IMG/VR virus record: IMGVR_UViG_3300005265_000023
Span: 1-31,664 of that record
From: a virus
Length of the DNA: 31,664 bases
Reading direction: 5' to 3' (one strand)
The notes beneath the pieces are model-generated. The model saw nothing but the letters and a program-made list of their open reading frames with translations. It did not search any database and was not told where the DNA came from. Position 1 is the stretch's first letter; each line of letters starts with the position of its first letter. Below, piece by piece: positions 1-31,664 of this stretch. The position numbers and the translations under genes are program-made.

Positions 1-80
1 AAAAAAAAGGCTCATTACCAAGCCTAAGTTCGTTAAAAATGCGTAAAAAAAAGTAAACAGTAAAAAACAGTAAAAAAAAA
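1..80. repeat. Terminal repeat, left copy
   Basis: An imperfect copy of this stretch recurs in the same orientation at 31395-31462. Shared parts are the core ctcattaccaagcctaagtt, the following cgttaaaa, and two cagtaaaaa units. The copies differ by small indels in the A-runs, so they are diverged repeats and not an exact assembly overlap. The core holds a small palindrome, AGGCT/AGCCT with an 8-nt loop. Read on the minus strand it is followed by a T-run in this copy, like a weak intrinsic terminator. Confidence 0.8.
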
Positions 81-90
81 TCATATAAAA

Positions 91-283
91 TGTTCAAGCC
101 ACATATTAAAATTATAAATAATCACTAAATAAAATTTAAATAACTAATTAAACAATGTTCAAGCCGTATATTAAACCAAACAATACTTTTCTAAATAAAT
201 TTAAATAACTAATTAAACAATGTTCAAGCCACATATTAAACCAAACAATACTTTTCTAAATAAATTTAAATAATAATTAAATA
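91..283. repeat. Three tandem 65-bp repeats
   Basis: The motif tgttcaagcc starts at 91, 156 and 221, exactly 65 bp apart. Copies two and three are nearly identical; copy one is diverged in its middle, and copy three fades out near 283. Read on the minus strand, each unit resembles the promoter and leader of the GIY-YIG gene at 31252-31310 (a TTTAG element, then AAGTATTG, then TTAATAT). The units therefore look like decayed copies of that upstream region and not unique spacers. No coding frame is apparent. Confidence 0.8.
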
Positions 284-360
284 CAATATAAATAATATAA
301 TATCAATTAAATAATAAATAAAGTATTAAACACATTATAATAAAACTAAATAACTTATAA

Positions 361-660
361 TATATCTAAATGTTTCACTTTTTTATGCACAGTGTATTGA
401 TTATTAATGTTTTACCGTTCAAAAAACAAGCACAATTTTAGTAAACTACTTATTATCAACAAGTTATAACTACTTAATACTAAACAACTTAACCCTTATT
501 TAGAATCATTATAAATAACAAACTTTGCTGTATTTTAGTGCTTTTTTCACTTTTTACCATTTCAAAACCGATATATAACTTATACTACTTTAAACATAAT
601 ATTATTAAAGTTTGAAATTGTTAATAACTTGTTAATAACTTTATTTGTTTAAAAGTTGAT
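361..660. other. Candidate replication origin region
   Basis: This non-coding stretch lies directly before the replication gene. TTATGCACA at 383-391 matches the DnaA-box consensus TTATNCACA. TTATCAACA at 453-461 is one base off. Two perfect 11-bp direct repeats, ttgttaataac, abut at 618-639, and a 12-bp inverted repeat (580-591 with 673-684) brackets the promoter area. Repeats, DnaA-like boxes, high AT content and the adjacent polymerase-like gene together suggest an origin, but each signal alone is weak in such AT-rich DNA. Confidence 0.4.
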
Positions 661-678
661 CTATTAATATATAAAGTA
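644..678 (+). promoter_or_regulatory. Promoter of the replication operon
   Basis: TTAATATATAAAGTA at 664-678 is identical to the -10 type box before the baseplate, capsid and 29837 genes. Exactly 20 nt upstream lies TTTGTT, a variant of the TTTAGT seen at the late promoters. Unlike most of those, the start codon is about 180 nt downstream, leaving a long structured leader. Confidence 0.65.
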
Positions 679-699
679 GTATAATAAGTATTAGTAAAG

Positions 700-854
700 C
701 TTTTGGTTCGCTACCAAAAGAACTACTCTGGAACAAGTATAAATGTTATCCATCATTAAATGTGAAGTGAAATCTCTTCTAAATCTTGTCTTAAGAACTT
801 CACATTTAAGGATTAATAACTAACTATTTAGAAGAGGTTAAAAAATAAGACAAG
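700..854 (+). promoter_or_regulatory. Structured leader RNA of the replication gene
   Basis: Four complementary pairings are visible. (1) CTTTTGGT at 700-707 pairs with ACCAAAAG at 713-720 around a 5-nt loop. (2) A perfect 13-bp stem joins 756-768 and 797-809. Its 28-nt loop contains two segments complementary to downstream sequence: (3) CTCTTCTAAAT (774-784) with ATTTAGAAGAG (826-836), and (4) CTTGTCTTA (785-793) with TAAGACAAG (846-854). The last ends two bases before the ATG at 857. Pairings 3 and 4 cross, so they form a pseudoknot or are alternatives. This suggests control of translation or antisense-type copy control, which is inference. Confidence 0.7.
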
Positions 855-856
855 TA

Positions 857-2281
857 ATGAAATTTAAAATTACTGCATTCATAAAAGATGCAATTGATAA
901 AATAACTCTTCCTAAGAATTTATATATAATACCAATTTATAAACTCATACATTTAATAAACATTAAAACATCAACGCAAATTATACCATCTGATTATGTT
1001 AATATACATAGTAAAGATTTGGCTAAATTATTCGGCAAGAATAAAGTTAAAAAATACATTAACTTATTGTTAGAAAATAATATAATTGAAGTTGAAATAA
1101 ATCCAAACACAGGGAAACAAACATATTTAAATGACCATAGAGCCAAAGGGTATCGTATATCACCAACATTATTTCTTAATAAGACCTTTGATGATTTATC
1201 GATATATTCAAATGTTACTATTAAAGATGAAACATTCAAAAAAGATATTAAGAAAAAATTTAAAAGACCGACAACAAGAGAATTAAGATATATTTATGAT
1301 ATTCTAAAATCAAAAACATTTATTGTAGATATTAAATCTGCATATAATTGGATTAAAACTGAATTACTTAATGGTGAAATAACATTAGTTAAAGCCGTCC
1401 ATTATAAAGGACAGATTGATAATTTACATAAAAAACTTATATATTGTAAAAAAGCTAAAATTAAAACAGATAATGATGGTAATATTTTGGAAGATAATGA
1501 TAGGATTTATCACAACTTTATTTTATTAAAGAGTGAACTTAGACAGTTTTGTTCAATTAATGGTGATCGATTAGTTGGTATAGATTTAAAAAGTAGTCAA
1601 CCATATATTTTAGCTTCATTATTAGTATTAGAACAACCTACAAATAAAGGCTTTATTAAGTTTTACGATGCAGTTACTAAACACGATATTTATAGCTATT
1701 TGATAATTATTAATAAACTTAAACTTTTAAATAAAACCCCCAAAGAATATAGACGTATTATTAAAGACCAATTTATGAGATTATTCTTTTCATCAAATAA
1801 AGGTCAGTTATATTATTCACCTGATAAAAATATAACAGAAATTATTGATAATATGAGAGTTTTACCTGGAATGAGTAAAGAAGAGGTGATTAAAATTAAT
1901 AGAAACAAAGTATTATTTACTAAAGAAAGATTATTCTGGTTAAAGGATGGATTATTAGTCGATTTTAAATATGAATTTGAACGTACATTTCCAGAAGTTT
2001 ATGAATATATACAAAAATATAAAACAAAACAAATAAGAAAAAATCCAAACAGTAAAGGACATCTAGCATTAAAGCTAACTAAAATAGAAAGTAGCTTATT
2101 TTTACCAGTTATTAAGTCACTCAATAAAGATAACTCTAGTAATGATTATAAAATTTATGCTATTAGCGGTCACGATGCAATTTATACGACAGAAAATAAT
2201 GCTGATTGGGTATTATCTGATTTAAAAATACATTTCGAAAATAAAGGATATATAAACGCAAAATTTAATATAGAAAAATAA
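857..2281 (+). CDS. Replication protein with family-A polymerase-like palm motifs
   Basis: 474 aa, the only large replication-type protein in the window. Residues 45-110 look like a winged-helix initiator domain (helix-rich, ending in a YRI strand). From about residue 217 it follows the layout of a family-A polymerase palm. Motif-A-like VGIDLKSSQPYIL at 240-252 has candidate metal ligand D243. A motif-B-like helix around K304-F311 ends in FSSNKG. Motif-C-like SGHDAIYT at 437-444 has H439 and D440. Compact proteins of this shape occur in Bacteroidota phages and plasmids, usually annotated as hypothetical. No 3'-5' exonuclease, helicase or primase domain is recognisable. I infer a self-contained replicase or initiator. 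It heads the operon behind the structured leader, with 7 nt to the next gene. Alternative: a non-catalytic initiator that merely resembles a palm fold. Confidence 0.6.
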   Translation: MKFKITAFIKDAIDKITLPKNLYIIPIYKLIHLINIKTSTQIIPSDYVNIHSKDLAKLFGKNKVKKYINLLLENNIIEVEINPNTGKQTYLNDHRAKGYRISPTLFLNKTFDDLSIYSNVTIKDETFKKDIKKKFKRPTTRELRYIYDILKSKTFIVDIKSAYNWIKTELLNGEITLVKAVHYKGQIDNLHKKLIYCKKAKIKTDNDGNILEDNDRIYHNFILLKSELRQFCSINGDRLVGIDLKSSQPYILASLLVLEQPTNKGFIKFYDAVTKHDIYSYLIIINKLKLLNKTPKEYRRIIKDQFMRLFFSSNKGQLYYSPDKNITEIIDNMRVLPGMSKEEVIKINRNKVLFTKERLFWLKDGLLVDFKYEFERTFPEVYEYIQKYKTKQIRKNPNSKGHLALKLTKIESSLFLPVIKSLNKDNSSNDYKIYAISGHDAIYTTENNADWVLSDLKIHFENKGYINAKFNIEK

Positions 2282-2288
2282 AACAAAT

Positions 2289-2561
2289 ATGAAAAATAAA
2301 CTAAAAGTAATAAAATGTGAAGCATATGAACCAATAGATTTAATGTTTACTGGTGACGGCACAGATTATTGTGATATTAATGAAATTTATACATATGAAA
2401 ATTGTACATATACATATTATGAAGATGATAATAGTGATCATATAATATCAGAATTTAAAGGTATTGTTGAAGTATTAAATCAAGGATCCGGTGAAACTTA
2501 TCATATGAATTATGAGAGAACAGATTATTTAACACAAGAAGAATATAAATTAATAAAATAA
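2289..2561 (+). CDS. Small acidic protein of unknown function
   Basis: 90 aa, not recognised. It is rich in Asp, Glu and Tyr (for instance YTYYEDDNSD near residues 41-50) and has no membrane segment or signal peptide. It begins 7 nt after the replication gene and ends 7 nt before the DUF3223-like gene, with A-rich spacers in place of ribosome binding sites, so it is clearly co-transcribed. The acidity would suit a DNA mimic or an accessory factor of replication, but nothing in the sequence proves that. Confidence 0.6.
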   Translation: MKNKLKVIKCEAYEPIDLMFTGDGTDYCDINEIYTYENCTYTYYEDDNSDHIISEFKGIVEVLNQGSGETYHMNYERTDYLTQEEYKLIK

Positions 2562-2568
2562 AACAATT

Positions 2569-3213
2569 ATGAAAAAGGAAAGTAAAGCATCATTAAAGAG
2601 AAAATGTAAAGCAATATTAAATAGTGGAGTATCAGTAGTTAAAGGATCAGATTATGATTTTTTAATATCAGTATTTAAAAAACACCCATATTGGAATGAT
2701 AAAAGAGGAACAGGTGTTAAATATATAACAATTGAAAGAGGTGATTCTATATATAATGTTTTTATGATAAATAGAACTGATGGAACAAAAATAGATATAT
2801 CTTATAATGTTGCAATTTCACCACCTAATAAATTAACACAAATAAAAAAGGCAGCTAGAAATAGTATAGGTTACATTATAGATGATTTCAAAGATAAAAA
2901 TTTCAAACCATATAAAATGACTTGTGAATTTACAGGAGAATTATTATGCCCAGGAAATACACACGTTGATCATTATGATAAAACATTCATAGAGTTATTT
3001 AATGAATGGATGAAAGATAAAGATGTTAATGACGTATATAATTCTATTGTAGAAGAACAAATATCAAACTTTAAATATAATAATACTGTATTAAGTGGTG
3101 AAATTAGAAAATCATTTGAAATATATCATAACAACAATACACATTTAAGGTTAATATCTAAGACGGCAAATTTAACAATAGTAAAGAAATTAAAAAAAAC
3201 AAAAACATTATGA
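2569..3213 (+). CDS. DUF3223 (DCL-like) protein with HNH-like tail
   Basis: 214 aa. The first half has the layout of the DUF3223/DCL family: FLISVFKKHPYWNDKRGTG (about 30-48), a beta strand, then VFMINRTDGTKIDISYNVAI (about 64-83). The second half has CEFTGELLCPGNTHVDHYD (about 123-141), a Cys/His arrangement reminiscent of an HNH or zinc-binding motif, as in phage members of the family. Its biochemical role is not established; nucleic-acid processing is a reasonable inference from the motif and from its place in the replication operon. The stop overlaps the start of a 24-codon ORF (ATGA). Confidence 0.6.
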   Translation: MKKESKASLKRKCKAILNSGVSVVKGSDYDFLISVFKKHPYWNDKRGTGVKYITIERGDSIYNVFMINRTDGTKIDISYNVAISPPNKLTQIKKAARNSIGYIIDDFKDKNFKPYKMTCEFTGELLCPGNTHVDHYDKTFIELFNEWMKDKDVNDVYNSIVEEQISNFKYNNTVLSGEIRKSFEIYHNNNTHLRLISKTANLTIVKKLKKTKTL

Positions 3214-3284
3214 CAGAATATGAAGAGATTATTAAAAAGTTAGATAAAGAATTTGACAAAATAATAAAAGAAAAAGGTAGATAA
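3210..3284 (+). CDS. Possible 24-aa peptide
   Basis: MTEYEEIIKKLDKEF is followed by nine more residues. The start ATG overlaps the stop of the preceding gene as ATGA, which suggests translational coupling. The peptide is a single charged amphipathic helix. It is too short to support by content alone; the coupling is the only argument. Confidence 0.35.
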   Translation: MTEYEEIIKKLDKEFDKIIKEKGR

Positions 3285-3323
3285 TACAAAAGTAATAATA
3301 AAATAAATAAAATAAATAATACT

Positions 3324-3543
3324 ACAATAATATAATACTTTAAATGCATTCTAAGCACCATTTAAGACACTTTAACACTTCTTTAGTGTATTAGTATAAA
3401 ACAATAATATAATACTTTAAACGCATTCTAAGCACCATTTAAGACACTTTAGTGTATTAGTATAAAATAATAATATAATACTTTAAACGCATTCTAAGCA
3501 CCATTTAAGACACTTTAACACTTCTTTAGTGTATTAGTATAAA
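3324..3543. repeat. Three tandem 66-77-bp repeats
   Basis: Copies at 3324-3400 (77 bp), 3401-3466 (66 bp) and 3467-3543 (77 bp) are nearly identical. Each contains gcattctaagcaccattt and ends in agtgtattagtataaa. The middle copy lacks 11 bp (aacacttcttt), a deletion that fits slippage between two ACACTT words. Each unit holds an ACACT/AGTGT inverted repeat. The array lies between the replication operon and its terminator and has no ORF. It could be an iteron array or an operator. Confidence 0.9.
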
Positions 3544-3567
3544 AAAATAATCCAACGTACCATTTTG

Positions 3568-3603
3568 ACCCTATTTGATTTTATATCATTTAGGGTTTTT
3601 TTT
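3568..3603 (+). terminator. Intrinsic terminator after the replication operon
   Basis: ACCCTA at 3568-3573 pairs with TAGGGT at 3591-3596, followed by a run of T to 3603. The stem is 6 bp with a 17-nt loop, stronger than the AT-only surroundings. It closes the 857-3284 operon and its repeat array. Confidence 0.7.
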
Positions 3604-3609
3604 ATCATT

Positions 3610-3647
3610 TTTATTGAATTAATTTAGATATATAAATATATAAAACT
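3610..3647 (+). promoter_or_regulatory. Weak candidate promoter before the small-gene operon
   Basis: TAAATATATAAAACT at 3633-3647 resembles the TTAATATATAAAG box, and TTTATTG sits near 3609-3615 in place of TTTAGT. It lies after a terminator and 12 nt before a start codon, so a promoter is expected here, but the match is poor. Confidence 0.35.
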
Positions 3648-3658
3648 ATAACCATATT

Positions 3659-3826
3659 ATGAAACGATACAAAAAAGCAATTACTAAAAGAACTATTATT
3701 AATAATTTATTTGTAACAGAACTTAAATTAAAAAATGATATAGAATTAAATGAAGACAAACTTCTTAAAGATGATGATGATAGAACACCAACACTTGAAT
3801 ACTATACAATAAATATAACACTATGA
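3659..3826 (+). CDS. Small basic/acidic protein, unknown
   Basis: 55 aa, beginning MKRYKKAITKRTIINN, with a basic N-terminus and an acidic centre (LLKDDDDR). It is the first ORF after the terminator at 3568-3603. Its stop overlaps the next start as ATGA, which supports real translation and coupling to the 110-aa gene. No family is recognised. Confidence 0.5.
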   Translation: MKRYKKAITKRTIINNLFVTELKLKNDIELNEDKLLKDDDDRTPTLEYYTINITL

Positions 3827-4155
3827 AAATATTTACAGACAAAACATTTAAAGTTGATTATCGTAACAATTCTGTAATTTATTTTATAGATGAATCTAAA
3901 GATGAGATAGAAACCTTATTTAATGCGAGTAAGATATATCCCTATTATAGACTAAACCATAAATATCATTATGCATCTTATGACATTTACTGGAACAAAA
4001 CTTGGAATGGTAAAAACTATAGATGTTCAGGTATAATTGATGATAATAATCTTATAATGGTTTGGCGTCATCATAAAAAAGGTTATAAAACAAATCATCA
4101 AGAAATGGAAGATGAAATACTAACTTATTTAAAAACAAACATTTATAATGAATAA
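3823..4155 (+). CDS. Unknown 110-aa protein
   Basis: Not recognised. It is soluble and aromatic-rich, with YHYASYDIYWNKTWNGKNYR in the middle and a run of alternating strands that suggests a small beta-rich domain, then a helical acidic C-terminus (HQEMEDEILTYLK). The start is ATGA-coupled to the 55-aa gene upstream. It belongs to the small operon before the sigma factor, so an early function is likely by position only. Confidence 0.6.
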   Translation: MKIFTDKTFKVDYRNNSVIYFIDESKDEIETLFNASKIYPYYRLNHKYHYASYDIYWNKTWNGKNYRCSGIIDDNNLIMVWRHHKKGYKTNHQEMEDEILTYLKTNIYNE

Positions 4156-4210
4156 AGTAGAACTTGAATTACTAAAAGATGTATTAATAGATAAAGCTCT
4201 TGAAAGATAG
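4148..4210 (+). CDS. Possible 20-aa peptide
   Basis: MNKVELELLKDVLIDKALER begins at an ATG that overlaps the last codons of the 110-aa gene. One amphipathic helix. It could be a coupled leader peptide or chance; the following 60 nt up to the sigma gene contain only AT-rich sequence and a T8 run near 4247. Confidence 0.25.
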   Translation: MNKVELELLKDVLIDKALER

Positions 4211-4274
4211 AATTTAAATACTTATTTGTATAATAGCAGTAAGGTTTTTTTTATCAACAAAATTAAAAATATAA

Positions 4275-4814
4275 ATGAAATACAACAAAAACAATATAAA
4301 TGATTTAGGATTACAATTTTTCAATACAAGAAATGAAATAGACTTTAATAATTTATATATTGAAGTGAAGCAATATTATGAAGGTTTACTAACCTTATAT
4401 ATAGACAAAAACAGTGATATATTTGATGATGTGATATCTATATCTATAACTAAAATATATAAAAAAATACATCAATACAATAATACATTTAAATTTACTA
4501 CTTGGATATTTACTATATTAGTTAGAACAGCTTTAGTAGAATTGAATAAACGTAATAAAGTTGATAATACAAGTTTAGATATAGATATAAATAGCAATAA
4601 CATAGAATACGATAATACTTATGATGAAATGTTAAAATATGCTAATACATTACACGGAGATTATAAATTAATAGCAATTAATATATTAAAAAATAATATG
4701 TATGATTATAAACATATGTTAATATTAAAAATATCACATCCAGTATATATTCGTAAAAAAAAATATGTTTTAGATAAACTTTTAAAATATTATAATCATT
4801 TAAACTTTATTTAG
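4275..4814 (+). CDS. Phage sigma-70-family (ECF-like) sigma factor
   Basis: 179 aa. Residues 48-65 (DIFDDVISISITKIYKKI) match sigma region 2.1-2.2, which binds the beta-prime clamp. KFTTWIFTILVRTALVEL at 73-90, followed by NKR, matches regions 2.3-2.4, the -10 melting and recognition helix with its conserved FxTW and IxxRxA pattern. The C-terminal 60 residues form a helical, lysine-rich tail; region 4 is only weakly recognisable. I infer that it redirects host RNA polymerase to the TTTAGT-N14-TTAATATATAAAG promoters. No such promoter precedes it, but its stop codon lies inside the -35 element of the baseplate promoter directly downstream. That arrangement fits a middle gene that turns on late genes. 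Confidence 0.75.
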   Translation: MKYNKNNINDLGLQFFNTRNEIDFNNLYIEVKQYYEGLLTLYIDKNSDIFDDVISISITKIYKKIHQYNNTFKFTTWIFTILVRTALVELNKRNKVDNTSLDIDINSNNIEYDNTYDEMLKYANTLHGDYKLIAINILKNNMYDYKHMLILKISHPVYIRKKKYVLDKLLKYYNHLNFI

Positions 4815-4844
4815 TCAATTAATAATGTTTTAATATATAAAGTA
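4810..4844 (+). promoter_or_regulatory. Late promoter of the baseplate/fibre operon
   Basis: TTTAGT at 4810-4815 (overlapping the sigma stop codon), 14 nt, then TTAATATATAAAGTA at 4830-4844; the start codon is at 4860. Same boxes and spacing as at 12319, 16736 and 20629. Confidence 0.75.
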
Positions 4845-4859
4845 TAAATAAAACGAAAT

Positions 4860-5171
4860 ATGAGAACAGATGTTTTAATAGATTTTACTGATAATTTACC
4901 AGATTTGGAGTTTCAAAATGGTGATTTTAAAATTGATGATTCTAGTTATCAAGAAATTAGCATTATATTAAATTATGGACCAGGACATCAACGTAATTAT
5001 CCTGATTTAGGCGTTCATATAGATATATTTAAACAAGGTATATGGAATATTGAATTAAAACAAAAAATTATACGTGAACTTAAAAAAGATGGTTATAGTG
5101 GATCTATAATTAAAACATTAATAGAGGATTTTAAGAATTCTAAAATAAATATTCTAACAAATGGCAATTAA
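4860..5171 (+). CDS. Baseplate wedge protein, gp25/gpW-like
   Basis: 103 aa. The core LEFQNGDFKIDDSSYQEI (16-33), then a glycine-rich loop and NYPDLGVHIDIF (about 46-57), is the pattern of small baseplate proteins of the gp25/GPW type in Bacteroidota myophages: an 'inner strand GD(F/I)', a query helix, then a 'P-x-x-G-V' turn. In contractile tails these join the hub to the wedge. It is the first gene after the sigma-type promoter and overlaps the next gene by 11 nt. Its identification is by pattern and synteny with the J- and I-like genes downstream. Confidence 0.6.
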   Translation: MRTDVLIDFTDNLPDLEFQNGDFKIDDSSYQEISIILNYGPGHQRNYPDLGVHIDIFKQGIWNIELKQKIIRELKKDGYSGSIIKTLIEDFKNSKINILTNGN

Positions 5172-5457
5172 AAATTCAATATATAAATCACAAAATCAAA
5201 ATATGATAGATTTTATATTAACTTATAAAGGATCTATAGAAGATTATCTATTTGAGTTTATGTTAGAACAAGGTTATACCGATTATAATGATTTTGATAA
5301 TTCAACAGATAAATATATAAGAACTTATAAAGAAAGTAACATTGTAACTGATTTTTATACAACAGAAAATATAATAGTTACGACAAAAGTTATAAGACCC
5401 TATGAATTTGTAGAGGCGTCTTATGATTATTCATTTGATTTAAGCTTTGAATCATAA
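5161..5457 (+). CDS. Small tail protein, LysM/gpX-like
   Basis: 98 aa. NQNMIDFILTYKGSIEDYLF at 13-32 resembles the N-terminal LysM-like repeat of small tail proteins that read 'NQ.l.D.a....G..e....'. The remainder is beta-rich and acidic. Such proteins sit beside the hub and wedge genes in Mu/P2-type modules and are thought to help attach the baseplate to the tube. It overlaps the gp25-like gene by 11 nt. The family assignment is tentative because the motif is short. Confidence 0.45.
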   Translation: MAIKNSIYKSQNQNMIDFILTYKGSIEDYLFEFMLEQGYTDYNDFDNSTDKYIRTYKESNIVTDFYTTENIIVTTKVIRPYEFVEASYDYSFDLSFES

Positions 5458-5471
5458 AAATAAAAATTAAA

Positions 5472-6776
5472 ATGGCAGTAAAAACAAAACCTGAGTTAAT
5501 CACGCAAAATGATACTGATATAACTCAAAACATAAATAGACAAATAACAGGACAAATACTACACGATAATCTTGAAGATATAATTGATAGTGTAGCATTA
5601 ACACAAGAAATACCTTTATTATCTACTAATATCTATAATTACAATGGAGCTTTAACAGGTGATAGAATGGTAAATACTAATTCACATAGTTTATTATTTA
5701 TACACGGAAATCAAAATATCCGTTTATATAATGATACCTTGATACTTGGTTTAACAACAGGACCCAATTCATCAAAATTTGTTATATCAGATGTTGGTGA
5801 AATGTTAATTGAAGATAGTATTAATACTAAAGGTTTAATATATGATGATGATTATTCAGCTAATTATACTTTAAGAAGTTTAGTAGATAAAGAATATGTA
5901 GATACACAGATAACTGATAACACTATTACAGCATCAAATGGTTTAACTAAAACTGCAAATGATATACGGTTGGGTGGAACTTTAATGAGTAATACAACAA
6001 TTGATTGTACTAGTAATGAGTATGAATTATATATCACAAGTCCTCCAAATGATAGTAAACTAACATTTGATGGTTATGCTTTTTCTGCTTATGATTTAAA
6101 CAATTCTAACGATTTAAGTTTTACACCAGAAACTATTTCATTTACTAATAGTGGACGACATTCTCTGTTAAGAAATGTTCCAGATAGTATTGAAGTAAGC
6201 ACTAATAGTTCTGTTTTTAAAGGTCTTACCTATAAAGATGATTATTCAGCTAATTATACTTTAAGAAGTTTAGTAGATAGAGAATATGTTGATACACAGA
6301 TAACTGATAACACTATTACAGCATCAAATGGTTTAACTAAAACTGTAAATGATATACAGTTAGGTGGAACTTTAACCGATAATATAACAATTGATTGTAC
6401 TAATGATGAGTATGAATTATCTGTTACAAGTCCTCTAAATGATGGTAAACTAACATTTGATGGTTATGCTTTTTTTGCTTATGATTTAAATAATTCTAAC
6501 TCTTTAAGTTTTGCACCAGAAGCTATTTCATTTGTTAATAATGGTGGACGATATTCTGTGTTAAAAAATGTTCCAGATAGTATTGAAGTAAGCACTAATA
6601 GTTCTGTTTTTAAAGGTCTTACCTATAAAGATGATTATTCAGCTAACTTTACAAACAAGAGTTTAGTAGATAAAGAATATGTTGATAACAAATTTAATGG
6701 CTGGACGGGAACTTTTACTAATGGAGATGGCGACACAGTAACTGTTGATGGTGGCTTAATAATAAATGTAACATAA
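5472..6776 (+). CDS. Tail fibre protein with internal repeats
   Basis: 434 aa. A short N-terminal region (1-118) is followed by two near-identical units of about 130 aa (from residues ~120 and ~250) and a truncated third unit (from ~381). Each begins GL(T/I)Y(K/D)DDYSANYT and contains SLVDKEYVDT, a sequence widespread in tail fibres of Flavobacteria-type phages. The C-terminus ends in a compact GDGDTVTVDGGLIINVT cap. Probably a trimeric receptor-binding fibre. No separate fibre chaperone was recognised. The repeats are also nearly identical as DNA, which points to recent duplication. Confidence 0.75.
   Translation: MAVKTKPELITQNDTDITQNINRQITGQILHDNLEDIIDSVALTQEIPLLSTNIYNYNGALTGDRMVNTNSHSLLFIHGNQNIRLYNDTLILGLTTGPNSSKFVISDVGEMLIEDSINTKGLIYDDDYSANYTLRSLVDKEYVDTQITDNTITASNGLTKTANDIRLGGTLMSNTTIDCTSNEYELYITSPPNDSKLTFDGYAFSAYDLNNSNDLSFTPETISFTNSGRHSLLRNVPDSIEVSTNSSVFKGLTYKDDYSANYTLRSLVDREYVDTQITDNTITASNGLTKTVNDIQLGGTLTDNITIDCTNDEYELSVTSPLNDGKLTFDGYAFFAYDLNNSNSLSFAPEAISFVNNGGRYSVLKNVPDSIEVSTNSSVFKGLTYKDDYSANFTNKSLVDKEYVDNKFNGWTGTFTNGDGDTVTVDGGLIINVT
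5829..6690 (+). repeat. 390-bp coding tandem repeat in the fibre gene
   Basis: Units start with aaaggt at 5829, 6219 and 6612, spacing 390 and 393 bp; the third is truncated near 6690. Long stretches such as the segment around cactattacagcatcaaatg are identical between units one and two. The unit length keeps the reading frame. Confidence 0.85.
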
Positions 6777-6793
6777 AATAACAAGAATACAAA

Positions 6794-7042
6794 ATGATAA
6801 AACGAGAATATAATTACGAACCATTAAATAAAGGAATATACGGAGGTTTACTTTCATATCCCTTTGATACAATGGATATAACAAACGATGTAAACGGTAA
6901 AGCAATTCAAATAGATTATTATCAAAACTCAATAGGTGAAGCAGATAGTAGAATGTGTATGCAATTATTTATAACAAGAGATAGTAATGGATATGTTACT
7001 CGTTTAGAAGTAAAAGACTTAATCACTGTAAGTGAGTCGTAA
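6794..7042 (+). CDS. Unknown small tail-associated protein
   Basis: 82 aa, not recognised. It is soluble, probably all-beta, with an aromatic N-terminal half (YNYEPLNKGIYGGLLSYPFD). It sits 17 nt after the repeat-containing fibre and 13 nt before the next fibre in the baseplate operon, so a minor fibre or cap role is plausible from position only. Confidence 0.55.
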   Translation: MIKREYNYEPLNKGIYGGLLSYPFDTMDITNDVNGKAIQIDYYQNSIGEADSRMCMQLFITRDSNGYVTRLEVKDLITVSES

Positions 7043-7055
7043 AAAATAAAGTAAA

Positions 7056-8708
7056 ATGGATAATAAAAGATATTTAAATATAGGACAAGCATTAAGCCTT
7101 GATTTACTTGATTTATTTGGTAATAATTCAGGAGGAAGTTCTGGTACATCAACAATATCAATAAGTGCAGGTTTAGTTCAAAGTCCAGTAATTATTAATA
7201 ATGGAGATGGAACAATTGATTTACTTAGTTGTACAGCCAATTTATTTGATAACGATAGTTATAGTGGTGATGTAAAACTATATAACATTGATGCTATTAC
7301 AAGTGAAAGTATTGATGAAGATGTATTAACTTATATAACAGTTGATTATAACGGTGGAAGTCCAGTTTATTTTTTAAGCGATGACGCTAGTTTTATTAAT
7401 GAATCTGATGTTATTCCAGTTATCACTTTAATTAGAAGTGGAAATGAGATTGCTTATATAACTTGGAAAGGTTTGGGTTCAGGTTTATCTAATAAATTAC
7501 ATCAAAGATTTGTTAAAACAGATAGATTTGGTTATGAATCAGGTTTAATGTTATCAGAACAAAACACAAGAGAGATATTTATAACAAACGGATTAACTTG
7601 GTATGGTGCAGTTAGAAATGGACATTCTTCATTTGACTCATCTACTGATAAATTAGTTCATTGGTATCCAGATAGTGGTAATTGGGAGAAAACAATAGTA
7701 ACTCAATTTCCAAATAATCAATATAATGATGGAGATGATTTACAACCTTTAATTGGTAATAAATTTACGACAGTTAATGTTTATAAATCTGAGTCTATTA
7801 ATGTAAATACTGCAGGATTTATTTTAGGTGGAATGTATGATAGTGTAGCAGAAGCTGAAGTATCTCCTATTCCAGAAGTTCCTACTAATATAACAAATTT
7901 AAGTGTTTTTGTAGGTAGATTTACAATTCAAAATGGTAATACAAATTCATCTACTGTTTTAAGTGCTTTTGACACTATTTTTAATGGAACAGCGGCAACA
8001 AATCATACTAATCTATCTAACTTAAGTTCAGATGACCATCCTCAATACGTTATTAATGATAGTTCAAGAGGTGAACAAGAAGTGTTAAATAGTTTAAAGA
8101 TTGGTGATGTAACAGGAGGTAATTATACACAAATTGAATCAGATGGAACAATTATAACAAGAGGTGATGGGACAGTATGGGATGATTTAGTAGGAACTTT
8201 AATAGCAAGACGTTTAACATCAACAGCTGGTAGATTAGATTATAATTATGATGAAAACACTATCACTATGCAAGACAATGGTGACCCAAACAAGTCTGCT
8301 GATAGATTAATATTTAACTATCAACATCCTCATTCAGCTGTTCAAACAAATGTAATAGAAGGAACTCAAGCTGTTCAAAGATTACATATTCATTGGGAAC
8401 AAACATCAACAGATAGAATTGTATGGCAAGTTGAATATAGATGTCAACTTAATGGAGAACCAAAGAATACAACTTGGACAACTGTACACGCAAATAGTGT
8501 AGATAATTCAGTATTTCCATACGTAACTGGAACTTTAAATCAGATTACAAACTTAGTAGAAGTATTAATACCTGAAAATTCATTATCAGCAACAATTCAA
8601 TACAGATTAACGAGAATTGATTCAACAGGGAATGATATAGAAGCAACTTTTATAGATGCACATATTAAATTAGATAGTGTTGGAAGTAGAAGAGAGTTTA
8701 TAAAATAA
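7056..8708 (+). CDS. Tail fibre / receptor-binding protein
   Basis: 550 aa. A glycine/serine-rich linker (NNSGGSSGTSTISIS, about 23-37) precedes a beta-rich body. The motif HTNLSNLSSDDHPQY at about 318-332 is a hallmark of tail-fibre shafts. The C-terminal part, from about residue 400 (DPNKSADRLIFNYQHPH), looks like a separate globular domain that begins with His-rich strands and ends in an immunoglobulin- or jelly-roll-like fold. I infer a host-binding fibre with a distal recognition domain. It follows the repeat fibre and precedes a membrane protein in the same operon. Confidence 0.7.
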   Translation: MDNKRYLNIGQALSLDLLDLFGNNSGGSSGTSTISISAGLVQSPVIINNGDGTIDLLSCTANLFDNDSYSGDVKLYNIDAITSESIDEDVLTYITVDYNGGSPVYFLSDDASFINESDVIPVITLIRSGNEIAYITWKGLGSGLSNKLHQRFVKTDRFGYESGLMLSEQNTREIFITNGLTWYGAVRNGHSSFDSSTDKLVHWYPDSGNWEKTIVTQFPNNQYNDGDDLQPLIGNKFTTVNVYKSESINVNTAGFILGGMYDSVAEAEVSPIPEVPTNITNLSVFVGRFTIQNGNTNSSTVLSAFDTIFNGTAATNHTNLSNLSSDDHPQYVINDSSRGEQEVLNSLKIGDVTGGNYTQIESDGTIITRGDGTVWDDLVGTLIARRLTSTAGRLDYNYDENTITMQDNGDPNKSADRLIFNYQHPHSAVQTNVIEGTQAVQRLHIHWEQTSTDRIVWQVEYRCQLNGEPKNTTWTTVHANSVDNSVFPYVTGTLNQITNLVEVLIPENSLSATIQYRLTRIDSTGNDIEATFIDAHIKLDSVGSRREFIK

Positions 8709-8721
8709 AAAAGAAAAAGAA

Positions 8722-9135
8722 ATGATATTATTAGATACAATCCAGCCAGATATATTATCTACATTGGCACAATATGGAATTCTAGGCATATTTAGTATGA
8801 TTATGATTATTATTATAAGGTACCAAGATAATACTAATAAACAACAACAAAAAGTGTTAATTGATAGCTTTAAAGAACAAAAAGATCATTTAATAAAAGA
8901 CAATTCTATTATTGATAATGAAAAGAAAGAACTTAATGCTAAGTTTATAAATCATTTACAGGATACTGAACATAAATTGGTAAGTATAATATCTGAAAAT
9001 ACAGACGCATTTAAACGGATTGCTTTATCAAACGATAATATAAACCGATCAATTGGAAAGCTGATAGATAGATTATCTGAAAACAGTAATAGTAATAAAG
9101 AATTAAACAATAATATATTAAAAATAATAAAATAA
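8722..9135 (+). CDS. Membrane-anchored coiled-coil protein, possible holin
   Basis: 137 aa. One strong membrane segment spans about residues 15-33 (YGILGIFSMIMIIIIRY), then a long charged helix rich in Lys, Glu, Asn and Gln (35-137) reads like a coiled coil. This 'one TM plus coiled coil' layout occurs in BhlA/UviB-type holin-like proteins and is the only holin candidate in the window. Against that, it lies in the baseplate operon, 2 nt before the J-like gene, about 21 kb from the NlpC/P60 gene. It could instead be a virion protein that inserts in the host membrane. Confidence 0.45.
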   Translation: MILLDTIQPDILSTLAQYGILGIFSMIMIIIIRYQDNTNKQQQKVLIDSFKEQKDHLIKDNSIIDNEKKELNAKFINHLQDTEHKLVSIISENTDAFKRIALSNDNINRSIGKLIDRLSENSNSNKELNNNILKIIK

Positions 9136-9136
9136 T

Positions 9137-9994
9137 ATGAGAAGTATAGATGATATTTATCAAGAAATAATTCTTGAAAAGATAAATATGCCAACACTAT
9201 CAACAAAGTTATTAAATGAAGATGGAACAAGTAATTTATCAACAGAACAAGACTTACTTAATAGTTTAAAAACAAATAGTAAAGTATCTATTTGGAAACT
9301 TTATGCTTATATTACTGCAGTTGTTATATGGTCTCACGAAAAGTTATGGGATTTATTTAAGACTGAAATAGAAGATATTAAAGCATCTGCATTCGTATCA
9401 TCTCTTGAATGGTGGGTAGAAAAGGCAAAAGAATGGCAATTTGGTTATGACTTAGTTATAGATCCAAATAATTACTCAGTAAAATATGATACTATTGATG
9501 AATCTGTTCAATATATTGAGCATTCAGCAGCTATTGAATTAGATGGAACAGTAATATTAAAAATTAGACGAAAAGACACTGATTTATTATCTATCGGAGA
9601 ACTAAGTTCATTTGAAAGTTATGTTACAAAACTTAAAAATGCAGGAACAAGAGTTACTATATGGAACTTTTCATCTGATAAACTAAAATTAAACTATGAG
9701 GTGTATTATGATCCAATCGTTGGCTTATCTAATGTTAAATCTGATACAGAAGATGCAATAAACGATTATATCTCTAATATTCCATTTAATAGTGATTTAA
9801 ATATAACAGATTTAACAGATTCAATCCAATTAGTAAACGGTATTAAAGGAGTTAGATATATTAATGGTGAAGGAAGAGCTGATTATGGTTCATTTACACT
9901 AATTGAAAATTACTATTCTGCTATTGCAGGTTATTGTTCAATAGATAGTTCATTTCCTTTAGATTCAACCATAACTTATATAGCACGTTATTAA
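9137..9994 (+). CDS. Baseplate J-like protein
   Basis: 285 aa. The N-terminal half has WSHEKLWDLFKTEIEDIKAS at about 66-85, then a conserved WW..K..QFGYDL segment (about 93-105), as in Bacteroidota baseplate J proteins (sometimes misannotated as nucleotidyltransferases). The C-terminal half alternates strands and helices and ends in the repeat-like 'NDYISNIPFNSDLNITDL' region typical of the J lever. In contractile tails J-like proteins form the wedge that opens when the sheath fires. Order W-like, X-like, fibres, J, I is close to Mu/P2 modules. Confidence 0.7.
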   Translation: MRSIDDIYQEIILEKINMPTLSTKLLNEDGTSNLSTEQDLLNSLKTNSKVSIWKLYAYITAVVIWSHEKLWDLFKTEIEDIKASAFVSSLEWWVEKAKEWQFGYDLVIDPNNYSVKYDTIDESVQYIEHSAAIELDGTVILKIRRKDTDLLSIGELSSFESYVTKLKNAGTRVTIWNFSSDKLKLNYEVYYDPIVGLSNVKSDTEDAINDYISNIPFNSDLNITDLTDSIQLVNGIKGVRYINGEGRADYGSFTLIENYYSAIAGYCSIDSSFPLDSTITYIARY

Positions 9995-10009
9995 AACAAA
10001 ATAAAGATT

Positions 10010-10825
10010 ATGATAAATATAAATCTTAAAAACTTAGCATATGATATGCTTTCACCATTATTTAAATTAAAAAGTAAACATATTAATAATTTATATCAAT
10101 GGCTGATTAGTTTAATCAAACCTATTGAAACTTTACAACTTAGTTTTAAACAATATAGAGTTGATAGTCTATATGAAATTAATCATACTGGACAAGTTTT
10201 AAGTTTAGAACATATATTAAACGATAGATTTTCTACTCCATTTCCAGTTATAACTCCAGGTAGTATTTATATAACAGAAGGTGAATGGTTAAACAAAATT
10301 CATCTTTTTAATAACAGAGATGACTGGAATAGTGCATTAAATGATGAACCTGTTTATTTATTTAATAACTCTAGATTACCAACTTTGATAGACAGTGTAT
10401 TCCTAACAGGCTTTAATACAACAGTAAATGGTGAGTATCAAGAAGATGTTATAATTAATGGTAGAATAAGTTATATTAAAATATCAAACCCTGATATTAA
10501 AATAATATATGATACTGGAGCAGGAGTTACAAAAATATATAACGCTTCAAGTAGTTCATTATACTTTTCAAGTGATGAAGACTTATTGAATACTAAAATT
10601 GAATATATTTCTATATGGAAAGATGTTTTAGGTCAGGTTGTTAGTGGATATGTAATATCAAATACTTATTTATACAATAGTAATGAATTTGGTTTAGATG
10701 ATATAGATTTTTATGTATATGTTCCATCATCAATTTATACAATAACAGAAAATTTAAACATTATTAACGCATTAATTAAAAAATATAAAATTGCTGGATA
10801 CTCTTACGAAATAGTATCTTACTAA
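10010..10825 (+). CDS. Tail protein I-like baseplate component
   Basis: 271 aa. The N-terminus has a helical SPLFKLKSKHINNLYQWLIS segment and the motif NHTGQVLSLEHILNDRF at about 58-74, which is diagnostic of the protein following J in Bacteroidota contractile tails (gpI/gp6-wedge partner). The rest is beta-rich, ending YKIAGYSYEIVSY. It directly follows the J-like gene (15 nt) and precedes a fibre-like protein, which supports the assignment. Confidence 0.65.
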   Translation: MININLKNLAYDMLSPLFKLKSKHINNLYQWLISLIKPIETLQLSFKQYRVDSLYEINHTGQVLSLEHILNDRFSTPFPVITPGSIYITEGEWLNKIHLFNNRDDWNSALNDEPVYLFNNSRLPTLIDSVFLTGFNTTVNGEYQEDVIINGRISYIKISNPDIKIIYDTGAGVTKIYNASSSSLYFSSDEDLLNTKIEYISIWKDVLGQVVSGYVISNTYLYNSNEFGLDDIDFYVYVPSSIYTITENLNIINALIKKYKIAGYSYEIVSY

Positions 10826-10840
10826 AAACAAAATAAAACT

Positions 10841-11719
10841 ATGAATAAAATTTTAACAACAAATTATACAGGTGGGTTTCCATTAACTAATAACGATTTA
10901 GAATGGTTACAAAACAATATAACCAATGAGATTAGTTATGTATTAGAAGGATTAAACAACTCTAATGACTGGATATTAAGAGATATGTATGATAATGGTA
11001 TAGATACTATTACAAGTGGATTATATGTTCACGATGAAGGACCAAGTTCAATAAATAAAAACAAAATATTTAGCATAGATTCACCTATTACATATACGAA
11101 CATTAATAGAGTGTGGATAGTATCTGATTATACGTTTGATCCTAATGGTAATAAACTGTTTAAAGATGGAGTATCTCACAACACTTGGCAAATTAAAAAA
11201 GCTAAATATATTGAGCAAACATCAACTCCTGTTGGATATGACTGGTATAAAAAATATGTTGATGTTGAGAATGAACGTTTAGGTAAAACATTAACTGATC
11301 ATATCTTTAAAAAATATAACATTGATTACTTTTATAATAGATTAACAGTAAAATATCCAAAAGTTTGGACTAATATAGTTTATAATACTACTGATAATTT
11401 TAGTGCAGGAAGCGGTGAACCATTAAAATATACTGTAGATACATTTGGTAATGTTAATATTAGAGGTTTCCTTAGAGGAAATAAAAATGCTGGAATAGCT
11501 AATGGAGTAAGTGCTTTTAATATTCCAAGTGAAATAAGATTGAATGATGAACATCGTTTTAATGGAATGGTTACATATATGAGTTATAGTGATTTAGCAC
11601 CTCAAATACTATTTAAAACAAATGGTGAAGTAAGGATAGAAGTTCCAACATCTACTAATTATAGTGGATATCCTGATTATTATGGAGGATATATTAATAT
11701 TACTTATAGTTTAGATTAA
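10841..11719 (+). CDS. Last baseplate-operon protein, probable tail fibre or tip
   Basis: 292 aa, not firmly recognised. The N-terminal LTNNDLEWLQNNITNEISYVL (split as LTNNDLEWLQN and NITNEISYVL, about 16-36) resembles proteins after gpI in Bacteroidota myophages. The middle contains aromatic strands (YDWYKKYVDVE) and the last 100 residues are beta-rich, with FGNVNIRGFLRGN as in fibre heads. It is the final gene before the 13-bp terminator hairpin. I infer a distal fibre or adhesin. Confidence 0.55.
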   Translation: MNKILTTNYTGGFPLTNNDLEWLQNNITNEISYVLEGLNNSNDWILRDMYDNGIDTITSGLYVHDEGPSSINKNKIFSIDSPITYTNINRVWIVSDYTFDPNGNKLFKDGVSHNTWQIKKAKYIEQTSTPVGYDWYKKYVDVENERLGKTLTDHIFKKYNIDYFYNRLTVKYPKVWTNIVYNTTDNFSAGSGEPLKYTVDTFGNVNIRGFLRGNKNAGIANGVSAFNIPSEIRLNDEHRFNGMVTYMSYSDLAPQILFKTNGEVRIEVPTSTNYSGYPDYYGGYINITYSLD

Positions 11720-11725
11720 GAAATA

Positions 11726-11756
11726 AAAATGGCAGATTCTAATAATCTGCCATTTT
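11726..11756. terminator. Bidirectional terminator, 13-bp perfect stem
   Basis: AAAATGGCAGATT at 11726-11738 pairs perfectly with AATCTGCCATTTT at 11744-11756 around a 5-nt loop. It is flanked by T-rich sequence on the plus side and an A-run that reads as T on the minus side. It separates the plus-strand baseplate operon from the convergent minus-strand island. Confidence 0.85.
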
Positions 11757-11763
11757 GTTTAGT

Positions 11764-12039
11764 TTAATATTTATATAATTCATTCATTTTAAAATTAAAA
11801 GTACTTCCTTGTAATATATCTGTTGATAACATCATATGAATAACTTTAATACTATCTGTTGTTATTAATATATTTTTCATTCTATCATTCATTAACGTTA
11901 AATTTGAAGTTAAATCTTCTTCTAATTTAAGTGCTAATAAAATTATATTTATAACTTTATAACGAGGATATTCTTCATTATATATCCAGTTTAGTTTTCT
12001 ATCAATTTTGTTTAAATTTATTTTTTCGTATAATTTCAT
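11764..12039 (-). CDS. Unknown 91-aa accessory protein
   Basis: Not recognised. A helical, charged soluble protein (NLNKIDRKLNWIYNEEYPRY near the N-terminus), with no TM segment. Its start lies 2 nt after the stop of the HNH gene on the same strand, so the two are almost certainly co-translated. The pair forms a minus-strand island between two late plus-strand operons. Confidence 0.55.
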   Translation of the reverse strand: MKLYEKINLNKIDRKLNWIYNEEYPRYKVINIILLALKLEEDLTSNLTLMNDRMKNILITTDSIKVIHMMLSTDILQGSTFNFKMNELYKY

Positions 12040-12041
12040 AA

Positions 12042-12257
12042 TTAAGATTTGATTTTTTTATTAGTTAACCACTGGAAGTATATACCATATATTTCATCTG
12101 GATTTGTAATACCATCTATTAATTGATGTATTTCTGCGTGTTGTTCTATTGTTAATTTAATAGTTTCTTTATGTTTACTTTTTAACCATTTAGGTATTAT
12201 ATGATGTCTATTAATAAAGCCTTTCTTACCATTCTTTTTACTTTTTCCTATTTTCAT
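12042..12257 (-). CDS. Small HNH-type nuclease-like protein
   Basis: 71 aa. The lysine-rich N-terminus (KSKKNGKKG) is followed by RHHIIPKWLKS at 17-27 and LTIEQHAEIHQL at 35-46. The HHIIP strand and the paired His of the second helix are the HNH signature (beta-beta-alpha metal site). The usual central Asn is not obvious, because the loop is shortened to ETIK, so activity is uncertain. The size suits a stand-alone homing or nicking enzyme. It is the promoter-proximal gene of the island and reads away from the terminase genes. Confidence 0.6.
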   Translation of the reverse strand: MKIGKSKKNGKKGFINRHHIIPKWLKSKHKETIKLTIEQHAEIHQLIDGITNPDEIYGIYFQWLTNKKIKS

Positions 12258-12278
12258 ATTAATTTTATTTTCATTTTA

Positions 12279-12309
12279 TACTTTATATATCGTTTAAGAT
12301 AAAACAAAA
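12279..12309 (-). promoter_or_regulatory. Divergent promoter of the HNH island
   Basis: Read on the minus strand, GATATATAAAGTA at 12291-12279 matches the -10 type box. TTTTGT lies at 12309-12304, spaced about 4 nt shorter than at the late promoters. The start codon is at 12257. It lies back to back with the terminase promoter, and the two -35 boxes are about 10 nt apart. Confidence 0.45.
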
Positions 12310-12318
12310 GCACAAAAT

Positions 12319-12353
12319 TTTAGTAAATAATCATTAATTTAATATATAAAATA
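12319..12353 (+). promoter_or_regulatory. Late promoter of the terminase operon
   Basis: TTTAGT at 12319-12324, 14 nt, then TTAATATATAAAATA at 12339-12353; the terminase start is at 12363. Upstream, the segment agcacaaaattttagtaaa nearly repeats sequence at 429-446 in the origin region. Confidence 0.7.
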
Positions 12354-12362
12354 AAATAATAA

Positions 12363-12788
12363 ATGAAACAATACGATAAAAAAGCTAAAGCATCTATAAT
12401 TGATAAAGTTTTATTTGATATATTAGATCATACTAATGATAAAACAACAACTGAAATTGTAGAGACTTATACCACATATAAAACGTGGTTAAAATGGATT
12501 AAAGCTGATGATGAGCTTAGAGAAGAATTTGAATTAGCTAGACAAAAATATTCGGTTAAGAACAAAAAAGAAATTATTACATTAGCACAAGAAAGATTAT
12601 ATGGATTAGTTAATAATGGAGATTTTAAAGCTATTCAATTTGTATTAAAAAATCTTACATTACAATACAATGATGATAAATTAATAGAAAAAGTTTTAAC
12701 AGAAGTATCAACATTATTAAGCAATAACGAAGATATAAGTCCAGAAGTATTAACAATTATAATTAAAAGCTTTAGATCACTAGAATAA
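12363..12788 (+). CDS. Terminase small subunit
   Basis: 141 aa. It has the small-subunit layout: an N-terminal HTH-like segment (TTTEIVETYTTYKTWLKWIK, about 30-49), a central helix pair (REEFELARQKY...IITLAQERLYGLV, split here), and the motif NGDFKAIQFVLKNL at about 87-100, which is common in this family. Small subunits recognise packaging DNA and regulate the large subunit. The 12-nt gap to terL and the promoter 10 nt upstream support the call. Confidence 0.75.
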   Translation: MKQYDKKAKASIIDKVLFDILDHTNDKTTTEIVETYTTYKTWLKWIKADDELREEFELARQKYSVKNKKEIITLAQERLYGLVNNGDFKAIQFVLKNLTLQYNDDKLIEKVLTEVSTLLSNNEDISPEVLTIIIKSFRSLE

Positions 12789-12800
12789 AATAATAATAAT

Positions 12801-14324
12801 ATGATTACAAAACAACAATATAAAACAAGTGAATTAGATGCGTTTTATAATAGTTTAATACAAGCTAAAAAGAACAAAGTTAATAAAATAGATAACACTG
12901 ATAAAAAGAAAAGAATTAAAAAGGCTTTATCTGATTTTCAATATTTTGTTAATACTTATTTTAAACATTTTGTAACGGATAATAATAATAATATAATACC
13001 ACTTGCAGATTTTCATCTTGATTTAATAGATAAATTAAAAAATAAAAGTAAAGTTGAAATAGCGGCTGAATTTCCACGTGGACACGGTAAATCAGTGGTA
13101 TTTAGTCTCTTTGTACCGATTTGGTTAGCATTAAGAGGAGATGTACATCTAGTATTATTAATATCAGCTACACAATCTATGGCATCTAAACAACTCATTA
13201 ACATACAAGTAGAGTTTGAAGCTAATGAATTACTTATTAACGACTTCACTACTAATCGTTTCAAATCACAAGGCTCTTGGACTAAAAATGCTTTCGTTAT
13301 TAATGAATATGATGTAAAATTTACATCTGCAGGAAAAGGTTCAACAATCAGAGGGTTACGTTATAATAAATATAGGCCAGATTTAATAATAATAGATGAT
13401 ATTGATGATGATAAATCAACAAGAAACCCTCGTCTTATAGATGAACAAACTGACTGGGTTTTAGGATCAGTATTACCAGCTATGGAAATAACAAATTATA
13501 AACTAATAGCAGTATCTAATAGATATGCACATAATATGGTTTTTGTTAATTTATCAGAAATTGAAGGTATAGATCACATAAAAATAAATGCTATTAATGA
13601 ATTTGGAGAACCTGTTTGGAAAGAAAGATTTTCATTAGATGATTTAAATAATATTAAAAGAAAGATTGGTTCTATTAATTTTTTACGTGAATATATGAAT
13701 ACTCCTGTAAGTTTATCGGCAATATTTAAAGATGAATGGATACTAATAAAAGCTGATGAAATTAATTTACAATCATACGATACTATAGTTACATATGTTG
13801 ACCCTAGTTATAAAAATGATGGTGACTTTAAAGCTGTTGTTACAATAGGTTATATTAATAAGAAATATCACGTATTAGATATATTATTAAAACAGACATC
13901 TATGAAAAATGTAATTGAACATTTGTACACATTACAAGATATATATTCTAGTTGTAATTATAATACATATATGGAAGCAAACTTTGCTCAAGGATTTTTA
14001 CATCAACCTGAATTTGATAAAATTTATGATTCTAAAGGATATCCACTTGCAATAATATTTGATACTAATAAAAAAGATAATAAAATTGCTAGAATAGAAT
14101 CAATGTCTAGTTATTTTGAACGTAATCTAATATCATTTTCATCACGTATTACAGAAACAGCTGATTATAAAGAATTTAAAATACAATTATTAGGTTTTTC
14201 TGGTACTTCAAGATTGCACGATGATGGTCCAGATGCAATGCAAAGTGCTATTACAAAGATAAACGGTTTAATACGTCATAGTAAATATAAACGAAAATCA
14301 GGTCAAATCAAAAGACATTTCTAA
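12801..14324 (+). CDS. Terminase large subunit
   Basis: 507 aa. The ATPase domain has Walker A FPRGHGKSV at 91-99, Walker B DLIIIDD at 194-200, and a coupling motif AVSNR at 237-241. The nuclease domain has TYVDPSYKNDGD at 331-342 (metal ligand D334), an acidic EANFAQ at 392-397, and HDDGPDAM at 473-480 (ligand near D477). These are the expected RNase H-like sites, all in order and spaced normally, so the motor appears intact. It packages DNA into the prohead. It lies between terS and two spike-like genes, an unusual neighbourhood for a terminase. Confidence 0.92.
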   Translation: MITKQQYKTSELDAFYNSLIQAKKNKVNKIDNTDKKKRIKKALSDFQYFVNTYFKHFVTDNNNNIIPLADFHLDLIDKLKNKSKVEIAAEFPRGHGKSVVFSLFVPIWLALRGDVHLVLLISATQSMASKQLINIQVEFEANELLINDFTTNRFKSQGSWTKNAFVINEYDVKFTSAGKGSTIRGLRYNKYRPDLIIIDDIDDDKSTRNPRLIDEQTDWVLGSVLPAMEITNYKLIAVSNRYAHNMVFVNLSEIEGIDHIKINAINEFGEPVWKERFSLDDLNNIKRKIGSINFLREYMNTPVSLSAIFKDEWILIKADEINLQSYDTIVTYVDPSYKNDGDFKAVVTIGYINKKYHVLDILLKQTSMKNVIEHLYTLQDIYSSCNYNTYMEANFAQGFLHQPEFDKIYDSKGYPLAIIFDTNKKDNKIARIESMSSYFERNLISFSSRITETADYKEFKIQLLGFSGTSRLHDDGPDAMQSAITKINGLIRHSKYKRKSGQIKRHF

Positions 14325-14336
14325 ATAAATATTAAT

Positions 14337-15935
14337 ATGAGAAAAGAAATACAACAATTAAATGATAAACAAGATGAATTTTATAGTAAAATCTGTATAG
14401 TTCGTGAGACTGCAACATTATTATTAACTGTTAATGTAGAGCCTATTGATTCAGTAGACTTTAATATTGACGTACCTAATGAAAATAATTATATTAATAA
14501 TGTAAGATTAACACCTAGATTTACTATTAATACTAAATCACAAACATTTAATAGACCTGTTGTTGGATCATATGTTATTGTTAGTTGGTTGGATAAAGAT
14601 AATGCTTTTGCACATTTAATTAGTGAGACAGAAAAGTTTACATTAGCTGCAAGAAACTTAATAATTGATATTAATGAAACTAATTTAACTATTAAAGATC
14701 CTGATTTATTTGAAATATTATCAGAAGATAATGTGGTAATATCAATGAATGATATAACAGCAGAAGATACTACATTTATTATACGAAATAGGGATTCTAT
14801 ACATTATGGAACAGGAACTGATACAATATTAAAGAATTATTTACATCTCGATGATACAGGAGTTCAATTTAAAGCATTACCAAATAAACATATATTAATA
14901 GGTCGTAATAATAGTATTCAAGAAGATAATCCATTTAAAGATATAAGAAGCCAATTAATAATAAAAGATTTTAGTTTATATTATTACTTAAATTTAATAC
15001 AGTTTCGTGGGATTTATTTTAATGATATAACAATAAATCCATTATATAGATTCTATAGATATTTAAAATATAATGAAAAATATAAAGGTGGTAATATGCT
15101 TACAGATAAGGTAAATATTCCATTAGTGGTTGAATGTGATGATTTTAGATATAGTAAAAATGTATTAGATTTTGATGAGATATTTGATCAGCGCCCAGAT
15201 AATATTTTTTATACTATAGAGGCAGAAGCCTCTTCTCGTGGAATGTTAAATCTTATTAGTGGTACATATAGTTTTGATAGTAAATGGATAGATCCTAGTT
15301 TTTTTAAAATTAAAGAAGGATTGAACATATATAGTAATTTAAATACTTATACAAATTTGAGTTTTGAATATAATGTGATGAATACAATTTATAATATACA
15401 ACCAGATGATAAGTCACAATTAAAATTCTTTAAAGATTGGTATTATGGTGATTTATATATTAATGAAGAATCAGCAATACACATTTCAGTAGATACGGAA
15501 TTAAATTTAAAAGATATTGCAACTACATATATAATAAACACTATAAATCCAATATTAGTAACTGGAATAACTTTTGAAGAACTTTATGATAATCCACAAT
15601 CTGTTTTAGAATCAAAAATAGTATTATGGATTAATGATATTGTAAATTCAATAGGATTAGAAACACAATTACAAGCAATATCTAGATTGTTTACTGAAAT
15701 ACATAATATAATTAAAACGATGTATAATAAAGCTATTAGTTTATATGATGATAATAGAATTAGTTACAGAAATGGTGATACTTTAGGCATACTTTTAAAT
15801 GATTTTATATCAATATTACAATCATCAACAGTATTAATAACATATCCTGTTGCACCACCTAATCCACAAACTGCTAAAATACTAGGTGGGTATTATAATC
15901 CAACAAAGTTATTAATAGATAACGTCTTAAAATAA
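14337..15935 (+). CDS. Large gpV-like spike/baseplate protein
   Basis: 532 aa. The first 110 residues align with the start of the next gene: EFYSKI near the N-terminus, NNVRLTP, then SYVIVSWLDKDNAFAHLI at about 78-95. This is the OB-fold of baseplate assembly protein V. A strand-rich segment ending HILIGRNN (about 184-191) corresponds to the C-terminal ILIG of the paralogue. After that, about 330 residues have no counterpart there, including a long middle domain and a helical C-terminal region. I infer an enlarged spike or hub-associated variant. Spacing to the next gene is 11 nt. Confidence 0.55.
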   Translation: MRKEIQQLNDKQDEFYSKICIVRETATLLLTVNVEPIDSVDFNIDVPNENNYINNVRLTPRFTINTKSQTFNRPVVGSYVIVSWLDKDNAFAHLISETEKFTLAARNLIIDINETNLTIKDPDLFEILSEDNVVISMNDITAEDTTFIIRNRDSIHYGTGTDTILKNYLHLDDTGVQFKALPNKHILIGRNNSIQEDNPFKDIRSQLIIKDFSLYYYLNLIQFRGIYFNDITINPLYRFYRYLKYNEKYKGGNMLTDKVNIPLVVECDDFRYSKNVLDFDEIFDQRPDNIFYTIEAEASSRGMLNLISGTYSFDSKWIDPSFFKIKEGLNIYSNLNTYTNLSFEYNVMNTIYNIQPDDKSQLKFFKDWYYGDLYINEESAIHISVDTELNLKDIATTYIINTINPILVTGITFEELYDNPQSVLESKIVLWINDIVNSIGLETQLQAISRLFTEIHNIIKTMYNKAISLYDDNRISYRNGDTLGILLNDFISILQSSTVLITYPVAPPNPQTAKILGGYYNPTKLLIDNVLK

Positions 15936-15946
15936 AACAAAATAAT

Positions 15947-16660
15947 ATGGCAAATATAAAAAATTTAGTTCAACAGTTAGCAAATAGAAATGAAGAGATC
16001 TATTCAAAAATAGGTAAAACAATAAATATTAATATTGAAGAGCGAACAATTGATGTTGAACTTTATGAAACAGGATCAATATTATATGATGTTCGTTTAA
16101 CGGCAGCACCGAAAGGAGTTCCGGGAAATTATACAGTTCCAGCAATGAATAGTGATGTTATTGTTACATTCCTTGATGTTAATAATGCTTATGTTTCATT
16201 AATTGCTAATGCAGAATATACTCAAACAGAAATCGTAGATGAAGATGGTAATATTGTTACATCTTTTAAATACGGTATGGCAAACAATCAAAGATATGTA
16301 CATATTAATTCTAAAAATGTTAATATAACAACTCATAATGGTGGATCTATATCTGTAATTGAAAAGGATGGACAAGACCACTTTATTGTAAATGGTCAAA
16401 AACAAATAAAATTAATAGTTGATGATTATTCACAAGTAGTTATTAATCAAGATGGAATTAACGCTACTGTACCTAATGATTCTAGTCAAAAGATATTAAT
16501 AGGAAATGATGTTACAACACTTAAAACAATTTTTAATAGTTTAATAGATAGTATGTCATCAGCTACATTTATAGCAACTTCGGGAAGTGCTGTTTATAAT
16601 TCTACTACTGTTGCAGATTTAAACGCATTAAAAACAAGAGTTAATGCATTATTTGAATAG
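15947..16660 (+). CDS. Baseplate spike, gpV/gp45-like
   Basis: 237 aa. Residues 1-90 look like the OB-fold of Mu gp45/P2 V: DVRLTAAPKGVPGNYTVPA followed by VIVTFLDVNNAYVSLI. Next come strand repeats that would form the trimeric beta-helix (VHINSKNVNITTHNGG, then IKLIVDDYSQVVINQDG) and a helical tip-proximal end after ILIGNDV. Such proteins pierce the outer membrane when the sheath contracts. It is adjacent to a larger paralogue and ends the terminase operon; no strong terminator hairpin is visible downstream, only a T8 run at 16671-16678. Confidence 0.75.
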   Translation: MANIKNLVQQLANRNEEIYSKIGKTININIEERTIDVELYETGSILYDVRLTAAPKGVPGNYTVPAMNSDVIVTFLDVNNAYVSLIANAEYTQTEIVDEDGNIVTSFKYGMANNQRYVHINSKNVNITTHNGGSISVIEKDGQDHFIVNGQKQIKLIVDDYSQVVINQDGINATVPNDSSQKILIGNDVTTLKTIFNSLIDSMSSATFIATSGSAVYNSTTVADLNALKTRVNALFE

Positions 16661-16735
16661 ACAAGATCCGTTTTTTTTATGACTTTATCTAACATTTAAG
16701 ACCAGTTCAGTCCATTATTTATTAGTAAACTTTAT

Positions 16736-16770
16736 TTTAGTTATATAAAACAATTTTAATATATAAATGT
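16736..16770 (+). promoter_or_regulatory. Late promoter of the connector/portal operon
   Basis: TTTAGT at 16736-16741, 14 nt, then TTAATATATAAATGT at 16756-16770; start codon at 16789. The last bases of the -10 box differ from the TTAATATATAAAGTA form. Confidence 0.7.
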
Positions 16771-16788
16771 ATAAAACAATAAGTAATA

Positions 16789-17211
16789 ATGAAATTTGTT
16801 AAAAAAGAAGAGATATTAAATCTTATTAAATTAAATACACTTGATAATGTAACAGAAGATGATAATAATTTATTAGATTCTATTGAAGCTATATCATTAT
16901 CCGAAATTGATAGTTATATTGGATCCGTCTATAATACAACAGAAGTTTTTAGTAAAACTGGAAATGATAGAAATCAATTTATGTTAGCCACTGTAATAGA
17001 TATAATGCTTTATCATATTCACGCAAGACTTACTGCATCAGATATCCCAGAAGTTAGATTTTTAAGATATCAAAAAACTGTTAATTGGCTGGAACAAGTA
17101 GCAAAAGGTAAACTTACTCCAAACTTACCATTATTAAATAAAGAGTTTAGTCCAAGGAGTTCTGAATCAAGATTTGGGAGTGCATTACGTGTTAATAATA
17201 TGCAGTGGTAA
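16789..17211 (+). CDS. Head-tail connector, DUF1320 / Mu gp36-like
   Basis: 140 aa, all-helical. ISLSEIDSYIGSVYNTTEVF (about 34-53), NQFMLATVIDIMLYHIHARL (about 62-81) and the TVNWLEQVAKGKLTPNLPLL region (about 102-121) match the gp36-like connector family, including the characteristic 'I..YL/H...R' helix and the 'W...va.G' segment. These proteins sit under the portal. It is the first gene behind a late promoter and lies 18 nt before the portal. Confidence 0.75.
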   Translation: MKFVKKEEILNLIKLNTLDNVTEDDNNLLDSIEAISLSEIDSYIGSVYNTTEVFSKTGNDRNQFMLATVIDIMLYHIHARLTASDIPEVRFLRYQKTVNWLEQVAKGKLTPNLPLLNKEFSPRSSESRFGSALRVNNMQW

Positions 17212-17229
17212 AAATAAAAGATAAAAGAT

Positions 17230-18420
17230 ATGAGTAATATCATTACTAAAACATTAAATAAGTATTTTAATAAAGATGTTAAAAAAGCTAAAAAAATAAC
17301 TTCTGAAATAATTGAACGCCAAAACTATCGTATAAGAGAATCAATAGCATCTTGGAGATATGCTCTAAGCAAAGGTGAATCTTTTGATGATAGAGATAGA
17401 CGTGATTTATTTAGAATTTATAATGAAATATTATTAGATTCACATCTTAAAGGTATTATGGATTTACGTAAAGAGAAACTTTTAGGATATACATTTGATA
17501 TAATAGACGAATCTGGTGAAAAAGATGAACTATTAACTAATACTGTATTTAAATCTCAATGGTTTTATGATTTTCTTGATATTAGTATAGAATCTATGTA
17601 TTATGGATTTTCATTAATACAACTTGATGGAATTTATAAAAATAATATATCATCAGTTACCAATATAAAAAGAGAAAATGTAATAATTGAAACAGGTGAA
17701 TATGTTAAAGATACACAAAATTATCTAGACAGAAATTCTTATCTACCTAAACCAATTTATAAATGGTTAGTAGAAGTATTTAAAGATAGAAATGATTTAG
17801 GTTTATTAAGTGGAATAGTTCCATTAGTATTATGGAAACGTAATGCTGAACAAGCTTGGTCTGAATATTCGGAAATATTCGGTATGCCTGTTGTAATTGC
17901 AAAAACAACATCAAATGTAGCAGAAGATCGTGAACGTTTAGAGAATTTTGTTAAAGATCTTGGTAAATCTGCTTGGGCTGTATTAGATCAAAATGAAGAG
18001 ATTGAATTTATAGATTCTAATAGAAGCGATGTATCTAATATTTATAATGAACTTATTACATTAATGAATAAAGAGATGTCTAAAATTATTCTTGGTGCTA
18101 CAATGATTACTGATGATGGTTCTAGTTATAGTCAATCTGAAACACATAATAGACAATTAAATGCTAAAACTAAATCTGATTTACGTAGAATAGAGTTCTT
18201 AGTAAATGACGTATTGATCCCTAAATTACGAGAATTAGGGATTATTAATAAAAATGTTAAATTTAGATTTGATGATAGTGAGATATTAACACTTGATGAA
18301 CAATCTATTATAGATGAACGTCTTAATAATATGTATCCACTCGACAAAATATATTTAGAAGATAAATATAGAGTTAAATTCACTGAAATAACAGCACCTA
18401 TTAATGAAGAAAATGTTTAA
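17230..18420 (+). CDS. Portal protein, DUF935 / Mu gp29-like
   Basis: 396 aa. The helical stem and clip region has DRRDLFRIYNEILLDSHLKG (about 58-77), then RKEKLLGYTFDI. A conserved SLIQ/YYGFS core and GIVPLVLWKRNAEQAWSEYS (about 196-215) precede the family hallmark FGMPVVIAKT (about 217-226). KEMSKIILGATMITDD and SQSETHNRQL follow near 284-310, as in DUF935 portals. The portal forms the dodecameric DNA channel. Its last 17 nt overlap the next gene. Confidence 0.85.
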   Translation: MSNIITKTLNKYFNKDVKKAKKITSEIIERQNYRIRESIASWRYALSKGESFDDRDRRDLFRIYNEILLDSHLKGIMDLRKEKLLGYTFDIIDESGEKDELLTNTVFKSQWFYDFLDISIESMYYGFSLIQLDGIYKNNISSVTNIKRENVIIETGEYVKDTQNYLDRNSYLPKPIYKWLVEVFKDRNDLGLLSGIVPLVLWKRNAEQAWSEYSEIFGMPVVIAKTTSNVAEDRERLENFVKDLGKSAWAVLDQNEEIEFIDSNRSDVSNIYNELITLMNKEMSKIILGATMITDDGSSYSQSETHNRQLNAKTKSDLRRIEFLVNDVLIPKLRELGIINKNVKFRFDDSEILTLDEQSIIDERLNNMYPLDKIYLEDKYRVKFTEITAPINEENV

Positions 18421-18790
18421 TAAAACTGATACAGCAACCTTTGAACGTGAATGGCAAGAAATACTTGCTAGATTCCCTCAAGTTGTTGCAGATGAAATGC
18501 TTAAAGAAACTGAAGATGCCTTTAAAACTAAGTCTTGGGATAATAATCCGTGGACTAAGAATAAATTTGGTAAAACACCTGGACTTATTAAGTCTGGTAA
18601 AATGAAAAAATCTATTAAAGTAACAACAGAAAAAAATTCTGTAACTATTACAGCAGATACTGATTATGCATCTTATCAACAAAATGGTACTAATAAAATA
18701 CCTGCTAGACCTTTTATAGGTGATTCTGATAAGCTAGAATTATTTATTAGCGAGTATTTAGAAAAAGAAATAACAAAAAAATTTAAATAA
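18404..18790 (+). CDS. Phage virion morphogenesis protein, gpG/gpS-like tail completion
   Basis: 128 aa. WQEILARFPQVVADEMLKET (about 16-35), the PWTKNKFGKTPGLIKSGKMK segment (about 46-65), YASYQQNGTNKIPARPFIG (about 86-104) and a terminal helix match the virion morphogenesis family. Members complete tails or the head-tail joint. The start ATG at 18404 overlaps the portal by 17 nt; an ATG at 18413 would shorten the protein by three residues and the overlap to 8 nt, and cannot be excluded. Confidence 0.75.
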   Translation: MKKMFNKTDTATFEREWQEILARFPQVVADEMLKETEDAFKTKSWDNNPWTKNKFGKTPGLIKSGKMKKSIKVTTEKNSVTITADTDYASYQQNGTNKIPARPFIGDSDKLELFISEYLEKEITKKFK

Positions 18791-18793
18791 GCT

Positions 18794-19354
18794 ATGTATA
18801 AATATATATTTCTTGCATTTCAATATTTTACTAAAGATATTGAAGGATTAAAGTATTTTAATTTATATAATGATCAGTATAATAATAGTAAAGCGGATTC
18901 TATTAATTATCCAGCTATATTAGTTGAATTTGGTTTTAGTGATGCAGAACAGTATCCGAATAAAATACAAATGTTTGATATGACACTAACACTACATTTA
19001 GCCACTGATATTTATAACAACTTTAAAACAGGTGATATACAGCAAATTAAAGCATTAGAGCATTTAGATTTATTAACTGATTTATATAAGGCGTTAGAAA
19101 ACAAGTCTAGTGATGATTTACCAAATGAATTACAATCAGAGTTTTTTAATATTGGTCATATTCATCGTAAATCAATAGAAATGATATCTAATTATAATGC
19201 CGTTAAAGTAACAAAAAACGCATTTATATTTAGATTTACAGATGCAAGTGCATCACCTGTATATGATAAAACATATGCTGATATTGAATTACATACTAAT
19301 ATCGGTAATGTAGAACAAGAAAAGATCACATTAATTGTGAATCCTAATAAATAA
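18794..19354 (+). CDS. Tail terminator, gp37-like
   Basis: 186 aa. An N-terminal helix (MYKYIFLAFQYF), then YPAILVEFGFSDAEQYPN (about 37-54) and strands around MFDMTLTLHLATDI (about 58-71) fit the DUF1834/gp37-like tail terminators of Bacteroidota Mu-like modules. These are small alpha/beta proteins that cap the tube. Position just after the morphogenesis gene (3-nt gap) and before the protease agrees. Confidence 0.6.
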   Translation: MYKYIFLAFQYFTKDIEGLKYFNLYNDQYNNSKADSINYPAILVEFGFSDAEQYPNKIQMFDMTLTLHLATDIYNNFKTGDIQQIKALEHLDLLTDLYKALENKSSDDLPNELQSEFFNIGHIHRKSIEMISNYNAVKVTKNAFIFRFTDASASPVYDKTYADIELHTNIGNVEQEKITLIVNPNK

Positions 19355-19364
19355 AATAAAATAT

Positions 19365-20627
19365 ATGTGGAAATTTAAACTAAATACAGAATTAATAAAT
19401 TCATATAATACAATAGTTGAAACTGCTGGAATAGATTTAACAGAATTTGAAAAAAATCCAGTATTATTAAGCAATCATAATCCTGATATGGTATATGGTC
19501 GTTGGATCGATATAAAAAAAGAAGATAATGTTTTATATGCTACTGCTGAATTCGATGAAGCAGATGATGATGCTATTAAAATGAGATATAAAGTAGAACG
19601 AGATTATATAACTGGAGTATCTATTGGAGCAGAAGTAGTAGATGGTTATGTTAGAGATGACGGTATAGTCGTTATAACAAACAGTATATTAAAAGAAGCA
19701 TCATTAACTCCAATTCCTGCTAATACAGAGGCAAGAGTTGTTAAAGATACTATAATTAATGATACACAATCAACAGAAGCAACACCTTATATAATAAATC
19801 TATCATATAAAAGTGAAACTGATATGAATAAAATAAAACAATTAATAATGAATAAAAACGAAATTAAAAAAGGAGATGTTATTGAAAATACAGTATTACA
19901 TAATGATCCTAATGTATTAGCTGCCAAAGCTAAAAAGGAAAATATTAAAGAAGATATTAAAGAAAAGGTTGAAACTAAGGATATTAAAGAAGATATTAAA
20001 GAAGATATTAAAGAAAATATTAAAGAAGATATTAAAGAAGATATTAAAGAAAAGGTTAAAGAAAAGGTTAAATCTAAGAAAACTAAAAAAGTTAAAAATT
20101 CTATTGAAGACGAATTAACTACATTACCTGATCGCTTAATTAAACTTATGGGTATTAATATAGAAGATACAGATAATAAATATACAAAAATATTACTATC
20201 TATTGCTGATTTACAAAAAGAATTTAATGATAAAACTATAGAACTTAATAAAGTTATTAATGAAAAGGAATCTAATATAAAGATTTTGAAAACTGAATTA
20301 GAAACTATTAAATTAAATATTAAAACTAATAAAATTGAGGATTTAGTTAATAAAGCAGTTGAAGATGGAAAAATTACACTTGATAGTAAAGCATCTTATA
20401 TTAAACTTGCTAATGCTGATTTTGATGCAACTAAAAGTATTATAGATGCATTGTCTATTAATAAAGTTAATGATGTTAAAATATCAGATAGTATCATTAA
20501 AACTAATGATGTTAAAGAAAAAAGTTATTTACAATACACGTCTAAAGAATTAAAAGATATGAAGTTAAATAATTCAGTTAAATATAATAGAATATATAAA
20601 GAATATATTGTAAGTTTATCTAAATAA
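19365..20627 (+). CDS. Prohead protease fused to scaffold
   Basis: 420 aa. Residues 30-127 have the HK97-type protease pattern: LLSNHNPD with H38, GVSIGAE with S86, and LKEASLTPIPANTEA at 109-123. These supply a plausible His-Ser-acidic catalytic site. From about 145 on, the sequence is a long, highly charged helical region with a lysine/glutamate repeat block (KEDIKE and variants, about 193-240) and coiled-coil segments to 360. This is typical of scaffold domains that guide capsid assembly and are then cut away. The AAA-rich repeats lie at 19940-20085. The gene is followed by the capsid promoter. Confidence 0.8.
   Translation: MWKFKLNTELINSYNTIVETAGIDLTEFEKNPVLLSNHNPDMVYGRWIDIKKEDNVLYATAEFDEADDDAIKMRYKVERDYITGVSIGAEVVDGYVRDDGIVVITNSILKEASLTPIPANTEARVVKDTIINDTQSTEATPYIINLSYKSETDMNKIKQLIMNKNEIKKGDVIENTVLHNDPNVLAAKAKKENIKEDIKEKVETKDIKEDIKEDIKENIKEDIKEDIKEKVKEKVKSKKTKKVKNSIEDELTTLPDRLIKLMGINIEDTDNKYTKILLSIADLQKEFNDKTIELNKVINEKESNIKILKTELETIKLNIKTNKIEDLVNKAVEDGKITLDSKASYIKLANADFDATKSIIDALSINKVNDVKISDSIIKTNDVKEKSYLQYTSKELKDMKLNNSVKYNRIYKEYIVSLSK
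19940..20085 (+). repeat. Coding repeat (KEDI-type) in the scaffold region
   Basis: Units built on gaagatattaaa recur about ten times, with variants gaaaatattaaa and gaaaaggttaaa. They encode an alternating (I/V)KE(D/K) helix. The repeats are almost perfect at the DNA level, so copy number may vary by slippage without breaking the frame. Confidence 0.8.
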
Positions 20628-20628
20628 A

Positions 20629-20663
20629 TTTAGTTAGATAAAAACGTATTAATATATAAAGTA
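20629..20663 (+). promoter_or_regulatory. Late promoter of the capsid operon
   Basis: TTTAGT at 20629-20634 lies two bases past the protease stop codon, then 14 nt, then TTAATATATAAAGTA at 20649-20663. Start codon is 60 nt further at 20723, so this late transcript has a longer leader than its sister operons. Confidence 0.75.
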
Positions 20664-20675
20664 ACAAAAGCATTT

Positions 20676-20704
20676 TTAAGGTTTGCTTAATAACCTTAAT
20701 TTTT
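20676..20704 (+). promoter_or_regulatory. Hairpin in the capsid leader
   Basis: TTAAGGTT at 20676-20683 pairs with AACCTTAA at 20692-20699 (8 bp, 8-nt loop), immediately followed by five T. It begins 13 nt after the promoter box and ends 18 nt before the capsid start. It could stabilise the abundant capsid mRNA 5' end or act as a terminator-like attenuator. Confidence 0.6.
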
Positions 20705-20722
20705 AAAAATAAATAAATAATT

Positions 20723-21631
20723 ATGGCTTTAAATAAAGAAACGTGGATTGCCGAAATCCAAAAGAATTTATACCCTGCTAATTCATTTTATAATTTTGCA
20801 AAAAATGATAACGCATTTATAACTAATAAAACTGTACATTTGCCACAATCTGGTGCGATGCCAACAGCTCTTATTAATCCAACAGTACCATTAACTGCTC
20901 CAGTTAAAAGAACAGATGTTGATTTAACTTATGATCTTGTTAATATAGTATCTCCTCAAATGTATATTGATTATATTGAAGATATCGAATTTTCATATGA
21001 TATCAGAGCATCTTATATAGAAGATATGGTAATGAGCTTGAATACAGCAGTTGGAAATTTTGTTGCTGTTGAATGGAGTAATACTCCTGGAACTAACATT
21101 GTTAGAACTAGTGGAGCAAGTAGAAATGCATATCATTCAGTTCAAACAGGAACACGTAAAAAATTAGTTTTAGCTGACTTACAAGAGGCATCTAGATTAA
21201 TGGATAATGATAATATCCCAATGGAAGGACGTAAACTGTTAGTTGATGGTAACCTTTATACTGATTTACTTGATATCGCAGAATTTAAAGATAGTTACTT
21301 ACTAATTGGTAATGTAGCAACTGATGGATTCGTAGGAAGAGTAGCTGGATTTGATGTTATTAAACGTTCTCAGACAGTAGCTTATAGTGAAGCTGCTGGT
21401 GCAAAAAGAATACTAGGTATTCCAACAGCAGTAACTGATCAATTAGGTGCTATTGCTTGGCATCCTTCATTTGTGCGTAAAGCTAATGGTGGAGTTAATA
21501 TGTTTGGTATGGACCGTATGGATCCTGCTTATATGCAATATGTAATCAGTGCAAGAATACGTTACGGTGCTACTAAAGCAAGAACATCTGAAGCAGGTGT
21601 TGTAACTATCGTAGAAAGTACAGGAGTATAA
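20723..21631 (+). CDS. Major capsid protein
   Basis: 302 aa. Position directly after a protease-scaffold fusion and before the sheath, plus content, point to an HK97-fold major capsid protein. The N-terminal helix-and-loop (MALNKETWIAEIQKNLYPAN) is followed by an extended arm with IVSPQMYIDYIEDIEFSYDI (about 75-94). A long helix follows (RASYIEDMVMSLNTAVGNF, about 95-113), then the PMEGRKLLVDGNLYTDLL domain (about 167-184) and an alanine/arginine-rich C-terminus (RIRYGATKART). It uses fewer rare AT-rich codons than its neighbours, with more glycine and alanine. It has its own promoter and hairpins on both sides. Confidence 0.8.
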   Translation: MALNKETWIAEIQKNLYPANSFYNFAKNDNAFITNKTVHLPQSGAMPTALINPTVPLTAPVKRTDVDLTYDLVNIVSPQMYIDYIEDIEFSYDIRASYIEDMVMSLNTAVGNFVAVEWSNTPGTNIVRTSGASRNAYHSVQTGTRKKLVLADLQEASRLMDNDNIPMEGRKLLVDGNLYTDLLDIAEFKDSYLLIGNVATDGFVGRVAGFDVIKRSQTVAYSEAAGAKRILGIPTAVTDQLGAIAWHPSFVRKANGGVNMFGMDRMDPAYMQYVISARIRYGATKARTSEAGVVTIVESTGV

Positions 21632-21642
21632 TAATAATTTAA

Positions 21643-21677
21643 ACTTATAGGATACTTTAATTAGATATCCTATAAGT
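21643..21677 (+). promoter_or_regulatory. 12-bp stem-loop between capsid and sheath
   Basis: ACTTATAGGATA at 21643-21654 pairs perfectly with TATCCTATAAGT at 21666-21677 around an 11-nt loop. No T-run follows, so a processing or stability element, or a partial terminator that lowers sheath relative to capsid expression, fits better than a full terminator. Confidence 0.6.
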
Positions 21678-21702
21678 ATTTACAAAAATAATAATAAATA
21701 AT

Positions 21703-22932
21703 ATGAACGATATAATTTTCATAAAAGGTGCAGGTGGACTTAATAGAACTGCATTAAGTAATGACCCAATTTCTGGTTTAGCATTTTATGATGTTAATTT
21801 CGAGAACACAGCTTCTATCTCAGCATTAGGTATTACATTATTTACAGACACAGCACGTATCAATTCTTTTAAATCATTAAGAGAATTTGAAGATGCAACA
21901 GCAATAACAAGTGCAACAACATTTGATAATGCTAAATTAGTATGGTATCACGTTAAAGAATATTTTAGATTTAATAGTGGTGGTGAATTATATGTTGGTT
22001 TGTTTTATAATACTGTATTGGATGGAACGCCAGTAGCACTTGATTTTTCAGAAATATATGATATGCAAATTTTTGCAGATGGATCAATTAGACAACTTGG
22101 GATAGTAAATAGTGAAAATACTTTTACAACAGGTGATGTTGAATTAGCACAAGCACAGGCAACTATATTAGAGACTGAACATATGCCTCTTTCAATAGTA
22201 TTTGGACAAAACACTAAAGCATTAGCATTAACAGCATTACCTGATTTAAAAGCATTATCTACTGTATCTCCAAACGTAAGTGTTGTAATAGCACAAGATG
22301 GTGATAATATGGGCTTTGATTTATATACTGCATTAGGATATTCTATTCCAGCAATTGGAGCAACTCTTGGAGCCGTTTCATTAGCAAATGTTAATGAATC
22401 TATTGCTTGGGTATCTAAATTTAATATTGCAGAAGGTGGTGAACTAGAGAATCCAGCATTTGGTAATGGTGAATTAGTTAAAGATGTTCTTACGACTACC
22501 GTAGATGATATTAATAATAAAGGATATATCTTTGGTACTAAACACGTGGGCATTTCAGGAACTTATTTTAATGATAATCATACTTGTGATACCGCAATTA
22601 GTGATTACGCTTATATGAGTGAAGTACGAACTATAGATAAAGCTATTAGAGGAGTACGCACAGCATTACTACCAAGTTTAAATATGCCGGTATTGGTAAA
22701 TCCAGCAGATGGAACATTATCAAGTACAGTAATATTAAGTCTTGAAAATAAAGCACAAAAGCCTCTTGATTCTATGGTAATAGCATCAGAAATTAGTGGA
22801 GCATCAGTAAGTATAGATCCAACACAAAATATATTAACTAATAGTAAAATTGAAGTTACTATACAAATTGTACCTCTTGGAACTGCACGGACTATTTCAG
22901 TTATTATAGGATTTACAACTGCTTTAGCTTAA
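21703..22932 (+). CDS. Tail sheath protein
   Basis: 409 aa. The N-terminus IIFIKGAGGLNRTALSNDPI (about 4-23) followed by SGLAFYD is characteristic of the compact sheath proteins in Bacteroidota myophages (DUF2586-like). The centre has LTALPDLKALSTVSPNVSVV (about 169-188) and ALGYSIPAIGATLGAVSLAN, forming the alpha/beta core. The C-terminal domain ends in beta strands, TARTISVIIGFT, as expected for the strand that links sheath subunits. At 409 aa it is shorter than T4 gp18, in line with a minimal sheath. Its presence shows that the tail is contractile. Confidence 0.75.
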   Translation: MNDIIFIKGAGGLNRTALSNDPISGLAFYDVNFENTASISALGITLFTDTARINSFKSLREFEDATAITSATTFDNAKLVWYHVKEYFRFNSGGELYVGLFYNTVLDGTPVALDFSEIYDMQIFADGSIRQLGIVNSENTFTTGDVELAQAQATILETEHMPLSIVFGQNTKALALTALPDLKALSTVSPNVSVVIAQDGDNMGFDLYTALGYSIPAIGATLGAVSLANVNESIAWVSKFNIAEGGELENPAFGNGELVKDVLTTTVDDINNKGYIFGTKHVGISGTYFNDNHTCDTAISDYAYMSEVRTIDKAIRGVRTALLPSLNMPVLVNPADGTLSSTVILSLENKAQKPLDSMVIASEISGASVSIDPTQNILTNSKIEVTIQIVPLGTARTISVIIGFTTALA

Positions 22933-22953
22933 TAATAAAATAATTAATAAAAA

Positions 22954-23340
22954 ATGGCAACAACTTATACAATAAGAAAAGGAGAGTCGTTAGCAATGGT
23001 GATACCAGTGTTAGACGAATCAGGACAAGCTATTGATATATCAACAAGTACAACAACTAATGTCTTAGTAACACTAAGTAATAAAGGAACTGTATTTGCT
23101 AAATACTCATTAATTGATATGGGAGCAGATTGGGGTGATTTAACTACCTCTACTAATCTTATTACAATATTAGCTACCAGAGAAGAAAGTAAATTATGGG
23201 AAACTGGGTTTGCATCAGCAACTATTACAGTGGAACAAGATGATATAACATTAACACATAAAGTAGATGACTTTGAAATTGGAGATTTTCTTACAATTTT
23301 AAATTCTGTAAATGCTTCGTATGTATTAACCCACGCATAA
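22954..23340 (+). CDS. Small beta-rich structural protein between sheath and tube
   Basis: 128 aa, not assigned to a named family. It begins TYTIRKGESLAMVIPVLDES, a strand-rich start like those of small immunoglobulin-like or BppU-type phage proteins, and continues as alternating strands ending HKVDDFEIGDFLTIL. It is placed in every detail like the hypothetical gene often found between sheath and tube. Its function is unknown; an accessory virion role is likely by position. Confidence 0.55.
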   Translation: MATTYTIRKGESLAMVIPVLDESGQAIDISTSTTTNVLVTLSNKGTVFAKYSLIDMGADWGDLTTSTNLITILATREESKLWETGFASATITVEQDDITLTHKVDDFEIGDFLTILNSVNASYVLTHA

Positions 23341-23359
23341 TAAAATAAAATAAAATAAA

Positions 23360-23797
23360 ATGAAAACAAGAATAAACGGAAACGCATATGATTGGTCTAA
23401 TATTAAAGTTACAGTTAGTGGTGCGCAAGATGTTGTAGTAAACGGTATTAGTAAAATATCTTGGAAAGTAGATAGAGATTTTTCTAATAACTATGGAGCT
23501 GGTGTTTTACCAGTTGCTCAAGGATTTGGTAACCATACATTTGAAGCATCTATGACAATATCTATGGAAGAAATGGGTATAATTGCTAATGCATTTGGTC
23601 AAGACGATCTATTAAATGTTCCTGAATTTGATATAATAATCGAATATGGTTCATTTGATGGAAAATCACATAATACAACACTTACTGATTGTAGATTACA
23701 TAATATGGGTTTAGATGTATCACAAAATGATATGAATATTGAATTTGAAATTAACTTAAATCCAAGTAATATAATAAACAATAGTTGGACACTTTAA
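23360..23797 (+). CDS. Tail tube protein, first copy
   Basis: 145 aa. RINGNAYDWSNIKVTVSG (3-20), YGAGVLPVAQGFGNHTFEA (about 44-62), a helix SMEEMGIIANAFG, and LTDCRLHNMGLDVSQNDMN (about 112-130) are shared, segment by segment, with the next gene. The predicted strands fit the tube fold that forms the inner channel. The start follows four tandem taaaa units in place of a Shine-Dalgarno sequence. Which of the two copies builds most of the tube cannot be told from sequence. Confidence 0.7.
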   Translation: MKTRINGNAYDWSNIKVTVSGAQDVVVNGISKISWKVDRDFSNNYGAGVLPVAQGFGNHTFEASMTISMEEMGIIANAFGQDDLLNVPEFDIIIEYGSFDGKSHNTTLTDCRLHNMGLDVSQNDMNIEFEINLNPSNIINNSWTL

Positions 23798-23816
23798 TAA
23801 AAAATGATTAATCACT

Positions 23817-24278
23817 ATGGCAATAAACTTATTAAATAAAGGATTAGAGTCAATAGGAATAAATACTACTCGTATAAATGGGGTGTCTTATGATTGGGAA
23901 TCTTTATTGATTACAATCCAAGGTCATCCCATTTATGGAGTTTCTAATATTAACTTTAATGATTCTATGGAAATGGAATTTGAATATGGGACTGGTGTAT
24001 ATCCAGTTGGACGTAAATATGGGAAATATAGTGTTAGTGGATCTATTACATTATCATTAGGTGAAGCAAGTTTATTAGAACGAGCATCTGTTTCAGGATT
24101 AGTTCAAAATCTACCTATGTTTGATATTCAATTAATATTTACTCCTCTAAATCAAATACCAAAAATAGTTGTATTACATAATTGCAAGATAATGAATAAT
24201 GGTGTTGATTTATCACAAAATGATATGAATCCTACAGTAACATTAGACTTAAGTATTAGTCATATATCAAGAATCTAA
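23817..24278 (+). CDS. Tail tube-like protein, second copy
   Basis: 153 aa, a diverged paralogue of the preceding gene. RINGVSYDWESLLITIQG, YGTGVYPVGRKYGKYSVSG and LHNCKIMNNGVDLSQNDMN occur at the same relative positions, with about one third of residues conserved by eye. It has an extra N-terminal segment of about 16 residues (MAINLLNKGLESIGIN). It could be a second tube subunit, a tube-initiator ring at the baseplate, or a terminal cap. No frameshift or stop disturbs either copy. Confidence 0.65.
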   Translation: MAINLLNKGLESIGINTTRINGVSYDWESLLITIQGHPIYGVSNINFNDSMEMEFEYGTGVYPVGRKYGKYSVSGSITLSLGEASLLERASVSGLVQNLPMFDIQLIFTPLNQIPKIVVLHNCKIMNNGVDLSQNDMNPTVTLDLSISHISRI

Positions 24279-24305
24279 TAAAACAAAACAAAACAAAACA
24301 AAACG

Positions 24306-24857
24306 ATGAAAAAATTTAAAGCATTAAAAGAAAAACTTAATAAAGAACATAAAACATATTACACTATTACAATAGATGAATATGAATGTTATCTTAGACG
24401 TCCTACTCGTGCAGATATGACAGTTATAATGAAGATTACAGCTAAAAATCAATTAAAAGGCATTGAATATATGATGCAAACTTGTTTTTTAGGTGGAGAT
24501 AAAGAAATTATAAATGAATCAGACCTGTTTTTATCAGCTGCATCAGTAGTTGAAGAGTTATTTGAAACAAAGGAAGCTATATTAAAGAAACTTGATAATA
24601 AAACATTTGAAGTTAAAATTGATAAATATTCTTGTATTCTTAAAAAGCCAAGTGTAAGTGATTTATCAATTATAATGGGATTAGCTGAATCTGACCCTAT
24701 TAAATCTAATGAAAAACTACTTGAAAGTTGCTGGGTATCTGGTGATGATGTTATTAAAACAGAAGATGAATTGTTTTTTGGTGTGTCGTCTGTAATAGGT
24801 GATATTATTAAAATACGTGAAGCGAGTATAAAAAAAAACTTGACCTCTATAAAATAA
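24306..24857 (+). CDS. Tail assembly chaperone (G-like, unshifted form)
   Basis: 183 aa made of two homologous halves: CYLRRPTRADMTVIMKI (28-44) with CILKKPSVSDLSIIMGL (110-126), and CFLGGD...AASVVEELFETKEA with CWVSGD...VSSVIGDIIKIREA. The position between tube and tape measure, together with the shift site near its end, identifies it as the upstream half of a tail chaperone pair such as lambda G/GT. It presumably coats the tape measure while the tube assembles. Start is preceded by five AAAAC units. Confidence 0.8.
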   Translation: MKKFKALKEKLNKEHKTYYTITIDEYECYLRRPTRADMTVIMKITAKNQLKGIEYMMQTCFLGGDKEIINESDLFLSAASVVEELFETKEAILKKLDNKTFEVKIDKYSCILKKPSVSDLSIIMGLAESDPIKSNEKLLESCWVSGDDVIKTEDELFFGVSSVIGDIIKIREASIKKNLTSIK

Positions 24858-25018
24858 GTGATTCACCTAATCGTGATATTTTACGTAAAGCTAATATCGC
24901 TATTAAACGATATTTACATATTGATCCAGCTACATTAAATGATGATGAATGGGCAGAAACTTATTCTAGTTTAATGTGGTTATTAAGTCAAGAAAATCCA
25001 TCAGATAAAACTAATTAA
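24306..25018 (+). CDS. Tail assembly chaperone (GT-like, -1 frameshift product)
   Basis: Joining the 24306 frame to the -1 frame at 24839 gives about 237 aa. The added 59 residues begin LDLYKISDSPNRDILRKANI and include IDPATLNDDEWAETYSSLMW and LLSQENP. That is the 'P..l.d.eW...y..l.w..' pattern of T-domain extensions, which bind the tape measure. There is no good start codon for this frame on its own, so it should be translated only by shifting. The next gene, the tape measure, starts 18 nt after its stop. Confidence 0.8.
24833..24839 (+). other. -1 ribosomal frameshift site A AAA AAC
   Basis: In the G-like frame the codons are ATA AAA AAA AAC, which form the classic A AAA AAC heptamer six codons before the stop. 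Slipping back one base at 24839 opens a frame of 59 codons to 25018. A run of eight A precedes the C. No strong stem-loop was seen directly downstream. Confidence 0.85.
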
Positions 25019-25036
25019 TAAAAATAAAAATAAATA

Positions 25037-27010
25037 ATGCCTAATATTAAATTTACAGTTTCATTGGATGATAGAATATCTAAAAGTTTAAAATCTATTA
25101 ATGATAAGTTTGCTAAATTCAATCCACTGAAGAAAACTCAAAAAGGTGTCGATAAGACTGTATCTAAAATGGAAGGTCTTAATAGACAAGTAGATAAAAC
25201 TGCAAATTCAATATTAAAACTCCAAAGAAAATCATTAACAGCTTCTAAAGAACAAAAGAAAGCTATTAATAAAGAGATTCAAGGTCACCGACAATTACAA
25301 CGTGAACTTAAACAAGAAATACGATTATTAAAGAAACGTGGAAAGTCTAGTAAATCAGGATTTCAAGCTCAAATCGGTGGAGGTGTATCTAAAGGTATGA
25401 CTAGTTTTGCCAGTAAAATGGGTGGAATTGGTGTTGGAATTGGTGCTATTTTTGGTGGAGGTATGATAGCAAAAGGAATCCTTGAAACAACTGCTGAAAT
25501 GGAAAAACTTAATGCAGTATTAACTAATACATTAGGTTCAACTAAAAAGGCAAGTGAATCGATGCAAATGATTACTGATATTGCATCTAAAACTCCATTT
25601 GAAGTTAATACCTTAACAGGGTCTTTTATTAAACTTGTTAATAGAGGATTTAAACCAACTAAAAATGAGATAATAAGTTTAGGTGATTTAGCATCATCTA
25701 CTGGAAAAGATTTTGATCAATTAGCAGAAGCATTACTTGATGCCCAAACTAGTGAATTTGAAAGACTTAAGGAATTTGGTATTAAAGCTGAAAAGAATGG
25801 TGATCTTGTTAAATTTACTTTTAAAGGAGTAACAACTGAAGTTAAAAACTCTGATAAAGCTATTACAGATTATATATTAAGTTTAGGTAAAGTTGAAGGA
25901 GTGAGCGGCTCAATGGCTGCAATATCAGAAACATTAACTGGTAAAGTATCTAATATGAAAGATGCATTTGCACAAACTCAATTAGTTATTGGTTCTGCGT
26001 TTAGTCCATTAATTATCAGTAGTTTAAATAAAATAATAGAACTAATTAACCGATTTAGACCAACATTAGAAGCAAATTTAATAAAGATAATGCCTAAAGT
26101 TGAAGTTGTATTTAATAACTTAATAAATTGGGTGGATGCCGTAGTTGCATCTTTTGATAATATTAAACTAATTATTGAACCATTAAAAACTGTATTTAAA
26201 AGATATATTGAACTATTTAATAACTGGGTTACATTAATAGGATTAGGTGGAGACAAGTTATCTACTATTAATAATATTGCTTTAGCATTAAGAGGTATCT
26301 TAGGATTAATTACCATTACACTTAGACCTCAGTTATGGTTATGGAATAAAATATTAACTATAGCAATAAATGTTAAAAGAATAGTTAATTCTATAACTGA
26401 ATGGTTAGATAAAAACAGAACAGTATTATATATAATCGGTGGTATTTTAACTGTTACTATATTACCAACTTTAATAGCTATTGCAGGAGTTACTGGACCT
26501 TTAGTTGTAGCAATTGGATTATTAGCATCTCCTTTATTAATAGCAGCTGGTGCGATATGGGGAATGTATGAAGGGATAAAAGCGTTAGCTGATTGGTTAG
26601 ACCCGCTTCCTGCTAAAGCAAATGCTGTTAATACTGAGTTCAAAAAAGTTTCAGATACAACAAGACGTATTAGTACGGATATGCAAAATGCATTAGATGC
26701 TACTGAAAAATTGAGAAAGAAATTGCTTGGTGGTCTTGGAGCTGGTGTTAAAAGTAGTGGTAAAAAGAAATCTACATATAAACCTATAACTTCTAATAAT
26801 AATAATAATAATAATACATTAACAGATAATGATACAGTATTAAAAACTGATAGAAGTGTAACAAATGTTACATTAAATGTTGATAAATTAGTTGAAGGTG
26901 GTATAAATATAACTACTCAAAACATACAAGAATCAAATATTAAAATACAAGAAATTGTCACAAAATCATTACAAAGAGCTTTAGCAGATGCAACAACTGT
27001 AAAAATATAA
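25037..27010 (+). CDS. Tail tape measure protein
   Basis: 657 aa. The start has a charged coiled-coil (about 30-100), then a glycine-rich stretch (GVSKGMTSFASKMGGIGVGI, about 118-137). The tape-measure N-terminal domain (TLGSTKKASESMQMITDIAS, then KTPFEVNTLTGSFIKL) follows at about 165-205. Hydrophobic helices lie at about 465-515 (NRTVLYIIGGILTVTILPTL and the next segment), and an Asn run at about 588-594. Length fixes tail length; by the usual 1.5 Angstrom per residue this would be about 0.1 micrometre, which is an estimate only. It directly follows the chaperone frameshift pair. Confidence 0.85.
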   Translation: MPNIKFTVSLDDRISKSLKSINDKFAKFNPLKKTQKGVDKTVSKMEGLNRQVDKTANSILKLQRKSLTASKEQKKAINKEIQGHRQLQRELKQEIRLLKKRGKSSKSGFQAQIGGGVSKGMTSFASKMGGIGVGIGAIFGGGMIAKGILETTAEMEKLNAVLTNTLGSTKKASESMQMITDIASKTPFEVNTLTGSFIKLVNRGFKPTKNEIISLGDLASSTGKDFDQLAEALLDAQTSEFERLKEFGIKAEKNGDLVKFTFKGVTTEVKNSDKAITDYILSLGKVEGVSGSMAAISETLTGKVSNMKDAFAQTQLVIGSAFSPLIISSLNKIIELINRFRPTLEANLIKIMPKVEVVFNNLINWVDAVVASFDNIKLIIEPLKTVFKRYIELFNNWVTLIGLGGDKLSTINNIALALRGILGLITITLRPQLWLWNKILTIAINVKRIVNSITEWLDKNRTVLYIIGGILTVTILPTLIAIAGVTGPLVVAIGLLASPLLIAAGAIWGMYEGIKALADWLDPLPAKANAVNTEFKKVSDTTRRISTDMQNALDATEKLRKKLLGGLGAGVKSSGKKKSTYKPITSNNNNNNNTLTDNDTVLKTDRSVTNVTLNVDKLVEGGINITTQNIQESNIKIQEIVTKSLQRALADATTVKI

Positions 27011-27017
27011 AAATATA

Positions 27018-27728
27018 ATGGCAAAAAATCAAATAGATATAATTAATAGAATTAATAGTGGAGTTCCTTATGTAGAGTTTTTAAGAGCTATAACAAGTAT
27101 TGAAGGTATAGATGCTAATATTTATAAAAACTCTATCGGTAAAAAAAATGAAAAAATAGATTATGCTAGCACATTAAATAGTATTGATATACAACTTGGT
27201 AGATCTCAAGATAATATTTATAATCCATTAGATAGTGGATTTACTGAATTTGGTAGGAGATCTATAACTTTAGGCACTCCTATCGGTGATAGATATGTTA
27301 GAATAGCACCAAAAGGTGCATTAACAATATCAGGACGAGAAGAAACTATTGTTGATTTAAATACTGCTATTATTAATGTTGTTAAACCTAAAGAAGTTGT
27401 ACAAACATTCGTAAATGGTCTTAATTATAAAGTTAATGAATATGTTGGTGAAGGAAATTATGAAATAAGTATCAAAGGATCATTTTTAGGTAATTTTGCG
27501 TGGGAATATGATATAGATACAATACAAGCATTTATTAATATAATGAGAGAAAAAACAAGTATTGATATTGCATCTAATTATCTTTTAGATATCTTTGAAA
27601 TAAACAGTATTGTGATATTAGATTATTCATTAGAACAAGATGAAACATATTCAAATGTAATTAATTATAATATTACAGCAGTATCAGATAATGATGAGAA
27701 CATATTTGTTCCTTATATAAAAAATTAA
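27018..27728 (+). CDS. Tail protein after the tape measure, DUF6046-like
   Basis: 236 aa. It is beta-rich, with EFGRRSITLGTPIGDRYVRI (about 75-94), LTISGREETIVDL and the strand-turn EYVGEGNYEISIKGSFLGNF (about 141-160). The pattern recalls the DUF6046 proteins that follow the tape measure in Bacteroidota myophages; the name is from memory and not searched. The position between tape measure and hub suits a hub-proximal baseplate protein. Only 7 nt separate it from the tape measure and 4 nt from the hub. Confidence 0.55.
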   Translation: MAKNQIDIINRINSGVPYVEFLRAITSIEGIDANIYKNSIGKKNEKIDYASTLNSIDIQLGRSQDNIYNPLDSGFTEFGRRSITLGTPIGDRYVRIAPKGALTISGREETIVDLNTAIINVVKPKEVVQTFVNGLNYKVNEYVGEGNYEISIKGSFLGNFAWEYDIDTIQAFINIMREKTSIDIASNYLLDIFEINSIVILDYSLEQDETYSNVINYNITAVSDNDENIFVPYIKN

Positions 27729-27732
27729 TTTT

Positions 27733-28818
27733 ATGCTTACTTTAACAAAACAAATAATAATAGAAGACACAACTGAAATAATAGGTGTTACATCTATTAA
27801 TATAGAATCTGATGTAGATACACTTACTGATAATTGTATTATAACTGTTCCACAAAAATATTCTATTATTAAAAACAAAAATCTTTATTATTTTAATAAT
27901 AAAAAATCAACGATTAGTATTGGTAATAGTATTAAAGTATATTTAGGATATAACAATGATAATAATTTAATATTTGATGGATTTATAGAAAGTTTTAATA
28001 AAGAAAACAATAAAATTAATATTAATTGTGAGGATTATATGTACAAAATTAAAAATGATAAACGTGTACAAAGATCATATAAAAGTATAACATTAGACGA
28101 TATGTTATTTACTACTGATAAAACAATTCAATCTATATTAACAAATTCTACTCCTGAAAAGGGTACTATTGTAGATTTTACATTTAGTAAGTTTAGGGTT
28201 GCTAATCCATTAAATCCTGCTGAAATATTAAATATTATCAAAGAACATTATGGATTCTATGTTTTTTTTAGAGATAATAAACTTTATGCTGGATTAAAAT
28301 ATCCATTATCAGGTAGTAATACTCATACATTTTATTATCCATATAATACAGCTGGAAATCCTATTATTAATAATGATTTAAAAAAACAATATACTGATAT
28401 AGATCAATTAATAGTTATTTATAACAGTATTCAGCAATCATCTACCAATGTTATAAAAAAATATGGTATTATAAATAATGGTGTAATTGAAATTGGTGAT
28501 GTAGATGATATAAAATATAAGAATAATAATTACAGTGAACGAGATAATACTATAACGATTAATATGGCTGGTGTAGATGTTACATCTATCAATGAATCTA
28601 TTAAAAATATATTACAAAAAAATAATACAGTAGGCTATTCTGGTTCTTTTAGTACTTTTGGTCAAAATGTTATTAAACACGGTGATATTATAGATTTATA
28701 TACAATAAATGATGATAATACAACACTAATTAAAGTTAGTAATTATGTTGATAAAGTTATAACAACATATAATAATAATGGATATAGACAAGAAATAACA
28801 TTAGGTTCTAGTATTTAA
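27733..28818 (+). CDS. Baseplate hub, gpD/gp44-like
   Basis: 361 aa. Alternating strands in the first 100 residues (SIKVYLGYNNDNNLIFDGFI at about 63-82, an OB- or tail-tube-like domain) and then a helix-rich middle (NPAEILNIIKEHYGFYVFFR at about 161-180) are the layout of late control gene D hubs. A last beta domain (FGQNVIKHGDIIDLYTIND) contains the 'G..v.v' loop. The hub connects tube, spike and wedge. It is the last gene before the terminator at 28826. Confidence 0.7.
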   Translation: MLTLTKQIIIEDTTEIIGVTSINIESDVDTLTDNCIITVPQKYSIIKNKNLYYFNNKKSTISIGNSIKVYLGYNNDNNLIFDGFIESFNKENNKININCEDYMYKIKNDKRVQRSYKSITLDDMLFTTDKTIQSILTNSTPEKGTIVDFTFSKFRVANPLNPAEILNIIKEHYGFYVFFRDNKLYAGLKYPLSGSNTHTFYYPYNTAGNPIINNDLKKQYTDIDQLIVIYNSIQQSSTNVIKKYGIINNGVIEIGDVDDIKYKNNNYSERDNTITINMAGVDVTSINESIKNILQKNNTVGYSGSFSTFGQNVIKHGDIIDLYTINDDNTTLIKVSNYVDKVITTYNNNGYRQEITLGSSI

Positions 28819-28825
28819 AACATAT

Positions 28826-28882
28826 AATACAATGATTTAGTTGACTTTTAGTTGTTTTGTAGTCGATTAAATCCATTGTATT
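28826..28882. terminator. Bidirectional terminator at the end of the late operon
   Basis: AATACAATG at 28826-28834 pairs with CATTGTATT at 28874-28882. An inner arm continues it (ATTTAGTTGAC with GTCGATTAAAT, two G-U pairs and one bulged C), giving about 20 bp in all. It overlaps the end of the convergent minus-strand gene, so it can end transcripts from both sides. Confidence 0.7.
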
Positions 28883-29319
28883 TTATATTTTGCGTCTTTA
28901 TGATCTAATAAAAATACTTTTTTTGATACTTTTTTACCTGAATTATGGAATCCTGATGCAGTAGTTTCATTCATTAATCGCCAAACAGGGTTACACGGTT
29001 TTGTTGTAGTAAGATTCCATATTAATATTGTATTGTCTTTCGGAAAATAGTTTATATAAAATATCACAATTGGTTTACCTTTAGATTGAAGTTTATCATA
29101 CTTATTTATCATTGCTTTATATTTCGAAACTTCTAAGATCCAATCAAATGTTGTATGTGTAAAATCTCTTCTAATTTTAAATTCGCCGATGACAATTTTG
29201 TTTTCATATTCTATTTCTAGATCTAATCTATTGAATCTAGTTGTTAGTGCATTTTTAGAGAACAGTTTTGTTAATATTTCGTGTTCTACTTTTTCATAAA
29301 TGTTAATATCGTTGTTCAT
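28867..29319 (-). CDS. PD-(D/E)XK-like nuclease
   Basis: 150 aa. RFNRLDLEIEYENKIVIGEF (28-47) followed by KIR gives a candidate metal site D33...E46-x-K48, and a downstream helix has VSKYKAMINKY (64-74). That is the core of small PD-(D/E)XK enzymes, in which an acidic residue, an E-x-K strand and a following helix surround the DNA. It could be a junction resolvase, a repair or recombination nuclease, or a defence/counter-defence factor. The gene is monocistronic, minus-strand and convergent with the late operon. A weak promoter (TTTAGA, then TATATA run) lies upstream near 29357-29330. Confidence 0.55.
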   Translation of the reverse strand: MNNDINIYEKVEHEILTKLFSKNALTTRFNRLDLEIEYENKIVIGEFKIRRDFTHTTFDWILEVSKYKAMINKYDKLQSKGKPIVIFYINYFPKDNTILIWNLTTTKPCNPVWRLMNETTASGFHNSGKKVSKKVFLLDHKDAKYKIQWI

Positions 29320-29644
29320 TTAAATATATTGTTTATTATATATATATATATATCTAAAATGTGAAAGCCAATATGAGCATTTTTATTTACTTTAAGTATA
29401 AATACCGCAATATAATTAATTTAAAAAATGAAAATCGATCTTTATTTAATTATCTTAAATCCTTATTAATAAGATTTAGGACATCATTGAATATTAATTT
29501 TTTTTATTTTTCATTTTTCAATTAATTTATTTTTTTTATTTAATCTTTTTATAACTATTTTTTATAATATTGAACGCACTAAAAATTTAAAAATAAAGTT
29601 TAAAAAAGAAAAAAGGAGAAAAAAAAAAGAAAAACATTCCTCGC
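29320..29644. other. AT-rich non-coding spacer
   Basis: No gene seen. It contains an (AT) run at 29336-29352, the probable promoter of the minus-strand nuclease gene, an imperfect palindrome at 29456-29478 (taaat ... attta), poly-T and poly-A tracts, and an A/G-rich segment (29605-29637) leading into the repeats that follow. Confidence 0.5.
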
Positions 29645-29704
29645 AAGTGAAGTTAATCACAAGCGAAGTAAAAGCGAAGTAAAAGCGAAGTAAAAGCGAA
29701 GTAA
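29645..29704. repeat. 11-bp iteron-like array
   Basis: Four perfect head-to-tail copies of aagcgaagtaa start at 29661, 29672, 29683 and 29694. A diverged copy, aagtgaagtta, sits at 29645-29655. The unit equals about one helical turn, so sites would lie on one face of the DNA. They are G-rich compared with the surroundings. Confidence 0.85.
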
Positions 29705-29714
29705 ATTAATATAA

Positions 29715-29749
29715 CATTTCCACCGTAGCAATAGCGGAGGTGAGAAATG
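29715..29749 (+). ncRNA. Candidate small RNA hairpin before a terminator
   Basis: CATTT/AAATG (29715-29719 with 29745-29749) encloses CCaCCG/CGGaGG (29720-29725 with 29735-29740), with a 9-nt loop tagcaatag and four unpaired bases on the 3' side. It is one of the most GC-rich spots in the window. It is followed 9 nt later by an intrinsic terminator, with no ORF between the repeats and the terminator, so a short non-coding transcript is likely. Confidence 0.5.
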
Positions 29750-29757
29750 CTTTAAGC

Positions 29758-29787
29758 AGACCCAAAATGATTTAAGGGTCTTTTTTT
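29758..29787 (+). terminator. Intrinsic terminator
   Basis: AGACCC at 29758-29763 pairs with GGGTCT at 29776-29781, followed by seven T. It ends a transcript that holds only the iteron array and hairpin, since no gene precedes it on the plus strand within 900 nt. Confidence 0.8.
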
Positions 29788-29795
29788 GTGATTTA

Positions 29796-29831
29796 TTTAT
29801 GGAGCATCTTGTTGTATTAATATATAAAGTA
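29796..29831 (+). promoter_or_regulatory. Promoter before the broken gene at 29837
   Basis: TTAATATATAAAGTA at 29817-29831, identical to the boxes before the baseplate and capsid operons, with TTTATG 21 nt upstream in place of TTTAGT. The start codon follows after 5 nt. Confidence 0.6.
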
Positions 29832-29836
29832 AACAA

Positions 29837-30272
29837 ATGACGACAATAGTTTATAATCCAAAGGGACGTAGTTGGAAGAGAGGTGTTTATACAATGATTC
29901 CATCAATTATTAATATGTATAAAGAAGTATATAATACAGATGTTATTAATATTAATGATGCCTATGTAAGTAAATCTTGGAAAGAAACATATAAAATGCT
30001 TGATGATGTTATAGAAAAATATAATATAACTTCTTTAATATTAATAGGAAAGCATAATGTTAAGATAATGTTAAGATAATGCAATTTGTTCGAGATCCAC
30101 TTGAATATTATTATACTTTTATAATACTAATAAATTATTATACTTTTATAATACTAATAAATTATTATACTTTTATAATACTAATAAATTATTAAAAGAT
30201 TCAAATGATTATAAAAAGTTCACTGATATTAATTATTATCGTGAATTTAATAGTCTTTTAGAGAATTTATAA
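29837..30272 (+). pseudogene. Broken gene, frame lost by an 11-bp duplication
   Basis: The first 80 codons read normally (MTTIVYNPKGRSWKRGVYTM, ending TSLILIGKHNVKIM). There, a perfect 11-bp tandem duplication (gttaagataat, 30059-30080) causes a stop. Removing one copy lets the frame continue as NVKIMQFVRDPLEYYYTFI. Next come three 27-bp repeats, and a plausible C-terminal stretch (NKLLKDSNDYKKFTDINYYR) in yet another frame ends at 30272. So at least two frame disruptions exist. The N-terminal part looks like an alpha/beta nucleotide-type fold, unassigned. It could also be expressed as an 80-aa truncated protein from its good promoter. Confidence 0.6.
30107..30187. repeat. Three tandem 27-bp repeats
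   Basis: Perfect copies of a unit beginning attattatac and ending tactaataa at 30107, 30134 and 30161. The unit is a multiple of three, and all copies stay in frame within each reading frame. They lie inside the broken gene. Each unit contains the palindrome-like tattata...tataata. Confidence 0.9.
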
Positions 30273-30745
30273 CGTTTAATCCAATAACTATTCCACGTAA
30301 CATCACCTATCTCATTGATAATCACACCTTTACTCGTGGAATGAATTATACGTCCGTTATTAATATACATTGCGACGTGTGAAACTGGATTATTAAAGAA
30401 CAATAAATCGCCAGATTGTAAACTATCAATAGTAACTTTGCCACCTAATAAACTCATTCTGTAGCTTGTTCTTGGTAGATTAATATTATCTATATCTTTA
30501 TATAATTGTAAAATAAGTCCTGAGCAATCTGTTGCTTTTTTATTTGCTGAACCATAATTGTAAGGAATTCCTAAATAAGTTTTTGAAATGTTTAATATTA
30601 ATTCTGTTTGGATACTTAATTTTGAAGTAAATAGCATCTCGTTAATAGGTTCTTTGTCGATTAATATGGAAGTACTGTTTCGAGTCGTTATCGGACACAA
30701 AAGAAAAAGTACTGTTATAATAAAATATAGTATAACGCGCTTCAT
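30236..30745 (-). CDS. NlpC/P60 family peptidoglycan hydrolase
   Basis: 169 aa. An N-terminal hydrophobic stretch (residues 5-19, VILYFIITVLFLLCP) is a signal peptide or anchor; C17 is not in a canonical lipobox. The catalytic domain has GIPYNYGSANKKATDCSGLI (59-78) with nucleophile C74, GDLLFFNN (112-119), SHVAMYI with H123, and IIHSTSKGV with H135 as the third residue. All catalytic positions are present. The family cleaves cell-wall peptide bonds, probably D-Glu-DAP links. It is the best lysin candidate of the phage. It is preceded by a 39-aa gene and the GIY-YIG gene on the same strand. Confidence 0.85.
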   Translation of the reverse strand: MKRVILYFIITVLFLLCPITTRNSTSILIDKEPINEMLFTSKLSIQTELILNISKTYLGIPYNYGSANKKATDCSGLILQLYKDIDNINLPRTSYRMSLLGGKVTIDSLQSGDLLFFNNPVSHVAMYINNGRIIHSTSKGVIINEIGDVTWNSYWIKRYKFSKRLLNSR

Positions 30746-30787
30746 ATGGTATTTATGTATATTATATTTTTATATCATTCTTTTATA

Positions 30788-30907
30788 TCATTCTTTTAAT
30801 ATAAGTTTTTTTAACTCTTCTGCTGATAAATCTTTAATATCATCTTGATTATCTTTTGGCGTTATCTTCACTTTTAGTTTTGATTTTTTAGTTGTATATT
30901 CTGCCAT
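30788..30907 (-). CDS. 39-aa unknown peptide
   Basis: MAEYTTKKSKLKVKITPKDN, followed by QDDIKDLSAEELKKLILKE. The basic N-terminal and acidic helical C-terminal halves are normal for a small phage protein. It begins 34 nt after the GIY-YIG gene and ends 42 nt before the hydrolase. Downstream, a 13-bp direct repeat (atatcattctttt) occurs twice at 30773-30797. The A-rich spacer before its ATG fits the start style of the window. No family is recognised. Confidence 0.55.
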   Translation of the reverse strand: MAEYTTKKSKLKVKITPKDNQDDIKDLSAEELKKLILKE

Positions 30908-30941
30908 AGTTTTATTATTATTTTATTGTTTATTTTATTGT

Positions 30942-31247
30942 TTATTTCCAACCATCTTTAATATTAGGTATCTTTTGTTGAAGTTGATTGGGATCTTTAT
31001 TAAAATGGTAATCCAGTATTAAATACATCTCCATACGTTTACATTCCACTTTAGATCCTTCATAAATTGATTCTAAGGTTATATCTTCCTTTATGCAGTT
31101 GTTATCACGTAAATAGTTATAAAGCTTCTTAGATTGCATCTTAGAGTAGTTATAACGGTGTTGATATTGTCTTCTTTTAATATTGTTTGTTCTTCCAATA
31201 TAAATTATAATGTTATTATGTTTTATGTTATAAACAAAATTGGTCAT
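30942..31247 (-). CDS. GIY-YIG nuclease-like protein
   Basis: 101 aa. FVYNIKHNNIIIYIGRT at 4-20 is the GIY-YIG core with Y6 in strand one and Y16-I-G18 in strand two. R19 and the R25/R26 pair are the expected helix arginines, and the E in SKVECKRMEMYLI (65-77) is the metal ligand candidate. Length fits a single-domain enzyme without a DNA-binding tail. Possible roles are a homing-type endonuclease or a DNA repair nick. It is the first gene of the minus-strand lysis/accessory operon, and a damaged second copy of its 5' third lies at 31500-31638. Confidence 0.75.
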   Translation of the reverse strand: MTNFVYNIKHNNIIIYIGRTNNIKRRQYQHRYNYSKMQSKKLYNYLRDNNCIKEDITLESIYEGSKVECKRMEMYLILDYHFNKDPNQLQQKIPNIKDGWK

Positions 31248-31262
31248 ATTAAAATGTTTAAG

Positions 31263-31294
31263 TTATATATTAACATCATACAATACTTACTAAA
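31263..31294 (-). promoter_or_regulatory. Promoter of the GIY-YIG/lysin operon
   Basis: Read on the minus strand: TTTAGT at 31294-31289, 15 nt, then TTAATATATAA at 31273-31263; the start codon is at 31247. This is the phage-type promoter with one extra spacer base. The same stretch (31252-31310) is related to the 65-bp repeats at 91-283. Confidence 0.65.
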
Positions 31295-31312
31295 TAATAT
31301 TAAAAAAAGGAA

Positions 31313-31388
31313 AAAAAAGGAACAAGTTTTGTATGTTACTTCTATAAGGAATTACATAAAAAGCACTACAAAACTTGTTTCCTTTTTT
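31313..31388. terminator. Long inverted repeat, bidirectional terminator
   Basis: The arms 31313-31333 and 31367-31388 pair over 21 bp with one bulged T. The inner part is CAAGTTTTGTA with TACAAAACTTG, and the outer part gives A-runs on one side and T-runs on the other on both strands. The loop is 33 nt. It isolates the lysis operon from the terminal repeats. Confidence 0.75.
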
Positions 31389-31394
31389 GCAGTT

Positions 31395-31462
31395 AAAAGG
31401 CTCATTACCAAGCCTAAGTTCGTTAAAATGTGCAAAAAGTAAACAGTAAAAACAGTAAAAAA
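31395..31462. repeat. Terminal repeat, right copy
   Basis: Matches 5-80 at the left end, with differences only in A-run lengths and in the atgcg/atgtgc segment. It sits between the long inverted repeat and the damaged GIY-YIG copy. Confidence 0.8.
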
Positions 31463-31499
31463 ATAAAGTGAAATTAAGAAACAAAAAAAAGCTATATAT

Positions 31500-31638
31500 G
31501 AGTAGTTATAACGAGGTGATATTGTCTTCCTTTAATATTGTTTGTCTTTTTCTAATGTAAATTATAATGTTATTATGTTTAAGTTGTAAACTAAATTGGT
31601 CAAAATAAAATATTTATGTTGTAAACAAAATTGGTCAT
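31500..31638 (-). pseudogene. Damaged second copy of the GIY-YIG 5' end
   Basis: The segment matches 31144-31247, the first 34 codons of the intact gene, with scattered changes. Translation from the ATG at 31638 gives MTNFVYNINILF and then a stop, because an insertion of about 35 bp repeats the local sequence ggtca...gtttac. Further indels follow. Part of the 5' leader (tgttcaagttgt, 31644-31656) is also retained. It is a remnant and not a gene. Confidence 0.75.
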
Positions 31639-31664
31639 ATTAAATGTTCAAGTTGTAAAAAAAA

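Follow-up and report, generated by a model that had tools for sequence, protein, structure and literature searches.

The leader of rep, a polymerase-like replication gene of a contractile-tailed phage, contains a 13-bp hairpin whose loop carries two adjoining segments, each perfectly complementary to its own downstream target, and the second target abuts the start codon. This feature is real and not a product of chance. We give a rough probability of one half to the reading that the leader is a cis-acting translational switch of the rep mRNA, with one loop pairing (B) as the off state and the other (A) as the on state. The window, meaning the whole stretch analysed, is IMG/VR record IMGVR_UViG_3300005265_000023, which comprises 31,664 bases and is classed as linear.

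Anatomy and rarity of the rep leader

The main hairpin, S1, joins TTAAATGTGAAGT (756-768) to ACTTCACATTTAA (797-809) over 13 bp and encloses a 28-nt loop (769-796). Within this loop, CTCTTCTAAAT (774-784) matches ATTTAGAAGAG (826-836) in 11 perfect base pairs, forming pairing A, and CTTGTCTTA (785-793) matches TAAGACAAG (846-854) in nine, forming pairing B. The rep ATG lies at 857, and the B target (B') thus occupies -11 to -3 relative to the start codon. The positions that the first-pass annotation had given for the hairpin, the loop and both complementarities were all exact on recheck, and S1, A and B are the three longest perfect helices within 691-860. With one G-U pair, the A helix lengthens to 14 pairs (771-784/826-839, -14.9 kcal/mol), while the S1 arms lengthen to 24 nt with 88% complementarity (745-768/797-820). 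Loop segments A and B directly adjoin each other on the same strand, and A' and B' follow in crossing order; the two pairings, as had been noticed earlier, cross each other, and both also cross S1. The features are:

656-685, plus strand: candidate rep promoter, TTGATC-18-TATAAT, with an implied transcription start at ~691
700-720, plus strand: small 5' hairpin (700-707/713-720, 8 bp) at the start of the inferred leader
756-768, plus strand: 5' arm of S1 (extended, 745-768)
774-784, plus strand: loop segment A (extended, 771-784), complementary to 826-836 (826-839 with one G-U)
785-793, plus strand: loop segment B, complementary to 846-854
797-809, plus strand: 3' arm of S1 (extended, 797-820)
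826-839, plus strand: target A' (826-836 perfect, 837-839 with one G-U), whose pairing would leave the start region free
846-854, plus strand: target B', whose pairing would cover the ribosome entry region
857-2281, plus strand: rep, 474 aa, divergent family-A polymerase-like by motifs, model and Foldseek

The hairpin at 700-720 has no U-tract and is therefore not terminator-like. The candidate promoter at 656-685 agrees with the consensus at 10 of 12 positions and is weak, the region holding 19 such matches against 22.2 expected from shuffles; alternatively, a Bacteroidota-type promoter, TTG followed by TAACTTTA at 636 or TTTATTTG at 640, each with one mismatch, would place the start at ~650. 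No copies of the A' or B' targets were found elsewhere in the genome, and the complements of the loop that do occur elsewhere (9 nt near the start at 8722 and 8 nt near 18794) are taken as chance.

The original suspicion that such complementarity is hard to explain by chance proved justified, as none of 4,000 dinucleotide shuffles gave the 13/11/9 arrangement and even a weaker 10/8/7 arrangement appeared in just two of 4,000 dinucleotide shuffles of 691-860. Rough extrapolation from the per-base pairing probability yields ~3e-8 per leader, or 5e-6 when corrected for the whole window, and the leader ranks first of 1,575 windows when the same score is slid along the genome. Flavobacterium phage FPSV-S1, taken as a natural control, has one higher-scoring place, at 29246-29363 between two divergent genes, and inverted repeats in the control regions of such phages are therefore not unique. 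The place in FPSV-S1 contains a perfect 21-bp inverted repeat, GGCAAAGATATAATTAAATTT (29273-29293/29343-29363), with TATAAT in each orientation, and looks like a pair of divergent promoters or operators.

It is very unlikely that the repeats have no function and arose from replication template switching or by chance. Template switching near an origin can make perfect inverted repeats, and FPSV-S1 provides an example of such repeats in related phages, but one event produces collinear repeats, and to reach the order A,B...A',B' two or more independent events would be required in addition to the hairpin; the shuffles and the extrapolation exclude chance on its own. A single inverted duplication of A'-B' would put B before A in the loop, whereas the actual order is A then B, and a separate origin is therefore needed for each pairing.

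The rep product and its phage

The first-pass annotation had called the gene behind the leader a replication gene, a claim borne out by motifs and by AlphaFold and Foldseek, which together point to a divergent family-A polymerase fold. The family alignment has near-invariant positions at R216, D243-x-K-x-S-Q-P, R299, K303, Q408/E411 and H439-D440, which we take to be the layout of motifs A, B and C of family-A polymerases, with motif A at D243-x-K-x-S-Q-P, motif B at R299..K303 and motif C at H439-D440. The AlphaFold model is of medium confidence (mean pLDDT 67.7, pTM 0.67), and its best PDB matches by Foldseek are Pol I enzymes, at a probability of 1.00 and an E-value of 1.2e-5 with low TM-scores (≤0.41). 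The product thus combines the motif A Asp, the motif B Arg/Lys and the motif C His-Asp with a palm fold, while no exonuclease domain was recognised in it and it has no match in Pfam, PHROG or NCBIfam. On these grounds, replication gene is a fair name for what would encode a putative DNA or RNA polymerase. It is the sole recognisable replication-enzyme gene in the 31.7-kb record, where no other polymerase was recognised.

No homologues of rep were found by exact 8-mers in viral and genome contigs or by tblastn in phages and plasmids. Degenerate DNA patterns around the D-L-K-S-S-Q-P motif, in turn, uncovered a wide family. Its members lie in viral contigs, some of which are several hundred kilobases long, and in genome contigs that carry the labels Flavobacteria, Flavobacterium, Lishizhenia and Chryseobacterium; relatives above ~30% protein identity over a long stretch were absent from the searched collections. 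The family shares the signature YGRxHTNFTxLK...R...D-I/L-K-N/S-SQP ... HDS, is spread over large Bacteroidota-type phages and Flavobacteria genome contigs, mostly carries no Pfam or PHROG name, and in such breadth is perhaps undescribed. By sequence, it is possibly related to divPolA2 (PMC11348598), whose members, like the rep product, are small family-A-like polymerases in which no exonuclease domain is recognised. The remote profile similarity between the two is marginal (hhalign probability 36%), and divPolA2 is found beside a regular DNA polymerase (PMC11348598), whereas the rep record has no other recognised polymerase.

The genes run rightward, from 857 to 28818. The structural genes are those of a contractile-tailed phage, with capsid and terminase present, and a Mu-type portal gene lies at 17230-18420. 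The best annotated matches of the portal, at 28-32% identity, are mostly to Winoviridae phages of Flavobacterium; the terminase, used as a query for the nearest phage relatives, found none. The host is probably a Flavobacterium-like bacterium; the replication genes of the portal-nearest, Winoviridae-like Flavobacterium phages differ from the rep described here. Between the early and the structural genes, 4275-4814 encodes a small protein with a match to sigma-70 region 2 alone (ECF-like), possibly a sigma factor that the phage supplies for its late genes.

Initiation, folding and the proposed switch

In Bacteroidota, initiation is tuned by how the mRNA folds near the start codon and by the presence of A at -3 and -6 (PMC6847099). 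The phage conforms to this pattern in its SD-less, A-rich starts: a Shine-Dalgarno 4-mer was found at none of the 32 starts checked, and the upstream regions are A-rich at all of them. The rep start departs from its neighbours, with 3 G+C in -11..-3 against a mean of 0.9, the second highest of the 32; it also has G at -3 and C at -6, positions at which A is found in 22 of the 32 genes. These atypical letters are those that the B pairing requires, as expected if the stretch were held for pairing, and B-B' is the longest non-low-complexity complement of any start region within the 150 nt upstream. Because the B pairing covers the start region of an SD-less gene, structure should matter at the rep start.

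The alternative states that the earlier reading had suggested find support in three competing folds within ~3 kcal/mol of one another, since constrained folding of 691-900 gives -40.1 kcal/mol for S1, -38.9 for A and -37.3 for B. Moving the 3' end from 854 to 896 makes the minimum-energy fold switch back and forth between S1 and A. Among unconstrained nested folds of 691-900, S1 has a probability of 0.93, A of 0.07 and B of 0.002, with 840-852 largely open, and the B state would therefore need either a pseudoknot on S1 or a stabilising trigger. With usual pseudoknot penalties, S1 plus B comes to -35.4 to -30.4 against a nested minimum of -34.2, and S1 plus A to -32.5 to -27.5, somewhat above that minimum; these rough pseudoknot energies show no clear win over the nested folds. 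A weak hairpin can also form between the start codon itself and 869-874. By geometric reasoning rather than computation, A could pair on S1 only with the basal extension of that hairpin (745-755/810-820) open, because no more than five bases separate 820 from 826, whereas pairing B has no such requirement. On the same geometric, uncomputed grounds, A and B should be mutually exclusive, because the linker between their targets, 9 nt long or 6 nt if the wobble extension is counted, would need to reach along a 20-bp helix.

From this anatomy we infer control of initiation; RNA-level action, the assignment of on and off, the co-transcriptional order and the trigger, as set out here, we likewise infer. 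S1 would form first during transcription and present both loop segments. A' (826-839), transcribed next, would pair with loop segment A, and the start region (846-860) would then be single-stranded and rep translated. If A were unengaged, B' (846-854) would pair with loop segment B and block ribosome entry; in a nested alternative to this off state, S1 would open and B-B' would close a long stem-loop, blocking entry as well. By analogy with T4 gene 43, autogenous binding by free polymerase would be a first guess for the trigger. The full version of this proposal, namely a three-helix exclusive RNA switch in which one loop with two adjoining segments, one neutral and one covering the start, controls a small family-A polymerase in an SD-less Bacteroidota phage and is possibly polymerase-bound, is put forward tentatively, at odds well short of even.

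The same repeats might instead act in the DNA, as protein-binding sites or a hairpin-type origin feature whose presence in the mRNA is incidental, which we regard as somewhat unlikely. Bases 1-856 are without a long ORF and have a G+C content of 20.7%, and the region 1-700 resembles a control or origin region. Three iteron-like 20-nt copies of TGTTCAAGCC(AC/GT)ATATTAAA lie upstream at an exact 65-bp spacing (91-110, 156-175 and 221-240) in the AT-rich, non-coding left end, where none are expected in shuffles, and are possible origin or repressor sites by their sequence. In addition, an inverted pair, TTATACTACTTTA/TAAAGTAGTATAA, occurs at 580-592/672-684, its right copy overlapping the candidate -10 box, and the two copies may represent divergent promoters or paired operator sites. 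A role in DNA is further favoured by the 21-bp inverted repeat between divergent genes in the relative FPSV-S1 and by the strand symmetry of the complementarity, as the minus strand folds equally well. Fold-energy z-scores are modestly unusual on both strands (-1.8 and -2.4 on the plus strand, -2.0 on the minus strand); being similar, they do not separate an RNA from a DNA role, and the overall z-score is not in itself evidence for a structured RNA. Against a purely DNA-level element, three helices in crossing order, two of them sharing one loop, would be unusual for an operator or an origin, B' lies next to the start codon and, as a weak point, the A helix gains its G-U pair on the mRNA strand only.

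At the far left end, the minus strand has a terminator-like hairpin at 8-25, AGGCTTGGTAATGAGCCT followed by T7, for a leftward transcript, which makes a leftward non-coding RNA or a gene cut by the record end a candidate; the minus strand of the first 857 bases has no ORF of at least 60 aa.

Relation to known replication leaders

The leader would work like known replication-leader switches, judging by analogy, and cannot be filed as a member of any of them. The ColIb-P9, IncB and IncL-M repZ-repA leaders likewise have a large hairpin in the rep leader with a loop complementary to sequence adjoining the rep start, and they have mutually exclusive folds, as predicted for the leader described here. 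In ColIb-P9 the pseudoknot is an activating structure that requires both translation of a leader peptide and an antisense RNA. For the I-complex plasmids, PMC10724649 confirms the antisense RNA and stem-loop I and cites papers on the pseudoknot switch. The present leader shares with the I-complex a hairpin loop complementary to bases next to the rep start, and no Rfam sequence or covariance-model homology to that group was found. The loop has two long pairing segments, whereas the ColIb-P9 type has one short segment; its leader ORF has a poor start context and may go untranslated, an antisense RNA is a candidate, and the rep product is polymerase-like and starts without an SD.

An antisense RNA of the plasmid type (IncIalpha/IncB or R1), in which a counter-transcript over 756-809 would bind the S1 loop and prevent or mimic the loop-start pairing, is distinctly unlikely. 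The layout resembles that of ColIb-P9 repZ, where the loop of stem-loop I pairs near the rep start, and TAATTTTA at 872, which has one mismatch to the Bacteroidota type and a TTG upstream, is a leftward promoter candidate from which an RNA would begin at ~858. The same scan, however, gave six such candidates in ~2 kb over both strands, or about one every 330 nt, 810-1000 holds no sigma-70-type leftward promoter, no terminator for such an RNA was found, and the leader ORF at 743-823, which would have to take the RepY/Tap role, has a start context worse than that of 88% of the other ATGs in the genome.

Attenuation by a leader peptide, with translation of this 26-codon ORF deciding the fold, is the least credible explanation. 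The ORF covers the same stretch as the extended stem (745-820) and ends just before A', but its start context scores -13.1 against a mean of +6.4 for the phage genes, and a 26-codon ORF is not rare by chance. The start context, which is equalled or bettered by 88% of the other ATGs, disfavours a leader peptide.

Returning to the switch read through its own mRNA, the operators of T4 gene 43 (DNA polymerase) and gene 32 share with it a structured leader upstream of a phage replication gene, which here also overlaps the rep start region. In contrast, the T4 gene 32 pseudoknot is compact and lies 67 nt upstream, whereas in the window the pairing itself would cover the start, and the polymerase here is of family A while that of T4 gene 43 is of family B. 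In the T4 operators the gene product binds its own leader and represses translation, and the rep product may do likewise.

The leader is represented by one sequence only. A blastn search of 600-2400 against phages and plasmids returned no leader homologue, the exact S1-arm pattern with a variable loop had no match in viral contigs, and Rfam gave no match at the gathering score and chance matches only in a permissive search. Among 47 leaders of distant rep relatives (~20-30% identity), none has a comparable structure at the start codon; six reach the level of 0 of 20 shuffles, against ~2 expected, and none of these does so at the start codon. At 20-30% identity these relatives are too distant for the absence to be a fair refutation, because even T4-type phages differ in the presence of such operators (PMC3014915).

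What is known of cis-acting RNA control in phage replication genes comes mainly from T4-type phages, and the gene 32 pseudoknot of T4 is maybe the sole viral pseudoknot in translation autoregulation (PMC3014915). The gene behind the present leader belongs to a broad polymerase-like family, and no Pfam, PHROG or NCBIfam name covers the window protein. If the leader is a switch, it would show how initiation can be gated in a Bacteroidota phage that has no Shine-Dalgarno site to hide, and it would offer a compact, easily mutated test case.
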